NCBI RefSeq assembly: GCF_000230695.2
Contig: NC_020541.1
Coordinates: 4,154,001 to 4,218,000, forward strand
Origin: Rhodanobacter denitrificans
Lineage (GTDB): Bacteria > Pseudomonadota > Gammaproteobacteria > Xanthomonadales > Rhodanobacteraceae
DNA length: 64,000 nucleotides
Reading direction: 5' to 3'
The notes below the pieces were generated by a model. The model had not been told where the DNA came from, made no database searches, and saw nothing but the letters and a program-made list of their open reading frames with translations. The position numbers and the translations under genes are program-made. This document shows, piece after piece, positions 1-64,000 of this stretch. Position 1 is the stretch's first letter. The number at the start of each line of letters is the position of its first letter.

Positions 1-832
1 CACTCGTTGGTGTGGTTTTGCCTCCTTTGACACCTCTTTTGATAAAGAAATGAACGCGCTCGGCGACAATCTTCCAACGCGTGCGTGGAGGAAGGGTATC
101 TACCTCCATCGAGTTCACCTCGTTGATCCTCATTCCACTCGTAGTAATGACCTCAGCCATCAAGGCCTTGATCGGGCTACGATGACGCATGGCGCTTAGC
201 CACGTCTTGACTTCACCGGGAGTAGGTAGAGCCAGCTCCCGACTCGGTACTACATCGAGACTCCCTATCCGCGAAACAACGCTATGCGACCGTTTATGCG
301 CACCATCACCATTGCGGTGCCAAATGGTGGTTTCCCGCGTCATTATCTCAAAAGCAGACCTCATTGGCTTTCCGTCGTCTCGTTCAGGTACTAACGAAAG
401 CCACGTTAGGAAGTAACAAGCTTCTGCCACATAAAGGTTGATCGTAACGTTAGCCAGAGGCCTGCCGCTGCTGGAAAGCACACCGCTCACAAGGCCGTCC
501 TGCCATTTACAAACATCGCCGTACGACATAGTTGCGAGATTTAGGGGCTCCCCTCGAGGAAACCCGCGCTCAACCCAGGCAACAAATTCCCGCATGCGGC
601 GTGCAAGCGCCATGCAACTTGCCTCAGTCTGAAATGCCCTCCTGGGTTCGGCTGGCGTACCGTTCGTTCCCATCCTGAGCGGCCACTCACAAAGCGCGCG
701 GGCTCGAATGTAACGGTTTTCAAGCGCGGGATAGCTACCGTCCTCGCGAACAAGGAACGGAACATGAGCAACTGCCGGGTAGCCAGCTTCTATAAGTCGG
801 TTTGAATTCGGACGGACGACGCGCAAAGGCAC
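1..832 (-). CDS. Tyrosine recombinase (site-specific integrase), 3' end off the window
   Basis: An uninterrupted minus-strand reading frame runs from the intI junction to the left edge, giving at least 277 residues from a GTG at 832. It looks like a tyrosine recombinase. Residues about 60-180 resemble a helical core-binding domain (VAWVERG, then [13 protein letters not shown]). At about 222-245 comes the box I region with TSGMRINEV, whose Arg (about residue 235) would be catalytic. A Lys-rich GVKGGKT follows at about 267-273. Boxes with His/Arg and the Tyr nucleophile would lie beyond the window. Base composition is clearly less GC-rich than the core genome. No good ribosome binding site was found; GTG 898 is an alternative start and the frame is open further upstream. 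It begins where intI homology ends, so it probably belongs to a mobile element inserted into intI. The subfamily is not recognised. Confidence 0.68.
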
Positions 833-1806
833 GGAGGGATACTCATGTAGTTCTGGCAACTGTAACTTGAGAGAACTGTCAGCGCCCCGTCGCGACACGA
901 TTTGATGGGCATGCAGAAAATGTCCTGCCCGGCCTCCAGCAGGTGGGTGGCGAAGGAGTGGCGCAGGGTATGGCAGGTGGCCGGCTTGACGATGCCGGCC
1001 TTGAGCCGCGCGTTGCGTACGGCGCGCTGGAGGCCGGCCTCGTCCACGTGATGGCGCCGCCGCTCGCCATCACGCGGATCGCGCGACAGCTGGTCCGACG
1101 GAAACACATACTGCCAGCCCGGCTCGCGCGGCGCCGACGGATACTTGCGCGCCAGCGCATGCGGCAGCCACACCGCGCCCAGGCCCGCTGCCAGATCCTG
1201 CTGGTGGACCAGGCGCACCCGCTCCAGCTGCGCCTGCAGTGCTTCATGCAGGCGCCGCGGCAACGGCACATGCCGATCCTTGCCGCCCTTGCCGTCGCGC
1301 ACGCAAATCTGGTTGAGCTCGAAATCCACGTCCTTCACGCGTAACCGCACGCATTCCATCAGCCGCATGCCCGAGCCGTACAACAGCGAGGCCATCAGGC
1401 CGAAGCGGCCATCCAGCATCGCCAGCAGCCGGTTCACCTCGTCCCGCGAGAGCACCACCGGCACCCGCTGCGGCCGCTTCGCCCGCACCACCGTCTCCAT
1501 CCACGGCAACTCGATCGACAACACCTCCTTGTACAGAAACAACAGCGCCGACAGCGCCTGGTTCTGCGTGCCGGCCGCCACCTTGCCCTCGACGGCCAAC
1601 GTACTCAGAAAGCCCTCGACCTCCGCCACCCCCATGTCGCGCGGATGCCGCTTGCCATGGGCCAGGATGAACCGCCGAATCCAGCCCACATACGCGCGCT
1701 CCGTCCGCAAGCTGTAATGCTTCAAGCGCAACCGCGCACGCACCTGATCCAGCAACCGCGGCGTTTTTTCCCCCGTTACACCCTCACTTTCACCCGGGTA
1801 ACTCAT
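790..1806 (-). pseudogene. intI: Integron integrase IntI, 3'-truncated and fused to foreign sequence
   Basis: Residues 1-296 match integron integrases. Box I is [19 protein letters not shown] with Arg148, and [12 protein letters not shown] follows at 172-183. The IntI-specific insert WQYVFPS...RHHVDE is at about 231-256, and [19 protein letters not shown] carries His279 and Arg282. From residue 297 (about 918) the sequence is unrelated to IntI and reaches a TAG at 790. The usual segment with the second His/Trp box and the catalytic Tyr (LLGH...YTHV) is missing, so the product should not be able to recombine attI and attC. The gene is divergent from the cassettes, as usual, with its ATG at 1806. 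The abnormal tail overlaps the start of the tyrosine recombinase gene read in another frame, which marks the insertion point. The truncation is seen directly; loss of activity is inferred. Confidence 0.9.
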
Positions 1807-1902
1807 ACACCCTCAAAAGTCGCTGATAACAACGGCAGCATGCCCGCCCACCACGCACAGGGCATCCGTGCAAGGCCATGATCCGATGTAGGAATCCGCC
1901 GC

Positions 1903-1931
1903 TTGTGCGGTCAGGAGCGGCGCCGCATACT
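1903..1931 (+). promoter_or_regulatory. Putative cassette promoter Pc
   Basis: TTGTGC (1903-1908) and CATACT (1926-1931) are separated by 17 bp in the attI region between the integrase gene and the first cassette, pointing towards the cassettes. Position and spacing fit a Pc promoter; the hexamers match the consensus only partly. Confidence 0.45.
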
Positions 1932-1945
1932 CGGCGCAACACCCC

Positions 1946-1972
1946 ACTTTTGGGGTCTACTTAGCGTTAGAG
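1946..1972 (+). other. attI recombination site
   Basis: The core site GTTAGAG (1966-1972) lies about 160 bp upstream of the intI start codon and is preceded by a short unrelated sequence with no attC palindrome. Its last bases are complementary to the R'' core CTCTAAC of attC1, as expected where the first cassette joins attI. Only the core is certain; the left limit is approximate. Confidence 0.75.
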
Positions 1973-2031
1973 CTCAATCGACGGAACGCCACATGCGGAT
2001 GCATCGCTACCGAGGTAAGGAGAACGGCCTG

Positions 2032-2229
2032 ATGATCATCGGCACTGCAAGCGAGCTTCGCGCATTGGGGCAGTCGCTCATTGCCGCTGCAGAGAACCCC
2101 CCAGCGACCTTAGTTGAAGACTGGCCGCCAGAGGTTGCCGAGGTAGCCATAGAAGCTGCCTCAGAGTTCTCGTTTTCGTTTCATCTCGAAGCGCCCGGTT
2201 CGTCTACACCCAAGAGCAATTTTCCTTGA
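2032..2229 (+). CDS. Cassette 1 hypothetical protein (65 aa)
   Basis: A small acidic protein of 65 residues, beginning MIIGTASELRALGQSL. The ATG at 2032 was chosen because AAGGAG (2017-2022) lies 9 bases upstream. In-frame ATGs at 1993 and 1999 have no such site. There is no signal peptide or membrane segment. As the first cassette it would be the one most strongly expressed from Pc. No family is recognised. The stop codon lies about 25 bp before attC1, which is usual for a cassette gene. Confidence 0.65.
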   Translation: MIIGTASELRALGQSLIAAAENPPATLVEDWPPEVAEVAIEAASEFSFSFHLEAPGSSTPKSNFP

Positions 2230-2254
2230 GCAGTCATGCGCATCAAGCATGGCG

Positions 2255-2311
2255 CTCTAACCAGTCATTCGAGGCGGACGGCTTCGCCGCCGCTCAATTC
2301 CAGCGTTATGC
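2255..2311 (+). repeat. attC1
   Basis: R'' CTCTAAC (2255) and R' GTTATGC (2305-2311) bracket the shared palindromic core GGCGGACGGCTTCGCCGCCG. The site is 57 bp long and ends cassette 1. Confidence 0.92.
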
Positions 2312-2349
2312 GGCAGTCCTATCCTTCAGGGATCCATGGAGAAAGAGTA

Positions 2350-3063
2350 ATGGCACAATTGTTAGCAGGCAGCGCGGAACGTAATGCTGCAAAAGTTGTT
2401 GGATTGCTATACCTGCCGGCCTTCTTTTTGTTAGCCGTTGCCAATTTTGGTGTCTTGGAGCCAATTATTGGTAGTGGTGACCCCAGCCATATTGCCCAGA
2501 GTATTCTTTCCAACCAAACGAATTTTCGTCTTGCCTCCATGGGCATCCTCCTCTATGGAGGCAGCACCCTAATCATAAGTGTGGCCATTTACATCATTCT
2601 TCGCCCCGTCAATCAAATTCTTTCGCTACTGGCACTCTTGGGCAGGGTGGTGAACGGTTTGATCTGGATTCTTGTTGTCATGAATTTATTCACGGCTATA
2701 AGAATACTAGTTCAGCCAGAATATTCGGAACTTCTGCCGAATCAGCAACAAATTCTTGCGCGGCTTTTTTTGTCAGGTTTTGATCAGTATTACGTCGGCC
2801 TGTTGTTTTGGTCGGCAAGTGCAACGATAGGCGCGTTCTTGTGGCTTAAATCAGGCCTTGTCCCACGAGCAATTGCCATCTTTGGGATTATCTCAAGTGC
2901 TTGGTGTGCTGCTTGCAGCCTTACTCTACTTGTCGATCCTACCTTCTCAAAAATAGTCAATCTATGGCTATTCGACACGCCGATGGTACTCTTCGAGATA
3001 GTTCTTAGCTTCTTGCTTTTGGTTCGCGCCATGCGTTCGAAACCCATGGCAACAGCTGCATAA
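2350..3063 (+). CDS. Cassette 2 DUF4386 family membrane protein
   Basis: An integral membrane protein of 237 residues with about six hydrophobic segments. It starts MAQLLAGSAERNAAKVVGL and matches the pattern of the DUF4386 family: an opening (A)RxxGxxYL helix, then NFGVLEPIIGSG, and later QYYVGLLFWS. The function of the family is unknown. The ATG at 2350 follows GAAAGAG (2341-2347); the frame is open upstream only because it reads through attC1. Codon use is more AT-rich than in the core genes, fitting acquisition as a cassette. Its stop codon TAA is part of the attC2 R'' core. Confidence 0.85.
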   Translation: MAQLLAGSAERNAAKVVGLLYLPAFFLLAVANFGVLEPIIGSGDPSHIAQSILSNQTNFRLASMGILLYGGSTLIISVAIYIILRPVNQILSLLALLGRVVNGLIWILVVMNLFTAIRILVQPEYSELLPNQQQILARLFLSGFDQYYVGLLFWSASATIGAFLWLKSGLVPRAIAIFGIISSAWCAACSLTLLVDPTFSKIVNLWLFDTPMVLFEIVLSFLLLVRAMRSKPMATAA

Positions 3064-3117
3064 CAATTCATTCAAGCCGACGCCGCTTCGCGGCGCGGCT
3101 TAATTCAGGCGTTAGCC
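3058..3117 (+). repeat. attC2
   Basis: R'' GCATAAC (3058-3064) pairs with the GTTATGC that starts cassette 2; R' is GTTAGCC (3111-3117). The 60-bp central palindrome (CGACGCCGC/GCGGCGCGG) is the most divergent of the array. Confidence 0.92.
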
Positions 3118-3120
3118 TCT

Positions 3121-3516
3121 ATGCGCACACTATTCGCTTTTCTACTGCTCGCCGCTTGCAGCCAAGCGGCGGCGACTTCATGCGATGCGGTGAGCCATGC
3201 ACTCACCAACGCCCAAAGGGTTGCCTGGGCTCCCGTGTTGGCCAAAGAGCTAAGGGTTAGTTCGGCTTCGGTAAACCAATCGTTCGCTCTTGCAGACTGG
3301 CACATCATCCATGTCGAAACTCCTGACACAGATTCGCCATTCCTTTTCTTCCACGGCGACCCACTCAGCACTCACTTTGTCACTTTGTGGGCCGGTGCTG
3401 CCCGTTCGGAAGAGGAGGGCGCCATCAAAGCTTGGGTCATCAAAAATGCGCCAGGTATCCCTGAGCCACTCGCAGCTTGTTTTGCGTGGCACGTCACCAA
3501 GGTACGTAACCGGTAA
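3121..3516 (+). CDS. Cassette 3 secreted or lipoprotein-like hypothetical protein
   Basis: A protein of 131 residues that opens with a signal sequence (MRTLFAFLLLAACSQA). The LLAAC motif could be a lipobox with Cys13, although the n- and h-regions are short. The mature part has no recognised domain; it ends CFAWHVTKVRNR. The ATG lies only four bases after the core site, so there is no room for a ribosome binding site inside the cassette and translation may be weak or leaderless-like. Cassette 10 encodes a close paralogue at 7996-8391, differing at about a dozen positions. Confidence 0.75.
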   Translation: MRTLFAFLLLAACSQAAATSCDAVSHALTNAQRVAWAPVLAKELRVSSASVNQSFALADWHIIHVETPDTDSPFLFFHGDPLSTHFVTLWAGAARSEEEGAIKAWVIKNAPGIPEPLAACFAWHVTKVRNR

Positions 3517-3520
3517 ACTC

Positions 3521-3577
3521 GGCTAACAACTCGTTCAAGGCGGACGGCTTCGCCGCCGCTTAACTCCAGCGTTAGGC
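3521..3577 (+). repeat. attC3
   Basis: R'' GGCTAAC (3521-3527) matches the GTTAGCC that starts cassette 3; R' is GTTAGGC (3571-3577). The site is 57 bp with the common core. Confidence 0.93.
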
Positions 3578-3579
3578 CC

Positions 3580-4107
3580 ATGTTTGAGCACCCCGCATAT
3601 CTTGTCTTGGAGTTGCCGGAATTTATCGGCACCCGTGTGCTCGACATTCGCCGACGCTACGATCCGCACTTGGCCGCATTCCCTACAGAGATCACTGTTG
3701 CAGGTTCATCCGGCATCGGAACGATTGCGCCGGATCAGGATGCTCGCGTTGTATATCAAGCGTTGAGCCAAGTCGCATCTGAGCACCTGCCAATTAGCTC
3801 ACGCTTCGTCGGCATTTCTCGCTTCGCCACCGGGCCGGTTGTTTGGCTCCAGCCGGCTGACCCAGGTCCGTTTATTGCTATTCAGCAGGCACTCGTCGCA
3901 ACCGGCATTCATTTCAATACGCACAAATTCAGTTACACACCACATTGCAGCCTCAGCAGCTGCAACTTGGTACCCAGCGTCATCGAGGCGCTACTCCGAG
4001 AAGATTTCCCGCAAGAAGCATTTGAGTTGTCGGTGCTCGCACTCTATAAAGTCGTTAACGGCCAAGCCGGCTTGGTGGAGCGATTCCATCCGGGGGTACA
4101 GGCCTAA
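3580..4107 (+). CDS. Cassette 4 2H phosphoesterase (LigT / 2'-5' RNA ligase-like) protein
   Basis: A protein of 175 residues with the layout of the 2H phosphoesterase superfamily, which acts on 2'-5' or cyclic phosphate bonds. An N-terminal RRRYDPHLAAFPTEITV region stands where the first HxTx motif should be, and FSYTPHCSLSSC at about residue 125 gives the second HxS motif. In the first motif the expected His appears to be Glu (FPTEIT rather than FPxHIT). If this alignment is right, one of the two catalytic histidines is missing and activity is doubtful. The ATG lies just after the core site. The stop codon is within attC4. Confidence 0.7.
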   Translation: MFEHPAYLVLELPEFIGTRVLDIRRRYDPHLAAFPTEITVAGSSGIGTIAPDQDARVVYQALSQVASEHLPISSRFVGISRFATGPVVWLQPADPGPFIAIQQALVATGIHFNTHKFSYTPHCSLSSCNLVPSVIEALLREDFPQEAFELSVLALYKVVNGQAGLVERFHPGVQA

Positions 4108-4158
4108 CATTTCGTTCAAGGCGGACGGCTACGCCGCCGCTTAACTCAAGCGTTATGC
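4102..4158 (+). repeat. attC4
   Basis: R'' GCCTAAC (4102-4108), R' GTTATGC (4152-4158), 57 bp. It differs from attC3 mainly at one base of the apex (GGCTACGCC). Confidence 0.93.
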
Positions 4159-4616
4159 CTCATATGAGCCAACACTCCCGCCCTCTCGTCGTAGGAGCTT
4201 TAGCATCCAGCTTTACTGTACCTGCACTGATGGCGCTACTCATGGCGTTCTCGTCAATGAGCATCATGACTCCGCCCATACTGATCTTCTTTGTGGGCGT
4301 TCTAATTACGGCCCCCACAACGTGTCTGGTTGCGATGCCGCTGGCGTTGTTGTTTCGTCGCTTTGGCAGACTAAATGCGATCTACATGTGCCTACTCGGC
4401 ACGGCACTAGGCGCATTGGCGCTCGGCCTTTATACGCTAGATAGCACGTACTATCCTCAGATGAACGACAAGGCTTTTGCTCTCTGGGTCGCGCGGCAAG
4501 CAGCGTTGAAGTCCCTCATGCCAGGAGCAGTGTATGGTTTCGTATCGGCGGCAGCGTTTTGTGTCGGTGCCGGCATAACAGTTCGTCCAAGCGGACGCCG
4601 TACCGGCGCCGCTTAA
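4155..4616 (+). CDS. Cassette 5 four-helix membrane protein
   Basis: A membrane protein of 153 residues with four hydrophobic segments, at about 9-33, 41-66, 72-95 and 118-140. No family is recognised. The first ATG (4155) lies inside the attC4 R' core; an alternative ATG is at 4164, and neither has a clear ribosome binding site. The last 16 residues (ITVRPSGRRTGAA and neighbours) are encoded by the attC5 palindrome, so the C-terminus is supplied by the recombination site. Confidence 0.7.
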   Translation: MPHMSQHSRPLVVGALASSFTVPALMALLMAFSSMSIMTPPILIFFVGVLITAPTTCLVAMPLALLFRRFGRLNAIYMCLLGTALGALALGLYTLDSTYYPQMNDKAFALWVARQAALKSLMPGAVYGFVSAAAFCVGAGITVRPSGRRTGAA

Positions 4617-4630
4617 CTCAGGCGTTAGGC
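4573..4630 (+). repeat. attC5
   Basis: R'' GCATAAC (4573-4579) matches the start of cassette 5; R' is GTTAGGC (4624-4630). It has a variant apex (GCGGACGCCGTACCGGCGCCGC) and contains the 3' end of the cassette 5 gene. Confidence 0.92.
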
Positions 4631-4635
4631 CTCAC

Positions 4636-5016
4636 TTGAAAGACTTCACTCGCCAACCAACGCAAAAAGAGCGTGCGCTTGCTGTTGTCCTCAATGCAGC
4701 TCTCTGCATCTTGTTTGGCTGGCTGGTGGCATTCCTTGCGTTTCGCAACATGTGGGTTGCTGCTTCGATCTTCGGCGCTCTTCTCATCGTCACTTTGGTG
4801 CTGCTCGTCCGCGCTGCCTTGGGTGCTCGCCAAGCACTCAACCGCAAGCAGGCTCATGTATTCACCTGGGTTCTTATGGTGCTCGGTGCGGGCGGAGTTG
4901 CGATCGCATTGCTGGTAGACGGCACTTCCGCCCAACGCTTCATGGTTCTTGCTGGATCAATCACACTCTTTTCCACCGGGCTTGCCGGCGTGAGAGGCCG
5001 AGGCCATGATGCCTAA
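4636..5016 (+). CDS. Cassette 6 four-helix membrane protein
   Basis: A hydrophobic protein of 126 residues with four predicted membrane helices, at about 13-36, 38-62, 75-95 and 100-118. It resembles no family I can name. The start is a TTG at 4636, six bases after the core site. No in-frame ATG gives a better N-terminus, because the first helix would be lost. The stop codon is within the R'' core of attC6. Confidence 0.65.
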   Translation: MKDFTRQPTQKERALAVVLNAALCILFGWLVAFLAFRNMWVAASIFGALLIVTLVLLVRAALGARQALNRKQAHVFTWVLMVLGAGGVAIALLVDGTSAQRFMVLAGSITLFSTGLAGVRGRGHDA

Positions 5017-5067
5017 CACCTCGTTCAAGGCGGACGGCTTCGCCGCCGCTTAACTCAAGCGTTAGCA
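5011..5067 (+). repeat. attC6
   Basis: R'' GCCTAAC (5011-5017), R' GTTAGCA (5061-5067), 57 bp with the common core. Confidence 0.93.
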
Positions 5068-5070
5068 CTC

Positions 5071-5496
5071 ATGTTCCGAACCTTCTCGCCAGTCCCACTA
5101 GCGGATAAAACCAAGCGCTGGGCATATCGCATCCAAGCGCACTATCCCAACGTGTTCGGCTTCTCCGCATTCGGGGACCTGTTCGTTTGCTCGCAAGACG
5201 GCCGTCAGGTCGCTGTAGTAATGACCAACCTTCCGAAACTTGAGCAGCTCAACTTCGACTCTATCGAGTCATTCACCAGTACCTTCCTTACGAGCGCAGG
5301 TGTTGTTGAGCATGTTTTGCGCCAGTCCGACTACGAGCACCTTGTTTCCAAGCTTGGGCCTCTCAGCGACGATCAGTGCTTTTTCCCTGTTCCATTCCAA
5401 CGGATGGGCGGCTCAGGCACACTTGATACATACGATAAAGGGGATGTTTGGGTGCACTTGGATTTGCTCGGGCAAGTCATGGGGCTCTCAGCATGA
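5071..5496 (+). CDS. Cassette 7 possible T6SS immunity-like (DUF1851/Tdi1-type) protein
   Basis: A soluble protein of 141 residues. Its layout recalls DUF1851/Tdi1-type immunity proteins: an N-terminal stretch with YPNVFGFSAFGDLFV, then a C-terminal LGPLSDDQCFFPVPFQRMGG and VWVHLDLLGQVMG, where the family usually has a phrase like FVPALALGG...HLALLAQL. The family includes protectors against type VI secretion toxins. No cognate effector is present here, so an orphan immunity gene is the natural reading if the assignment holds. The ATG is three bases after the core site. The assignment rests on pattern memory only. Confidence 0.55.
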   Translation: MFRTFSPVPLADKTKRWAYRIQAHYPNVFGFSAFGDLFVCSQDGRQVAVVMTNLPKLEQLNFDSIESFTSTFLTSAGVVEHVLRQSDYEHLVSKLGPLSDDQCFFPVPFQRMGGSGTLDTYDKGDVWVHLDLLGQVMGLSA

Positions 5497-5497
5497 G

Positions 5498-5554
5498 TGC
5501 TAACAATTCGTTCAAGGCGGACGGCTTCGCCGCCGCTTAACGCCAGCGTTAGTC
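5498..5554 (+). repeat. attC7
   Basis: R'' TGCTAAC (5498-5504) pairs with the GTTAGCA that starts cassette 7; R' is GTTAGTC (5548-5554). 57 bp. Confidence 0.93.
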
Positions 5555-5802
5555 GGTAGCTCGTGTTGGTTCTTTGTGCCGTGTGCTTCGCCCAGCTTCG
5601 CGCTAGATTGTCGTCCGTCGCCGCAGCAGCATTTTGCGCAGCATCGCGACAAGTCCTCAGCCTTCAGAGCTGGTAGTTTGTGGGGGTCGGTTGCTCATCG
5701 TTCTTCGCTCGTCCAGGCCAACAGCCCCGCCCAAGCGCAACTCGGCGCAACCGTCTAACATCTCATTCAAGCGGACGGCTGCGCCGCCGCTTAATTCAAG
5801 CG
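5549..5802 (+). other. Cassette 8, no convincing gene
   Basis: This 254-bp cassette is the shortest in the array. A GTG-started frame (5576-5758) would give 60 residues ending at the attC8 core. Another frame from GTG 5564 gives only 37 residues. Neither has a ribosome binding site or a plausible protein composition. The cassette may be non-coding or carry a regulatory element or promoter; nothing in the sequence decides this. Confidence 0.5.
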
Positions 5803-5808
5803 TTAGGC
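5753..5808 (+). repeat. attC8
   Basis: R'' GTCTAAC (5753-5759) differs by one base from the GACTAAC expected for cassette 8; R' is GTTAGGC (5802-5808). 56 bp, apex GGCTGCGCC. Confidence 0.9.
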
Positions 5809-5824
5809 CCCGTAGGAGATGACA

Positions 5825-6229
5825 ATGGTTCTGAGGTGGGCGTTGGCACTGTTGGGGATTCTTGTCAGCCTTGTTATTGCAGGCTTACTCGGAGGCCTTA
5901 CGGCTGAGCTTGTCGGGCTCTGGCATCTTCTTGGCGTTGGTTTCGGCGCTGCGTTCGCGGTCGTAGTTGTGGCTTACCTTGCCGCGCCCAATCACAGGAT
6001 TTGTGCTGCTGTTGTGGCGCTCGCTCTGGGGGCTATTGCTGCATGGCTGCTACTTGAACCTTCTTTCTACCCAGAGAGCTACGGGGCCGCTCGTGCCTAC
6101 GAGCCAACTCATCTGCCAATCGCCGTTACATACGTCGGCGGTCTACTCGGGCTACTTGTTGCAACGCTCATCAGGCGCCGGTCTGGGCCTAACCACTCGT
6201 TCAAGGCGGACGGCTGCGCCGCCGCTTAA
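5825..6229 (+). CDS. Cassette 9 membrane protein
   Basis: A membrane protein of 134 residues with four hydrophobic helices (LRWALALLGILVSLVIAGLL first, LPIAVTYVGGLLGLLVATLI last). The ATG at 5825 is preferred over the in-frame ATG at 5819 because AGGAG (5814-5818) touches the latter but lies six bases before the former. The C-terminus NHSFKADGCAAA is encoded by attC9. Family unknown. The cassette is followed directly by an IS1182-type element inserted in the attC9 R' core. Confidence 0.7.
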   Translation: MVLRWALALLGILVSLVIAGLLGGLTAELVGLWHLLGVGFGAAFAVVVVAYLAAPNHRICAAVVALALGAIAAWLLLEPSFYPESYGAARAYEPTHLPIAVTYVGGLLGLLVATLIRRRSGPNHSFKADGCAAA

Positions 6230-6239
6230 CTCCAGCGTT
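6187..6239 (+). repeat. attC9, R' core split by the IS
   Basis: R'' GCCTAAC (6187-6193) matches the start of cassette 9. The R' core is reduced to GTT (6237-6239), followed by the IS end GAGG. The rest of the core (GTTAGCC) reappears at 7986-7992 after the element. Confidence 0.92.
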
Positions 6240-7985
6240 GAGGCTGTAGAAAAAGCCCTTTCCACGGATGGATAGACGGCCAAAATGACAGCCGTTGCAT
6301 CACGTCACTCAACGGCGTGGTTTCTTGGGGTTTCGCGTTACGGGTTGCCCGGCTTGATCTGACGCGATGGGTGGGCGTCCCAGGCGCCCATGGCGCGCCT
6401 TGTGCCGCTCAGGCCGCCTTGCGGTAGTTCACCCACTTCTCGATGTTGTGGACCAGCGCGAACAGCTTCCATTGGCCGTCCACCTTTGCTTGGCCGCGAA
6501 GGGTGAAGCGATTGAGCCGCTTGTTGGCGCGCACGTTGCCGAAGACCGGCTCGACGGTAGCGAAGCGTCGTCCATACTGCTCGCGTCCCCACGCGCTGTC
6601 GATGCGCTCGCGCGTGCGCTGGCTATGGGTTGGCTCGGCTTTGCGGGTGAGCACGGCAACTTGCCGTGAGCGTGTGGTTTCGGGTTTTCGCAAGCACTTC
6701 GCACGCAGTGGGCAGTCCTTGCAAGCACCGTCGGGGGCGCGGAACTTGATCGCGGCATAGCCGCCAATGGTGCAGTCCTTGCCGTTGCGATGCAGGCGTT
6801 TGCCGGCCGGACAGATCACATGCGACTGGTCTGGCGCGATGATGAAGTCCTCGCTGCCGAACAGCCGCGGCTTGCCGGGGGTGCGCGACTTGTCGTGCAA
6901 CGGATCGGGCTTGGCCAGGTGCTTGTCCTGCCCGGCGAAGCGTTCGTCGCGCCGGCGCATCGCGTGGTCGGCGATCAGGGCGTCAATGCCCTGGTCGGCC
7001 AACGCGGCGAGGTTGGCTTCGCTGTGATAGCCGGCATCGGCGGTGATCAGCGTCGATGCGGTGCGCTGCTCGGCGCAGGCGTCCAGTACGGGCAACAACA
7101 ATTCCTGTTCGGCGCCGGTGCCGTGAGCCGAAGCCTCGACGATAACCTGGTGCCTGGCATCGACCACGGCCACGCCGCAATAGCCCTGGATCACGCCCTT
7201 GTCGGTGGCCAGCTTGGCCGATGCGTTATCGGTGCGATTGGACTTGCGGACCTTGCCGCGCGAACCGGGCCGATCTTGCGGATGATCGGCCAGCCATTGG
7301 CGGATCTTCGTTGCCTCGCGAGTAAGGCGCTCGATGCGTTCGGCGGCCTTGGCATCCCGCACGTCTTCGGCCGCGCCGGCATCGTTGGCCTGGTGACGTT
7401 CCAACATCGTGGTGGCCGCGCGCTCCATCTTCTGTGCCTGCGCAAGGAACTCCGCGCGCGTACCGGAGCGGTGTTTGGACGCGTTGGAAGGCAGCTTCAC
7501 GCCATCGATGGCGAACATCTGGCGCCCGATCAGACCCTCGCCGTCGAGCAACGTCAGCACCTGGGCAAAGACGGTCGCGATCGCCCCGCGCGAGCGGCTG
7601 ACGAAGTCCGCGATGGTGGTGAAGTGTGGCTTGGCGTCGCCGGTCAGGGCGATGAACAGCACGTTGTCGCGGCAGGCGCGCTCGATCGAGCGGGAGCTCA
7701 CCATGCCTTGGGAATACGCCAGCAGCACCGCCTTGAGCAACATCGTCGGCGCATGGGCCGGCGCGCCGCTGTCGTCATTGCGGTAATGCGCATCGAAGGC
7801 GGACAGATCCAGCTGATCGACCAGATGGTGCACGGCATGGGCAAATGATCCCGGCACCAGCTGCGCCTGCAGATCCACCGGCAACAGCCGCGGACTCATA
7901 TCGATATGCCGGTAGCGTGCCATGCCGCCCCCTTGTTCACGTGGGGCTATTGAAGCAGGATGGGCGGAGGTATTTCTACAACCTC
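6240..7985 (-). mobile_element. IS1182-type insertion sequence inserted at an attC core
   Basis: The element is 1746 bp long, with terminal repeats GAGGCTGTAGAAAAA (left) and GAGGTTGTAGAAATA (right, read inward), 13 of 15 identical. It is flanked by GTT on both sides (6237-6239, 7986-7988), which may be a 3-bp target duplication. It lies exactly after GTT of the attC9 R' core. It carries one full-length transposase gene, and about 170 bp at its left end has no gene. The two 158-bp MITEs in this array share its ends and its insertion position. Confidence 0.9.
6409..7923 (-). CDS. IS1182 family transposase
   Basis: A transposase of 504 residues. The N-terminal DUF772-like part has LDLSAFDAHYRNDD at about 38-51, then MLLKAVLLAYSQGMVSSRSIE. 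The central DDE catalytic core has AIDGVKLPSNASKH at about 143-156 and TADAGYHSEAN at about 293-303. A cysteine-rich insert contains CPAGKRLH, CKDCPLRAKC. The C-terminal segment ends FGNVRANKRLNRFTLRGQ...WKLFALVHNIEKW, typical of the family. Length is normal and the frame is intact, so the element looks active. The ATG at 7923 is 62 bp from the right terminal repeat. It is the obvious candidate to move the MITEs in trans. Confidence 0.93.
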   Translation of the reverse strand: MARYRHIDMSPRLLPVDLQAQLVPGSFAHAVHHLVDQLDLSAFDAHYRNDDSGAPAHAPTMLLKAVLLAYSQGMVSSRSIERACRDNVLFIALTGDAKPHFTTIADFVSRSRGAIATVFAQVLTLLDGEGLIGRQMFAIDGVKLPSNASKHRSGTRAEFLAQAQKMERAATTMLERHQANDAGAAEDVRDAKAAERIERLTREATKIRQWLADHPQDRPGSRGKVRKSNRTDNASAKLATDKGVIQGYCGVAVVDARHQVIVEASAHGTGAEQELLLPVLDACAEQRTASTLITADAGYHSEANLAALADQGIDALIADHAMRRRDERFAGQDKHLAKPDPLHDKSRTPGKPRLFGSEDFIIAPDQSHVICPAGKRLHRNGKDCTIGGYAAIKFRAPDGACKDCPLRAKCLRKPETTRSRQVAVLTRKAEPTHSQRTRERIDSAWGREQYGRRFATVEPVFGNVRANKRLNRFTLRGQAKVDGQWKLFALVHNIEKWVNYRKAA

Positions 7986-7995
7986 GTTAGCCTCT

Positions 7996-8391
7996 ATGCG
8001 CACACTGTTCGCTTTTCTACTGCTCGCCGCTTGCAGCCAAGCGTCGGCGACTTCATGCAATGCGGTGAGCCAGGCACTCACCAACGTCCAAAGGATTGCG
8101 TGGGCTCCCGTGTTGGCCAAGCAACTAAAGGTCAGTTCGGCTTCGGTGAACCAATCGTTCGCTCTTGCAGACTGGCGCATCATCTATGTCGAAACTCCTG
8201 ACACAGATTCGCCATTCCTTTTCTTCCACGGCGACCCACTCAGCACTCACTTTATTACTTTGTGGGCCGGTGCCGCCCGTTCGCAGGAGGAGGGCGCCAT
8301 CAAAGCTTGGGTCATCAAAAATGCGCCAGGTATCCCTGAGCCGCTCGCAGCTTGTTTTGCGTGGCACGTCACCAAGGTACGTAACCGGTAA
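7996..8391 (+). CDS. Cassette 10 secreted or lipoprotein-like protein, paralogue of cassette 3
   Basis: A protein of 131 residues with the same signal sequence (MRTLFAFLLLAACSQAS) as the cassette 3 product, and the same length. About a dozen amino-acid changes are scattered in the mature part, such as D22N, H27Q and E43Q, and most DNA changes alter the residue. The frame is open further upstream only because it enters the IS; the ATG at 7996 lies four bases after the core GTTAGCC, as in cassette 3. The function is unknown. Confidence 0.78.
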   Translation: MRTLFAFLLLAACSQASATSCNAVSQALTNVQRIAWAPVLAKQLKVSSASVNQSFALADWRIIYVETPDTDSPFLFFHGDPLSTHFITLWAGAARSQEEGAIKAWVIKNAPGIPEPLAACFAWHVTKVRNR

Positions 8392-8395
8392 ACTC

Positions 8396-8448
8396 GGCTA
8401 ACAACTCGTTCAAGGCGGACGGCTACGCCGCCGCTTAACTCCAGCGTT
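8396..8448 (+). repeat. attC10, R' core split by MITE A
   Basis: R'' GGCTAAC (8396-8402) matches the start of cassette 10. The R' core is cut after GTT (8446-8448) by MITE A; the continuation GTTAGAT is at 8607-8613. Confidence 0.92.
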
Positions 8449-8606
8449 GAGGTTGTAGAAAAACCACTTCTGGACAAGTTGACCGCCAAGCAGGGGAAAA
8501 GCGACCTCACAGAACGCTCTACAATCGACGCGCAGCCTGCCGGGAAGGGTTCAAGTACCCCCTGAAATCATGCGAATCCGCGCCAGGGTACTTTTTCTAC
8601 AACCTC
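8449..8606 (+). mobile_element. MITE A (158 bp) in attC10
   Basis: This 158-bp element has perfect terminal inverted repeats GAGGTTGTAGAAAAA and TTTTTCTACAACCTC, with no coding capacity. GTT stands on both sides. Its ends match those of the IS1182-type element at 6240-7985. Inside, AAGTACCC and GGGTACTT form a second inverted repeat near the right end. It is identical in sequence to MITE B. Confidence 0.9.
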
Positions 8607-8625
8607 GTTAGATGTGGAGGTTTCC

Positions 8626-9069
8626 GTGCGCACCTTTGTGCTTTTCCTTGTGGCAGCCCTACTACTCAGCACTGCAGCGCAAGCTACGCAGCCTTATTCT
8701 GAGCAGTTTTCCGCCAAGTTTAAGGCGGCGGTAGACAATGCAATGAGCCAACCGACTGCTGATGGCAGGACTAGGCTTCTAATGGAGGCCATGCGCGGCG
8801 GGACCGACAGCGAAGTGTTTTTTGTCTTTCCGCTACTTTTCCCTCGCAGGGTCATAGATGCCGCTCAAAACGCGCATATATGTGTCGCTGAGATTTCGTC
8901 TTCAATCAGTAATGGCAAAGCGTACTTGGCTGCCGCTCCGGCTGAGCGGGAAGATTTTCCTCATGCGCAGGCAAAGAAAATTCGGTCTGACATGGATCGC
9001 CTGATCACGTGTCTCGATCGATACTATGCCAATGGCCAGTTACGACTTCCTTCGCAATCATCTAACTGA
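8626..9069 (+). CDS. Cassette 11 secreted hypothetical protein
   Basis: A protein of 147 residues with a typical signal peptide (MRTFVLFLVAALLLSTAAQA, cleavage probably after AQA). The mature part is helical and has two Cys. The GTG at 8626 was chosen because GGAGG (8616-8620) lies five bases upstream. The frame is open back to 8614, which would put the ribosome binding site inside the gene. The role is unknown. The cassette begins directly after MITE A, so transcription from Pc has to cross the IS and this MITE. Confidence 0.72.
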   Translation: MRTFVLFLVAALLLSTAAQATQPYSEQFSAKFKAAVDNAMSQPTADGRTRLLMEAMRGGTDSEVFFVFPLLFPRRVIDAAQNAHICVAEISSSISNGKAYLAAAPAEREDFPHAQAKKIRSDMDRLITCLDRYYANGQLRLPSQSSN

Positions 9070-9112
9070 TCGTTCAAGGCGGACGGCTTCGCCGCCGCTT
9101 AATTCCAGCGTT
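9060..9112 (+). repeat. attC11, R' core split by MITE B
   Basis: R'' ATCTAAC (9060-9066) is complementary to GTTAGAT, the core that stands after MITE A. This proves the cassette 11 boundaries. The R' core is cut after GTT (9110-9112) by MITE B. Confidence 0.92.
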
Positions 9113-9270
9113 GAGGTTGTAGAAAAACCACTTCTGGACAAGTTGACCGCCAAGCAGGGGAAAAGCGACCTCACAGAACGCTCTACAATCGACGCGCAGC
9201 CTGCCGGGAAGGGTTCAAGTACCCCCTGAAATCATGCGAATCCGCGCCAGGGTACTTTTTCTACAACCTC
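9113..9270 (+). mobile_element. MITE B (158 bp) in attC11
   Basis: It has the same 158-bp sequence as MITE A, with the same terminal repeats, and sits at the same position of the attC R' core. The left flank is GTT. The right flank is ATT (9271-9273) instead of GTT, a single-base difference from the GTTAGGC core expected from the R'' of cassette 12. Confidence 0.9.
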
Positions 9271-9283
9271 ATTAGGCCTCAGC

Positions 9284-9553
9284 ATGTACACCGACCGTTA
9301 TGGAAAATTCACCTGCAATATCGCCGGCTTTTTCGCAGGCTTGGCTGCGCTGGCTATTCTACTTGTAGCGTGGGGTTGGGGTGGCTTTGCAACAGGGGTT
9401 TGGGTTGACGGCTGTCCTGACGTCGTTGCGGCTTATGCCTGCCCAAAGTGGTGGGAAGACATTTTTTTGTTTGCTCTCCCGCCAGTTCTTGTTGGCATCT
9501 CAATTTTTAGCGGTCTTTGGGTTCGGCGCTCTATGTTTGTTTGTCCGGCCTAA
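9284..9553 (+). CDS. Cassette 12 small membrane protein
   Basis: A protein of 89 residues with two hydrophobic helices (about 12-33 and 62-83). Between them lies a short loop containing CPDVVAAYACPKWWED, whose two cysteines could form a disulfide. No family is recognised. The ATG at 9284 has no strong ribosome binding site. The stop codon TAA is part of the R'' core of the truncated attC12. This is the last cassette before the IS701-type element. Confidence 0.65.
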   Translation: MYTDRYGKFTCNIAGFFAGLAALAILLVAWGWGGFATGVWVDGCPDVVAAYACPKWWEDIFLFALPPVLVGISIFSGLWVRRSMFVCPA

Positions 9554-9566
9554 CCAGTCCGTAATT
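9548..9566 (+). repeat. attC12, left part only
   Basis: R'' GCCTAAC (9548-9554) pairs with the core of cassette 12, but the expected palindrome does not follow. After CAGTCCGTAATT comes the IS701-type element, and beyond it (11040) the sequence is unrelated to attC. The site was truncated, apparently before or together with the IS insertion. Confidence 0.7.
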
Positions 9567-10970
9567 CTACTGTGTCACTAAAGACGTCTGGTGCTCGGAT
9601 GCGCCATGCCGCAGCAAGGACATCGCGCCAACTGTCGCGCGATCAGGCGGGCGAGACGAAAGTGTACGGTCGCGATCGAGAGCGGTTGATGGCGCTGCAT
9701 CGGCCCCGGCCCCACGCGGGCGGAAGCCTTCGGGTACGGCAGGCGCCTTGAATCGTGCACGGTTTTTTTTACTGCCACGCAAGCGCTCCAACGTCAGGAA
9801 GCCGTAGGCCGCGATACACAGGCTGGCGTGATGATGAAAGCCGCGCCAGTTGCGCCCCTCGTAGTGACCCAAGCCGAGTTCTTGCTTGAGTTCCAGGTAG
9901 TCCCGCTCGATGCGCCAACGGCCCTTGATGGTGCCGACAAGGGCCTTGAAGGTCGTCGCTTTCGGCAACGTCGACAACCAGTAGCGTAGCGGTTCGGCGT
10001 CGCCGCCAGGCCATTCGATGACCAGCCATTCGGGCGCGCGATCGCGGTCGTCGTGGGCGGCGACCACGCGTACGCGGGCGAAGCGGCCGGACAAGGGTTC
10101 GGCGGAGCCCTGCCGCCAGGTAATGGTGCGGTACGCCCGCGCCGGCAACGCCTGCGCCAACGCACGCACACTGATCGGCCGGTGCGCCGCATCGCGGCAT
10201 ACCCGCACGCGGGGGCGTCCACCACCCGTCGCAGGCGGTGGTGGCGTGGCTGGTTGATGCTTGCCCCACCACACCGCCGTGAGCGGCCTGACGCCCAGCG
10301 CGTAGATCAGGTCTTGCGTGCTCAGCGCATCGCGAAGCATGCTGTCATCGCCGTAGGCGGCATCGCCCAACACGACGCCTCGCGGCACGCCCGCCGCGAC
10401 GGCGGCGCGGATCTGCGCCACCGCAATCTGGTTCTTGGTCAGAAAGCCGACTGATGCGGGCACCCCAACAGCGGCACATCGCTGCGGGTCGTCGGTCCAT
10501 TCGGCCGGCAGGTATAGCTGATACGCCAACGGCAGGCTGTTGGAGTCCGTCGCCAGCGACAAGCTCACCGCCACCCGACAGTTGTCGGTCTTGCCGGTCT
10601 GCCCGCAGTACTGCCGGGCTACGCCCACCGAGTGCCTACCCTTCTTCGGAAAGCCGGTGTCATCAATGATCCAGAAGCACGGTGTGGTTCCGCCGTGCGT
10701 CAGCACGGGCAGCACCTGCTCGGCCACGGCGGCCAGCAAGGCATCGTCGTTCCATGCCGACGTCGACACCAGGTGATGCATCGACTGGTGGGTCGCCCGT
10801 ACATCTTGCGGCCGCACCCGTGCCGCCATCGGCTCCACGCTCTTGCGGCCGCCAGGCAGCATCAAACCCTGCAGATACCAGCGCGTGGGCGCCACCCGAT
10901 CCGCGTGCCCCATGGCGATGACCATCGCTTCGCCATACCGCTCAAAGCGGCCTTCCAGACCGATGCCCAT
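9567..10970 (-). CDS. IS701 family transposase
   Basis: A transposase of 467 residues of the DDE type (DDE_5 superfamily). It has CFWIIDDTGFPKKGRHSVGVARQYCGQ at about 98-123 with the first Asp, VVLGDAAYGDD at about 199-209 with the second, and RWRIERDYLELKQELGLGHYEGR with the Glu at about 350-372. The ATG at 10970 follows GGAGG within nine bases. Length and frame are normal. The last residues SLVTQ lie in the terminal repeat. Confidence 0.93.
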   Translation of the reverse strand: MGIGLEGRFERYGEAMVIAMGHADRVAPTRWYLQGLMLPGGRKSVEPMAARVRPQDVRATHQSMHHLVSTSAWNDDALLAAVAEQVLPVLTHGGTTPCFWIIDDTGFPKKGRHSVGVARQYCGQTGKTDNCRVAVSLSLATDSNSLPLAYQLYLPAEWTDDPQRCAAVGVPASVGFLTKNQIAVAQIRAAVAAGVPRGVVLGDAAYGDDSMLRDALSTQDLIYALGVRPLTAVWWGKHQPATPPPPATGGGRPRVRVCRDAAHRPISVRALAQALPARAYRTITWRQGSAEPLSGRFARVRVVAAHDDRDRAPEWLVIEWPGGDAEPLRYWLSTLPKATTFKALVGTIKGRWRIERDYLELKQELGLGHYEGRNWRGFHHHASLCIAAYGFLTLERLRGSKKNRARFKAPAVPEGFRPRGAGADAAPSTALDRDRTLSSRPPDRATVGAMSLLRHGASEHQTSLVTQ

Positions 10971-11035
10971 GACCCACCTCCTCGCAGGTTGCTAGAAGAT
11001 GCCGTGATCATGCCATATATTTATTGACACAGTAG
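9567..11035 (-). mobile_element. IS701-type insertion sequence
   Basis: The element is 1469 bp long with ends CTACTGTGTCACTAAA (left) and CTACTGTGTCAATAAA (right, read inward). It is flanked by a 4-bp duplication AATT (9563-9566 and 11036-11039), the length usual for IS701. It carries one intact transposase gene whose TAG stop codon is formed by the left terminal repeat. Confidence 0.9.
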
Positions 11036-11584
11036 AATTAGGAGACTTCCGATCAACCCCCGGCGCATGATGCTTTTGCCCTGAGCTTTCGGGCCGATGC
11101 TGGTCATCGTGTTGTCCTTGATGTTGCGTCGTGCGTGTCAGTACTTCGCGGTGTTGAACGTTGCCAGACTGCATTTCCTTAGACGGTCTTGTTGAGCCAT
11201 TGCCGCCGGCTCGGACCAGGGTATAAACCGCGCCCAGAGACCTCGTTCGTTCATCGGTGTCGTCGGTGTTTGGGGATCAGCCGAAACATGTTTGGACGTC
11301 CAGAATGTTAGTCAGGTTCTCTCCGGGTCGGTCTGACCTGCTGCCGCCGCGCTGCGCTGACGGTGGAACGAAGGCGGGTGGCTCGGATAGTCCTGGCGCG
11401 CTGGTGCACGGGATGGGCCAGGTATGGGGCTTTTGCCCTAGGCTTGCGGGCCGCTGCCGGTCAGCGTGTTGCACCCGGGGTGGCATCGCGCAAGCCCGTG
11501 CCGCGCGGATTCATCGCGTGTCAGACTGCATCCGTGCGCGCTGCACGCGCTGCCCGCCGACCGACGAAGCGCACCGGAGGCACC
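11036..11584 (+). other. Gene-free stretch with a degenerate duplication
   Basis: No plausible gene is seen in these 549 bp between the IS and the cupin gene. Two blocks, 11072-11114 and 11429-11471, agree at 37 of 43 positions. Both are followed at the same distance by CAGACTGCAT (11165-11174, 11522-11531). The second copy precedes the cupin gene and could be its leader; the first copy would be a relic of a similar leader. GGAGG (11576-11580) is the ribosome binding site of the cupin gene. Confidence 0.6.
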
Positions 11585-11971
11585 ATGAGCAAAGAGCCGA
11601 CTGCTCCTGAAACGCGAGGCGTCGCGATCCAGTCGCTGGCGATCATGGACCTGGGCCAGGAAATCGAGGGCATGGCCGGGCGCCAGCTGCGCATGCGCAG
11701 GGTCACCATCGCGCCAGGCGGGGTGTTCGGCCCCGTCCACGACCACCGGGATCGGCCGGGCCTCGTCTACATCCTGCAAGGGACGATCACCGACCATCGC
11801 GACGGCATCGCCACCGACTACGGCCCCGGCGTGGGCTGGCCCGAGGACCGGCATACCGTCCACTGGCTAGAGAACCGGGGCACGGTGCCGGCCGTGGAGA
11901 TCTCCATCGACATCGTGCGGCAGGAGCCGAACCCGGCCAGCCGTGCCGACGACGCCGGGCGGGTCCGATGA
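11585..11971 (+). CDS. Cupin domain protein
   Basis: A small beta-barrel protein of 128 residues. The first cupin motif is at about 37-63: PGGVFGPVHDHRDRPGLVYI with two His that usually bind a metal. The second is at about 76-95, around GWPEDRHTVHWLENRG. The substrate cannot be told. The ATG at 11585 has GGAGG five bases upstream. Its stop codon overlaps the start of the GNAT gene (ATGA), so the two are co-translated. A role in a shared detoxification or modification step is only a guess. Confidence 0.8.
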   Translation: MSKEPTAPETRGVAIQSLAIMDLGQEIEGMAGRQLRMRRVTIAPGGVFGPVHDHRDRPGLVYILQGTITDHRDGIATDYGPGVGWPEDRHTVHWLENRGTVPAVEISIDIVRQEPNPASRADDAGRVR

Positions 11972-12561
11972 GCGCATCCGACGGGAGACAAGGCGCCGCG
12001 GGGCGAATCGCCATGACGTATCTGCAGCGGCAAGGCGGGATCGTCGTCCGCCCGCTGGCGGCAGGCGACGCGGAGCCGCTGTACCGGGCAGTGCGCAGTT
12101 CGGTGGAGTCGCTGTCGTACTGGCTGCCCTGGTGCCACCGCGACTATGCGCTGGCGGATGCGACCGCTTGGGTCGAGCACGGCATGGCGTGCTGGGCGGC
12201 CGGCTCCGAATTTCCCCTCGGCGTGTTCGATGGCACGGGCGCGGTCATCGGCGGCACCGGGGTGAACCACCTCAACCGCGCCCACGGGGTGGGCAATCTC
12301 GGCTACTGGGTATGCGACGCCGCAAGGAATCGCGGCGTGGCCACGCTCGCCGCCCGTGCCGCGGCCCGGCTGGGCTTCGACGTGCTGGGCCTGACGCGGC
12401 TGGAGATCGTGGTGCCGCCGCACAACGCGGCCAGCCAGCGGGTGGCGGAGAAGCTGGGCGCGCTGCGCGAGGTGGAGGCACGCAACCGCGTGCTGTTCCA
12501 GGGCCGGCCCGAGCGCGCGGTGGTCTATTCGCTGATTCCCAACGACCTGGCGGACGGCTGA
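11968..12561 (+). CDS. GNAT family N-acetyltransferase (RimJ/RimL-like)
   Basis: A protein of 197 residues matching the RimJ/RimL branch of acetyl-CoA-dependent N-acetyltransferases. It begins with VVRPLAAGDAEPLYRAV at about 26-42. It has GGTGVNHLNRAHGVGNLGYWV (GxxYWV beta strand) at about 94-114, then the acetyl-CoA loop region NRGVATLAARAAARLGFD and NAASQRVAEKLGALRE near the end. The start overlaps the cupin stop by four bases. A second in-frame ATG at 12013 would remove a short unstructured leader. The substrate is unknown. Confidence 0.85.
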   Translation: MSASDGRQGAAGRIAMTYLQRQGGIVVRPLAAGDAEPLYRAVRSSVESLSYWLPWCHRDYALADATAWVEHGMACWAAGSEFPLGVFDGTGAVIGGTGVNHLNRAHGVGNLGYWVCDAARNRGVATLAARAAARLGFDVLGLTRLEIVVPPHNAASQRVAEKLGALREVEARNRVLFQGRPERAVVYSLIPNDLADG

Positions 12562-12752
12562 GCGGACGGCACTTGGTATGGCCGCCACGCCGGCACGCCC
12601 CGGCTTATGCATCGACTTAACCTGCCGCCGTGCACGCTGGAAAGCGAACCCGATGTCCGGCATGTTGGCGACGTCCTGCCGTAGCGCGTGGAATGATGCG
12701 CGCCGCATGTCGGGCAAGTTCGCCCGCCGCCCCCAAGGAGAACGCCATCACC

Positions 12753-14159
12753 ATGCCGACACCCCGCTCGGACGCCCTGGTCTTTTTCGGCGCCACCGGC
12801 GACCTGGCCTACAAGAAGATCTTTCCGGCACTGCAGGCGATGCTGCTGCACGACGGGCTGAACCTGCCGATCATCGGCGTGGCGCACTCGGGCTGGAGCG
12901 TGGAGCAGCTGCGCCAGCGCGCGCACGACAGCCTGGCGCACGCGGCGCAGGAGCAGGGCGGCGCGGTGGACGAGGCCGCCTTCGCGCAGCTGGCGGCGCG
13001 ATTGCAGTATGTCGATGGCGACTACAACGACCCGGCCACGTTCGCGCAACTGAAGCGGGCGCTGGGCGCGGCACAACGGCCGCTGCACTATCTGGCGATC
13101 CCGCCCGGGCTGTTCGCCGTGGTGGCGAAGAACCTGCAGCAGGCCGGCTGCGCCGACGGGGCTCGGATCGTGGTGGAGAAGCCGTTCGGCCGCGACCTGG
13201 CCTCGGCGCAGGCGCTCAACCGCACGCTGCACGCGGTGTTCCCGGAGTCGGCGATCTTCCGCATCGACCATTACCTGGGCAAGGAGCCGGTGCAGAACCT
13301 GTTGTATTTCCGCTTCGCCAACACCGTGCTGGAGCCGGTGTGGAACAACCGCTACGTAGACCGCGTGCAGATCACCATGGCCGAGCAGTTCGGCGTGGAC
13401 GGCCGCGGCGCGTTCTACGAGGGCGTCGGTGCTATCCGTGACGTGCTGCAGAACCACCTGCTGCAGGTGACCTCGCTGCTGGCGATGGATGCGCCGATCG
13501 GCAGCGAGCCGGAAGCGCTGCGCGCGGAGAAGCTGCGGCTGTTCCGCGCGATGCGCCCGCTCGACCCGGCCGAGGTGGTGCGCGGCCAGTTCCGCGGCTA
13601 CCGCGAGGTCGAGGGTGTGGCCGCCGATTCCAACGTGGAGACCTTCGTGGCGCTGTGCCTGCACATCGACACCTGGCGCTGGGCCGGCGTGCCGTTCCAC
13701 ATCCGCGCCGGCAAGCGGCTGCCGCTGACCACCACCGAGGTGATGGTGGACATGAAGGCGCCGCCGCTGTCGGTGTTCGACCCGGTCGGCGCGGCGCAGT
13801 CGAACTACTTCCGCTTCCGGCTCAGCCCGCAGGTGATCCTCGCCGCGGGCATGCGGGTGAAGCAGCCGGGCGAGGAGATGCGCGGCGAGCCGGTGGAGCT
13901 GGTCGTGCGGCACGACCTGGCACCGGAGAAATCGCCGTACCAGCGCCTGCTCGGCGACGCGATACGCGGCGACAACGCGCTGTTCACCAGCGACGAATGC
14001 GTGGAGGCGGCGTGGGCGGTGGTCGACCGCGTGCTCGCCCACGAAGGCGCGGTGGAGCTCTACGAGCCGGGCAGCTGGGGTCCGGCCGCGGCGGCGCACC
14101 TGGTCGGCGGCGACGAGGGCTGGCACGACCCGCGGGCGGAGGAGAACCGGCCATGCTGA
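12753..14159 (+). CDS. zwf: Glucose-6-phosphate 1-dehydrogenase
   Basis: It oxidises glucose 6-phosphate to 6-phosphogluconolactone with NADP, the entry to the oxidative pentose phosphate and Entner-Doudoroff routes. The product has 468 residues. The nucleotide-binding motif [10 protein letters not shown] is at about 11-20. [10 protein letters not shown] is at about 138-147. The active-site signature [19 protein letters not shown] is at about 168-186 with the catalytic His. AAGGAG (12735-12740) precedes the ATG. It is the first gene of a sugar-phosphate operon; its stop overlaps the next gene. Confidence 0.97.
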
Positions 14160-14869
14160 GCCACCCTGCCGCCGAAGCCGCTGCGGTGGTGTTCCTGCTC
14201 GACGTGGACAACACCCTGCTCGACAACGACCGCTTCGGCGCCGACCTCGGCGCCACGCTGGAGGCGGCGTTCGGCGCCGCTGCGCGCGAGCGCTACTGGG
14301 CGATCTACGAGGAGCTGCGCCAGCAGTCCGGCTTTGCCGATTACCTGGGCGCGCTGCAGCGCTTCCGCACCGGCCTGGACAACGACCCGTCGCTGCTGCA
14401 GATGTCGTCCTACCTGCTGGACTACCCGTTTGCCGAACGGCTGTATCCGCACGCGCTGGAAACCGTGGCGCACCTGCGCACGCTGGGTCCCACCGCAATC
14501 CTGTCCGACGGCGACGTGGTGTTCCAGCCGCACAAGATCCAGCGCGCCGGGCTGTGGGCCGCGCTACGCGGCGAGGTGCTGGTCTACGTGCACAAGCAGC
14601 AGATGCTGGTGGCGATGCAGCAGCGCTACCCGGCCGCGCACTACGTGATGGTGGACGACAAGCCGCAGGTGCTGGCGGCGATGAAGCAGCGCCTGGGCCG
14701 CAAGCTCACCACGGTGTTCGTGCGCCAGGGCCACTACGCGGCCGCCGGTGCCGGCGAAGCCGTCACGCCGGCGCCGGACCTGACCCTCGCGTGCATCGGC
14801 GATCTGCGCCGGCGTAAGCTTGAAGACTTCCTGCCGAGCGCGCCCGCGATCAGCCTGCCGGCAGACTGA
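14153..14869 (+). CDS. HAD family hydrolase
   Basis: A phosphatase-type protein of 238 residues of the haloacid dehalogenase superfamily. Motif [13 protein letters not shown], is at about 15-26 with both Asp. Motif II, AILSDGD, is at about 114-120. Motif [10 protein letters not shown], is at about 163-170. It starts inside zwf (ATG 14153, zwf stop 14157-14159). Its place between zwf and tal suggests a sugar phosphate or metabolite-repair substrate, but the sequence does not show which one. Confidence 0.88.
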
Positions 14870-14906
14870 CATCATCTATCGATCGAATCGGAGACACGGA
14901 GCAAGC

Positions 14907-16001
14907 ATGAAAGCGACTCGCCAATTGCACGACCTCGGCCAGAGCCTGTGGCTGGACAACATCACCCGCAGCCTGCTCGACGACGGCACGCTGGCGCGCT
15001 ACATCGCCGAGGACTCGATCACCGGCCTCACCTCGAACCCCAGCATCTTCGACGCGGCGATCGGCGGCGGCGACGCCTACGACGCCGGCATCCACGCCAA
15101 GACGCTGGCCGGGCTGTCCGGCGAGGCGCTGTTCACCGAGCTGGCGCTGGAAGACCTGCGCCGCGCGGCCGACCTGTTCCGCCCGGTGTTCGACGCCACC
15201 GGCCAGGTCGACGGCTGGGTCTCGATGGAGGTCTCGCCGCTGCTGGCCGCCGACAGCGCCGGCTCGATCGCCGCGGCGCGGCACATCCACCACCAGGGCC
15301 GGCGCGACAACCTGTTCGTGAAGATTCCCGGCACCCCGGAAGGCGTGCCGGCGATCGAGGAGGCGATCTTCCTCGGCATTCCGATCAACGTGACCCTGCT
15401 GTTCTCCTGCGCGCAGTACCAGGCCGTGGCCGAGGCGTACCTGCGCGGCATCGAGCGGCGCCTGGCCGCCGGGCTGGACCCGCGCGTGGGCTCGGTCGCC
15501 TCGCTGTTCATCAGCCGCTGGGACGTGGCCGCCAACCCGCAGCTGCCGGACGCGCTGCGCAACCAGCTGGGCATCGCGGTGGGCCAGCAGACCTACCGCG
15601 CCTACCGCGAACTGCTGGCCTCCAAGCGCTGGCACAAACTCGCCGCCGCCGGCGCCCGGCCGCAGCGCCTGCTGTGGGCCAGCACCGGGGTGAAAGACCC
15701 GTCCGCGCCGGACACGCTGTACGTCAGCGCGCTGGCCGCGCCGGACACCATCGACACGATCCCGGAGAAGACCCTGCACGCGTTCGCCGACCACGGCCAG
15801 CTGCACGGCGTGCTGGCCGACGACGGCGGCGACGCGGACGCGGTGCTGGCGCAGATCGCCGCCGCCGGCGTGGACCTCGACGCGCTGGCGCTGAAGCTGC
15901 AGCGCGACGGCGCCGCGGCGTTCGTGAAATCGTGGCAGCAGTTGCTGCAGCGCATCGCCGACAAGGCCAGCGCACTGGAAAAGGAATCCCAGCTGCCATG
16001 A
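14907..16001 (+). CDS. tal: Transaldolase
   Basis: It transfers a three-carbon dihydroxyacetone unit between sugar phosphates in the non-oxidative pentose phosphate pathway. The product has 364 residues. [10 protein letters not shown] is at about 41-50, and NLFVKIPGT at about 134-142 carries the Schiff-base Lys. LFISRWD and [10 protein letters not shown] follow. This longer form is the type found fused to phosphoglucose isomerase in some bacteria; here it is separate but overlaps pgi by ATGA. The start follows GGAG within nine bases. Confidence 0.96.
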
Positions 16002-17647
16002 GCGAGCCGCGACTGACCCGCCTGCCCCAGTGGCAGGCGTTGCAACGGCATGCCGACGCGATCGGCCACAAGCATCTGCGCGAGCTGTTCGCCGCCGACC
16101 CGCAGCGCGGCGAGCGCTACGTGCTGGAGGACGTCGGCCTGTATTTCGACTACGCCAAGCAGCGGGTGGACGCCGACGCGCTGCGCCTGCTGCGCGAACT
16201 GGCGCTGGCCTGCGGCCTGCCGCAACGGGTCGAGGCGATGTTCCGCGGCGAGCGCATCAACACCACCGAGCAGCGCGCCGTGCTGCACGTGGCGCTGCGC
16301 GCGCCGGCAGGCGAAGCGATTCTGGTCGACGGCCACGACGTGGTGACGGACGTGCACGCGGTGCTCGAGCGCATGGGCGCGTTTGCCGAGCGCGTGCGCA
16401 GCGGTGCCTGGCTGGGCCACGGCGGCCAGCGCATCCGCCACGTGGTCTCGATCGGCATCGGCGGCTCCGACCTCGGCCCGGTGATGGCGTACGAAGCGCT
16501 GCGCGCGTACAGCCGGCGCGAGATGACGTTCCATTTCGTCTCCAACGTGGACGGCACCGACATCGCCGAGGCGGTGCACGGCCTAGACGCGGCCGAGACG
16601 CTGTTCATCGTCTGCTCGAAGACCTTCACCACGCTGGAGACGCTGGCCAACGCGCGCGCCGCGCGCGCCTGGTGCGTCGCGGCGTTGGGCGACGAGGCGG
16701 CGGTGGCGAAGCACTTCGTGGCGGTCTCCACCAACGCCGCCGAAGTGGCGAAGTTCGGCATCGACACCGCCAACATGTTCGGCTTCTGGGACTGGGTGGG
16801 CGGGCGCTACTCGATGGACTCGGCGATCGGCCTGTCCACCATGCTGGCGATCGGCGCGGAGCATTTCCGCGCGATGCTGGCCGGCTTCCACGCCATGGAC
16901 GAGCACTTCCGCCACGCGCCGCTGGAACGCAACCTGCCGGTGCTGATGGGCCTGCTCGGCATCTGGAACAACAACTTCCTCGGCGCGGCCAGTGTCGCGG
17001 TGCTGCCGTACGAGCAATACCTGAAGCGCTTCCCGGCCTACCTGCAGCAGCTGACCATGGAAAGCAACGGCAAGCGCGTGACGCGGGACGGCGCCGCGGT
17101 CGACTACGCCACCGGGCCGATCTACTGGGGCGAGCCGGGTACCAACGGCCAGCACTCGTTCTACCAGCTGCTGCACCAGGGCACGCGCCTCGTGCCGTGC
17201 GACTTCATCGGCTTCGGCCAGAGCCTGAACCCGCTCGGCGACCAGCACGACCTGCTGCTGGCGAACCTGATCGCCCAGGGCGAGGCGCTGGCGTTCGGCA
17301 AGACCGCCGAGGAAGTGCGTGCCGCCGGCACCGATGCGGCGCTGGCCCCGCACCGCACCTTCCCCGGCAACCGTCCCAGCAGCACCCTCCTCGCCAAGAA
17401 GCTCACTCCGCACACGCTCGGCACGCTGATCGCGTTGTACGAGCACAGCGTGTTCGTGCAGGGCGTGATCTGGGACATCGACTCGTTCGACCAGTGGGGT
17501 GTGGAATTGGGCAAGCAGCTGGCGAAGACCACCATTGCCGAGCTGACCGCGAAGAACATGCCGACGCTCGCGCACGACAGCTCCACCAACGCCCTGATCC
17601 ACCGCTATCGCCAGCTGCGCGATCGCCAGACAACGGAAGGTCCATGA
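15998..17647 (+). CDS. pgi: Glucose-6-phosphate isomerase
   Basis: It interconverts glucose 6-phosphate and fructose 6-phosphate. The product has 549 residues, a usual bacterial length. The sugar-phosphate-binding motif [11 protein letters not shown] is at about 151-161 and SKTFTTLET at about 208-216. [12 protein letters not shown] contains the catalytic His, and [15 protein letters not shown] is near the end. Translation is coupled to tal by a four-base overlap, and its own stop overlaps pgm by ATGA. Confidence 0.97.
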
Positions 17648-19290
17648 GCCAGAAGATCAGTCCCCTCGCCGGCAAGCCGGCACCGTCGTCGATCCTGGTC
17701 GACATCCCGCAACTGCTGGCCGCCTACGCCGACCTGAAGCCCGATCCCGCGGTGCCGGCGCAGCGCGTGGCGTTCGGTACCTCCGGCCATCGCGGCAGCT
17801 CGCTCGAGCGCAGCTTCAACGAGGCGCACATCCTGGCGATCAGCCAGGCGATCTGCGAGTACCGCCGCTCGAAAGGCATCGACGGCCCGCTGTTCATCGG
17901 CGCCGACACCCATGCGCTGTCGCAGCCGGCGTTCGAGAATGCGCTGGAAGTGCTGGCCGCGAACGGCGTCGCGGCGATGATCTCCGCGGGCGGCGAGGTC
18001 ACGCCGACGCCGGCGGTGTCGCACGCGATCCTGGTCTACAACAAGGGCCGCACATCGGGCCTCGCCGACGGCATCGTGATCACGCCGTCGCACAATCCGC
18101 CGGACAACGGCGGCTTCAAGTACAACCCCAGCAACGGCGGCCCAGCCGACAGCGACATCACCAAGTGGGTGGAGAACCGCGCCAACGCCCTGCTCGAAGG
18201 CGGCCTGAAGGACGTGCGCCGGATGCCGTACGCGCAGGCGCGCCAGGCGGCCACCACGCACGAGCACGACTATCTCAACAGCTACGTCGCCGACCTGGCG
18301 AACATCGTCGACTTCGACGTGATCCGCAGCGCCGGCGTGCACATGGGCGTCGACCCGCTGGGCGGCGCCGGCGTGCACTACTGGGCGCCGATCGCCGAGC
18401 GCTACAAGCTCGACCTCACCGTGGTCAGCGCGGTGGTCGACCCGCAGTTCGCCTTCATGAGCGTGGACTGGGACGGCAAGATCCGCATGGACCCGTCGTC
18501 GAAGTACGCGATGCAGCGGCTGATCGGGCTGAAGGACCAGTACGACGTCGCGTTCGCCTGCGACACCGACCACGACCGCCACGGCGTCGTCACCCGCAGC
18601 AGCGGGCTGATGGAGCCGAACCACTACCTGTCGGTGCTGATCGACTACCTGTTCCGCCATCGCCCGCAGTGGGGCGCGCACGCCGCGGTGGGCAAGACCG
18701 TGGTCAGCACCGCGCTGATCGACCGCGTGGCGAAACGGCTCGGGCGACAGCTGTACGAGGCGCCGGTCGGCTTCAAGTGGTTCGCGCCGGGCCTGTTCGA
18801 CGGCTCGCTCGGCTTCGGCTGCGAGGAAAGCGCCGGTGCCTCGCTGCTGCGCCGCGACGGCACGGCCTGGGTCACCGACAAGGATGGCCTGGTGCCGGCG
18901 CTGCTGTCGGCCGAGATCACCGCGCGCGAGGGCAAGGACCCGGGCGAGCTGTACGCGCAGCTGACCCGCGAGCTCGGCAAGCCGTTCGCCAGCCGCGTCG
19001 ATGCTGCCGCCACCCCGGCGCAGAAGGCGAAGCTGGCGAAACTGTCGCCCGATCAATTGAAGAGCGACCAGCTGGCCGGCGAAAAGATCGAGCAGGTGCT
19101 GGACAAGGCACCCGGCAACGGCGCCGCGATCGGCGGCATCAAGGCGATCGCCGCCAGCGGCTGGTTTGCCGCGCGGCCATCCGGCACCGAGGCGATCTAC
19201 AAGGTCTACGCCGAGAGCTTCAAGAGCGAGGAACACCTGCAAGCGCTGCTGAAGGAAGCCCAGGGCATCGTCGACGCCGCGCTCGCGTAG
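17644..19290 (+). CDS. pgm: Phosphoglucomutase, alpha-D-glucose phosphate specific
   Basis: It interconverts glucose 1-phosphate and glucose 6-phosphate, linking the operon to glycogen and cell-surface sugar synthesis. The product has 548 residues. [10 protein letters not shown] is at about 44-53. The phosphoserine loop [11 protein letters not shown] is at about 147-157. The metal loop CDTDHDRHG is at about 307-315, and RPSGTE lies near the C-terminus. Its start overlaps pgi. The stop TAG is the end of a GTAG palindrome (REP-like), after which 99 bp separate it from tkt. Confidence 0.97.
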
Positions 19291-19312
19291 GAGCGCGCCT
19301 TGTGCGCGCTGG
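19287..19312. repeat. REP-like GTAG palindrome
   Basis: GTAG followed by the imperfect stem GAGCGCGCC...TGTGCGCGC, overlapping the pgm stop. Similar palindromes stand at 43149-43181, 44894-44917 and 46930-46953, all outside or at the very ends of genes. It resembles the GTAG-type REP elements of Xanthomonadales. Confidence 0.55.
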
Positions 19313-19389
19313 CTCTTCGTCACGTAACGAAAGGCATCGCGCGCACGCTGCGCTCCTGCATAACCCCATCCACCACCGGAGATACCGCC

Positions 19390-21438
19390 ATGTCCCACAC
19401 CCTCGACCAGCAATGCATCGACCTGCTGCGTTTCCTGTCGGTGGACATGGTGCAGAAGGCCAACAGCGGCCATCCCGGCCTGCCGCTGGGCGCCGCGCCG
19501 ATGGCCTACGCGCTGTGGACGCGGCAGCTGAAGCACAACCCCGCCAATCCGCACTGGTCCGACCGCGACCGCTTCGTGCTGTCCGCCGGCCACGGCTCGG
19601 CGCTGCTGTACAGCCTGCTGTTCGCCACCGGCTACGACCTCACGCTGGACGACCTCAAGCAGTTCCGCCAGTGGGGCAGCAAGGCGCCCGGGCATCCCGA
19701 GTACGGCCACACGCCGGGCGTCGAGATCACCACCGGCCCGCTCGGCCAGGGCCTGGCCAACGCGGTGGGCATGGCGATCGGCGAGGCGCACCTGGCCGCG
19801 CGCTACAACCGCGACGGCCATCGCGTGATCGACCATCGCACCTGGGCCATCGTCAGCGACGGCGACCTGATGGAAGGCGTGGCCAGCGAGGCCGCCTCGC
19901 TGGCCGGGCACCTGAAGCTGGGCAAGCTGGTCTGCCTGTACGACGACAACGACGTGACGCTGGCCGGCGGCACCGACATCACCTTCTCCGAGGATCGCGC
20001 GAAACGCTTCGAAGCCTACGGCTGGCAGACCATCCACGTGGCCGACGGCAACGACCTGGCGGCGATCGACGCCGCGCTGCTTGAAGCGCGCGCCGACACC
20101 ACGCGGCCCTCGCTGATCCTGCTGCGCACGCATATCGGCTACGGCTCGCCCGAGCAGGACACGTTCAAGGCGCACGGCTCGCCGCTGGGCGTCGAGGACG
20201 TCAGGAAGACGAAGGAGAAGCTGGGCTGGCCGGTCGAACCGGACTTCCTGCTGCCGCCGCCGGCGCTGGCGCATTTGCGCGAGGCATTGGATCGCGGCGT
20301 GGCAGTCGAGCGCGCCTGGAACAGCCGTATGGACGTCTATGCCAAAGCCTTCCCCGAGCTGGCCGCCGAGTTGCAGGGCCGCCTGGACGGCGAACTGCCG
20401 CCGGGCTGGGACGCGGACATCCCGGTGTTCCCCACCGACGCCAAGGGCCTCGCCACTCGCGTCGCCGGCGGCAAGGTGATGAACGCGATCGCGCCGAGAT
20501 TGCCCGCCCTGTTCGGCGGCTCGGCCGACCTCGATCCGTCCACCCACACCGCGCTGAAGGACCTGGGCGACTTCAATCCGCCGCTGGCGCCGGGCGAAGA
20601 CAGCCAGGGTTCGGACGGCGGCGGCTGGAGCCACGCCGGGCGCAACCTGCACTTCGGCGTGCGCGAACATGCGATGGGCGCGATCGCGAACGGGCTGGCC
20701 GTGCACGGCGGCTTCGTGCCGTACGGCTCGACCTTCCTGATCTTCTCCGACTACATGCGCCCGGCGATCCGCCTGGCCGCGCTGATGGGCGTGCACGTGG
20801 TGCACGTGTTCACCCACGACAGCGTGGCGCTGGGCGAGGACGGCCCCACCCACCAGCCGATCGAACAGCTGGCCAGTCTGCGTGCAATCCCCAACCTCAG
20901 CGTGATCCGCCCCGCCGACGCGAACGAGACCACGGTGGCGTGGCGGGTGGCGCTGGAAACGAAGCGGCGACCGGTGCTGCTGGCGCTGACCCGGCAGAAC
21001 GTGCCCACGCTGGACCGCACCCGCTACGCCAGCGCCGACGGCCTGCGCCGGGGCGCGTACGTGCTCCGCGATGCGCCGGACGGCAAGCCCTCGCTGATCC
21101 TGATCGCCAGCGGCTCCGAAGTCGGCCTGATCGTCGAAGCCGCCGACCAGCTGCAGGCCGATGGCATCGCCGTGCGCTGCGTGTCGATGCCGAGCTGGGA
21201 GCTGTTCGATGCACAGCCGCAGGCGTATCGCGATCAGGTGTTACCGCCCGACGTACCGGCCCGGCTGGCGGTGGAGCTGGGCGTATCGCAAGGCTGGGAC
21301 CGCTACACCGGCGCGCACGGCGACATGCTCGGCATCGACCACTTCGGCGCCTCCGCCCCGGCCGAAGTGCTGCTGCGCGAGTTCGGCTTCACGGTGGACA
21401 ACGTGGTGGCACGGGCGAAGGCGCTGCTGGGCAAATAA
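19390..21438 (+). CDS. tkt: Transketolase
   Basis: A thiamine-diphosphate enzyme that moves two-carbon units in the pentose phosphate pathway. The product has 682 residues. SGHPGLPLG is at about 26-34, and [15 protein letters not shown] is at about 116-130. The thiamine-binding GDG motif ([13 protein letters not shown]) is at about 156-168 with NDV further on. [16 protein letters not shown] is in the second domain. It is set off from pgm by 99 bp and so may have its own promoter. A strong terminator follows. Confidence 0.97.
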
Positions 21439-21453
21439 GCCCGCGGACACGAA

Positions 21454-21494
21454 GAGGCCGGCGGATCGCGACGATTCGCCGGCCTCTTTGTTTT
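21454..21494 (+). terminator. Rho-independent terminator after tkt
   Basis: A ten-base-pair stem GAGGCCGGCG/CGCCGGCCTC is followed by TTTGTTTT. It lies 16 bp after the tkt stop codon and between convergent genes. Confidence 0.9.
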
Positions 21495-21501
21495 CAGTCG
21501 A

Positions 21502-22257
21502 TCAATTGCGCGACTGCAGCTTCGACAGCAGGCGCAGCAGTTCCAGGTACAGCCAGACCAGGGTCACCACCAGCGCGAACGCGCCATACCACTCCATGTA
21601 CTTCGGCGCGCCCTGCTGGGCGCCGGTTTCGATCAGGTCGAAGTCGAGGATCAGGTTCAGCGCCGCGATCACCACCACCACCGCGCTGAACGCGATGCCG
21701 ACGCCGCTGCTGCCGTTGATGAAACCGATCGAGTGGCCGAAGAAGCCCATCGCGAAGTTGGCCAGGTACAGCAGCATGATGCCGCCGGTGGCGGCGACGA
21801 TGCCGAGCTTGAACTTCTCGGTGGCGCGGATCAGCCCGCTGCGATAGGCCAGCAGCAGTGCGGCCATGGTGCCGAAGGTCAGCCCCACCGCCTGCATCAC
21901 GATGCCGGGGTAGCGCAGCTCGAAGATCGCCGACAGCGCGCCGATGAACAGCCCTTCCGCCACCGCGTACAGCGGCGCGGTGAACGGCGCCCAGGTCTTC
22001 TTGAACGCGGTGACCAGGCCCAGCACCAGGCCGCCGAGGGCGCCGCCAAGCACCAGCGGCAGCATCGCCGGCAGGCTGTCCGGGCCGGCGAAGCGGCTCC
22101 AGCTGACCATCGCGCCGACCAGCACCAGGAGCAGCAGCAGGCCGGTCTTGTTGACCGTGCCGTTGATCGTCATCGCCTCGTCGCCGCGCGTGAAGACCGC
22201 GCCGCTGGAAGCGTCGAGGAAGGTGTTCTTGTTGAGCGCCGGATTGCCGCTTTGCAT
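21502..22257 (-). CDS. Bax inhibitor-1/YccA family membrane protein
   Basis: A membrane protein of 251 residues with seven hydrophobic helices after a short hydrophilic head beginning [13 protein letters not shown]. That head and the end [18 protein letters not shown] are typical of the BaxI_1 branch of Bax inhibitor-1-like proteins. Proteins of the wider family are pH-sensitive leak channels or modulators of membrane proteases; the role of this branch is not established. It converges on tkt. Confidence 0.88.
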
Positions 22258-22380
22258 GGTCTGCTCCCGTGGTTTGCCCTCATCGTAGCGGCTTTGCCGG
22301 CGCCCTGCGCCAACATGCCGTTACGCCGCTGCGCAGAAACTACGCGACAATGCGCTCTTGCCGAACCGTGCGGAGCCCCG

Positions 22381-23298
22381 ATGAACCCTGCCACCCTGCG
22401 TATCGCCACCCGCAAGAGCGCGCTCGCGCTGTGGCAGGCCGAACATGTCGCCACGCTGCTGCGCACGACGCACCCGGGGCTGACGGTGGAACTGGTGCCG
22501 ATGAGCACGCGCGGCGACGAGATCCTCGACCAGCCGCTGGCCACGATCGGCGGCAAGGGGCTGTTCCTGAAGGAACTCGAGGTGGCGATGCTGGAAGGCC
22601 GCGCCGACCTCGCCGTGCATTCGCTGAAGGACGTGCCGGCGCAGCTGGAGCCGGGCTTCGCGCTGCCGGCGATCCTGCCGCGCGCGGACGCCGCCGACGC
22701 GTTCGTCAGCAACCATTACGACGACCTGGCCGCGCTGCCCCATGGCGCGCGCGTGGGCACCTCGTCGCTGCGCCGGCAGGCGCAGTTGCGCGCGTTGCGG
22801 CCGGATCTCGTCTTGCTCGACCTGCGCGGCAACGTCGGCACCCGGCTGGGCAAGCTCGACGCCGGCGCCTACGACGCGATCGTGCTGGCCTGCGCCGGGC
22901 TGGAGCGCCTCGACCTGGCCGCGCGCATCCGCTCGCGACTGGCCGCGCCGGACTGGCTGCCGGCGCCGGGCCAGGCGGCGATCGCGATCGAGGCGCGCGA
23001 AGGCCAGCCCGGCGTGCTGGCCTTGCTGGCCGCGCTGGACGATGCCGACACCCGGCTCACGGTGAGCGCCGAGCGCGCGATGAACCAGGCGCTGGGCGGC
23101 AGCTGCACGGTGCCGGTCGGTGCCTGGTGCATGCTGGGCGAACACGGCCTGCACCTGCGCGGCCTGGTCGGCGACGCGGCCGGCGGCCGGTTGCTGCGCG
23201 CCGAAGCCAGCGGCCCCAGCAACCAGGCGATCGCACTGGGCCGGCAGGTGGCGGCCGAGCTGCTGGCGCAGGGCGCGGCGGAGTTTCTCGGGCTCTGA
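22381..23298 (+). CDS. hemC: Hydroxymethylbilane synthase (porphobilinogen deaminase)
   Basis: It joins four porphobilinogen units to hydroxymethylbilane in haem synthesis. The product has 305 residues. [15 protein letters not shown] is at about 6-20. The catalytic region [13 protein letters not shown] is at about 81-93. [13 protein letters not shown] and LRGNVGTRL follow. [13 protein letters not shown] at about 238-250 holds the Cys that binds the dipyrromethane cofactor. The ATG follows GGAG-like sequence. hemD, often adjacent, is not here. Confidence 0.97.
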
Positions 23299-23357
23299 AA
23301 AGCCGCAGGGGCGACCGGCACCGATGGCCGGCGCCGGTCCGCAACCCCGGTCGCTAC

Positions 23358-24167
23358 TCAGAAGCTGTAGACCAGGTTGGTGGTGGTCAGCGTGTCGGTC
23401 TTCCTGGTGCCGGGCAGCACGTCGCTGTTGTGGCGCACCTGGAAGCCGACCTTCAGCGCCAGCTTCTGGGTCATGCTGACCGCCACGCCCGCGTCGTTCT
23501 GCAGGTAGGTGTTCTTCGAACCGGCTTCCATCAGGAAGGTGTCCTCGAACGCGGTGTTCTCGGTGAGCTTGTACTTGTAGTTGGCCAGGCCGCGCGCAAC
23601 CATTTCGCTTTCGGTCGGCTGCCGCTGGTGCTCCACCACGCCATTGACCACGAGCTCGACGTCGGCGGGGCGGTAGCGCTTGTAGCCGGGGCCGATTTCG
23701 AACGACAGCTCGTTGCGCCCGTCCTTCAGCGCGATGTAGCCGTAACCGAGCGAGACGATGCCCTGCCACAGGTTCGCGCCGAAGTCGTCGTGCTCGTAGC
23801 GGGCGGCGCCGACGATGTAGCTGCGCGGGTCGAGCTTGAGGCCGACCGAGGCGCCGCCGTCATAGCGGTTCGCGGTGGTGTTGAACTGCTTGAGGGTGTT
23901 GCCGTTCGTATCCACGATGGTCTGCTGGCTCTTCGAGCGCAGCGCATCGAGGAAGAAGTTGTTCTTCCACTGCTCGTTTTCCTGGCTCAGGCCGAGCTTG
24001 GCGTTGATGTTCTCGGAGCGCGAGTTGCCGGTGGAGGAGGCGAAGCCGAACTCGCCCGAACCGCTCCAGCCGCCGTTGCTGGCGGGGTTGACGTCAGTGT
24101 TCTGGGCCTGGGCAGCGAAACTCGCGAAAGCGGCCAGCAGCAGGCCGGCGATCAGGGTCTTTTTCAT
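23358..24167 (-). CDS. DUF481 (YdiY-type) outer-membrane protein
   Basis: A protein of 269 residues with a signal peptide MKKTLIAGLLLAAFASFAAQAQ, followed by alternating beta strands. It has the DUF481 pattern: GEFGFASSTGNSRSENINAKLGL near the start and a C-terminal aromatic residue (NLVYSF), as in outer-membrane barrels. YdiY of E. coli is acid-induced; the function here is unknown. The start at 24167 is preferred over 24182 because it gives a canonical signal peptide. Confidence 0.87.
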   Translation of the reverse strand: MKKTLIAGLLLAAFASFAAQAQNTDVNPASNGGWSGSGEFGFASSTGNSRSENINAKLGLSQENEQWKNNFFLDALRSKSQQTIVDTNGNTLKQFNTTANRYDGGASVGLKLDPRSYIVGAARYEHDDFGANLWQGIVSLGYGYIALKDGRNELSFEIGPGYKRYRPADVELVVNGVVEHQRQPTESEMVARGLANYKYKLTENTAFEDTFLMEAGSKNTYLQNDAGVAVSMTQKLALKVGFQVRHNSDVLPGTRKTDTLTTTNLVYSF

Positions 24168-24265
24168 CGGGGGACGATCCATTTGTTAAACAATAGTAAG
24201 ACCGCTACCTTAACGGGGCGGCTTGAATTGGCAATGAACGGCGTGGCGACGCCATCCACGCCGAT

Positions 24266-25156
24266 TCACCCGCCGGCCGCCAAGCCGCCCGCCAGCGCCG
24301 TCTCGTAGACGCGCTGCTCCAGCATCTTGCCGAGCAGGCAGCTGGGCACCGTCAGCGCGGCGGCCAGCAAGCCGCCGCCGTAGCGTTCGGTCAGCAACAG
24401 CGCGGCACACGGCAGCACGTAAACGAGGATCGCCGCCACGATGCGCGCCGGCGGCACGTGGTGCGCCTCCAGCTCGCCGCCCGCGCCGTGCGGCAGACCC
24501 AGCAGCTGCCAGCGCATGCCTTCGAGCAGGCCCAGCAGCAAGGCCAGCGCCAGCAGCAGCAGGATCCACGGATACGCGCGGTGCGGCGGCTCCAGCCCGC
24601 CCTGCACTATCGTGCACAGCCACAACCACAGGCCACCACCGTACCAGGCGGTGATCAGCCGGCTCACCGGCAGCGACGACGACACCCGCTGCAGGCCGGG
24701 CGACAGGTGGCGGCGATAACGGTAGGCGGTGTAGACCAGGCTGACCAGGCTGCACAGCATCAGCGCCACGCCGGCCAGACGCATCGCCGGGACATGGCCG
24801 TGGCCATCGCCCAGGATGATCACCAGCAGCACCGGCAGGAGGGTCAGCAGCGCCATCGGCAGCACCTGCGCGGGCCGGCGCTCATGCTCCGGCGACCAGC
24901 GGCAGGCGGCGGCCGCCGGCCGCCGCGACTGGGTCAGCGGCAGGCCCGCCGCGACCAGCGCGGTGCCGAGGATCAGCGGCATCCGCATGTCGCAGCGGCC
25001 GATCCGCTCCATGCCCAGCGCCAGCGCCATGCCGAGCCAGAGCCACAGGCCGTAGCCGCTGATCGCCAGCAGCCGCAGCAGGATCTCCGCGTAGCTCGAC
25101 GGCGGCGCGCGGTCGATGCCGGCGGTGGAGAGGACGTCGGGGGGCAGTTCGCGCAT
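24266..25156 (-). CDS. Polytopic membrane protein of unknown function
   Basis: A hydrophobic protein of 296 residues with about eight membrane segments and short basic loops; YRYRRHLSPGLQR is the longest. No catalytic motif or known family is recognised. It is divergent from the WYL regulator gene, with about 100 bp between the two starts, so the regulator may act on it. The start ATG has no clear ribosome binding site. GC3 is as high as in neighbouring core genes, so the frame looks real. Confidence 0.65.
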   Translation of the reverse strand: MRELPPDVLSTAGIDRAPPSSYAEILLRLLAISGYGLWLWLGMALALGMERIGRCDMRMPLILGTALVAAGLPLTQSRRPAAAACRWSPEHERRPAQVLPMALLTLLPVLLVIILGDGHGHVPAMRLAGVALMLCSLVSLVYTAYRYRRHLSPGLQRVSSSLPVSRLITAWYGGGLWLWLCTIVQGGLEPPHRAYPWILLLLALALLLGLLEGMRWQLLGLPHGAGGELEAHHVPPARIVAAILVYVLPCAALLLTERYGGGLLAAALTVPSCLLGKMLEQRVYETALAGGLAAGG

Positions 25157-25258
25157 GGGCGGAAAGGCATCCGGGGAGTCGAAGGCGGCGACTTGCGACC
25201 GCCGCAGGCCGCCGCCATGCTACACAAGGCCTCTTCCCCACGATATGCCGACGCTCCC

Positions 25259-26242
25259 ATGGATCGCTACGAACGCATACTGACCCTGCACCGGCTGCTG
25301 AAGTCGGCGCACTATCCGATTCCGCTGTCGCGCCTGCTCGGCGAGCTGGAGTGCTCGCGCGCCACGCTGTACCGTGACGTGGCGTTCCTGCGCGACGCGC
25401 TGGGCGCGCCGGTGGAAAGCGCCGGCACCGACCAGGCCGCCTTCCGCTACGAGGCGGGCGAGGGCGAGAAATTCGAGCTGCCCGGACTGTGGCTGACCTC
25501 CGACGAACTGGCCGCGCTGCTGGCGCTGAACGAGCTGATCGGCCGCTCCGGCCCCGGCGTGCTGGCCGGCGCGCTGGCGCCGTTCAAGTCGCGCATCGAA
25601 GGCCTGCTGTCCAGCCACGACAACGGCAAGACGCTGCCGATCGAGCGCATCCGGGTGATTCCGTGGGGCGAGCGCAAGCTCGACCAGCAGGTGTTCCGCA
25701 TCGTCGCCGGCGCGGTGCTGGAGCGGAAGCAACTGCGCTTCCGCTACCGCGCGCGCACCACCAACGCGGACAGCCGGCGCACGGTCTCGCCGCAGCGGCT
25801 GACCCACTACCGCGACAACTGGTACCTCGACGTGTGGGACCACGACCGCCAGGCGCTGCGCAGCTTCGCGGTGGACCGCATCGCCGACGCGCAGGCGCTG
25901 GACACGCCCGCCACCGACGTGGCCGACGCCGAGCTCAACGAACTGCTCGCCTCCAGCTACGGCATCTTCGCCGGCAAGCCGAAGGCGTGGACCACGATCC
26001 GCTTCTCGCAGCACGCCGCACGCTGGGTCGCCGACGAGCACTGGCATTCGCAGCAGAAGGGGGAGTGGCTGCCGGACGGCCGCTACGAGCTGAAGCTACC
26101 GTACTCCAACTCCAAGGAACTACTGATGGACGTGCTCAAGTACGGCCCGGATGCGGAGGTGGTGGCGCCGCTGCCGCTGCGCGAGGAGATGAAGATCCTG
26201 CTGCAGCTGGCGCTCGGCGGCTACCAGCAACCACCGCGCTGA
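25259..26242 (+). CDS. WYL-domain (YafY-type) transcriptional regulator
   Basis: A regulator of 327 residues. The N-terminal helix-turn-helix is at about 1-60 (ILTLHRLLKSAHYPIPLSRLL then SRATLYRDVAFLRDALG). The WYL domain is at about 140-220 with RFRYRARTT and PQRLTHYRDNWYLDVWD; the family signature reads WYLD. The C-terminal WCX-like part ends LPLREEMKILLQLALGGY. WYL domains sense nucleic acid or nucleotide ligands in studied cases. The ATG at 25259 begins with MDRYERI, the usual family start; an upstream in-frame ATG at 25217 is less likely. Confidence 0.9.
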   Translation: MDRYERILTLHRLLKSAHYPIPLSRLLGELECSRATLYRDVAFLRDALGAPVESAGTDQAAFRYEAGEGEKFELPGLWLTSDELAALLALNELIGRSGPGVLAGALAPFKSRIEGLLSSHDNGKTLPIERIRVIPWGERKLDQQVFRIVAGAVLERKQLRFRYRARTTNADSRRTVSPQRLTHYRDNWYLDVWDHDRQALRSFAVDRIADAQALDTPATDVADAELNELLASSYGIFAGKPKAWTTIRFSQHAARWVADEHWHSQQKGEWLPDGRYELKLPYSNSKELLMDVLKYGPDAEVVAPLPLREEMKILLQLALGGYQQPPR

Positions 26243-26252
26243 GCGCAGCCCG

Positions 26253-27188
26253 ATGACCTCCACCGATCCCGTTGGCATCGCGCCGGGGCGGCGCCCGCCG
26301 ACCGTGGCGCTGGCGCTCGGCGCCGGCGGCGCCAAGGGGCTGGCGCACATCGGCGTGATCGAGGAGATCGAGGCGCAGGGTTTCCAGATCGTGGCGATCG
26401 CCGGCAGCTCGATGGGCGCGCTGATCGGCGGCATCCACGCCACCGGCCGGCTCGACGTGTACCGCGACTGGGTCTGCGCGCTGGCCAAGCTCGACGTGCT
26501 CAGGCTGGTCGACTGGAGCTTCTCCGGCGGCGGCCTGATCAAGGGCGACAAGATCATCGAGACCATGCGCGGGCTGGTCGGCGACGCGCAGATCGAGGAA
26601 CTGCCGCTGGCGTTCACCGCGGTGGCCACCGACCTCGAGCGCGGCCGCGAGGTGTGGCTGAGCCGGGGCGGCCTGTTCGAGGCGATCCGCGCATCGATCG
26701 CGATCCCTACGGTGTTCCGCCCGCACACCATCGACGGCCGCCGGCTGGTCGACGGCGCCCTGCTCAACCCGGTGCCGGTGACGCCGCTGATCCGCGAGCG
26801 CGCCGACTACCTGATCGCGGTGAGCGTGGACGGCCCAGCGGTGGCGGCGACGCCGCCGGAACCGCCGCTCCAGCCGGCGGCCGCGGAAGACAGCTATCGC
26901 TACCGCATCGGCGAGTTCATCGGCCGCATGCTCCCGCGCGGCGAGAGCCGCCCACGCGAGCCGGGCACGCTCGAACTGCTGACCCAGGCAATGGACCTGA
27001 TGCAGGCCAACCTGTCGCGCCTTCGCCTGGCCGCGTACGCGCCGGACCTGCTGATCCAGCTGCCGCACAACATGGCGCTGGCCTACGAGTTCTACCGCGC
27101 GCACGAGCTGATCGAACTGGGTCGCCTGCAGGCACGCGCGGCACTGGCGAACTGGCCACGCGCCGGCACGCCGCAACGCGAGGCCTGA
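26253..27188 (+). CDS. Patatin-like phospholipase (RssA-like)
   Basis: A serine hydrolase of 311 residues of the patatin family. The oxyanion loop GAGGAKGLAHIGV is at about 23-35. The nucleophile elbow GSSMG is at about 51-55. The Asp of the catalytic dyad is in DGALLNP at about 167-173. No signal peptide is seen, so it is probably cytoplasmic, like RssA. It begins 10 bp after the WYL regulator and may be co-transcribed with it. The lipid substrate is unknown. Confidence 0.92.
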   Translation: MTSTDPVGIAPGRRPPTVALALGAGGAKGLAHIGVIEEIEAQGFQIVAIAGSSMGALIGGIHATGRLDVYRDWVCALAKLDVLRLVDWSFSGGGLIKGDKIIETMRGLVGDAQIEELPLAFTAVATDLERGREVWLSRGGLFEAIRASIAIPTVFRPHTIDGRRLVDGALLNPVPVTPLIRERADYLIAVSVDGPAVAATPPEPPLQPAAAEDSYRYRIGEFIGRMLPRGESRPREPGTLELLTQAMDLMQANLSRLRLAAYAPDLLIQLPHNMALAYEFYRAHELIELGRLQARAALANWPRAGTPQREA

Positions 27189-27198
27189 ACCGCACGCC

Positions 27199-27567
27199 TC
27201 AGCGCGGGCCGTGCGTGCGCAGCCAGTTGTCCAGGTACGCCTTCAGCGCCACCGCGTTGTTGTGCTCCTCGTCGCGGGCACCGAACAGCAGGGTGACGGG
27301 GTGCCGTGCGGCCCGCTCGGCCAGCGGCTGCCAGTACTCGGCCAGCGCGTCCAGCTCGCCGGCGTAGCGGTGGCGGAAGCCATCCCACAGCGCCGGGTCG
27401 TGGCCGAACCACTGGCGCAAGGCGGTCGACGGGGCCAGCTCCTTCGCCCACAGGTCCAGCGGCACCGCCTCCTTCTTCAGCCCACGCGGCCACAACCGGT
27501 CGATCAGCACGCGATAGCCGTCGGACTTCGCGGCCGGTTCGTAGACACGTTTGACGCTGATGCTCAT
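27199..27567 (-). CDS. DUF488 family protein
   Basis: A small protein of 122 residues with the DUF488 signature: SVKRVYEPAAKSDGYRVLIDRLWPRGLKK at the N-terminus, WAKELAPSTALRQWFGHDP in the middle and LLFGARDEEHNNAVALKAYL near the end. The family is widespread and its biochemical role is not known. The start at 27567 follows GGAGG on the minus strand; the frame is open further upstream. It converges on the patatin gene. Confidence 0.9.
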   Translation of the reverse strand: MSISVKRVYEPAAKSDGYRVLIDRLWPRGLKKEAVPLDLWAKELAPSTALRQWFGHDPALWDGFRHRYAGELDALAEYWQPLAERAARHPVTLLFGARDEEHNNAVALKAYLDNWLRTHGPR

Positions 27568-27631
27568 GGGTGCCTCCCTGGAAGGAAGATCCCCAGCATA
27601 CGACCGCCGGCGCAAGGCGGCGTGACGCCGA

Positions 27632-28348
27632 TCAGAGTTCCTCGACCTTCGTCACCTTGCCCCGGCGCATCAGCCAGGCCACCCCGCGCAGGTCGGCCAG
27701 GCCGACCCACAGCCGGTCCAGCATGCCGTACTTGGACACGCCGGCGGTGCGCGGGCGATGGCCCACCGGCACGCTCTGGCTGGCGAAACCGGCGCGCTTG
27801 ACCAGCGCCGGCAGGTAGCGGTGCATGTGGTCGAAGTAGGGCAGGCGCAGGAACACCTCGCGCTCGAACAGCTTCAGGCCGCAGCCGGTGTCCGGGGTGG
27901 CGTCCTTCAGCATGCGCGAGCGCACCGCGTTGGCGACCTTCGAGGAGATGCGCTTGTTGAAACTGTCGCGGCGGGTGGTGCGCCAGCCGGCGAACAGCCG
28001 CGTTTCGGCCGATGCCGCGTCGCGCGCGGCGAGCAGCTTCGGGATGTCGGCCGGATCGTTCTGGCCGTCGCCGTCCAGCGTGGCGATCCACGGCGACGCG
28101 GCCGCGCGCACGCCGTTCCACACCGCCGTGCTCTGCCCGCTGCGGGTGACGTGGTGCAGCACGCGCAGCTCCGGGTGCAGCGCCTTCTGCGCGGCCAGCA
28201 CGGCGCGGCTGTCGTCGCTGGAATCGTCGTCGACGTAGACCACTTCGTAGTCGACCCGGCCGCGCAGCGCGGCGGCGATCTCGGCCAGCAGCGGCGGGAT
28301 GTTGTCGCGCTCGTTGAAGACGGGGACGACGACGGAGAGTTGCGGCAT
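27632..28348 (-). CDS. Glycosyltransferase family 2 (DPM1-like)
   Basis: A protein of 238 residues of the GT2 family, close to polyprenyl-phosphate mannose synthases. It has SVVVPVFNERDNIPPLL at about 5-21 and the DDSSDDS nucleotide-sugar motif at about 41-47. LDGDGQNDPADIPKL at about 90-104 carries the metal-binding DxD, and PDTGCGLKLFERE follows. No membrane anchor is obvious, so it may act on a lipid-phosphate carrier together with a membrane partner. It follows parB on the same strand, an arrangement also seen in relatives. Confidence 0.9.
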   Translation of the reverse strand: MPQLSVVVPVFNERDNIPPLLAEIAAALRGRVDYEVVYVDDDSSDDSRAVLAAQKALHPELRVLHHVTRSGQSTAVWNGVRAAASPWIATLDGDGQNDPADIPKLLAARDAASAETRLFAGWRTTRRDSFNKRISSKVANAVRSRMLKDATPDTGCGLKLFEREVFLRLPYFDHMHRYLPALVKRAGFASQSVPVGHRPRTAGVSKYGMLDRLWVGLADLRGVAWLMRRGKVTKVEEL

Positions 28349-28415
28349 GGCGATGACCTTGCGGTGTGGTGCGGGGCGTTGTCTGGCGGCGGCGGGCAGG
28401 GCAGTGAGTGAAGAG

Positions 28416-28490
28416 GAGTGCGGCGTGAGAAAAGTCGTTGCGCCGACCGGGCTTCCCCCTCGCTTCTCACGCCGCTCCCCGCACTCCCGT
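28416..28490. repeat. Imperfect inverted repeat between parB and the glycosyltransferase gene
   Basis: GAGTGCGGCGTGAGAA (28416-28431) and TTCTCACGCCGC (28464-28475), the latter continued by CCCGCACTC, can form a long imperfect hairpin. It lies just downstream of parB and is followed by TTTTTC on the plus strand. It could be a dispersed repeat or a weak terminator. Confidence 0.4.
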
Positions 28491-28493
28491 TTT

Positions 28494-29363
28494 TCAGCGG
28501 ATCTTGCCGAGGATGCCGTCCAGCTCGTCGTTGCTGTGGTAGTGGATCACCAGCTTGCCGCGACCGCCGCGGCCCTGGGCCAGTTCGACCCGGGTGGCCA
28601 GGCGTTCGGCCAGTTCGCGCTCCAGCGCGGCGACGTTCGGGTCGCGCGCGGGCGCGTGCTTGGCCTTGCCCTTCGGCGCGGTTTGCGCGCGGCGCGCGGC
28701 TTCCTCCAGCTCGCGCACCGACCAGCCGAGGGTCGAGGCCTGACGCGCCAGCGGCACGGCGATGGATTCGTCCAGGGTCAGCAGGCAGCGCGCGTGGCCC
28801 ATTTCCAGCTTGCCGTCGTCGAGCAGGCGCCGGATCGGCTCCGGCATCTCGGTCAGCCGCAGCATGTTCGACACCGCCGCGCGCGAACGGCCGACCGCAT
28901 CGGCGGCCTGCTGGTGGGTGAGCTCGAAGTCGTCGATCAGCCGCTTCAGCGCGTCGGCTTCTTCCAGCGGGGTGAGGTCCTGGCGCTGGATGTTCTCGAT
29001 CAGCGCCATCGCCGGCACGGCCGCCTCCGGCACCGCCTTCACCAGCGCCGGCAGTTCGCTCAGCTGGGCGCGCTGTGCCGCCCGCCAGCGGCGTTCGCCG
29101 GCGATCAGCTCGTAGCTGTTCTTGCCGATCTCGCGCACCACCACCGGCTGGATCAGGCCCTGCGCCTTGATCGACGCGGCCAGTTCGTCCAGCGCCTCGT
29201 CGTTCCAGTGCCGCCGCGGCTGGTACTTGCCGGGCTGGATCTGCTGGATCGGCAGCACGCGCAGTTCGCCTTCCTGGGTCAGTACCGACGGCGCAGCGTC
29301 GCCGTCGCCACCGAGCAGGGCGTCCAGTCCGCGTCCCAGTCCACGTTTTTTCGCAGCTGCCAT
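28494..29363 (-). CDS. parB: Chromosome partitioning protein ParB
   Basis: A DNA-binding CTP-switch protein of 289 residues that loads on parS and spreads. LGRGLDALLGG is at the N-terminus. The CTPase/nuclease-like domain has IQPGKYQPRRHW at about 41-52 and ELIAGERRWRAAQ at about 88-100. The helix-turn-helix THQQAADAVGRSRAAVSNMLRL is at about 152-173. The C-terminal dimerisation part ends KLVIHYHSNDELDGIL. It lies three bases after parA. No parS site was noticed nearby. Confidence 0.96.
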   Translation of the reverse strand: MAAAKKRGLGRGLDALLGGDGDAAPSVLTQEGELRVLPIQQIQPGKYQPRRHWNDEALDELAASIKAQGLIQPVVVREIGKNSYELIAGERRWRAAQRAQLSELPALVKAVPEAAVPAMALIENIQRQDLTPLEEADALKRLIDDFELTHQQAADAVGRSRAAVSNMLRLTEMPEPIRRLLDDGKLEMGHARCLLTLDESIAVPLARQASTLGWSVRELEEAARRAQTAPKGKAKHAPARDPNVAALERELAERLATRVELAQGRGGRGKLVIHYHSNDELDGILGKIR

Positions 29364-29366
29364 GCC

Positions 29367-30236
29367 TTATTCCTGATGGTTGGCGGCCGGCGCCTTGAGC
29401 GTCGGGCCGCCGTCGCCGTATGCCGGCGGTTCGATGTCGTCGAGCGCCTCGGCGTGGCTGGGGCGCGGCGGCAGCCCGCGCTCGCGCCGGATCACCTCGC
29501 CGGCCAGGCCGATGTAGGCGATCGCGCCGCGCGAGCTGCGATCGTACAGATGGATCGGCTGGCCGTGGCTGGGCGCCTCGGCCAGGCGCACGTTGCGCGG
29601 GATGATCGAGCGCAGCACCTTGTCGCCGAAGTGCTGGGTGAGCTGGGCGGAGACTTCGTTGCCGAGGTTGTTGCGCACGTCGTACATGGTGCGCAGCAGG
29701 CCCTCGATCTCCAGATGGGGGTTCAGCCGGTGGCGCACCGCCTTGATCGTGTCGAGCAGGCTGGACAGGCCTTCCAGCGCGAAGTATTCGCACTGCACCG
29801 GGATCAGCACGCCATCGGCGGCGGTCAGCGCGTTCAGCGTGAGCAGGTTCAGCGACGGCGGGCAGTCGATCAGGATGGTGTGGTAGTTCGGCGCGATCTT
29901 CGCCAGCACTTCCTTCAGCCGGTGCTCGCGCGCCAGCGCGTCCATCAGCTTCAGCTCGGCGGCGGTGAGGTCGCCGTTGCCGGGCAAGAGGTCGTAGTGC
30001 GCCTCGGTGGGCACGATCGCGGCAGCGATCTCCACTTCCTCCAGCAACACCTCGCAGCCGCTGGCCTTGATGTCGCGCTTGTTGACGCCCGAGGCCATCG
30101 TGGCATTGCCCTGCGGGTCGAAGTCGACCAGCAATACCTTGCGCTTCGCCGCGGCCAGCGCCGCGGCGAGATTGACGGCAGTGGTGGTCTTGCCGACGCC
30201 GCCCTTCTGGTTGGCGACAGCGATGATGCGGGCCAT
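29367..30236 (-). CDS. parA: Chromosome partitioning ATPase ParA
   Basis: A Walker-type ATPase of 289 residues that moves ParB-parS complexes over the nucleoid. The deviant Walker A motif KGGVGKTTTAVNLAAAL is at about 11-27. LLVDFDPQGNAT is at about 35-46 and TILIDCPPSLNLLTLNAL at about 120-137. The C-terminal tail of about 30 residues (PPRPSHAEALDDIEPP) is a variable extension. In relatives rsmG usually precedes this gene; here a saccharide locus stands between. Confidence 0.97.
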   Translation of the reverse strand: MARIIAVANQKGGVGKTTTAVNLAAALAAAKRKVLLVDFDPQGNATMASGVNKRDIKASGCEVLLEEVEIAAAIVPTEAHYDLLPGNGDLTAAELKLMDALAREHRLKEVLAKIAPNYHTILIDCPPSLNLLTLNALTAADGVLIPVQCEYFALEGLSSLLDTIKAVRHRLNPHLEIEGLLRTMYDVRNNLGNEVSAQLTQHFGDKVLRSIIPRNVRLAEAPSHGQPIHLYDRSSRGAIAYIGLAGEVIRRERGLPPRPSHAEALDDIEPPAYGDGGPTLKAPAANHQE

Positions 30237-30313
30237 GGATGGATAGCTACCGTTCGCGAAGGACGGCTAGATTAGCATTGCCGCCGCGGCTTGCCTCCCC
30301 GGGGACTGCGCTC

Positions 30314-31405
30314 TCAGGTACCGATCCGCGCCCCGCTGGCGGCATCGAACAGATGCAGCCGTTCGGCCGCCAGGCCCAGCGCCAGCGTGCTGCCCGGCTC
30401 AGGCAGGGCGCGCGGCGGCACCCGCGCGACCAGCGGCTGGTCGCCGTAGCGCAGGTTCAGGAACACCTCGTGGCCGACCGGCTCGAGCACTTCCAGCCGG
30501 GCGCTCAGCGCACCGGCGCCGTCCGCCTGCGGCTGCAGGTGCTCCGGACGGATGCCCAGCACCACCTCGCGATCGCGCCACAGCTGCCACGCCGCCGCCT
30601 GCGCCGGCTCGCCCAGCGCGATGGCGCCGTGGGCGGTGGCCAGCGTCCAGCCGCCGTCGCGCTGCAACGTGCCGCGCAGCTGGTTCATCGCCGGGCTGCC
30701 GACGAAGCCGGCCACGAACAGGTTGGCCGGCCTTTCGTACAGCGCCATCGGCGTGTCGATCTGCTGGATCACCCCGCCGTCCAGCACCACGATGCGCTGG
30801 CCCAGGGTCATCGCCTCGATCTGATCGTGGGTGACATAGACCATGGTGGCGCCGAGCTGGCGGTGCAGCCGCGCGATCTCCACCCGCATCGACAGGCGCA
30901 GCTTGGCGTCCAGGTTGGACAGCGGCTCGTCGAGCAGGAACACCTTCGGGTCGCGCACCAGCGCCCGGCCCAGCGCCACGCGCTGGCGCTGGCCGCCGGA
31001 CAGCGCCGCCGGGCGCGCAGCCAGCCGCGACTCCAGCTCCAGCGTCTTCGCCGCCACCGCCACGCGACGGTCGATCTCGGCCGGCTTGTGCCCGCGCAGC
31101 TTCAGGCCGAAGCCGAGGTTCTCGGCCACCGTCATATGCGGGTACAGCGCGTAGTTCTGGAACACCATCGCGATGTCGCGGTCCTTCGGCGCCACCGCGT
31201 TGACCACGCGGCCGTCGATGCTCAGCGTGCCGCCGCTGATCGACTCCAGCCCGGCGATCATGCGCAGCAGGGTGGTCTTGCCGCAGCCGGACGGCCCCAC
31301 CAGCACCAGCAGCTCGCCGTCGGCGATCTCGAAACTGGCGTCGGCCACGCCGACGTGGCCGTTGGGGTAGACCTTGCGCAGCTGATCCAGGCACACGCGA
31401 GCCAT
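30314..31405 (-). CDS. Sugar ABC transporter ATPase (MalK/UgpC/MsmX type)
   Basis: The ATP-hydrolysing subunit of a carbohydrate importer, 363 residues. Walker A GPSGCGKTTLL is at about 36-46. The Q-loop VFQNYALYPHMTV is at about 82-94, the signature LSGGQRQRVALGRAL at about 135-149 and Walker B VFLLDEPLSNLDA at about 154-166. A C-terminal regulatory TOBE-like domain follows. Start MARVCLDQL at 31405. It probably energises the two permeases encoded at 41438-43149, because no ATPase gene lies beside them. It is divergent from the GH1 gene across a LacI-type operator. Confidence 0.93.
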   Translation of the reverse strand: MARVCLDQLRKVYPNGHVGVADASFEIADGELLVLVGPSGCGKTTLLRMIAGLESISGGTLSIDGRVVNAVAPKDRDIAMVFQNYALYPHMTVAENLGFGLKLRGHKPAEIDRRVAVAAKTLELESRLAARPAALSGGQRQRVALGRALVRDPKVFLLDEPLSNLDAKLRLSMRVEIARLHRQLGATMVYVTHDQIEAMTLGQRIVVLDGGVIQQIDTPMALYERPANLFVAGFVGSPAMNQLRGTLQRDGGWTLATAHGAIALGEPAQAAAWQLWRDREVVLGIRPEHLQPQADGAGALSARLEVLEPVGHEVFLNLRYGDQPLVARVPPRALPEPGSTLALGLAAERLHLFDAASGARIGT

Positions 31406-31496
31406 CGGCGTCTCCGCTGGGGGTTGGCCACGACGGCCGGTCTTCGCCACAGCATGCACTCGTCTGCACAGCGGCGATACATTGGGCTATTCTGTC

Positions 31497-31514
31497 GATG
31501 TAATCGTTTACATC
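31497..31514. promoter_or_regulatory. LacI-family operator between the ATPase and beta-glucosidase genes
   Basis: A perfect inverted repeat GATGTAA/TTACATC with spacer TCGT; the centre TGTAATCGTTTACA fits the CG-centred LacI-family operator pattern. It lies 26 bp before the GH1 start codon and about 92 bp before the ATPase start, so it could control both. Confidence 0.75.
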
Positions 31515-31539
31515 AAGCGCCTTGATCGCAGGACCTCCC

Positions 31540-32901
31540 ATGACGCGCCCCAGCTTCCGCTTCCCCGACGGCTTCCATTGGGGCGCCGCCACCTCGGCCT
31601 ACCAGATCGAAGGTTCCCCGCTGGCCGACGGCGCCGGCCCCAGCATCTGGCAGCGCTTCGCCCACACGCCGGGGATGATGGTCAACGGCGACACCGGCGA
31701 CGTCGCCTGCGACCACTACCGCCGCTACCGTGAAGACGTGCAGCTGATGAAGGCGCTGGGCCTCAAGGGCTACCGCTTCAGCATCAACTGGGCGCGCGTG
31801 CTGCCCGAGGGCAGCGGCCGGTTCAACCCGAAGGGACTGGACTTCTATTCGCGGCTGGTCGACGAACTGCTGGAGCACGGCATCGCGCCGAACGCCACGC
31901 TGTTCCACTGGGACCTGCCGGCGGCGCTGGACGACCGCGGCGGCTGGCTCAACCGCGACAGCGCGTACTGGTTCGCCGAGTACGCCGAGGTGATGTTCAA
32001 GGCGCTGGACGACCGCGTGCCGCGCTGGTCCACACTCAACGAGCCCTGGGTGGTCACCGACGGCGGCTACCTGCACGGCGCGCTGGCGCCCGGCCACCGC
32101 AGCAAGTACGAGGCACCGATCGCCGCGCACAACCTGATGCGCGCCAGCGGCGCCGGCATCCAGGCGTACCGCGCGCACGGCAAGCACGAGATCGGCGTGG
32201 TGTTCAACATCGAACCGAAGTACCCGCACTCGGACAGCGCCGGAGACCTCGCCGCCACGGCCCGCGCGCACGCCTACATGAACCAGCAGTTCGCCGACCC
32301 GGCCCTGCTCGGCAGCTACCCGCCCGAGCTGAAGGAGATCTTCGGCGACGCCTGGCCGGATTTCCCGGCCGAGGATTTCAAGCTGACGAAGCAGCCAGTC
32401 GATTTCGTCGGCATCAACTACTACACCCGCGCGGTGGTGAAGCACGACGCGAACGCGTATCCGTTGCACGCGGTGTCGGTGCGCCAGCCGAACAGGACCT
32501 ACACCGAGACCGGCTGGGAAGTGTTCGAGCAGGGCCTGACCGACACGCTGAGCTGGTTCAAGGGCCGCTACGGCGACATTCCGCTGTACATCACCGAAAA
32601 CGGTTCGGCGTTCTACGACCCGCCGGTGGCCGAGGGCGAGGTGCTGGACGATCCGCTGCGCACGAACTATCTGCGCAAGCACCTCCAGGCGCTGCACCGG
32701 GCAATCGCGGCGGGCGTGAACCTGAAGGGCTACTACGCGTGGTCGCTGCTGGACAACCTGGAGTGGTCGCTGGGTTTCTCCAAGCGCTTCGGCCTGTACC
32801 ACGTCGACTTCGCCACCCAGCAGCGCACGCCGAAGGCCAGCGCGAAGCTGTACGCGCAAGTGATCGAGAGCAACGGCGCAGTGCTGGACGAAGACGCGTA
32901 G
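31540..32901 (+). CDS. GH1 beta-glucosidase
   Basis: A retaining glycosidase of family GH1, 453 residues, without signal peptide, so it hydrolyses imported beta-glucosides in the cytoplasm. GFHWGAATSAYQIEG is at about 10-24. The acid/base motif STLNEPW is at about residue 166, and the nucleophile motif YITENGSAFYD at about 349-359. WSLLDNLEWSLGFSKRFG near the C-terminus is typical of the sugar-binding site. The ATG follows GCAGGA by six bases. It is preceded by the LacI-type operator. Confidence 0.95.
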   Translation: MTRPSFRFPDGFHWGAATSAYQIEGSPLADGAGPSIWQRFAHTPGMMVNGDTGDVACDHYRRYREDVQLMKALGLKGYRFSINWARVLPEGSGRFNPKGLDFYSRLVDELLEHGIAPNATLFHWDLPAALDDRGGWLNRDSAYWFAEYAEVMFKALDDRVPRWSTLNEPWVVTDGGYLHGALAPGHRSKYEAPIAAHNLMRASGAGIQAYRAHGKHEIGVVFNIEPKYPHSDSAGDLAATARAHAYMNQQFADPALLGSYPPELKEIFGDAWPDFPAEDFKLTKQPVDFVGINYYTRAVVKHDANAYPLHAVSVRQPNRTYTETGWEVFEQGLTDTLSWFKGRYGDIPLYITENGSAFYDPPVAEGEVLDDPLRTNYLRKHLQALHRAIAAGVNLKGYYAWSLLDNLEWSLGFSKRFGLYHVDFATQQRTPKASAKLYAQVIESNGAVLDEDA

Positions 32902-32917
32902 GAGCCCTCGGGATTTC

Positions 32918-33547
32918 TCAGGCGCGGCCGAGCAGCAGCACGTGGCGCTCGGCGTCGAGCCCCGGCACCTTCAGCGCGTGGCGTTCGCGCAGCGCGAAGC
33001 CGGCCGGCACGCCGGGCAGCTCGTCGTCCGCCGGCTTGCCCTTCATCGCCAGCCAGATCCCGCCCGGCGCCAGCAGATGACCGCCCCAGGCCAGCATGTC
33101 GGCGAGGCTGGCGAACGCGCGTGCGGTGATGCAGTCGAACTGGCCCTCGACCTCTTCCACCCGCGACTGCAGCGCGCGCACGCCGTCCAGCTTCAGCGCG
33201 CGGATCGCCTCGCGCAGGAAGCGCACCTTCTTGCCGTTGGAATCGACCAGCAGGATCTGCCGCCCCGGCGCGGCAATCGCCAGCACGATGCCGGGCAGGC
33301 CGGGGCCGGTGCCGAGGTCGGCCAGAGTCGCGCCCTGCACGTACGGCAGGATCGCCAGCGAATCGAGCAGGTGACGGGTGACCATCTCCGCCGGGTCGCG
33401 CACCGCGGTGAGGTTGTAGGCCGCGTTCCAGCGTTCGAGCAGCGCCTGGTAGTCGAGCAGCCGTGGCACCGCATCGGCCGGCAGCGACAGCCCCAGCGCG
33501 GCAATGCCTTGTTCGAGTCGGGCCTGCAAGGCGTCACGCGTGGTCAT
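32918..33547 (-). CDS. rsmG: 16S rRNA (guanine(527)-N7)-methyltransferase RsmG
   Basis: It methylates G527 of 16S rRNA with S-adenosylmethionine. The product has 209 residues. NLTAVRDPAEMVTRHLLDSL is at about 45-64. The SAM-binding motif ADLGTGPGLPGIVLA is at about 76-90, and VDSNGKKVRFLREA follows. ITARAFASL is at about 141-149. It is convergent with the GH1 gene with 16 bp between the stops. Its usual partners mnmG upstream and parA downstream are not adjacent here. Confidence 0.96.
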   Translation of the reverse strand: MTTRDALQARLEQGIAALGLSLPADAVPRLLDYQALLERWNAAYNLTAVRDPAEMVTRHLLDSLAILPYVQGATLADLGTGPGLPGIVLAIAAPGRQILLVDSNGKKVRFLREAIRALKLDGVRALQSRVEEVEGQFDCITARAFASLADMLAWGGHLLAPGGIWLAMKGKPADDELPGVPAGFALRERHALKVPGLDAERHVLLLGRA

Positions 33548-33611
33548 GGGCTCATTTGGAGGATTGGGGGCGCAAAGTATCCGCGGGCCGCGCCGGCATT
33601 GCCAACCCCGT

Positions 33612-33638
33612 CAAAGGAAGACCCGCCGAAGCGGGTCG
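33612..33638 (-). terminator. Probable terminator after the SPFH gene
   Basis: On the minus strand GACCCGC-TTCG-GCGGGTC is followed by CTTCCTTT. It lies about 60 bp downstream of the SPFH gene stop and upstream of rsmG, separating the two. Confidence 0.65.
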
Positions 33639-33697
33639 AAGGCTTGCAAATCCCCTGCGGCGCGGGCGCTCTCGGGCGCCCTGGCGCGGTGCACGAC

Positions 33698-34147
33698 TCA
33701 GGCCACGTCGAGCTCGACCCGGGTCACCATCATGCCGCGCTCGCGCAACGAGCTGTTCAAGGACTGCTTCACTTTCGCGCCGAGGTCGCGACGGTCGGCG
33801 GCCGGCTCGCTGCGCAAGGCTTCCTGCGCGCCGCGGCGGATCAACTGGTCGACCTGCTCGAACACCGCGTCGGCACGCTCCGGCTCCAGCACCTGCCAGT
33901 ACACCGTGCCGCGCACGTCGTGCGCATCGGCCAGCGGCTCCTCGAAACGCAGGGTCTGGCCGGCCAGGTTGATCTTGTGTCCGACCCGATCCAGCAGCGG
34001 CAGCACCATGTGCGTGCCGGCCTCCAGCACGCGCAGCAGTCGGCCGTGGCGATACAGGCTGTAGACCTGGCCGGCCGGCACGCGCCTGACCGCACTGGCA
34101 AGCAGGACGGCGGGGAGTGCGAGCAGCAGGGTCAGCAGAGTCGTCAT
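33698..34147 (-). CDS. SPFH/Band 7 domain protein, short form
   Basis: A protein of 149 residues with an N-terminal membrane helix (TLLTLLLALPAVLLASAV) and an SPFH-like domain. VPAGQVYSLYRHGRLLRVLEAGTHMVLPLLDRV at about 23-55 and ADAVFEQVDQLIRRGAQEALR at about 91-111 are characteristic. Most family members are longer and have a coiled coil after the domain; here the protein ends soon after SLNSSLRERGMMVTRVELDVA. The start MTTLLTLL at 34147 avoids an unlikely 31-residue leader. The role is unknown; such proteins often sit at membrane microdomains. Confidence 0.72.
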   Translation of the reverse strand: MTTLLTLLLALPAVLLASAVRRVPAGQVYSLYRHGRLLRVLEAGTHMVLPLLDRVGHKINLAGQTLRFEEPLADAHDVRGTVYWQVLEPERADAVFEQVDQLIRRGAQEALRSEPAADRRDLGAKVKQSLNSSLRERGMMVTRVELDVA

Positions 34148-34557
34148 GGCCTGAGAAAACAGTAGTTTGCCTCTGGTTTCTTCACTATTTGCGATAGCTT
34201 GAGGATACAGTGGCCTGAGCCCGCAAAGATTAACCTTCATTTAACGACAAAACCAAGCCTTTAACAACCGGCGCCGAGCCGGGTATTGGCGACGCCATTC
34301 ACAGAATCGGAAGATCCGCACGACGGCATGCCTGAATCATGCCAACAGGCCGGCTGTTGCACCGCCGTAGTGCCTTCCTCCCGGCGCCACTGCTGTCACC
34401 ACTGGCGATCCACCCGTCGCGCCAGCCACGAAGGTGCGAAAGCTGCGGCAGCGCAACAGAAAAGTTTGCTTTACAAGCACTTTACAATGCGCCATGAAAA
34501 CGTTTACGTTGCCGCGGCGATGCGGTTTTCTGCACGTTTTGACCGGACACATCCAGG
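34148..34557 (+). other. Intergenic region with the lacI-type regulator promoter
   Basis: No gene is seen in these 410 bp. The part from about 34440 to 34510 is AT-rich for this genome (TTTGCTTTACAAGCACTTT), as expected for a promoter of the following regulator gene, and includes an operator-like palindrome at 34495. No clear -35/-10 pair with good spacing could be picked. Confidence 0.5.
34495..34508. promoter_or_regulatory. LacI-family operator upstream of the regulator gene
   Basis: TGAAAACGTTTACG is centred on CG and lies 52 bp before the regulator start. This placement fits autoregulation. It differs from the reverse complement of a site inside the TonB receptor gene (36297-36310) by one base, and resembles the site at 31499. 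Confidence 0.65.
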
Positions 34558-35568
34558 ATGTCGGCAGCAACCATCAAAGATGTAGCGCGCGAGGCCGGGG
34601 TTTCGGTGGCCTCGGTGTCGCGTGCACTGAACGGCGGCCACGGGGTGACCGCCGAAACCAGCCGGCGCATCCATGAAGCCGCGCAACGCCTGCACTACGT
34701 GCCGCATGCCGCGGCACGCATGCTGATCACCCGCCGCACCAACACCGTCGGCGCACTGCTGCCGGACCTCTACGGCGAGTTCTTCTCCGAACTGATCCGC
34801 GGCATCGACCTGGCCGCCCGCGCGCGCGGCCTGCACCTGCTGGTGTCCAGCTCGCACGACGACGCCGACGCCGCCGCCGTTGCGCTGCGCGCGATGCAGG
34901 GTCGCGTCGATGGCCTGCTGCTGATGTCGCCACACGCCGACGCCGACTTCCTGCGGCAGAACCTGCCGCACGATCTGCCCACCGTGCTGATGAACACCCG
35001 GCCCGCCGGCAGCGACTACTGCGCGCTGTCGGTAGACAACGACGGCGGCGCCCGCCTGATGGTCGAGCACCTGCTGTCGCTGGGCCACCGGCGCATCGCC
35101 TTCATCCAGGGGCCGCCCGGCAACCGCGACGCCGGCGAGCGCGAGCACGGCTACCGCGAGGTGCTGGCCAGCCACACGCCGGGCAGCCCCGCGATCACCC
35201 TGGAAGGCGATTTCAGCGAGGAATCCGGCTACCGCGCCGGCCGGCAGGTGCTGGCGATGCGGCCGCGACCGGACGCCGTGTTCGCTGCCAACGACATGAT
35301 GGCGATCGGCTGCATGGCGGCGCTGCGCGAGGCCGGCATCTGCGTGCCGGAAGAGATCGCCATCGGCGGTTTCGACGACGTGCCGATGGCGCGTTACGTG
35401 ACGCCTTCGCTGACCACCATCCAGGTGCACATCGCCGAGCTCGGCAGCCAGGCGATGGCGCTGCTGGGCGAGCAGATCGACCACCCCGGCAGCGTGCCCG
35501 CCGGCACCCGACGCCACGTCGGCGCCGAGCTGGTCGTGCGCGCCTCCAGCGGGGCGGCGATCGCGTAG
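34558..35568 (+). CDS. LacI family transcriptional regulator
   Basis: A sugar-responsive repressor of 336 residues. The N-terminal helix-turn-helix and hinge helix are at about 4-60 (TIKDVAREAGVSVASVSRAL, then VPHAAARMLITRRTNTVG). The periplasmic-binding-like effector domain follows, with LLSLGHRRIAFIQGPP and FAANDMMAIGCMAALREAG. Its position between the two halves of the saccharide locus, and operator-like sites before its own gene and the GH1 gene, make it the probable regulator of the whole locus. The inducer is unknown. Confidence 0.94.
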   Translation: MSAATIKDVAREAGVSVASVSRALNGGHGVTAETSRRIHEAAQRLHYVPHAAARMLITRRTNTVGALLPDLYGEFFSELIRGIDLAARARGLHLLVSSSHDDADAAAVALRAMQGRVDGLLLMSPHADADFLRQNLPHDLPTVLMNTRPAGSDYCALSVDNDGGARLMVEHLLSLGHRRIAFIQGPPGNRDAGEREHGYREVLASHTPGSPAITLEGDFSEESGYRAGRQVLAMRPRPDAVFAANDMMAIGCMAALREAGICVPEEIAIGGFDDVPMARYVTPSLTTIQVHIAELGSQAMALLGEQIDHPGSVPAGTRRHVGAELVVRASSGAAIA

Positions 35569-35736
35569 CGACACCGACAGTTTGACGACGCGGGATCGCG
35601 TCGGATGGAAGCGCCCGCGACAACCGGGCAGCTGGCGCGAAGGGATCGAGGGAATCTGCCGACGGGCAACACCCCAGCAACGCGGCAACAGAAAAGTCCG
35701 AACTACTTGCAACGACCTACGGGAGAGGATCAGCTC

Positions 35737-38547
35737 ATGGCCAACCAACGCACGCTACCCAGGCACATCTCACTGGCCCTCGCCGGCCTGCTGCTCACCA
35801 CGCTCGCGCTGCCGGGCGTGCAGGCCCAGACCAGCACGGCGACCCTGCGCGGCCGCGTCAGCGCCGCACAGGGGCAGGTACCCACCGAGGTCGTCGCCAC
35901 CAATGTCGCCACCGGCTTCGTCAGCAAGGCCAGGGTCAACGCCGACGGCAGCTATACCCTGGCCGGACTGGCGCCAGGCAGCTACACCATCAGCTCCGGC
36001 GGCGCCAGCCGGACCGTCACCGTGCAGGTCGGCCAGTCGCTGAACCTGAACCTGGACGCCGCCGCCGCGCCAAGCACCGCCAGCGCCACCACCCTGCAAA
36101 GCGTCACGGTGAACGCAGCCACGCTGGTCGAGACGCGCACCTCGGAGGTGGCCACCAACGTCACCCAGAAGCAGATCCAGACGCTGCCGCAGAACGAGCG
36201 CAACTTCCTCGACTTCGCCAAGCTGGTGCCGGGCGTGGTCACCTCGCGTGATCCCACCCAGAAAACCTTCTCCTCGGGTGGCCAATCGGCCGAGAATGTA
36301 AACGTTTTCATCGACGGCGCCAGCCTGAAGAACAACGTGCTCAAGGGCGGCATCGCCGGGCAGGATTCCACCCGCGGCAACCCGTTCTCGCAGGAGGCGG
36401 TGCAGGAATTCCGCGTGCTGACCAACAACTACAAGGCCGAGTACGAGCAGGCCGGCACCGCGATCATCACCGCGGTCACCAAGTCGGGCACCAACGAGTT
36501 CCACGGCTCGCTGTACGACTACTACCAGAACCAGGGGATGATCGCGCAGAACTCGTTCGACAAGAAAAACCACGTCAAGAAGCCCGACTACAAGCGCGAG
36601 CAGCGCGGCTTCACGCTGGGCGGCCCGATCATCAAGGACGTGGCGCAGTTCTTCATCAACTACGAGGAGCGCAAGGACACCGCCAACAACACGGTGCAGA
36701 TCAACGACCCGCGCTTCGCCCAGTACAACGGCACCTTCTCGGCGCCGTTCAACGAGAAGGCCTTCTTCGGCAAGTTGAGCTGGCAACCGAACCACGACAA
36801 CAACGTCGACCTCAGCCTGACCACCCGCCGCGACAGCGAGCAGCTCGGCTTCGGCGGCACCACCGCCTACAGCGCGCGCAGCAACCGCAAGAACAACGTC
36901 GACGACCTGCTGGTGAAGTGGCAGTCGCGCGGCGACAGCTGGATCAACGACCTGCTGCTCGATGCCGGCATGGCGAAGTGGCACCCGACCTCGGCCGAGT
37001 CCGGCTCGGTGCGCCGCATCTACGACCCGGGCATCGCGGTGATCGGCAGTGGCAGCGACCTGCAGGACAAGGGCCAGGACCAGCGCACCCTGCGCGACGA
37101 CTTCACCTGGTTCGGCCTGCCCGACCACACCATCAAGGCGGGCATCAAGTACGCCGCCTACGGCATCACGCTGGAACAGAACAGCGCCACCGTGCCCACC
37201 TACTACTTCCAGGAAGGCGCGGCCTTCCCCGGCGGCTTCAACTCGCCGTACAAGGCGGTGTACTCGCCCACCGGCGCCAGCGCGAACCTGCACACCAACC
37301 AGCTCGGCCTGTACGTGCAGGACGACTGGGATGTCACCGAGCGCCTGCAGCTGAACCTGGGCCTGCGCTGGGACTACGAGACCAATGCGCTGAACAAGGA
37401 CTACGTGACGCCGGCGGTGCAGATCCCCACGCTGGAATACCTGGGCCTGCAGGACTACATCAGCACCGGCCACAACCGCGACGGCTACAAGGGTGCGATC
37501 CAGCCGCGGCTGGGCTTCTCGCTGGACGTCAGCAAGGACGGCGACCAGAGCACCACCATCTTCGGCGGTGCCGGCCGCTACTACGACCGCACGCCGTTCG
37601 ACTGGATCAGCCAGGAGGAACTGCACTCGCTGGTGCCGAACTACACCTTCCTGTTCAGTCCGGGCGGTGTCACCCCCGGCACCATCGCGTGGGATCCGAG
37701 CTACGTCACCCCGGCCGGCCTCAACAGCCTGCTGGCCTCCGGCCAGGCCGGCTTCAGTTCCGAGATCGACGTGGTCAACAACCACACGAAGCCGCCGCAC
37801 ACCGACCAGTTCAGCCTGGGCGTGCGCCAGCTGATGGGCGACTGGACCGCGTCGCTGACGCTGGCCCGCGTGCTCGGCTACGACCAGTTCACCTGGGTGT
37901 GGAACCGCCTGCCGGAGCCGGGCTTCGTGCTCAACCAGATGCCGGGAAGCCCGTATGGCGTGGTGCTGCACAACACCGACAAGAAGACCCAATCCAGCAG
38001 TGTGCTGATCAGCATCGACAAGCCGTACACCGAGGCCTCCGGCTGGGGCGTGGGGCTGGCCTATACCTATCAGCGCGCGCGCCAGCAAGGCAACGACAAC
38101 TACTCGCTGGACTACGTCGATCCGGCCGGCTACCCCGCCGGCCACGTCGGCGAGAAGCAGCACCTGGTGCTGAACGGCATCGTGCGCGGACCGTGGGACA
38201 CCCGCCTGACCGGCATCTTCACCTACGGCTCCGGCCTGCCCTACGACTACTTCGCCAACGTGCCGGGCTGCGACTACAACTGCATCTTCTTCCACAACGG
38301 CAAGTACGGGCAGAAGTACCTCAACCTCGACCTGTCGATCGCCAAGGAATTCCGCTGGGGCGAGAGCCAGGCGCTGGAGCTGCGCTTCGACGTGATGAAC
38401 GTATTCAACCGCGACGTCGACAACGGCTATATCAACAACCAGTACAACTGGGGCACCACCAACCCGAACCCCGACTTCGGCCGCGCCACCAGCGCCGACC
38501 CGAACCAGACCCGCCGCTTCCAGATCGGCGCGCGCTACACGTTCTGA
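35737..38547 (+). CDS. TonB-dependent receptor, Oar-like with N-terminal carboxypeptidase-regulatory-like domain
   Basis: An outer-membrane receptor of 936 residues, presumably importing oligosaccharides. The signal peptide is at about 1-30 (ending LPGVQAQ). A carboxypeptidase-regulatory-like beta-sandwich at about 33-110 contains GSYTLAGLAPGSYTISSGG. The plug domain is at about 125-260 (QTLPQNERNFLDFAKLVPGV, then FSSGGQSAENVNVFIDG and NNYKAEYEQAGTAIITAVTKSG). The rest is a 22-strand type barrel ending in the aromatic RYTF. The ATG at 35737 follows GGGAGAGG. The operator-like TGTAAACGTTTTCA lies inside its coding part. Confidence 0.92.
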   Translation: MANQRTLPRHISLALAGLLLTTLALPGVQAQTSTATLRGRVSAAQGQVPTEVVATNVATGFVSKARVNADGSYTLAGLAPGSYTISSGGASRTVTVQVGQSLNLNLDAAAAPSTASATTLQSVTVNAATLVETRTSEVATNVTQKQIQTLPQNERNFLDFAKLVPGVVTSRDPTQKTFSSGGQSAENVNVFIDGASLKNNVLKGGIAGQDSTRGNPFSQEAVQEFRVLTNNYKAEYEQAGTAIITAVTKSGTNEFHGSLYDYYQNQGMIAQNSFDKKNHVKKPDYKREQRGFTLGGPIIKDVAQFFINYEERKDTANNTVQINDPRFAQYNGTFSAPFNEKAFFGKLSWQPNHDNNVDLSLTTRRDSEQLGFGGTTAYSARSNRKNNVDDLLVKWQSRGDSWINDLLLDAGMAKWHPTSAESGSVRRIYDPGIAVIGSGSDLQDKGQDQRTLRDDFTWFGLPDHTIKAGIKYAAYGITLEQNSATVPTYYFQEGAAFPGGFNSPYKAVYSPTGASANLHTNQLGLYVQDDWDVTERLQLNLGLRWDYETNALNKDYVTPAVQIPTLEYLGLQDYISTGHNRDGYKGAIQPRLGFSLDVSKDGDQSTTIFGGAGRYYDRTPFDWISQEELHSLVPNYTFLFSPGGVTPGTIAWDPSYVTPAGLNSLLASGQAGFSSEIDVVNNHTKPPHTDQFSLGVRQLMGDWTASLTLARVLGYDQFTWVWNRLPEPGFVLNQMPGSPYGVVLHNTDKKTQSSSVLISIDKPYTEASGWGVGLAYTYQRARQQGNDNYSLDYVDPAGYPAGHVGEKQHLVLNGIVRGPWDTRLTGIFTYGSGLPYDYFANVPGCDYNCIFFHNGKYGQKYLNLDLSIAKEFRWGESQALELRFDVMNVFNRDVDNGYINNQYNWGTTNPNPDFGRATSADPNQTRRFQIGARYTF
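36297..36310. promoter_or_regulatory. LacI-type operator-like site within the TonB receptor gene
   Basis: TGTAAACGTTTTCA differs by one base from the reverse complement of the site upstream of the regulator gene. It is written with codons GTA and GTT, which are rare in this GC3-rich gene. It lies about 560 bp after the start codon. It may be an auxiliary operator or chance. Confidence 0.4.
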
Positions 38548-38580
38548 TCCAGCCGCGGCAGCCGGCATCGCCGCTTCGCC

Positions 38581-38610
38581 CGTCCGCCCGCAGACTGCGG
38601 GCGGACGTTT
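38581..38610 (+). terminator. Rho-independent terminator after the TonB receptor gene
   Basis: A perfect 12-bp stem CGTCCGCCCGCA/TGCGGGCGGACG with loop GAC, followed by TTT, 33 bp after the stop codon. The short T run makes it weaker than the stem suggests, so some read-through into the glycosidase gene is possible. Confidence 0.75.
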
Positions 38611-38679
38611 GAACGGCCCCGTGAATCCGTGTGAAGCTGCGGGTCCGCTGGGCTGCAAATGCAACCTACGGCAGACCCC

Positions 38680-40143
38680 ATGACGCTTTTCCCACGGCCA
38701 AGGCGGCTGTTATCGCTACTGCTCGGTTTCGCCCTGATCCTCGCGGCCCCGGCCAGCCCGGCCTGGCAGGCGCAGCCCGCCGCCGTCACCCAGGCCCGCG
38801 CGCCGGTCGTGCCGGCGCTGGTCGACGATCTCGAACAGCGCAGCTTCCGTTTCTTCTGGGACAGCGCAAACCCGGCCAACGGGTTGGTCCCCGATCACTA
38901 TCCCGGCGAGTCGTTTTCCAGCATCGCCGCGGTTGGCTTCGGCCTGACCGCCTACGGCGTCGGCGTGGAGCGCGGCTACATCAGCCGCGCGCAGGCGATC
39001 GAACGCACCCTGGCCACGCTGCGCTTCTTCGACACCGCGCCGCAGAACGCGAGCGAGGACGAGGCCAGCGGCTACCGCGGCTTCTTCTACCACTTCCTCG
39101 ACATGCGCAGCGGCAAGCGCTACGCGCGCTGGACCGAGTTGTCCACGGTGGACACCACCCTGCTGCTCGGCGGCGTGCTGTTCGCGCAGTCGTACTACGA
39201 CCGCGACACGCCGGCCGAACGCACGATCCGCGTGCTGGCCGACCGCATCTACCGCCGCGTCGACTGGCGCTGGGCGCAGGCGCGCCCGCCACTGATCAGC
39301 ATGGGCTGGACACCCGGCGGCCGCTTCATCCCGAGCGACTGGGAGGGCTACAACGAGGCCATGCTGCTGTACGTGCTGGCGCTGGGCTCGCCCACCCACC
39401 CGGTCGACGGCGACGCCTGGCGCGCATGGACCCGCACCTACGACCGCCACTGGGGCAGGTTCGAAGGCCAGCAGCTGCTGAACTTCGGCCCGCTGTTCGG
39501 CCACCAGTACAGCCATGCGTGGATCGACTTCCGCGGCATCCGCGACGCCTGGAGCCGCGCGCACGACCTGGACTACTTCGAGAACAGCCGCCGCGCGGTG
39601 ATCGCCCAGCGCAACTACGCCATCGCCAACCCAGGCCGCTGGAGCGGCTACGGCCCGAACGTGTGGGGGCTGACCGCCAGCAACGGCCCCGGCGGCTTCG
39701 TGGTGGAAGGCCACGGCCGGCGCGAGGCGTTCCACGGCTACACCGCGCGCGGCGCCGGACTCGGCTACCTGGTCGACGACGGCACCATCGCGCCGACCGC
39801 CGCCGCCGGCTCGATCGCGTTCGCGCCGGAGCTGGTGATCCCGGCGCTGGAAGAAATGAAGCGCCGCTACGGCAAGGCCATCTACGGCGAGTACGGCTTC
39901 GTCGACGCGTTCAACCCCAGCTTCCACGTGCAGACTCCACTGCGTACCGGCAAACTGCTGCCGATGGGCTGGGTCGACACGGTGTACCTGGGCATCGATC
40001 AGGGTCCGATCGTGTTGATGATCGAGAACTGGCGCAGCGACTTCGTGTGGAACGTGATGAAGAAGAATCCGTACATCCGCCGGGGACTCCAACGCGCCGG
40101 CTTCGCCGGCGGCTGGCTGGACGCGGGGGCCGCGGAAAAATGA
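38680..40143 (+). CDS. Secreted glycosidase of the PF10091 'glucoamylase' family (GH144-like)
   Basis: A protein of 487 residues with a signal peptide (MTLFPRPRRLLSLLLGFALI, cleaved near SPA). The mature part is an (alpha/alpha)6-type glycosidase: LEQRSFRFFWDSANPANGLVPDHY at about 50-73, TELSTVDTTLLLGGVLFA, and WEGYNEAMLLYVLALGSP with the Glu typical of the family. This family includes endo-beta-1,2-glucanases (GH144). In this locus it would make oligosaccharides for the transporter and the GH1 enzyme. The substrate is inferred. An ATG at 38659 is an alternative start. Confidence 0.82.
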   Translation: MTLFPRPRRLLSLLLGFALILAAPASPAWQAQPAAVTQARAPVVPALVDDLEQRSFRFFWDSANPANGLVPDHYPGESFSSIAAVGFGLTAYGVGVERGYISRAQAIERTLATLRFFDTAPQNASEDEASGYRGFFYHFLDMRSGKRYARWTELSTVDTTLLLGGVLFAQSYYDRDTPAERTIRVLADRIYRRVDWRWAQARPPLISMGWTPGGRFIPSDWEGYNEAMLLYVLALGSPTHPVDGDAWRAWTRTYDRHWGRFEGQQLLNFGPLFGHQYSHAWIDFRGIRDAWSRAHDLDYFENSRRAVIAQRNYAIANPGRWSGYGPNVWGLTASNGPGGFVVEGHGRREAFHGYTARGAGLGYLVDDGTIAPTAAAGSIAFAPELVIPALEEMKRRYGKAIYGEYGFVDAFNPSFHVQTPLRTGKLLPMGWVDTVYLGIDQGPIVLMIENWRSDFVWNVMKKNPYIRRGLQRAGFAGGWLDAGAAEK

Positions 40144-41441
40144 AACCGGGCGGGCGCCCGCGGCGGCCGTGGCGCGGTCGGTGGCTGGCCGCGATCGCCG
40201 CGGGCAGCGTGCTGCTGGGCGGCTGTTCACCGGCACCGGCGGGACACGAACTCACCTTCTGGACCATCGGCCGCGAGGGCGAGGCGATCGCCCAGCTGCT
40301 GCCGGCGTTCGAGCGCGCGCACCCGGGCATCACGGTGAAAGTGCAGCAGCTGCCGCTGACCGCGGCGCACCAGAAGCTGCTCACCGCGTTCGCCGGCAAC
40401 TCCACGCCGGACCTCAGCCAGCTCGGCAACACCTGGCTGCCCGAGCTGGCCGCGCTGCAGGCACTGGAACCGCTGCAGGCACGCGTGGACGCCTCGGCTG
40501 TGGTGCAACCGCGCGACTACTTCGCCAGCATCTGGGCCACCAACGTGATCGACGGCACCTTGTACGGTGTGCCGTGGTACGTCGACACGCGGCTGCTGTT
40601 CTACCGCAAGGATCTGCTTGCGGCCGCCGGCTTCGCCGCGCCGCCGCGCAACTGGGCCGAGTGGCGGCGCCAGCTCGCCGCGCTGAGCGAGCCGGCGCGG
40701 CACCGCTACGGCATCCTGCTGCCGACCAACGAGTACGAGCAGCTGATGTCGCTGGCGCTGCAGCAGAGTGAACCGCTGCTGCGCGACGGCGGCCGCTACG
40801 GCAACTTCGAGAGCGCCGGCTTCAAGCGCGCGCTGAGCTTCTACGTCGACACGTTCAAGCTGCAGCAGGCGCCGGCGATCACCAACGTGGAGGCCGGCAA
40901 CCCGTGGACGGAATTCGGCCGCGGCGTGTACGCGTTCTACCTGTCCGGGCCGTGGAACCTCGGCGAATTCCGCTCGCGCCTCCCGGCATCGCAGCAGGAC
41001 GACTGGGCCACCGCGCCGCTGCCCGGCCCCGACGGCGCCGGCATCGGTGTGGCCGGCGGCTCCAGCCTGGTGATCTTCCGCGCCTCGAAGCACAAGGACG
41101 CCGCCTGGCAGCTGATCGAGTACCTGTCGCAGCCGGCGGTGCAGCAGCGCTTCTACGAGCTGCTCGGCGACCTGCCGCCGCGGCGCAGCTCGTGGGAGGA
41201 CCGTGCGCTGCGCGACGATCCGAAACTGCGCGCGTTCCGCGAGCAGCTGGAACAGGTGCGGCCAGCCCCGCCGGTGCCGGAGTGGGAGCGCATCGCCAAC
41301 GAGATGCAGCTGGTCGCCGCCGAGGCGATCGCCGGCCGGCTGAGCATCGACCAGGCCGCGGCCGAGATCGATCGGCGCACCGACGCGATCCTGGCCAAGC
41401 GCCGCTGGGTGCTCGACCACGCACGCGAGCGCACGCCGTGA
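40140..41441 (+). CDS. ABC transporter sugar-binding lipoprotein
   Basis: A solute-binding protein of 433 residues of the extracellular family 1 type. The signal peptide ends in the lipobox LLGGC with Cys29, so it is a lipoprotein. ELTFWTIGREGEAIAQLLPAFE opens the mature domain, and YGVPWYVDTRLLFYRKDLL at about 140-158 is characteristic of sugar binders. The start overlaps the stop of the glycosidase gene (ATGA), coupling hydrolysis and uptake. The two permease genes follow, also overlapping. Confidence 0.93.
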   Translation: MKPGGRPRRPWRGRWLAAIAAGSVLLGGCSPAPAGHELTFWTIGREGEAIAQLLPAFERAHPGITVKVQQLPLTAAHQKLLTAFAGNSTPDLSQLGNTWLPELAALQALEPLQARVDASAVVQPRDYFASIWATNVIDGTLYGVPWYVDTRLLFYRKDLLAAAGFAAPPRNWAEWRRQLAALSEPARHRYGILLPTNEYEQLMSLALQQSEPLLRDGGRYGNFESAGFKRALSFYVDTFKLQQAPAITNVEAGNPWTEFGRGVYAFYLSGPWNLGEFRSRLPASQQDDWATAPLPGPDGAGIGVAGGSSLVIFRASKHKDAAWQLIEYLSQPAVQQRFYELLGDLPPRRSSWEDRALRDDPKLRAFREQLEQVRPAPPVPEWERIANEMQLVAAEAIAGRLSIDQAAAEIDRRTDAILAKRRWVLDHARERTP

Positions 41442-42331
41442 AGCCGCCGCGCAGCGCCTGGCTGTTCCTCGCCCCGGCACTGGTCGTGCTGGGCGTGTTT
41501 TTCCTGCTGCCGGTGCTGGCCGCGCTGGTGCTCAGCCTCACCGACTACGACCTCTACGCGCTGGCCGACCTGCGCAACCTGCGCTTCGTGGGCTTCGGCA
41601 ACTACTGGGCGCTGCTGCAGCGGCCGCTGTTCTGGTCGGCGCTGGGCCACACCGTGTATTTCGTGGCGGTGGGCGTGCCGCTGTCGATGGGCGCCTCGCT
41701 GGGTGCGGCGCTGCTGCTGAACTCGCCGCTGGCGCGCTGCAAGGCGCTGTTCCGCACCGCGCTGTTCGCCCCGGTGGTGACCACGGTGGTGGCGGTGGCG
41801 GTGATCTGGCGCTACCTGTTCAACACCAGGTACGGCATGGCGAACCATCTGCTGGACCTGCTCGGCATCCACCCGATCGACTGGCTGGGCGATCCGCACT
41901 GGGCGATGCCGACCATCATCGCGTTCGCGGTGTGGAAGAACTTCGGCTACAACATGATCATCTTCCTGGCCGGGCTGCAGGCGATCCCGCCGGAGCTGTA
42001 CGAAGCCGCGCGCATCGACGGCGCATCAAGCTGGCGGCAGTTCCGCCACATCACCCTGCCGATGCTGAAACCGACCCTGCTGATGGTGGCGATCCTTACC
42101 GTGTCGGGCTACTTCCAGCTGTTCGCCGAGCCCTACGTGATGACCGAGGGCGGCCCGCTGCAGAGCACGGTGAGCGTGCTGTACCTGATGTACGACGACG
42201 GCTTCAAGTGGTGGAACCTCGGCTCCGCCTCGGCGGTGGCGTTCCTGCTGTTCCTGCTCATGTTCGCGGCGACCGTGCTGATGCTGAAACTGTCGCGACG
42301 CGGCGAGCATCCTGATGGAGGGCCGGCATGA
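41438..42331 (+). CDS. Sugar ABC transporter permease (MalF/UgpA type)
   Basis: A membrane protein of 297 residues with six helices. The first is LFLAPALVVLGVFFLLPVLAALVLSL. The EAA loop at about 195-214 reads YEAARIDGASSWRQFRHITLP and contacts the ATPase. It starts with GTG at 41438, overlapping the binding-protein stop (GTGA), and overlaps the next permease by ATGA. With the partner permease and the ATPase at 30314-31405 it would form a CUT1-type importer. Confidence 0.94.
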   Translation: MKPPRSAWLFLAPALVVLGVFFLLPVLAALVLSLTDYDLYALADLRNLRFVGFGNYWALLQRPLFWSALGHTVYFVAVGVPLSMGASLGAALLLNSPLARCKALFRTALFAPVVTTVVAVAVIWRYLFNTRYGMANHLLDLLGIHPIDWLGDPHWAMPTIIAFAVWKNFGYNMIIFLAGLQAIPPELYEAARIDGASSWRQFRHITLPMLKPTLLMVAILTVSGYFQLFAEPYVMTEGGPLQSTVSVLYLMYDDGFKWWNLGSASAVAFLLFLLMFAATVLMLKLSRRGEHPDGGPA

Positions 42332-43149
42332 GTCCGCGACTGATGAAGGCGATCATCAACGGCCTGCTGATCGGCGGCGCGGTGGTCGCGCTGTTCCCGC
42401 TGCTGTGGATGCTGTCGGTGTCGTTCATGGTGCCGGGCGAGGCCAGCGCGCTGCCGCCGCCGCTGCTGCCGGCGCATGCCACGCTCGGCAACTACCGCGA
42501 GCTGTTCGTGCGCGCCGGCATGGGCCGCTACCTGCTCAACAGCGTGCTGGTGGCCGGTGCGGTCACCGCACTGTCGCTGGTCTTCAACCTGATGGCCGGC
42601 TACGCCTTCGCCAAGCTGCGCTTCGCCGGGCGCGAACGATTGTTCCGCGCGCTGCTCGGCGCGCTGGTGATCCCGGCGCAGGTGGCGATGCTGCCGCTGT
42701 TCCTGCTGCTGAAATACATGGGCCTGGTCAACAGCTACGCCGGCGTGGTGGCGCCGGCGCTGGCCAGCGTGTTCGGCATCTTCCTGGTGCGCCAGTACGC
42801 GCGCGGCATCCCCGACGAACTGCTGGAGGCCGCGCGCATCGACGGCGCCGGCGAGTGGCACATTTTCACGCGGATCGTGCTGCCGCTCTTGAAGCCGATC
42901 ATCGTGACGCTGGCGATCTTCACTTTTCTCGCCGCCTGGAACGACTTCATGTGGCCGCTGATCGCGCTGACCGGGCAGGAGCACTACACGCTGCCGATCG
43001 GGCTGGCCTCGCTGGCGCGCGAGCACGCGCAGGACAGCGAGCTGATGATGGCCGGCTCGGTGGTCACCGTGCTGCCGGTGCTGGCGCTGTTCCTGTCGCT
43101 GCAGCGCTACTACCTCGAAGGGTTGCTGCTCGGCAGCGTGAAGGGCTGA
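42328..43149 (+). CDS. Sugar ABC transporter permease (MalG/UgpE type)
   Basis: A membrane protein of 273 residues with six helices. FPLLWMLSVSFMVPGEA lies near the start, as in MalG-type permeases, and the EAA loop LEAARIDGAGEWHIFTRIVLPLLKP is at about 167-191. The start overlaps the previous permease by four bases. It is the last gene of the saccharide operon; after its stop comes a REP-like palindrome. Confidence 0.94.
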   Translation: MSPRLMKAIINGLLIGGAVVALFPLLWMLSVSFMVPGEASALPPPLLPAHATLGNYRELFVRAGMGRYLLNSVLVAGAVTALSLVFNLMAGYAFAKLRFAGRERLFRALLGALVIPAQVAMLPLFLLLKYMGLVNSYAGVVAPALASVFGIFLVRQYARGIPDELLEAARIDGAGEWHIFTRIVLPLLKPIIVTLAIFTFLAAWNDFMWPLIALTGQEHYTLPIGLASLAREHAQDSELMMAGSVVTVLPVLALFLSLQRYYLEGLLLGSVKG

Positions 43150-43181
43150 GCGCGCTCCGGCGCGAGCGCGCGCTCCTCGCG
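43149..43181. repeat. REP-like palindrome
   Basis: GAGCGCGCTCC...GAGCGCGCGCTCC forms a GC-rich hairpin directly after the permease stop. Read on the minus strand it begins GAGGAGCGCGCG, like the repeat at 19287. Confidence 0.45.
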
Positions 43182-43190
43182 TGGCCTTGC

Positions 43191-44024
43191 CTAGAACTTC
43201 CCGGCGCGGAAGTCGGCGATCGCCTGGTGGATCTGCTCGGGCGTGTTCATCACGAACGGCCCGTAGCGCGCCACGGTTTCATTCAGCGGCCGGCCGGCGA
43301 CCACCAGCAGGCGCGATGACTGGTCGCCGCCGACCAGTTGCAGCTGGCTGCCTTCGGACAGCACGCCCAGCTCGCTGCGACGCAACTGCTCGCCGCCGAC
43401 CAGGGCCGATTCGCCTTCGAACACGTAGGCGAAGCCGTGATGGCCGGTCGGCAGCTCCAGCGTGAATTGCGCGCCCGCTTGCAGGGCCACGTCCAGATAG
43501 ATCGGCGCGGTGACGATGCCCTCGACCGGGCCGGTGGCGCCGGCCAGCTCGCCGGCGATCACCTTCACTTCGACGCCGTCGGCCGGACGCACGACCGGAA
43601 TGCGCTCCGGGCCAATGTCCTGGTAGCGCGGCGCGGTCATCTTGTCCTTCGCCGGCAGGTTCACCCATAACTGGAAGCCCCACATCAGACCGTTCTCCTG
43701 CTGCGGCATCTCCGAGTGCAGGATGCCGCGGCCGGCGGTCATCCACTGCACGCTGCCGGCCACCAGGTCGCCGCGGTTGCCGTGGTTGTCGCCGTGCTGC
43801 ATGTGGCCGGCCAGCATGTAGGTGACCGTCTCGAAGCCGCGATGCGGGTGCTCGGGGAAGCCGGCGATGTAGTCGTCGGCGCTGTCGGAGTGGAACTCGT
43901 CCAGCAGTAGGAACGGGTCGAGCATGTCCAGCGCGGGCTGGCCGATGATGCGCTTGAGCTTCACGCCAGCGCCGTCGGACGTGTCCATGCCGCGGAAGCG
44001 GCGGGTGATGTGGCGATCGCTCAT
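43191..44024 (-). CDS. Pirin family protein
   Basis: A bicupin protein of 277 residues. The N-terminal pirin domain has DPFLLLDEF at about 37-45 and FPEHPHRGFETVTYMLAG at about 54-71, with metal-binding His. GDLVAGSVQWMTAGRGILHSE at about 83-103 completes the site. The C-terminal pirin domain has LELPTGHHGFAYVFEGES. Bacterial pirins of this type include quercetinases and stress regulators. The start MSDRHITRR at 44024 follows GGAG by eight bases; the frame is open upstream. Confidence 0.93.
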   Translation of the reverse strand: MSDRHITRRFRGMDTSDGAGVKLKRIIGQPALDMLDPFLLLDEFHSDSADDYIAGFPEHPHRGFETVTYMLAGHMQHGDNHGNRGDLVAGSVQWMTAGRGILHSEMPQQENGLMWGFQLWVNLPAKDKMTAPRYQDIGPERIPVVRPADGVEVKVIAGELAGATGPVEGIVTAPIYLDVALQAGAQFTLELPTGHHGFAYVFEGESALVGGEQLRRSELGVLSEGSQLQLVGGDQSSRLLVVAGRPLNETVARYGPFVMNTPEQIHQAIADFRAGKF

Positions 44025-44127
44025 GGGGTGCTCCGGCTGGGAAGACATGCCCGCCAAGATGGTCCTGTTCGCGCTCCAATCCAAGCGGCGTCACCGGAAC
44101 GGATCGTTCCGGTGGCGCGACACCGGC

Positions 44128-44874
44128 TCAGTCGAGCCAGCGAAAGGCCCGGCGCAACTCGGCCATGGCGTGGTCCGGAAACCAGCGCCCGTGCGCCAGC
44201 ACCACGCGCTGCGGCCGCCACGCCAGCATCCGTGCCAGGCAAGCGCGCGCCTGGCGTTTGCGGCCCAGAAAGGTCAGGCGCATGTCCGATGGCGCCTTGC
44301 CATCGGGATCCAGTACGCCACCCAGCCGGGCCAGCCAGCGCATCGGGCCGTGCAGCCTGGCGAGTTCAAAATTCTCGATCAGGTCGGTGAGGATCAGCGT
44401 ACCGCTGGCGCCATGCAGGAACACGAACTCCTGCATGACGCGACTGCCGCGGAAGCGCAGCTGCTCGATGCTGCCGGCCCAGTCTGGTGGCGGCGCATCG
44501 TCCAGATCGGCGTCGAAATGCACCTCGATCCGCTGGCTGGCAGCGCGCTGGCGCACCCCGGGCGAAGCCCACGCCGTGGCGTGCGGATAGCGCCGCTTCC
44601 ACGCGGCGATGTGGGCGTAATGAAGCAGGTTGGGCGACACCAGGTGGTGCACCGGGCCGAGCGCATCGATCGCCTCGAACAGGTCCGCGTCGGGCGCGAT
44701 CGGCGAGTGGCACCACAGCCCGCCGTCAGGCAACCGCACCACCGTCATGCGGGTAGGGAACGGCATGCGCAGGCCCAGCGCCGCCATCGCCACCACCGGA
44801 CCGTCGACGATCCAGATGCCGGCGGCGACCGGCTTCAACGTGTTGAGCGGGGTATACAAGCCGAGTTCCGTCAC
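44128..44874 (-). CDS. DUF4336 domain protein (metallo-beta-lactamase-fold-like)
   Basis: A protein of 248 residues that fits the DUF4336 pattern: [21 protein letters not shown] at the start, then [23 protein letters not shown], and [24 protein letters not shown] at about 92-115. The family resembles metal-dependent hydrolases of the beta-lactamase fold, with parts of the metal site changed. Function unknown. The GTG at 44874 is used because no ATG precedes the conserved start. A REP-like repeat lies just upstream. Confidence 0.8.
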
Positions 44875-44893
44875 GAATGACCTCGCGGGTGCT

Positions 44894-44917
44894 GCAGGAG
44901 CCCGCTTGCGGGCGATG
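44894..44917. repeat. REP-like palindrome
   Basis: GCAGGAGCCCGCTTGCGGGCGATG has a CCCGC/GCGGG stem, placed between the DUF4336 and UPF0149 genes. It is related to the palindromes at 19287 and 46930. Confidence 0.55.
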
Positions 44918-44951
44918 GTTTGCTCCGGTTCCCGAATCCGATTCCCGGCCC

Positions 44952-45629
44952 TCAATGCACCCAGTGGCCGCTGCGCTGGCGCGGCGGCGAACTGTCGTCG
45001 TCGTCGGCTGGACGCTGCTGCAGCACCATCGCCTCGACTTCCGCCTCGGTGGCGGGCTTGGCCTGCCAATACTGGTTCACCGCGCCGAGCACGGCCGGCA
45101 CCTGGGCCAGGCATTCGTCGTATTCGTCGTCGCTGAGCTTCTCGAACTCGGCGTCGGCGCTGAGGATGCCTTCGTCCACCGCCAGCGCCATCACCGGGCC
45201 GAGCAGTTCCATCAGCTGCGGATCCTCGGCCAGCCGGCTCTCCCACAGCCCGGCGCGCAGGTCGATGCCGCGGCTGAAACCTTCGCACCAGCCGGCGGCG
45301 GACAGCATCGGGCCGCCCTCCAGCTCGACCTCGCCGAGGATCGGCTCGTAGGCGTCGACCTCGAGCTCGGCGACGATCGAATCGTTGAGCTTGGCCAGCA
45401 GTGCCAGCACCCGGTTGCCTTCGTCCTCGTCGGTGAACGGCTCGTGCAGCACCTCGGGCAGCCACTCGTCCGGCAGCACCAGCAGCGGGCCGACTGCCAG
45501 CGCCGAGAGCAGGCCGTGCACGCCATCCAGCAGCAGGTCGCCTTCGCCGGTGTGCGCGCGCAGGTAGCGGTCCAGTTCATCCAGCTCGTTGTCGTCCAGC
45601 GAGCTGGGCCATTCGCTTTTTGCAGTCAT
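44952..45629 (-). CDS. UPF0149 / YecA family protein
   Basis: An acidic, helical protein of 225 residues with the UPF0149 pattern: [30 protein letters not shown] at about 19-48 and [24 protein letters not shown] at about 105-128. The C-terminal tail [17 protein letters not shown] lacks the SEC-C zinc motif of longer YecA proteins. The role is unknown. Its start overlaps the stop of xthA, so the two genes are probably translated together. Confidence 0.85.
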
Positions 45630-46438
45630 GTCGTTCGGAGATCCAGGTCCAGCGTCACCGGCGTGTGGTCCGAAGGTCGCTCCCAGCGGCGCGGCTCACG
45701 GTCGATCGCCGCCGCGGTGGCGGCGGATTTCAGGGCATCGCCGATCAGGATCAGATCGATGCGCAGACCCATGTTGCGGCGGAACGCGGCCTGCCGGTAA
45801 TCCCACCAGCTGTAGTGCCCGGGCTCCGCCTGGAACAGCCGGAAGCTGTCGTGCAGGCCGAGGTCGGTGATCGCCTTCAGCGCGGCGCGCTCCGGCGGCG
45901 AGCACAGGATGTCCGCGCCCCAGGCCACCGGGTCGTAGACGTCGCGGTCGTCCGGGCAGATGTTGAAGTCTCCCAGCACGACCAGGTTCGGGTGGCGTTC
46001 CAGCTCATGCGCCAGGAACTCGCGCACCTTGGCCAGCCAGTCCAGCTTGTACGCGTACTTCTCGTCGCCGACCGCCTTGCCGTTGACTACATAGAGATTC
46101 ACCACGCGCAGCGTCTGCCGCGGACCCGAGGCGGGGTCGCCGACGCTGGCGGCGAGGATCCGTCGCTGCGGATCATGCAGGCCGGGAATGTCGGTGACCA
46201 CCTCGCCAAAGTCGTCATGGACGCCGTCGCGGGCCAGGATCGCCACCCCGTTGTAGGTCTTCTGGCCCGAATACACCGCCCGATAGCCCGCCGCCGCCAG
46301 CTCGTCCACCGGAAACTTCGCGTCCTCCAGCTTGGTTTCCTGCAGCGCCACCACGTCCGGCCGCGTGTCGGCCAGCCACTGGGTCAGCTGCGGCAGGCGC
46401 ACCTTCAGCGAGTTGACGTTCCACGAGGCGATCTTCAT
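45626..46438 (-). CDS. xthA: Exodeoxyribonuclease III / AP endonuclease
   Basis: It cleaves DNA at abasic sites and trims 3' ends in base excision repair. The product has 270 residues. KIASWNVNSLKVRLPQL is at about 2-18 and LQETKLED at about 36-43 holds the metal-binding Glu. NLYVVNG and LGDFNICPDDRDVYDP carry the catalytic Asp and Asn. RIDLILIGD and SDHTPV, with the general-base His, are at the end. The start at 46438 gives the usual family N-terminus. Confidence 0.95.
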   Translation of the reverse strand: MKIASWNVNSLKVRLPQLTQWLADTRPDVVALQETKLEDAKFPVDELAAAGYRAVYSGQKTYNGVAILARDGVHDDFGEVVTDIPGLHDPQRRILAASVGDPASGPRQTLRVVNLYVVNGKAVGDEKYAYKLDWLAKVREFLAHELERHPNLVVLGDFNICPDDRDVYDPVAWGADILCSPPERAALKAITDLGLHDSFRLFQAEPGHYSWWDYRQAAFRRNMGLRIDLILIGDALKSAATAAAIDREPRRWERPSDHTPVTLDLDLRTT

Positions 46439-46660
46439 GGCGCCATTGTACGGGATGCGCCGCTGGCCCCCGCGGCGCGGGCAGGTTTGACCGGGCGGCG
46501 AGCCAAGATGAACGGAGGCGGTGAAAAACCCCCCGGAACGCTTGTTCCAGTGTATGCTGTCCGAGCAAGAATCCGAGGAAACTCCTATTTTTGCTTCTTT
46601 TGCGGCCCGTGCCTTGCGCACCCGGACGCAAACACTTCCATGCTTCAAAGGTAAAGTTAC

Positions 46661-46870
46661 ATGTCGGATCGTCAGAGCGGTACAGTCAAGTGGTTCAACG
46701 ACGCCAAGGGTTTTGGCTTCATCACCCCGGAAAGCGGTGATGACCTGTTCGTGCATTTCCGCGCGATCCAGGGCACGGGCTTCAAGTCCCTGCAGGAAGG
46801 TCAGCGCGTCACGTTCATCGTCACCAAGGGCCAGAAAGGCCTGCAGGCTGAGGAAGTCCAGGCGGTCTGA
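46661..46870 (+). CDS. Cold-shock domain protein (CspA family)
   Basis: A single-stranded nucleic-acid-binding protein of 69 residues. [18 protein letters not shown] is at about 7-24 with RNP1 (KGFGFI), and DDLFVHF at about 27-33 contains RNP2. It is a complete Csp. About 220 bp separate it from the divergent xthA, leaving room for a long leader. A TATGCT hexamer near 46553 is a possible -10 box, which would give a leader of about 100 bases as in cold-shock mRNAs. A strong terminator follows. Confidence 0.96.
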
Positions 46871-46894
46871 AGTCCCACGGACTCCAAACCCCTG

Positions 46895-46924
46895 AAAAAA
46901 AGCCCGCTTCGGCGGGTTTTTTTT
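46895..46924 (+). terminator. Rho-independent terminator after the csp gene
   Basis: The stem AGCCCGC-TTCG-GCGGGTT is preceded by a run of A and followed by eight T. It works in both directions and lies between the convergent csp and prlC genes. Confidence 0.93.
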
Positions 46925-46929
46925 GCTTC

Positions 46930-46953
46930 ACAGGAGCCCGCTGACGGGCTCCC
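46930..46953. repeat. REP-like palindrome
   Basis: ACAGGAGCCCGCTGACGGGCTCCCGT is a near-perfect hairpin (GGAGCCCG/CGGGCTCC) between the csp terminator and the prlC stop codon. Confidence 0.55.
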
Positions 46954-46975
46954 GTGGACGGGCCGGCGATGGTGT

Positions 46976-49033
46976 TCAGGCCAGCCCGTGGCTGCGCAGC
47001 AACGCCTCCGGTTCCGGCTTGCGGCCGCGGAAGGCGACGAAACTTTCCAGCGCCGGGCGGCTGGCGCCGACGGCAAGAAACTCGCGGCGGAAGCGCTCGC
47101 CGGTGGCGCGGTCGATCACGCTGCCACCTTCTGCCGCGCGCTGCTCGAACGCACCGAACGCGTCGGCACTGAGCAGTTCGGCCCACAGGTAGCTGTAGTA
47201 ACCGGCCGCGTAGCCGCCGGCGAAGATGTGGCTGAAGCCGTGCGGGAAGCGCTGCCACGCTGGCGGGTGCAGCACCGCGACCTGCTTGCGCACGTCTTCC
47301 AGCACGGCCAGCGCGCGCGCACCCTGCGCCGGGTCGTACTCCAGGTGCAGCAGGAAATCGAACAGCGCGAATTCCAGCTGGCGCACCAGGAACAGGCCGG
47401 CGTGGAAGTGCCGCGCCGCCAGCATGCGTTCGAACAGTTCGTCGGGCAGCCGTTCGCCGGTCTGCCAGTGCCGGGCGAACAGGTCCAGCGCCTCGCGGTT
47501 CCAGCCGAAGTTCTCCATGAATTGGCTGGGCAGCTCCACCGCATCCCATTCCACGCCGTCGATGCCGCCGATCGAGGGCAGCGCAATCTCGGTGAGCAGG
47601 TGGTGCAGGCCGTGGCCGAATTCGTGGAACAGGGTCAGCACGTCGTCATGGGTGAGCAGGGCCGGCTTGCCCTCGGTGGGCGGCGCGAAGTTGCAGGTGA
47701 GGAACGCCACCGGCAGCTGCATGTGCTCACCATCGTCGAAGCGGGCACGGCAGACGTCCATCCATGCGCCGCCGCGCTTGCCGTTGCGTGCGTAGAGATC
47801 CACGTAGACACCGGCGAACACGCGGCCGGCGGCGTCGCGCACGTCGTAGTAGCGCACCCCGGGATGCCACACGTCGACGCCCTCGCGCACGGCGAGGGTG
47901 ATGCCGTAGAGTTTTTCGGCGAGGCCGAACAGGCCGTCGATCACCGCCGGCAGCGGGAAGTACGGCTTCAGCTGTTCCTCGTCCAGCGCGTAGTCGCGCT
48001 GGCGCAGCTTCTCCGCGGCGTAGCCGACGTCCCACGATTCGAGGTTGTCGAGTTTCAGCTCGGTGCTGGCGAACTCGCGCAGCCGCGCCAGCTCGCGCTG
48101 CGCCACCGGCTTCGCGCGTACGGCCAGGTCGTGCAGGAATTCCAGCACCTCGGTCGGCGAGGCGGCCATCTTGGTCGCCAGCGACTCCTCCGCCGCATTG
48201 GCGAAGCCGAGCAGCTGCGCCGCCTCGTGCCGCAGCGCCATGATCCGCTCGATGCGCGCGCCGTTGTCGAACTTGCCCGCGTCCGGCCCCTGGTCGGAGG
48301 CGCGCGTCTGGTAGGCCCAGTACACCCGCTCGCGCAGGCCGCGGTTGTCGGCATAGGTCAGCACGGCCTGCACGCTGGGCTGCTTCAGGGTGACCAGATA
48401 GCCGTCCAGCTGCTGGTCCTCCGCGTATTGGCGCAGCACCGCGCGGCCGGACTCGGGCACGCCGGCAAGGTCGCGCTCGTCGGTGACGTGTTCGTGCCAC
48501 GCCTCGCTGGCATCCAGCACGGCATTGGAGAATTCGGTGGAAAGGCGGCTCAGCTCGACCCCGATCGCGCGGAAGCGCGAACGCGCCGGCTCCTCCAGCG
48601 CCACGCCGGACAAGCGGAAATCGCGCAGCGCATGTTCGACCAGCGCGCGCTCGGGCCGCGGCAGCGCGGCGAAATCCGCCGCCGCGGCCAGCGCCTGCAC
48701 CGCGGCGTACAGCTCGCGGTTCTGGCCCAGCTCGATCGCGTGCTCGGTGAGCTTCTCCTCGGCCGGCCCGTAGACCTTGCGCAAGGCTTCGCTGTCGGCC
48801 ACCGCATGCAGGTGCGACACCGGCGCCCAGGCCCGCGCCAAGCGCTGCTCCAGCCGCTCCTGGGTCAGCATCACGTGGCCGAAATCGCGCGGCGCGCCGG
48901 GCGCGACCAGCGCGTCGATGCCGGCGCGATAGTCGGCCAGGAGGGCGTCGATCGCCGGCTCGACGTGTTCGGGAAGGATCTGCGCGAACGCCGGCAGCGT
49001 GTCGTCGGCCAGCAGCGGGTTGGGGTGACTCAT
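46976..49033 (-). CDS. prlC: Oligopeptidase A (M3 family metallopeptidase)
   Basis: A cytoplasmic zinc peptidase of 685 residues that degrades oligopeptides such as cleaved signal peptides. NPLLADDTLPAFAQILPEHVEPAI opens the protein. The zinc motif LFHEFGHGLHHLL is at about residue 468, with the downstream Glu in SIGGIDGVEWDAVELPSQFMENF. DPAQGARALAVLEDVRKQVAVL and HIFAGGYAAGYYSYLW are typical of the family. Length is normal. It converges on csp. Confidence 0.96.
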   Translation of the reverse strand: MSHPNPLLADDTLPAFAQILPEHVEPAIDALLADYRAGIDALVAPGAPRDFGHVMLTQERLEQRLARAWAPVSHLHAVADSEALRKVYGPAEEKLTEHAIELGQNRELYAAVQALAAAADFAALPRPERALVEHALRDFRLSGVALEEPARSRFRAIGVELSRLSTEFSNAVLDASEAWHEHVTDERDLAGVPESGRAVLRQYAEDQQLDGYLVTLKQPSVQAVLTYADNRGLRERVYWAYQTRASDQGPDAGKFDNGARIERIMALRHEAAQLLGFANAAEESLATKMAASPTEVLEFLHDLAVRAKPVAQRELARLREFASTELKLDNLESWDVGYAAEKLRQRDYALDEEQLKPYFPLPAVIDGLFGLAEKLYGITLAVREGVDVWHPGVRYYDVRDAAGRVFAGVYVDLYARNGKRGGAWMDVCRARFDDGEHMQLPVAFLTCNFAPPTEGKPALLTHDDVLTLFHEFGHGLHHLLTEIALPSIGGIDGVEWDAVELPSQFMENFGWNREALDLFARHWQTGERLPDELFERMLAARHFHAGLFLVRQLEFALFDFLLHLEYDPAQGARALAVLEDVRKQVAVLHPPAWQRFPHGFSHIFAGGYAAGYYSYLWAELLSADAFGAFEQRAAEGGSVIDRATGERFRREFLAVGASRPALESFVAFRGRKPEPEALLRSHGLA

Positions 49034-49120
49034 GGACGCTCCTTTGCGAAGCCGCCAGCGTGGCGACCCCGCCGGCCGAAATCAAGCGCGGCGGCGTGAC
49101 GGCGCCGCTAGAATGCCCGG

Positions 49121-49654
49121 ATGAATCCCCTGCGCAGCTTCAAGGGCATCGCGCCCCGCCTCGGCCAGCGCGTCTACCTCGACCCCGCCGCCAGCGTGAT
49201 CGGCGACGTGGCGCTCGGCGACGACGTCTCGATCTGGCCCGGCGCGGTGCTGCGCGGCGACGTCAACCATATCCGTGTCGGTGCGAAGACCAGCATCCAG
49301 GACGGCGCGATCGTGCACGTCGCCCACGCCGGCCCATACGGCCCGGGCTACCCGTGCCTGATCGGCGAGGGCGTCACCGTCGGCCATGCCGCGGTGGTGC
49401 ATGCCTGCACGATCGGCGACTACTGCCTGATCGGCATGCACGCCAGCGTGCTGGATGGCGCGGTGGTGATGAAGCACGGCTTCGTCGGCGCCGGCGCGCT
49501 GGTGCCGCCGGGCAAGATGGTCGGCGAGCGCGAGCTGTGGCTGGGCAACCCGGCAAAGTTCGTGCGCCTGCTCAGCGACCGCCAGATCGAGCAGCTGCAC
49601 TATTCCGCCGATCACTACGTGCGCCTGAAGGACGCCTACCTGGCGTCCGCCTGA
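49121..49654 (+). CDS. Gamma-carbonic anhydrase family protein
   Basis: A left-handed beta-helix protein of 177 residues with hexapeptide repeats. VIGDVALGDDVSIWPGAVLRGDVNHIRVGAKTSIQD is at about 26-61. The metal ligands are in DGAIVHV (His66) and VGHAAVVHACTIG (two His at about 88-94). It is closest to the YrdA/CaiE branch, many members of which bind zinc but whose anhydrase activity varies. It is divergent from prlC. Confidence 0.92.
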   Translation: MNPLRSFKGIAPRLGQRVYLDPAASVIGDVALGDDVSIWPGAVLRGDVNHIRVGAKTSIQDGAIVHVAHAGPYGPGYPCLIGEGVTVGHAAVVHACTIGDYCLIGMHASVLDGAVVMKHGFVGAGALVPPGKMVGERELWLGNPAKFVRLLSDRQIEQLHYSADHYVRLKDAYLASA

Positions 49655-49661
49655 GGCGGTG

Positions 49662-50213
49662 TCACAGCGCCGCGCCGCGCGCGGCGTTCGCCTGGCGGAT
49701 ACGCTCGGCTTCCGCCTCGTGCTGCCGCGCCTCGATGTTGCGCGCGGCGGAAAGTTTGCCGCCGAGCAGGGCGAGGGTGAAGTTGTCGCGGTCGAACTCG
49801 CGCAGCAGGTCGATCTCGCGGCGCGCTTCGTCCAGCCCCTTCTGGTTGATGGTGCGCTCGATCTCCTCCGAGGCTCGCGGGAACGATTCGCGCAGGGCCT
49901 CGTTGGCGGTCTTGTTGTCCGGCTCCAGCTGCAGCACGCTGAGGTAGAACTCGAAGGCATTGCTGCCGGCCGGCGCGACCAGCCGCCCGTCGTGCATCGC
50001 GTCGCGGGCCAGGCCGAGCAGGATCGCGCTGCCGCTTTGCGCGTCGTCGCCTGGCGCCCCTGCCGCACCCGCCGCGGCGGGTGCGGCCACATTCAACGTG
50101 GCGTTCGTCGTCGCCCGGGTGTACCAGAAGACGCCGCCGACGCCGGCCAGCAGGAGCAGACAGACAAGCGTGATCGCGTATCGGTGCGATACGACGGGAA
50201 GAAAACGGGGCAT
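49662..50213 (-). CDS. Membrane-anchored hypothetical protein
   Basis: A protein of 183 residues with one N-terminal membrane helix (YAITLVCLLLLAGVGGVFWY at about 12-31), an Ala-rich linker, and then a helical, probably TPR-like part: NAFEFYLSVLQLEPDNKTANEALRE, then RTINQKGLDEARREIDLL. The C-terminus is rich in charged residues (EARQHEAEAERIRQA), as in a coiled coil. It resembles the linker part of TonB-like proteins but has no TonB C-terminal domain. The function is unknown. Confidence 0.65.
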   Translation of the reverse strand: MPRFLPVVSHRYAITLVCLLLLAGVGGVFWYTRATTNATLNVAAPAAAGAAGAPGDDAQSGSAILLGLARDAMHDGRLVAPAGSNAFEFYLSVLQLEPDNKTANEALRESFPRASEEIERTINQKGLDEARREIDLLREFDRDNFTLALLGGKLSAARNIEARQHEAEAERIRQANAARGAAL

Positions 50214-50325
50214 GACACCTGCTGCGCAAACCGGTCCCGCACGCTGGAGCCCGCGTCATCGACACGCTCCCGGCGGATGCCGCCATCATCGCCGGGCCAT
50301 GTTTCAGCCGCGTGGCGGCACCGCC

Positions 50326-50592
50326 TCAGCGCGCGGCCGTAGCCGCTTCCAGCTGCGCCAGCCAGGCCAGCGCATGGGCGCGATCCGCGCCGCACATCGC
50401 CGGCTCTGCACCCAGGCGGCGGCAAACCGCGGGCCGCTCGGGGCGACCGAAGATCGCGCAGCGGTGGTCGTCGGTGAGCTGCACGCAGCGCACGCCGGCC
50501 GGCTTGCCATCGGGCATGCCGGGGATCGGCGAACTGATCGAGGGGGCGATGCAGCAGGCGCCGCAGCCGGCACGACAAGCCAGCGCGTTCAC
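50326..50592 (-). CDS. YkgJ-like cysteine cluster protein
   Basis: A small protein of 88 residues with the pattern [23 protein letters not shown] at about 4-26 and later RCVQL...[19 protein letters not shown]. The eight conserved Cys are thought to bind zinc or iron. The GTG start (50592) overlaps the aroE stop (GTGA), which suggests translational coupling. The function of the family is unknown. Confidence 0.85.
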
Positions 50593-51419
50593 GCGGACTG
50601 CCGGCGCAGCGCCTGGTACACCGGCTCGGTATCCGGGCGCCGGCCATGCCACAGCGCGAACGCATCGGCCGCGGTTTCCACCAGCATGCCGAGGCCGTCG
50701 AACGCGTAACGTGCGCCGGCCGTCGTCGCCCAGCTCAGGAAGCTGCTGGCGGCGGTGCCATAGGAAAGGTCGTAGCACAGCGCGCGCGCGCCGACCAGCG
50801 AGGGCGGCAACTGCAGCGACACGCCCAGCACGCCGGCCGAGGTGGCGTTGACGATCAGGTCGTAGCTGCCGATGCCGGCCAGGTCGGACCAGTAGCGGGT
50901 GTGCGCACGCGCCGGCTCGCCGATCGCGTCGGCCAGCGCGTCGGCCGACGTGGCGGTGCGGCTGACGATGGTCAACGTCGCCACGCCGGCGTCCAGCAGG
51001 TTCCACGCCACGCCGTGCGCGGCACCGCCGGCGCCCAGCAGCAGCGCGGTGTGGCCGCGCAGATCCAGCCCGTGGCGCTCGGTGAGGTCGCGCACCAGGC
51101 CGTCGCCATCGGTGTTGTGCGCGGCCAGCCGGCCGGCGACCAGCGCGGTCAGCACGTTCGCGCTGCCGGCGCGGGTGGCCGCCACGCTGCGTTCGTCCGC
51201 CAGCGCGAAGGCGGCGGCCTTGTGCGGCAGGGTGACGTTGGCGCCGCGGCCGCCGTCGGCGAAGAAGCGTCGCACCGCCGCGGCAAACCCGGCCGGTTCC
51301 ACGTCGATCGCACGGTACGTCAGCTCGATCTCGAACTGTCGCGCGAAGGCCTGGTGGATGGTCGGCGACAGGCTGTGCGCGATCGGATGGCCGAACACGG
51401 CGAACTGGGCGACTGGCAT
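50589..51419 (-). CDS. aroE: Shikimate dehydrogenase (NADP+)
   Basis: It reduces 3-dehydroshikimate in aromatic amino-acid synthesis. The product has 276 residues. [17 protein letters not shown] is at about 8-24 with the substrate-binding Ser residues. [13 protein letters not shown] at about 58-70 holds the catalytic Lys. The NADP loop [13 protein letters not shown] is at about 127-139, and the NRT-like SRTATS follows. [17 protein letters not shown] is near the C-terminus. The start at 51419 fits the family N-terminus; the frame runs on upstream without meaning. Confidence 0.95.
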
Positions 51420-51532
51420 GAAGATCCCCGAGGAAGGTCCGGCCACCATTCTACAAGGCGGATTTTCTGCACGTCGCAGCCGGTGAGATGGGGGCGCGGC
51501 ACCTTGCGGCCACCTTCCGGTGGAAAACTCCC

Positions 51533-51790
51533 ATGCGCCCGCAAGTCCTGCCTTCGCCGCACCACCAGCGCCTGCTCGGCGCCGCCGCACTGTGGCTGCT
51601 CGGTGGCGGCACGTTGCTGCTGAGCACGCTGGTGCCGGCGCACACCATGCTGCTCGGCTGGACGCCGGCGTTCTGGCTGCTGGGGGCACCGCTGGTCGTG
51701 CTGCTGGCGCTGGAACCCTCCTGGCCGCGGCAGCTGCTGGCGCTGTGCCGGCCACGCCGGCGCACGGTCCGCGGCGCAGCCTGGCACTGA
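51533..51790 (+). CDS. Small two-helix membrane protein
   Basis: A protein of 85 residues with two hydrophobic segments (LGAAALWLLGGGTLLLSTLV, then LLGWTPAFWLLGAPLVVLLAL) and a basic C-terminus. No family is recognised. The ATG at 51533 is used, although the frame extends back to 51488. It is divergent from aroE and convergent with the RimK-like gene. Confidence 0.6.
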   Translation: MRPQVLPSPHHQRLLGAAALWLLGGGTLLLSTLVPAHTMLLGWTPAFWLLGAPLVVLLALEPSWPRQLLALCRPRRRTVRGAAWH

Positions 51791-51811
51791 GGCGGCCGGG
51801 AAACCGCTCCG

Positions 51812-53299
51812 TCAGCGGACGCCGTCACCCTGGCGCTTGCGCTCCATCCGGCGCAGGAACTCCCGCATCACGCGCAGATACAGCTCCTCGCCGAGGTAGG
51901 CGTCCTCGACGCCGGCGTCGATCGACGGGTTGTCGTTCACCTCGATCACCACCGGCTTGCTGCCGACCTGCTTCAGGTCGACACCGTAGAGACCGTCGCC
52001 GATCGGCTGGGTCGCCTTCAGCGCCAGCTTGACCACCGCCGCCGGCGCCTCCTTCAGCGCGATGGTCTCGAAGCCGCCGGATTTTGCCGTGCCCTTGGCA
52101 CCGTGGTTGTAGATCTGCCAGTGGCCGCGCGACATGTAGTATTTGCAGGCGTAGATCGGCTCGCGATTGAGTACGCCGATGCGCCAGTCGAACTCGGTGT
52201 AGACGTATTCCTGCGCCAGCAGCAGCGCACTGTGCTGGAACAGGCCGCTGGCCGCGTGTGCCAGCGCGTCCTCGTCCTCGACCTTGACCACGCCGCGCGA
52301 GAACGAGCCGTCCGGGATCTTCAGCACCAGCGGGAAGCCGAGCCGGGCCACCACTTCCTTCATGCCCTTGCTGTCGTCGCGGTAGAGGATTTCCGTACGG
52401 GGGACAGCCAGCTTGCGCGAGACCATCAGGTCGTTGAGGTAGATCTTGTTGGTGCAGCGCAGGATCGAGCTGGGGTCGTCGATCACCACCATGCCTTCCT
52501 TCTCGGCGCGGTGGGCGAAGCGGTAGGTGTGGTTGTCGGACGCGGTGGTCTCGCGGATAAACAGGCCGTCGTATTCGGCCAGGCGCTGGTAGTCGTTCTT
52601 GCCGATCGGGTCGACCTCGATGCCGAGCTCCCTGCCGGCGGCGACGAAGGACTTCAGCGCCTTCTTGTTCGACGGTGGCATCTGCTCCTTCGGGTCGACC
52701 AGCATCGCCAGGTCGTAGCGGAACTGGCGCCGCGCGCGCGGCTTGCGCCACAGCTTGCGCGAGAAGCGGTCGAGCTCCTCGGCGAACGCGTCCTCCTGGG
52801 TGTCGACCAGGGTGTGCAGGCCGACCGGCTTGATCGAGCTGACCTGCCACACGCGGTCGCGCTCGAACTCGATGCGCAGCAGCGGGCAGGGGAACATTTC
52901 GAACACCTGCCGGGCCAGGTCCTGCAGCGCCGGGTAGGCCGTCTCGCCAAAATAGACCAGGGTGCCGAAATCGGTGGTGTCGCGGCCGCCGGCCGGCAGG
53001 AAGTGGGTGAGCTTCTGGTTGAGGTCGTCGATGTCCAGGCCGTACAGCGAGCGCCGGCGCAGGTCGTTCACCGTGCGCACCGACGGCATCACCTTGTGCC
53101 CGCGCGCCTCGGCCAGCAGCGACACGTAGTAGCCGGTGCCCAGGTACTTGTAGCTGCGGCACAGGTTGATCACGTGGGTGCGTTCGTCGTCGCCGCCGAC
53201 CGGCTTGCGCAGATAGTCCATCGCGCTCATCACGTCGACGGACGGGTAGTACGAACTCCAGTCGGAAGCTTTTTCGACAACGATGACCAGACGGGTCAT
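51812..53299 (-). CDS. RimK-like ATP-grasp ligase with RLAN domain
   Basis: A protein of 495 residues. The N-terminal part, with LVIVVEKASDWSSYYPSVDVMSA and SYKYLGTGYYVSLLAEARGHKVMPS, is the RLAN domain found before some RimK-like ligases. The ATP-grasp domain from about 280 on has YLNDLMVSRKLAVPRTEIL, FPLVLKIPDGSFSRGVVKV and VIEVNDNPSIDAGVEDAYLG, which supplies the metal-binding Glu and Asn. Such enzymes add amino acids to peptides or proteins; the substrate is unknown. A GNAT gene is divergent from it, a pairing seen in relatives. Confidence 0.88.
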   Translation of the reverse strand: MTRLVIVVEKASDWSSYYPSVDVMSAMDYLRKPVGGDDERTHVINLCRSYKYLGTGYYVSLLAEARGHKVMPSVRTVNDLRRRSLYGLDIDDLNQKLTHFLPAGGRDTTDFGTLVYFGETAYPALQDLARQVFEMFPCPLLRIEFERDRVWQVSSIKPVGLHTLVDTQEDAFAEELDRFSRKLWRKPRARRQFRYDLAMLVDPKEQMPPSNKKALKSFVAAGRELGIEVDPIGKNDYQRLAEYDGLFIRETTASDNHTYRFAHRAEKEGMVVIDDPSSILRCTNKIYLNDLMVSRKLAVPRTEILYRDDSKGMKEVVARLGFPLVLKIPDGSFSRGVVKVEDEDALAHAASGLFQHSALLLAQEYVYTEFDWRIGVLNREPIYACKYYMSRGHWQIYNHGAKGTAKSGGFETIALKEAPAAVVKLALKATQPIGDGLYGVDLKQVGSKPVVIEVNDNPSIDAGVEDAYLGEELYLRVMREFLRRMERKRQGDGVR

Positions 53300-53490
53300 G
53301 GCACCACTCGGGCGATACGGCGATGGCGGGCCGCCCCGGCGCAGCGTGGGGCAGGGCGTGCAAAACGCGCAGTTTGGCACAGCGCCGGCACGGCACAAGG
53401 GCACGCGCTGAAGGGCGAGTGAACGGCACCGGCGCGGCGCGGCAAGGCGGAATCGCCCGCATCGGCGCGGCTGCCTGCTAGAGTCCGCGC

Positions 53491-54024
53491 GTGCCGACCG
53501 CCCTGCCCCCGCCATCCCCCGCCCACGGCCGCCGCATCGCCGCGGGACCGGCCGACCTGCCGTCGGCAACCAGCGGCCCGCGCGTGCGCCGCGCCGCCGC
53601 ATCCGACCTGGACGAGCTGGTCGCGCTGGAACAACGCAGCTTCAGCAGCGACCGGCTGAGCCGTGCGCAATACCGCCGCCACCTGGACAGCGACTCCGCC
53701 CTGGTACTGGTGGCCAGCGCCAACCATCACCTTTTCCTCGGCAGCGCCGTGCTGTTCTTCCGCAAGCGCAGCGCGGTGGCCCGCCTGTACTCGCTGGCCA
53801 CCGCGCCGGAGGCACGCGGCCAGGGCGTCGGTGCCGCGCTGCTGGCCGCGGTGGCCGACGCCGCGCGGCGCCGCGGCTCGCGCGCACTGAAACTGGAAGT
53901 GCGCACCGACAACGCCGCCGCGATCCGGCTGTACGAACGCCACGGCTTCCGCCGCATCGCCCGCTACGCGCGCTACTACGAAGACGGCGCCGATGCCTGG
54001 CGCTACGAGCAGACGCTCGACTGA
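53491..54024 (+). CDS. GNAT family N-acetyltransferase (RimI-like)
   Basis: A protein of 177 residues. After a Pro/Ala-rich leader of about 30 residues comes VRRAAASDLDELVALEQRSF. The acetyl-CoA signature LATAPEARGQGVGAALLAAV is at about 102-121, with DNAAAIRLYERHGFRRIARY near the end, as in RimI-type N-acetyltransferases. The start is a GTG at 53491. It lies divergent from the RLAN/RimK-like gene, so the two may modify the same peptide. The target is unknown. Confidence 0.87.
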   Translation: MPTALPPPSPAHGRRIAAGPADLPSATSGPRVRRAAASDLDELVALEQRSFSSDRLSRAQYRRHLDSDSALVLVASANHHLFLGSAVLFFRKRSAVARLYSLATAPEARGQGVGAALLAAVADAARRRGSRALKLEVRTDNAAAIRLYERHGFRRIARYARYYEDGADAWRYEQTLD

Positions 54025-54259
54025 CCCGCGCGACGGTGCGCCAGATCGGCCTTGCGCGGCCTGATGTACATCAGGTCGCGCGAGGCCCGGCGCCGGCACA
54101 ATGGCGGGGATGTCGGCGGCGTGGTTGGCCGGGGCCGCGGCGACCGTGCCGCGGTTTCCCGCGCGCCACGCGCTGCCGGCAAGCGGCAGCTGCCGACCGC
54201 TCCGGATGCACGCACCCGTCCGGTGCCGGCGGTGCGGCCGCTTCCGCAACGGAACCCCG

Positions 54260-55252
54260 ATGGCCGCCACCGCGCAAGCACAACCGAACATCGCCCTGGT
54301 CAAATACTGGGGCAAGCGCGACACGAGGTTGAACCTGCCGGTCACCGGCTCCCTGTCGATCACCCTGGACGCGCTGTGGACGCGCACCCGGATCGAGTTC
54401 GATGCGTCGCTGCGGCATGACGAGCTGCGCCTGAACGGGAAGGAGGACCCGGCAACGCTGGCCCGGGCCAGCGCCTGCCTGGATCTGCTGCGGCGGCGCG
54501 CCGGCACCACGCAGCGCGCGCGAATCGACACGCGCAACAATTTCCCCACCGCGGCGGGACTGGCTTCCTCGGCATCCGGCTTCGCGGCGCTGGTGGTGGC
54601 GGCCGACGCCGCGCTCGGCCTCACGCTGGATCGCCGGACCCTGTCCATGCTGGCCCGGCAGGGTTCGGGTTCGGCGGCGCGCTCGCTGTTCGGCGGCTTC
54701 GTCAGCATGGCCGCGGGCCAGCGCGACGACGGCGCGGACGCGGTCGCGCAACCCCTGCTCGGCGCCGCCGCATGGCCGCTGGCGGTGGTCGTCGCGGTGA
54801 CCTCGGACCGCCGCAAGCACGTCGGCTCGGGCGCCGGCATGGAGCGCAGCCGCCGCACGTCGCCGTTCTACCCGGCGTGGGTGGACAGCGCGGCGGCGGA
54901 CCTGGCGGCCGCGCAGCGCGCGGTGCAGGCGCGCGACTTTGCCGCGTTGGCCGAGCTGAGCGAACACAACTGTCTGAAGATGCATGCAGTGATGCAGTCC
55001 AGCCGGCCGCCGCTGCTGTACTGGAACGGCGCCACCGTCGACTGCATGCAGCGCATTCGCGCCTTGCGCGAGGACGCGGGCGAGCAGGTCTTCTTCACGG
55101 TCGATGCCGGCGCCCAGGTGAAGGCCGTCTGCACGCCGGACGCGGCGCCCCGGGTCGCCGCCGCGCTGGCCGAGTTGCCCGGCGTCGCCCAGGTGCTGAG
55201 CAGCCGCCTGGGCGAAGGTGCGCGGCGGCTCGACGACAGCGAGGCGCCCTGA
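54260..55252 (+). CDS. mvaD: Diphosphomevalonate decarboxylase
   Basis: It converts mevalonate 5-diphosphate to isopentenyl diphosphate with ATP. The product has 330 residues of the GHMP kinase fold. QPNIALVKYWGKRDTRLNLP is at about 8-27, SLSITLDALWT follows, and the phosphate loop FPTAAGLASSASGFAALV is at about 95-112. SGSAARSLFGGFV and FFTVDAGAQVKAVC are also typical. The ATG at 54260 gives the usual family start; the frame is open upstream by 53 codons. The stop overlaps the next gene (TGATG). Confidence 0.94.
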   Translation: MAATAQAQPNIALVKYWGKRDTRLNLPVTGSLSITLDALWTRTRIEFDASLRHDELRLNGKEDPATLARASACLDLLRRRAGTTQRARIDTRNNFPTAAGLASSASGFAALVVAADAALGLTLDRRTLSMLARQGSGSAARSLFGGFVSMAAGQRDDGADAVAQPLLGAAAWPLAVVVAVTSDRRKHVGSGAGMERSRRTSPFYPAWVDSAAADLAAAQRAVQARDFAALAELSEHNCLKMHAVMQSSRPPLLYWNGATVDCMQRIRALREDAGEQVFFTVDAGAQVKAVCTPDAAPRVAAALAELPGVAQVLSSRLGEGARRLDDSEAP

Positions 55253-56271
55253 TGCGCGTACTGGCTACGGCGCCGGGCAAGCTGGTGATCGCCGGCGAGT
55301 ACGCGGTGCTGGAGGGCGCCCCCGCGCTGGTCCTGGCGATCGACCGGCAGGCACGCGTGACGCTGGAAGACACCGACGGCAGCGATTACGAGATCACGGC
55401 GCCCGGGCTCGGCATCGATGCCGCGCACGGCCGGCTGGATGCGGCCGGGCGGATCGCCTGGCCGGCGCTGGATGCGGCGGCGAGCGCACCGCTGCGGCTG
55501 GTCGGCGCCATCCTGGAAACGCTCGGCGCGGAGGACCGGCCGCCGCCGTTTCGCGCCAGCCTGGACACCCGCGCGTTCCATGCCGGCAGCGATGGCCGGC
55601 GCAAGCTCGGCCTGGGTTCCAGCGCGGCGCTGACGGTGGCGCTGGCCAGCGCGATCGGCACGCTGGGCCGGCGCGGCGTGCCGTCCCTCGACACGCTGCT
55701 CGCGGCACACCGCCGGGCGCAGGATGGCTACGGCAGCGGATTGGACGTCGCCGCCAGCCTGACCGGCGGCCTGCTGCTCTACCGGCTGCACGACGGGCAG
55801 CCGCGGATCGCGCCGGCGACATGGCCGCAAGGGCTGGCGTGGTGCTGCGTGTGGACTGGCCGGCCGGCCTCGACCGGACTCTTCCTGCAGCGGCTGGCCG
55901 CCTGGCGCGCGCAGGCGCCGGCGCGCCACGCCGCGGCGATGCGCGAGCTCGGCGACTGCGCCACGGCCGCCGCCGGCGCAACCAGTGCGGCCGCGCTGCT
56001 CGAGGCGGTCGCCGCTTGCGCCCAGGCGCTGGAGCGACTGGGCGCGGCCAGCGGCCTGGACATTTTCAGCCCCGAGCACCGCGCGCTGGCCGCGCTGGCG
56101 GCGCGCCTGGGGGTTGCCTACAAGACCTGCGGCGCCGGCGGCGGCGACATCGGCATCGCGCTGGCCACCGACGCTGCGCGCCTGCAAGCCTTCCGGCGGG
56201 CCGCCAGCGCCGCCGGCTTTCCCGTGCTCGACCTGCACCCGGCCGCCGCCGCCAGCGTGCAGGCGCACTGA
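55252..56271 (+). CDS. mvaK2: Phosphomevalonate kinase (GHMP kinase)
   Basis: It most likely phosphorylates mevalonate 5-phosphate. The product has 339 residues. ATAPGKLVIAGEYAVLEGAPALVLAID at about 5-31 matches phosphomevalonate kinases, the GHMP loop KLGLGSSAALTVALA is at about 118-132, and KTCGAGGGDIGIAL near the end is the third GHMP motif. It overlaps mvaD by one base. Since mevalonate kinase and the decarboxylase are encoded beside it, the phosphomevalonate step is the one left for this gene. Confidence 0.87.
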   Translation: MRVLATAPGKLVIAGEYAVLEGAPALVLAIDRQARVTLEDTDGSDYEITAPGLGIDAAHGRLDAAGRIAWPALDAAASAPLRLVGAILETLGAEDRPPPFRASLDTRAFHAGSDGRRKLGLGSSAALTVALASAIGTLGRRGVPSLDTLLAAHRRAQDGYGSGLDVAASLTGGLLLYRLHDGQPRIAPATWPQGLAWCCVWTGRPASTGLFLQRLAAWRAQAPARHAAAMRELGDCATAAAGATSAAALLEAVAACAQALERLGAASGLDIFSPEHRALAALAARLGVAYKTCGAGGGDIGIALATDAARLQAFRRAASAAGFPVLDLHPAAAASVQAH

Positions 56272-56299
56272 TTCGTCCGACCTATCCAGGAAAACCCAC

Positions 56300-58645
56300 G
56301 TGGACTCGTTACCCGCAACCGGCCAGGCCGACTCGCCTGCCGCAACCCCGGCCGACGACACGCCGTGCGATCGCGCGGCGAGTGCGCCCGAGCATCCCGC
56401 CCGCCTGCCCGGCTTCCATCGGCTGGCGGTGACCGAGCGGCTGCAGCTGCTGCGCAGCCGCGGGCTGCTGACGCAGGCCGACCACCGCGCGCTGACCAGC
56501 GGTGCGCAGCGGCTGGAGCCGGCGCAGGCCGACAAGATGATCGAGAACGTCATCGGCGTGATGGGGCTGCCGGTCGGGCTGGGCCTGAATTTCCTGATCA
56601 ACGGCAAGGACTACGTGGTGCCGCTGGTGGTCGAGGAGCCGTCGATCGTGGCCGCGCTGAGCGCCGCCGCCAAACTGGTGCGAGGCTGCGGCGGCTTCAC
56701 CACCGCGAGCGACCGGCCCCTGCTGATCGGCCAGGTCCAGCTGACCGGCCTGGCCCACTCGGGCAAGGCGCGCACGGCCTTGCTGCAGCGGCGCGACGAG
56801 ATCATCAACCTGGCCAACAGCCTGCACCCGAACATGGTCGCACGCGGCGGCGGCGTGGCGGACGTCGAGGTGCTGATCCACGCCGCGCCGGACGGCGGCC
56901 CCGACATGCTGGTGCTGCACCTGCTGGTCGACACCTGCGACGCGATGGGCGCCAACCTGGTTAACACGATGTGCGAGGGCGTGGCCCCGTTGGCCGAGGC
57001 GATCACCGGCGGCAAGGCCTGCCTGCGCATCCTGTCCAACCTGACCGACCGGGCGCTGGTGCGCGCCAGCGCGGTGATCCCGGCGCATGCGCTGGCCGGC
57101 AAGGGCCACGACGGCGGGCAGGTGCGCGACGGCATCATCCTGGCCAACGACCTGGCCCTGGTCGACCCGTATCGCGCCGCGACCCACAACAAGGGCGTCA
57201 TGAACGGCGTGGATGCAGTGGCGCTGGCCACCGGCAACGACTGGCGCGCGCTGGAGGCGGCGGTGCACGCCTACGCCGCGCGCGGTCAGGGTTATCGCGC
57301 GCTGACCCGCTGGTCGCGCAACGCGCAGGGCGATCTGGTCGGCAGCATCGAGCTGCCGCTCAAGGTCGGCACCGTGGGCGGTTCGCTGCAGGCCAACCCG
57401 ATGGTGGCGATCAACCATCGTTTGCTGGGTTCGCCCGGCGCGCGCGAGCTCGCCGAGGTGATGGCCGCCGTCGGCCTGGCGCAGAACTTCTCCGCCTTGC
57501 GGGCGCTGGTCACCGACGGCATCCAGCAAGGCCACATGACCCTGCACGCGCGCAGCGTGGCGATGGCGGCCGGCGCCACGCCGCCGATGTTCGAGCAGGT
57601 GGTGGAACGCCTGCTGGCCGACGGCGAGATCAAGCTGTGGAAGGCGCAACTGATCGTGGCCGAGCTGGGCGGGCAGGCGGCGCCGGGGCAAGCTGCCAGC
57701 GGCCACCCGCGGGCGGCCGGCACGCAGGAATGGGCGGCCGGCCACGGCAAGGTGATCCTGCTCGGCGAACACGCCGTGGTATACGGCCGCCACGCAATCG
57801 CCGCGCCGTTGCCGCTGGCGATCCGCGCGCGCGTGGAGGACGCCCGCGACGGCACCACGCTGCTGATCCCGCGCTGGGGCATCGAGCAACGCCTGCCGCA
57901 GCAGCCGGCGCACCCGGGTTCCTTCCTGCAGTCCCTGACGCTGCTGCTGGAGCGTCTCGGCCTGGACCGGCGCGCGCTGCGCATCCAGGTGGCGCCGGAG
58001 ATGCCCCGGGCGATGGGCCTGGGCGGCTCGGCGGCGCTGGCGGTGGCGGTGATCCGCGCACTCGACCGGCACTGCGCGCTGGGCCTCGACGACGCCAGCG
58101 TCTGCGCGCTCGCCTTCGAGTGCGAGACGATCGCCCACGGCACGCCCTCGGGCATCGACAACACGGTCGCCACCCACGGCGAGGCGCTGCTGTACCGGCG
58201 CGGCGAGCCGGCGACGATCCGCCCGCTTGCGCTGAAACAGCCGCTGCCGCTGGTGATCGGCCTGAGCGGCAGCGAGAGCCTGACCGCCAGGATGGTGGCG
58301 CGCGTGCGTCAGGCGTGGCGGCAGCATCCGGCGCGATACGAACGCATCTTCGACGAAATCGACGTGCTGACCCGGCACGCGCTCGACGCGCTGCAAGCCC
58401 ACGACCTGGGCGAACTCGGCGAACTGATGAACATCTGCCAGGGTCAGTTGAACGCGCTGCAGGTGTCCAGCCGCGAGATCGAGGAACTGGTCCAGCTGGC
58501 ACGCGAGCACGGCGCGCTGGGCGCCAAGTTGACCGGCGGCGGCGGTGGCGGCGCGGTGATCGCGCTGTGCCCCGACGGCGGCGCGCGCGTGGTCCGGGCG
58601 ATGCGCGACGCCGGCTACCAGGCGCTGGAGGTGTCCTTTGGCTGA
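56300..58645 (+). CDS. Fusion protein: class II HMG-CoA reductase + mevalonate kinase
   Basis: One uninterrupted frame of 781 residues encodes two successive enzymes of the mevalonate pathway. Residues about 36-455 are a class II (bacterial) HMG-CoA reductase: ENVIGVMGLPVGLGLNFLING, TCDAMGANLVNTMCEG with the catalytic Asp region, and a C-terminal GHMTLHARS with the catalytic His. A linker of about 25 residues follows (PGQAASGHPRAAGTQEW). Residues about 480-775 are a mevalonate kinase: GHGKVILLGEHAVVYGRHAI, the phosphate loop MGLGGSAALAVAVIRAL, and TGGGGGGAVIAL. The start is a GTG at 56300 after CCAGG. Both halves keep their motifs. Confidence 0.9.
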   Translation: MDSLPATGQADSPAATPADDTPCDRAASAPEHPARLPGFHRLAVTERLQLLRSRGLLTQADHRALTSGAQRLEPAQADKMIENVIGVMGLPVGLGLNFLINGKDYVVPLVVEEPSIVAALSAAAKLVRGCGGFTTASDRPLLIGQVQLTGLAHSGKARTALLQRRDEIINLANSLHPNMVARGGGVADVEVLIHAAPDGGPDMLVLHLLVDTCDAMGANLVNTMCEGVAPLAEAITGGKACLRILSNLTDRALVRASAVIPAHALAGKGHDGGQVRDGIILANDLALVDPYRAATHNKGVMNGVDAVALATGNDWRALEAAVHAYAARGQGYRALTRWSRNAQGDLVGSIELPLKVGTVGGSLQANPMVAINHRLLGSPGARELAEVMAAVGLAQNFSALRALVTDGIQQGHMTLHARSVAMAAGATPPMFEQVVERLLADGEIKLWKAQLIVAELGGQAAPGQAASGHPRAAGTQEWAAGHGKVILLGEHAVVYGRHAIAAPLPLAIRARVEDARDGTTLLIPRWGIEQRLPQQPAHPGSFLQSLTLLLERLGLDRRALRIQVAPEMPRAMGLGGSAALAVAVIRALDRHCALGLDDASVCALAFECETIAHGTPSGIDNTVATHGEALLYRRGEPATIRPLALKQPLPLVIGLSGSESLTARMVARVRQAWRQHPARYERIFDEIDVLTRHALDALQAHDLGELGELMNICQGQLNALQVSSREIEELVQLAREHGALGAKLTGGGGGGAVIALCPDGGARVVRAMRDAGYQALEVSFG

Positions 58646-59225
58646 CGCGACGCCACGCCACCCCACGGTCTCCTCCGAAGCCGAGCGGCTGATCCTGGTC
58701 GACGCCGACGATCGCGCGGTCGGCTACGCCAGCAAGGCGGCCGCCCACGATGGCCGCGGCCAGCGCCATCGCGCCTTCTCGCTGTTCATCTTCAACGGGC
58801 ACGGCGAGTTGCTGCTGCAGCAGCGCAGCCGCAGCAAGCGGCTGTGGCCCGGTTACTGGGCCAACAGCTGCTGCAGCCACCCGCGCCAGGGCGAAAGCAT
58901 GGAGCAGGCCACCGAACGACGCCTGCAGCAGGAGCTGGGCATGCGCTGCCCGCTGCGTTACCTGTTCAAGTTCGAATACCAGGCCGATTACCGCGACCTC
59001 GGCGCCGAACACGAACTGTGCTGGGTCTACGCCGGCACCTGCACGCAGCCGGTGCGCGCCAATGCCACGGAAGTCGAGGCCTGGCGCTTCGTCGCGCCGG
59101 CCGCACTCGATCGCGAGATCGCCCGCTGCCCGGAGCGCTTCACGCCCTGGCTGAAGCTCGAATGGGCGCAACTGCGCCAGGGCCTGGCGCTGTCGGCTTA
59201 CCTCAGCCCCCCAGCGGGTGGCTGA
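58638..59225 (+). CDS. idi: Isopentenyl-diphosphate delta-isomerase, type I
   Basis: It interconverts isopentenyl and dimethylallyl diphosphate. The product has 195 residues with a Nudix fold. RHRAFSLFIFNGHGELLLQQRS is at about 43-64. WPGYWANSCCSHPRQGE at about 69-85 has the catalytic Cys and metal-binding His. ATERRLQQELGM is the Nudix-like helix, and EHELCWVYAG holds the second-site Glu. The TTG at 58638 follows GGAGGT by five bases and overlaps the fusion gene. Its end overlaps a convergent gene by 23 bp. Confidence 0.95.
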   Translation: MADATPRHPTVSSEAERLILVDADDRAVGYASKAAAHDGRGQRHRAFSLFIFNGHGELLLQQRSRSKRLWPGYWANSCCSHPRQGESMEQATERRLQQELGMRCPLRYLFKFEYQADYRDLGAEHELCWVYAGTCTQPVRANATEVEAWRFVAPAALDREIARCPERFTPWLKLEWAQLRQGLALSAYLSPPAGG

Positions 59226-59892
59226 TTTTCTCCGCGGTCGCGGCATCCGGCCGCGCCACCAGCGCGCCGGTGCGCATCAGGCTCACCGCGTAATGCCCGC
59301 CATCGACCAGCGGCAGGAACGCACCGCTGCCGTAGACGGTATCGATTTCCGGCACCCAGCGCGGGTACTGCTTTTTCAGGTTGAGCAGGTCGAACGCGCC
59401 GGCTTCGTCGAAGCCGATCACCGTGCGCGGCGCCTGGGCCTCCTGCGCGGGATCGTCGTAGCGGCCGGACAGCCGGTCGAGCCGGTACAGCGGCGGCACG
59501 CCGGCCAGCAGCGCGGGCAGCTTCCACTTCAGCACGATCGCCTCGACACGCCAGGCGTCGCCGGCCAGCTGCAGCCGGCGCGTGCTGCCGTCGGGCCAGC
59601 TGAGGGTCAGCACCCAGCGCTGCGGCGACAGGATGTGCGCGTCGATCTCGACCACCGGCGCCTCCTCGCCAAGCAGCCGGTAGCCGCGCAGCGCACAGCC
59701 GGCACCGGCCAGCAGCAGGGTCAGTGCGAAGGCGCCCACGCACAGCAGCGCACGCCAGCTGGCGGCCAGATGCCGGCCGCCGTGCAGGCGCTGGCGCAGG
59801 GCCACCAGCTGCACCAGGGTGATCAATGCAAACACCGCCGCCAGCACCAGCAGCACGGTCATCGGCATGCGCAGCAGCGCACTCCAGTCCAT
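59203..59892 (-). CDS. Membrane protein of unknown function
   Basis: A protein of 229 residues with two N-terminal membrane helices (MTVLLVLAAVFALITLVQLVAL, then ALLCVGAFALTLLLAGAGC) and a beta-rich domain of about 150 residues. That domain contains RWVLTLSWPDGSTRRLQLAGDAW and ends in GHYAVSLMRTGALVARPD. No family can be named with confidence. The start MDWSALLRMP at 59892 follows GAGGTGA; the frame is open upstream. Its 3' end overlaps idi on the other strand. Confidence 0.72.
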   Translation of the reverse strand: MDWSALLRMPMTVLLVLAAVFALITLVQLVALRQRLHGGRHLAASWRALLCVGAFALTLLLAGAGCALRGYRLLGEEAPVVEIDAHILSPQRWVLTLSWPDGSTRRLQLAGDAWRVEAIVLKWKLPALLAGVPPLYRLDRLSGRYDDPAQEAQAPRTVIGFDEAGAFDLLNLKKQYPRWVPEIDTVYGSGAFLPLVDGGHYAVSLMRTGALVARPDAATAEKISHPLGG

Positions 59893-60003
59893 CGTCGTCA
59901 CCTCGTCCCCGCGTCGTGCGATTCGTGCGCGCATCATAGCGGCGATGCCGCGGCCGAGCCGGCGCGGCTCGCTATACTGCACCCGTCCCCAGGAATCCCG
60001 ACC

Positions 60004-60180
60004 ATGCGCCGATCCTTCTTGCTGCTGCCGCTCTGCCTCGCCCTCGCCACGCTTGCCGGCTGCGGCAACAAGGGACCGCTGGTGCTGCCGAGCCAGCCCG
60101 CCGCCGCGTCGACCACGGTACAGCCGGCCGCGCCCGCGCTGCCGGCCAGCGTCGACGAACCGGCGCCCGGCCAGCACTGA
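60004..60180 (+). CDS. lptM: LptM (YifL) family lipoprotein
   Basis: A small lipoprotein of 58 residues. The signal peptide ends in LATLAGC (Cys20), followed by the family signature GNKGPLVLP. In E. coli the homologue helps assembly of the LptDE lipopolysaccharide translocon. The rest is an Ala/Pro-rich tail. It lies just before dapF, the same order as in E. coli (yifL-dapF-yigA-xerC). Confidence 0.9.
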   Translation: MRRSFLLLPLCLALATLAGCGNKGPLVLPSQPAAASTTVQPAAPALPASVDEPAPGQH

Positions 60181-60193
60181 GCCGCAGCCGCCC

Positions 60194-61042
60194 ATGCAGC
60201 TGCGTTTCTCGAAGATGCACGGCATCGGCAACGACTTCGTCGTGCTGGATTGTCGGCAACGCGCGTTTCCGCTGGATGCGGCGCAGATCCGCGCGCTGGC
60301 CGACCGCCATACCGGCGTGGGCTTCGACCAGCTGCTCAGCGTGGAGCCGGCGCGCAGCCCGGACGGCGCGTTCTACTACGGCATCTGGAACGCCGACGGC
60401 TCGCCGTCCGGCCAGTGCGGCAACGGCGTGCGCTGCGTGGCGGCGTGGCTGCACCGCGCCGGCGCGCTGGCGATCGGCAAGGACGTGGCGATCGAGAGTC
60501 CGTCCGGTCCGGTGACGGTGCGCCTGCTCGGCGCGCACGAAGTCGCCGTGGACATGGGCGAGCCGGTGTTCGAGCCCAGGCGGATCCCGTTCGCGGCCGA
60601 CGCCGCAGCCGATCGCTACGCGATCGACGCGGCCGGCGAGACACTGGACATCGGCGCGGTGTCGATGGGCAACCCGCATGCGGTGGTCACGGTGGACGAC
60701 CTCGCCGACCCCGTGCTGGCGCGGCTGGGCCCGCTGCTGACCAGCCACCCACGCTTCGCCCAGGGCGCCAACGCCGGCTTCGTGCAGCGGCTGGACCGCC
60801 GCCATCTGCGCCTGCGCGTGCACGAACGCGGCGCCGGCTGGACCCTGGCCTGCGGCACCGGCGCCTGCGCCGCGATGGCGGTGCTGCGCCGGCGCGGCGA
60901 GGTCGATGCCACGGTGGCGGTCGAGTTGCCCGGCGGCACGCTGCGCATCGACTGGGCCGGCCCCGGCCACACCTTGTGGATGACCGGCCCGGCCGCGTTC
61001 GCGTTCGAGGGCGAATGGCCGGTTCCGGCCACCAGCCCCTGA
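60194..61042 (+). CDS. dapF: Diaminopimelate epimerase
   Basis: It converts LL- to meso-diaminopimelate for peptidoglycan and lysine. The product has 282 residues. KMHGIGNDFVVLD is at about 7-19. The two catalytic Cys are in GQCGNGVRCVA at about 73-83 and in LACGTGACAAM at about 218-228. VSMGNPHAVV is in the middle. It starts 13 bp after lptM. Confidence 0.97.
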   Translation: MQLRFSKMHGIGNDFVVLDCRQRAFPLDAAQIRALADRHTGVGFDQLLSVEPARSPDGAFYYGIWNADGSPSGQCGNGVRCVAAWLHRAGALAIGKDVAIESPSGPVTVRLLGAHEVAVDMGEPVFEPRRIPFAADAAADRYAIDAAGETLDIGAVSMGNPHAVVTVDDLADPVLARLGPLLTSHPRFAQGANAGFVQRLDRRHLRLRVHERGAGWTLACGTGACAAMAVLRRRGEVDATVAVELPGGTLRIDWAGPGHTLWMTGPAAFAFEGEWPVPATSP

Positions 61043-61136
61043 CGCGGCGGTTGAAGCGCGCCCGCGTCCATCGCACACTCCGGCCGGACGGCGCGCCTTC
61101 TTCGCGTACCGCGCAACGGTTCGAGGATTTCCGCGC

Positions 61137-61829
61137 ATGACTGCCACCCTGCTCGACGACGCCACCCAGGCCCGCGTGGTCGCCGCCTACCTGAAGCGCC
61201 ATCCGGAGTTCCTCAGCGAATACCCGGAGCTGGCCGCCAAGCTGACCATGCCGCCGCGCGAGCGGGGCGGCGCGGTGTCCTCGCTGGCGGTGTACCAGCT
61301 GCAGAGCCTGCGCGACAAGAATGCGGAACTCGAACGCCAGCTGGCCGAGCTGGTCGCGATCGCCGCCGAGAACGAGAAGCTGATGGAGCGCGTGCACGCG
61401 CTCACCGTGGCGCTGCTGCGCGCGAACACGATGGAGGTGACCGCGCGCACGGTGATCGCCAAGCTCAGCGCGGATTTCCATACCGAGCAGGTGCGCCTGC
61501 TGCTGTTCGGCGACGAGCCGCGGCTGCCGCGTGCGGAATGGCTGCAGCAGATCCCCGGCGGCGCCGCCGCGCTGCCGGAGTTCGGCGAATTCCTGCACAA
61601 GGGCGAGCCGGTCTCCGGCCGCCTGTCCGCCGAGAAGCTCGAACGCCTGTTCGGCGTCGACGCCGGGCAGATCCGCTCGGTCGCGATGATGCGCCTGGGC
61701 GACTGCGGCATCCTGGCGATCGGCAGCACCAACCCGGACCGCTTCCAGCCCGGCATGGGCACGCTGTTCCTGAAGATGATCTCGGCCACCATCACTGCCG
61801 CGCTGGCCCGCTCGCGGGATATCTCCTGA
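61137..61829 (+). CDS. DUF484 family protein
   Basis: A protein of 230 residues with the DUF484 (YigA) pattern. VAAYLKRHPEFLSEYPELAAKLTMP is at about 16-40. A coiled-coil stretch follows (LQSLRDKNAELERQLAELVAIAAENEKLMER), then a GAF-like domain with AMMRLGDCGILAIGSTNPDRFQPGMGTLFL. The role is unknown, but its place between dapF and xerC is conserved in gammaproteobacteria. The start is 94 bp after dapF. Confidence 0.93.
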   Translation: MTATLLDDATQARVVAAYLKRHPEFLSEYPELAAKLTMPPRERGGAVSSLAVYQLQSLRDKNAELERQLAELVAIAAENEKLMERVHALTVALLRANTMEVTARTVIAKLSADFHTEQVRLLLFGDEPRLPRAEWLQQIPGGAAALPEFGEFLHKGEPVSGRLSAEKLERLFGVDAGQIRSVAMMRLGDCGILAIGSTNPDRFQPGMGTLFLKMISATITAALARSRDIS

Positions 61830-61836
61830 GCCGGCG

Positions 61837-62721
61837 ATGACGCCCGCCGAACAGGTCGAGCAATGGCTCGCCCGCCTCGCCGGCGAGCGCCATGCCTCGC
61901 CGCACACGGTCGCCGGCTACCGCCGCGACCTGGCCAAGCTGCTGCGCTTCATGCACGAGCAGCGACTGGAGGCGTTCGACGCGCTGGACGCGAACCGGAT
62001 GCGCACGTTCGTGGCCGGCGAGCATCGCAGCGGGCTGGCGCCGAAGAGCCTGCAGCGCCTGCTGTCGTCCTGCCGCAGCCTGTTCCGCCAGCTCAATCGC
62101 GAAGGCCAGCTGGCCAGTGATCCGCTGCTCGGCGTGCGCGGCCCCAAGGTGCGCCGCAAGCTGCCGCAGGTGCTCGACGTCGACGAGGCCGCCGCGCTGG
62201 TGGAGACCGACAGCGGCGGCAGGTTGGCGGTGCGCGACCGCGCGATGCTGGAGCTGTTCTACTCCAGCGGCCTGCGCCTGTCCGAACTGTGCGGCCTGCG
62301 CTGGCTCGACCTCAACCTCGACGAGGGCGAAGTGCGCGTGCTCGGCAAGGGCAGCAAGACCCGCATCGTGCCGGTCGGCCGCCACGCCCTCGCCGCGCTG
62401 CGCGCGCTGGGCGCGGGGGAAGGCATGCCGGCGGACAGCCCGATCTTCCGCGGTCGCGGCGGCGCGCCGATCAACCCGCGCACGATACAACTGCGCATGA
62501 GCAAGCTGGCGTTGCAGCAAGGCATTCCGAAGCACATCCACCCGCACCTGCTGCGGCATACTTTCGCCAGCCACATGCTGGAATCCTCCGGCGACCTGCG
62601 CGCGGTGCAGGAGCTGCTCGGCCATGCCGACATCGCCACTACCCAGATCTACACCCACCTGGACTTCCAGCACCTGGCGCGGGTCTACGACGCCGCGCAC
62701 CCGCGCGCGCGGCGCAAATGA
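61837..62721 (+). CDS. xerC: Site-specific tyrosine recombinase XerC
   Basis: It resolves chromosome dimers at dif together with XerD. The product has 294 residues. The N-terminal SAM-like domain is at about 1-100. The catalytic residues are all present: Arg in FYSSGLRLSELCGL at about 140-153, Lys in LGKGSKTRIVPVG, HPHLLRHTFASHML at about 232-245, LLGHADIATTQIYTHLDF with the Tyr nucleophile near residue 270. In contrast to the truncated IntI in this window, it is complete. Confidence 0.96.
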   Translation: MTPAEQVEQWLARLAGERHASPHTVAGYRRDLAKLLRFMHEQRLEAFDALDANRMRTFVAGEHRSGLAPKSLQRLLSSCRSLFRQLNREGQLASDPLLGVRGPKVRRKLPQVLDVDEAAALVETDSGGRLAVRDRAMLELFYSSGLRLSELCGLRWLDLNLDEGEVRVLGKGSKTRIVPVGRHALAALRALGAGEGMPADSPIFRGRGGAPINPRTIQLRMSKLALQQGIPKHIHPHLLRHTFASHMLESSGDLRAVQELLGHADIATTQIYTHLDFQHLARVYDAAHPRARRK

Positions 62722-62809
62722 CCGCCATCGGGCGAACCGCCGCAAAAGCCCGCAGAAAGATTCCCCCGGCCACAATGGCGGCACGATACCTCTTGCCAGG
62801 CGCCAGCCA

Positions 62810-63901
62810 GTGACCCCCTCGGAAACGCCACTTGCCGCCATCGCACCCACGGTGTTCGGTCGCGACGCGTGGCCGACACACCGGCATCTGCTTGGGGTGG
62901 GAGAGCTGCCGCGACGCGACGTCTTCCGCATCCTGCTGCTGCGCCCCAACCATCGGCTTGGCAACACGCTGCTGCTCACTCCGCTGCTGAGCGAGCTGGA
63001 ACGGCGCTATCCCGGTGCCGAGATCGACCTGGTCACCGGCTGCGAAGCGGCCGACGAGGTGTTCGCCGGATTTCGCCAGGTTCGCCACATCTTTCAACTG
63101 ACCCGCCGGCCAGGCCACCATCCGCTGCGGCTGTTGCGCACCCTGCTGCGTCTGCGACGCGCCCGTTACGACCTGGCGATCGACGGCACCCGCGGTTCGC
63201 GCTCCGGTCGCCTGCTGCTCTTCCTGAGTGGCGCCCGCCATCTGCTCGGCCTGCCGGGCAGCAAGCGCGAATTGCGTGAGGGCGGTTCGGCCTGGAAAAC
63301 CGCGCTGGCTCACGCACCCGACCACTTTTCGCTGGATGGCGTATACGCGCTGCGCTGCGCGATGGGATTGTCCTTCCCGGAACAGGAAGAAAGCTGGCCG
63401 CCGCTGCGAATCCATCTGGGCGCAGAGGAGCGGGCGAGCGGCCGCGCGCTGCTGCTCGACCTGCTTGGCCACGAGCCGGACCGCAACCACCGGGTGATCG
63501 CGCTGTTCCCCAATGCCACCGGCAGCAAGCGTCTTTGCAGCGAGTGGTGGCTGGCCCTGGTCGACGCGCTGACGACAGCCCACCCGGAGCTGCGCTTCAT
63601 CGAGATGCTTCCGGCGCACGGCCAGTCGCAACTGCAATCGCGCTTCCCCGCCTTCTACTCCAGCAACGTGCGCCGGATGGCGGCGGTGCTTGCGCAGTGC
63701 GACGGCTACATCAGCGCCGACTGCGGGGTGATGCATCTGGCCTGCGCCGCCGGCGTGCCCACGCTGGGCTTGTTCACGCGGGACAACCTGACGCGTTATC
63801 GCCCGCGCGGCCAGCACGACGAGGCACTGTGCGTGGCCGGCCTCACCCCGGTCCAGGTCGCCGCGGCGGCGGCGCCATTCGTGCACGCCCTGCAGCGCTG
63901 A
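62810..63901 (+). CDS. Glycosyltransferase family 9 (heptosyltransferase-like)
   Basis: A protein of 363 residues of the GT9 type. ILLLRPNHRLGNTLLLTPLLSELERRYPGAEIDLVTG is at about 44-80, YDLAIDGTRGSRSGRLLLFLSGA at about 122-144, and the C-terminal domain has ALFPNATGSKRLCSEWW and YISADCGVMHLACAAGVPTLGLF. Such enzymes add heptose or related sugars to lipopolysaccharide core. The GTG at 62810 is the probable start; no ATG precedes the conserved part by a reasonable distance. It stands between xerC and hslV. Confidence 0.88.
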   Translation: MTPSETPLAAIAPTVFGRDAWPTHRHLLGVGELPRRDVFRILLLRPNHRLGNTLLLTPLLSELERRYPGAEIDLVTGCEAADEVFAGFRQVRHIFQLTRRPGHHPLRLLRTLLRLRRARYDLAIDGTRGSRSGRLLLFLSGARHLLGLPGSKRELREGGSAWKTALAHAPDHFSLDGVYALRCAMGLSFPEQEESWPPLRIHLGAEERASGRALLLDLLGHEPDRNHRVIALFPNATGSKRLCSEWWLALVDALTTAHPELRFIEMLPAHGQSQLQSRFPAFYSSNVRRMAAVLAQCDGYISADCGVMHLACAAGVPTLGLFTRDNLTRYRPRGQHDEALCVAGLTPVQVAAAAAPFVHALQR

Positions 63902-63975
63902 AGCCGGGCGCATCGCTTGCAATCGGCGGGGCCGATCCTTATCTAGTCAGCTCCTCCCCGGAGCAAGACACCACC

Positions 63976-64000
63976 ATGGAATCGTTTCACGCCACCACCA
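63976..64000 (+). CDS. hslV: ATP-dependent protease subunit HslV, start only
   Basis: Only the first eight codons (MESFHATT) are in the window, ending at the right edge. The residues fit the start of HslV, where FHATT contains the catalytic N-terminal Thr region, and the place after xerC is where hslVU is found in gammaproteobacteria. The evidence is short, so the call rests mainly on context. Confidence 0.7.

What the first reader, a model, noticed from the sequence alone, without database searches (positions are those of the whole stretch)
8449..9270. Two identical MITEs inserted at the same point of attC sites
MITE A (8449-8606) and MITE B (9113-9270) have the same 158-bp sequence and sit in different attC sites (attC10, attC11). 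Both stand directly after GTT of the R' core. Their terminal repeats (GAGGTTGTAGAAAAA) are those of the IS1182-type element in attC9. The cassette boundaries are proved by the matching R'' and R' cores (ATCTAAC with GTTAGAT). Identity over the full length implies recent movement. The attC-targeting elements I know are IS1111-attC elements and group IIC-attC introns; a non-autonomous, IS1182-related element that uses integron recombination sites as a home would be new to me.
Basis: partly seen in the sequence, partly recalled or inferred. Interest (0 to 1): 0.86.

Follow-up and report, generated by a model that had tools for sequence, protein, structure and literature searches.

The report
Transposons that home into integron attC
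Two identical 158-base mini-transposons, and the full-length transposon whose ends they share, sit at exactly the same base of integron recombination sites, and most relatives of that transposon examined in other Proteobacteria sit at the same core sequence, so this transposase lineage likely homes into integrons and would be a third, unrelated kind of mobile element to do so.

Summary
MITE A (8449-8606) and MITE B (9113-9270) are identical and stand directly after GTT of two attC R' cores. The IS1182-family element at 6240-7985 stands at the same point of a third attC; its two other genomic copies, 0.8 and 1.5 Mb away, do too. An attC model built only from unoccupied sites finds 28 attCs in the genome, and all five elements abut one exactly. 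In 233 genomes of the family, 37 of 41 exact terminal-repeat matches abut GTT or its complement AAC. Relatives at about 36-89% transposase identity do likewise: 50 of 54 elements are flanked GTT/GTT, and 34 of 49 testable ones have a model attC ending at the junction, against none in 23 control IS1182 loci. The attC-inserted transposases form one clade. I read this as an attC-homing clade of DDE transposases with dependent MITEs. Recognition mode and trans-mobilisation are inferred. Searches of an open-access library found no earlier description; ISfinder was not available.

The parts
6187..6239 (+). attC9, R'' to GTT of R'
   Evidence: R1 model 74.5 bits, match ends at 6239
6240..7985 (-). 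IS1182-family element in attC9; GTT at 6237-6239 and at 7986-7988; transposase antisense to the attC
6409..7923 (-). IS1182-family transposase, 504 aa, DDE-type domains
8396..8448 (+). attC10, R'' to GTT of R'
   Evidence: R1 model 73.8 bits, match ends at 8448
8449..8606 (+). MITE A, 158 bp; GTT at 8446-8448 and at 8607-8609
8607..9112 (+). cassette between the MITEs, GTTAGAT start, ORF 8614-9069 of unknown function, attC11 at its end
9060..9112 (+). attC11, R'' to GTT of R'
   Evidence: R1 model 70.5 bits, match ends at 9112
9113..9270 (+). MITE B, 158 bp; GTT at 9110-9112, ATT at 9271-9273
3110..3573 (+). empty-site relative of 7985-8448 (95.3%): no IS on its left, no MITE on its right
790..1806 (-). 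integron integrase gene that lacks its C-terminal part

Best explanation
The two MITEs and the IS1182-family element sit directly after GTT of the R' core of attC sites, and they were likely placed there by an attC-homing DDE transposase that defines one clade of the IS1182 family and would also move the MITEs through their matching terminal repeats. Shown: the exact insertion point, GTT on both sides (ATT on one side of MITE B), one orientation in the host's family, one clade on the tree, empty-site relatives. Inferred: the transposase makes a 3-bp staggered cut at GTT, so that the doubled GTT is its target duplication; it reads CGTTAG together with further attC features (the L' box, perhaps the hairpin), because CGTTAG also occurs at many non-attC places; it acts on the MITEs in trans. 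Also inferred: since the element begins GAG, insertion leaves the upstream attC a near-complete core (GTTGAGG), so that attC may stay usable and the element may travel as the 5' end of the next cassette.
For: 5 of 5 elements of the genome abut one of 28 model attCs, in three separate clusters. 37 of 41 exact ends in 233 genomes abut GTT or AAC. 50 of 54 elements are GTT/GTT; 34 of 49 with enough flank have a model attC ending exactly at the junction, 0 matches in 23 control loci. One clade of 46 attC-labelled and 4 unresolved rows, SH-aLRT 100, one change of state. 15 of 15 elements of the host's family antisense to the attC. C at -4 in 51 of 52. Empty sites. The only over-cut-off integrase gene is incomplete, which speaks against integrase-driven copying.
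Against: 15 of 49 junctions have no model attC; some show hairpins by eye, while L027, L084, L085 and L088 are unclear. Of the 34 matches, five have E above 0.01 (L015, L041, L110 at 8235, L012, L106). MITE B (ATT), L020 (ATT), L054 (GCT) and L106 (GTC) deviate by one base, and one end in G147 abuts TAA. Transposition, trans-action and the duplication are not shown by experiment. An element that brings its own GTT would look the same. Insertions in genes may have been lost, which inflates the share in attC.
Confidence: 0.8

Rival explanations
1. The transposase reads only a short duplex sequence such as CGTTAG. attC sites are over-represented because they carry it, lie outside genes and are neutral, so insertions there survive.
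For: The flank profile is strong only at CGTT|GTTAG. The genome has just 139 CGTTAG sites, so 28 attCs are a fair share of them; the chance of 5 in 5 under equal use is then about 3e-4, not the 8e-9 of the looser CGTTRRRY, and weaker still if only intergenic sites count.
Against: In the host's family 20 of 24 elements with a readable attC side abut a model attC, and the other four include no clear non-attC CGTTAG site (my tally). An L' box stands upstream in 51 of 57 junctions against 9 of 44 background CGTTRRRY sites (the box was chosen after seeing the flanks, and the 57 include one spurious pair).
Confidence: 0.14
2. The MITEs were multiplied not by transposition but by the integron integrase, as passengers of cassettes, or by gene conversion between similar attCs.
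For: The copies are identical and lie in similar attCs. Insertion leaves GTTGAGG, a near core, so a MITE could ride on a cassette.
Against: Different cassettes follow A and B, and relatives of the neighbouring cassettes exist without MITEs. The only over-cut-off integrase gene of the genome lacks its C-terminal part. Relatives of the MITE in two other genomes also sit in attCs.
Confidence: 0.05
3. Arrays are simply neutral ground that collects insertions of any kind, and the shared position is accidental.
For: Another IS (IS701 family, 9567-10970) also lies at the end of this array.
Against: The elements share one exact base in many unrelated attCs.
Confidence: 0.01

Closest known systems
IS1111-attC group (IS110/IS1111 family: ISKpn4, ISPst6)
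   Different: Their transposase is of the DEDD type and is guided by a seekRNA made from a non-coding region (same paper, abstract and passages). Here the transposase has DDE_Tnp domains and scores as IS1182, with terminal inverted repeats and GTT on both sides.
IS1272 and TnSha1 (IS1182 family)
   Same: Same transposase family; targets are inverted repeats that can form hairpins (passages of PMC4923244).
   Different: IS1272 has no primary sequence consensus, cuts within the stem, deletes part of the target and makes no duplication (same passages). The clade here keeps the attC whole up to GTT and has GTT on both sides.
Group IIC-attC introns
   Same: Mobile elements that use attC as a home (recalled; the start of the PMC7923331 abstract names group IIC introns with integrons, and a title on insertion at attC stands in its reference list).
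   Different: Retroelements with a ribozyme and a reverse transcriptase (recalled); no terminal inverted repeats.
Bacterial MITEs of other IS families
   Same: Short, no transposase gene, terminal repeats shared with an IS (general knowledge).
   Different: None that I found in the searches (listings only) is described as homing to attC.

Membership tests
IS1182 insertion-sequence family | transposase over the curated IS1182 model cut-off | tested here: met
   NF033551, 312.7 bits against 270
IS1182 insertion-sequence family | DDE-type catalytic domains | tested here: met
   PF13751, PF01609, PF05598; D and E residues of candidate motifs invariant in 21 relatives, their role recalled, not tested
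IS1182 insertion-sequence family | terminal inverted repeats around one transposase gene | tested here: met
   GAGGCTGTAGAAAAA and GAGGTTGTAGAAATA at 6240 and 7985
MITE | short, repeated, terminal inverted repeats, no transposase gene | tested here: met
   158 bp, two identical copies, perfect 15-bp repeats
MITE | moved in trans by a related transposase | not testable with these tools
   only shared ends and shared target seen
attC-homing element | independent copies at one fixed base of different attCs | tested here: met
   5 of 5 in this genome; 34 of 49 more widely
IS1111-attC group | IS110/IS1111 DEDD transposase | tested here: not met
   Pfam and NCBIfam hits are DDE_Tnp and IS1182
IS1111-attC group | guide RNA from a non-coding region | not tested
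   non-coding stretches are short (about 170 and 60 bases beside the gene); no RNA search aimed at this was made
IS1272-like hairpin insertion | insertion within the stem with deletion of target and no duplication | tested here: not met
   attC kept up to GTT, GTT on both sides, empty sites

The most novel reading that the evidence does not exclude
One clade of the hairpin-seeking IS1182 family has turned the integron attC into its dedicated home: a DDE transposase without a guide RNA reads the folded or extruded attC from its R' edge, inserts with fixed polarity, rebuilds a core for the upstream attC and rides, with its MITEs, inside cassettes. It is a third, independently evolved way of homing into integrons.
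Probability: 0.35. Interest if true: 0.86.

Novelty: new variant of a known kind. Interest (0 to 1): 0.74.

Why it matters
Integrons are known hosts of elements that home into attC, but those known to me use an RNA (IS1111-attC, group IIC introns). A DDE transposase clade with the same address, seen here in Beta- and Gammaproteobacteria, would offer a natural protein that tells attC from other DNA, a handle for finding attCs, and a way in which cassette arrays may be broken, silenced or given passengers. Because the family includes IS1272, which seeks hairpins, it makes the question whether a DDE transposase can read folded DNA directly testable.

Tried and rejected
Chance placement: rejected. 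Cassette duplication as the source of the second MITE: rejected, because different cassettes follow A and B and relatives without MITEs exist. MITE as a simple internal deletion of the local IS: no similarity beyond the ends. Known RNA in the array: no Rfam match at gathering score. Inverted-repeat alignment as an attC test: did not discriminate, 18 of 57 under 0.05, and was replaced by covariance models. A strict RYYYAAC search found R'' in only 22 of 52 sites, and in 45 of 247 background sites, since R'' varies (attC10 has GGCTAAC). An AlphaFold model of the transposase was of middling quality (mean pLDDT 72.3); I made no fold search and rest nothing on it. Plasmids: two Pseudoalteromonas records at 39-42% identity; one end in L172 and two in L173, all beside AAC.

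Rows dropped and limits. One search listed 57 pairs; I set aside the false A-left/B-right pair, the controls L104 and L108 and a spurious pair in L116, and added MITE B, which gives 54. still held the L116 pair: one search printed 55 and 50, and I give 54 and 49. The end profile was trained on 26 ends of this clade, without flanks. Of the 37 loci, 20 gave both ends, 12 one end, 3 were read by eye and 2 gave none (L046, L049); one search also printed a few motif matches with other flanks that I judged spurious. One search used 78 rows after removal of duplicates and fragments; its attC labels rest on flanking triplets, for some rows on one end only; of the four unresolved rows in the clade three (L029, L038, L091) show GTT or AAC by eye and L082 stays unresolved; 7 further unresolved rows lie outside. 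The tree is the quick method, with long control branches. Genome searches score only the best candidates: 3 a genome, 4, 5, 150 of 6538, so their counts are lower bounds. One search printed L161-L171 only where the flank already fitted, so I do not count those; L157-L160 were unfiltered.

Full report
What is there. The window holds a cassette array with an integron integrase gene at its left end. Eleven attCs are found in it by a covariance model (R1, 52 positions) built from 19 unoccupied attCs of this genome and of relatives, cut at GTT of the R' core. attC9 holds an IS1182-family element, attC10 MITE A and attC11 MITE B; in all three the model match ends at the base before the element. The MITEs are identical over 158 bp. 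The right triplet of MITE B is ATT instead of GTT.

Own genome. The IS has three copies (100, 99 and 98% identity; a fourth row is a 38-base stretch). The other two lie in two further attC clusters, at 2.65 and 3.36 Mb, again directly after GTT of R' and in the same orientation. The model finds 28 attCs at E <= 0.001: 11 in the window array, 5 and 10 in the two clusters, 2 single; 150 of 6538 first-look candidates were scored, so 28 is a lower bound. So 5 of 28 attCs are occupied, and 5 of 5 elements are in attC. The genome has 1158 CGTTRRRY and 139 CGTTAG sites; under equal use the chance of 5 in 5 is about 8e-9 or 3e-4. The second number is the fair one, because the flank profile itself reads CGTT|GTTAG, and it does not allow for the loss of insertions in genes.

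Empty sites. The cassette after the IS has a relative at 3110-3573 that matches from the last base of the IS to the last base before MITE A. The cassette between the MITEs has a relative in the 2.65-Mb cluster that matches from the last base of MITE A to the last base before MITE B. Neither relative carries an element at these edges. GTT is present on both sides of the inserted copies and once in the empty ones, as a 3-bp target duplication would give; an element that brings its own GTT would look the same.

The host's family. An exact search for GAGGYTGTAGAAAAA in 233 genomes found 41 ends in 12 genomes; the pattern read backwards gave 1. Flanks of 32 ends are and of the other nine: 37 of 41 abut GTT or AAC, and the rest show AAT, AGC twice and TAA. 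By my tally over elements (one of them) have a readable attC side, and 20 of them abut an R1 match. The other four are a tandem insertion beside another copy, a rearranged flank, a shortened attC-like site, and a site with a hairpin that the model misses. Seven ends show only the far side, so their attC cannot be read. The MITE itself matched in 6 of 233 genomes: besides the host, G191 (88%) and G159 (two copies, 74%) hold it in attCs, with A and B five copies in one orientation. Of the other three, G156 keeps GTT at both edges, G184 is decayed, and the 38-base match in G132 was not followed. The host shares its family code with G065, whose stretch is identical to a Dyella lutea record, so it likely belongs to the Rhodanobacteraceae.

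The clade. Transposase relatives came from named genomes (37 loci) and from a class-wide sample (61 of 369 genomes with any match). Ends and flanks were found by inverted-repeat and profile scans. Of 54 elements with both ends, 50 are GTT/GTT and four differ by one base on one side; identity of the transposases to the window's runs from about 36 to 89%. R1 matches, taken up to E = 1, end exactly at the junction in 30 of 49 with enough flank. A broader model, R2, from 34 unoccupied attCs and run on 67 loci (44 with elements of this clade or MITEs, 23 controls), adds L028, L032, L045 and L106, which gives 34 of 49; five of the 34 have E above 0.01. Neither model matches in the 23 control loci of other IS1182 transposases. 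Of 30 loci from an NF033551 scan, two are clade members; among the other 28, 14 have a convincing repeat, and none of these 14 has GTT or AAC at a tip. Four of them (L127, L128, L130, L133) look inserted in terminator-like hairpins. The quick tree of 78 transposases puts the 46 attC-labelled rows and four unresolved ones in one clade with SH-aLRT 100 and one change of state. Control rows have long branches, so their own order is unsure.

Polarity. In 45 elements the transposase gene is antisense to the attC in 25 and sense in 20. It is 15 of 15 antisense in the host's family; more widely the two states fall mostly into separate groups of the tree by eye, with exceptions such as L081, sense beside antisense rows. 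C stands at -4 in 51 of 52, which separates R' from R'' in duplex form. A complete genome of another family (G474) has four copies of equal score, their ends beside GTT or AAC, one with a second copy in tandem; the attC nature of two of these sites is unclear to me.

How it likely works. The transposase carries DDE-type domains. I infer a 3-bp staggered insertion at GTT of R', read as CGTTAG plus more of the attC. Whether the extra information is the L' box in duplex form or the folded hairpin is open. The second is suggested by IS1272, an IS1182 relative that inserts into hairpin stems without a sequence consensus (passages of PMC4923244); that element deletes part of its target and makes no duplication, which this clade does not. 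MITEs with the same ends share the site, so trans-action by the IS is the simplest reading. The MITE folds on itself better than 199 of 200 shuffles (z -3.09), mostly through its terminal repeats. The integrase is an unlikely agent of recent copying: the only gene over the family cut-off lacks its C-terminal part, and a weak match to that part lies about 23 kb away.

Print. Nine library searches gave no paper that joins IS1182 with attC. Four papers hold both words; I read the matching passages of all four, and none links the two. PMC12444791 and PMC11089894 (passages) speak of IS1111 elements as attC-targeting; the second assigns array transposases mostly to IS5, IS3 and IS110, and since some tools write IS5/IS1182 as one name (passage of PMC9908598) such elements may have been counted there under IS5. 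Subscription journals and ISfinder were not searched.

Noticed in passing
790-1806 (-), and G000:C1:4131704-4131892 (L176): The integron integrase gene covers model positions 1-279 of 315; a piece that matches positions 252-314 lies about 23 kb away, as if the gene had been split by an insertion.
   Followed up: partly
1930-1975, and L004 just beyond 4433: The sequence before the first cassette (CACCCCACTTTTGGGGTCTACTTAGCGTTAG), likely attI, has a near copy before a cassette of the 2.65-Mb cluster, where no integrase over the cut-off was found.
   Followed up: no
L110 8236-9985 and 9989-11738; L160: Two copies of the IS stand in tandem with one GTT between them, in two different genomes.
   Followed up: no
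L127, L128, L130, L133: Other IS1182 elements look inserted inside terminator-like hairpins, as published for IS1272.
   Followed up: no
L117 2502-3224 (G023): A 723-bp derivative of the IS that keeps about 350 and 374 bases of its two ends, beside GTT at an attC-like site: a possible half-way stage to a MITE.
   Followed up: partly
L113 1438-1583 (G147): A different 146-bp MITE stands after GTCTAACTCATTCAAACGTT, which looks like an attC that has lost its hairpin.
   Followed up: no
L111 near 1805 (G147): An isolated exact end abuts TAA instead of AAC and has no partner end nearby.
   Followed up: partly
9567-10970 (-); L164 6703-8106 (-): An IS701-family transposase closes the array; an ORF of the same length lies in the 3.36-Mb cluster, not compared.
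   Followed up: no
L023 and L024: The transposase of an Armatimonadetes MAG is identical to that of an Oxalobacteraceae MAG, so the first contig may be misbinned.
   Followed up: no
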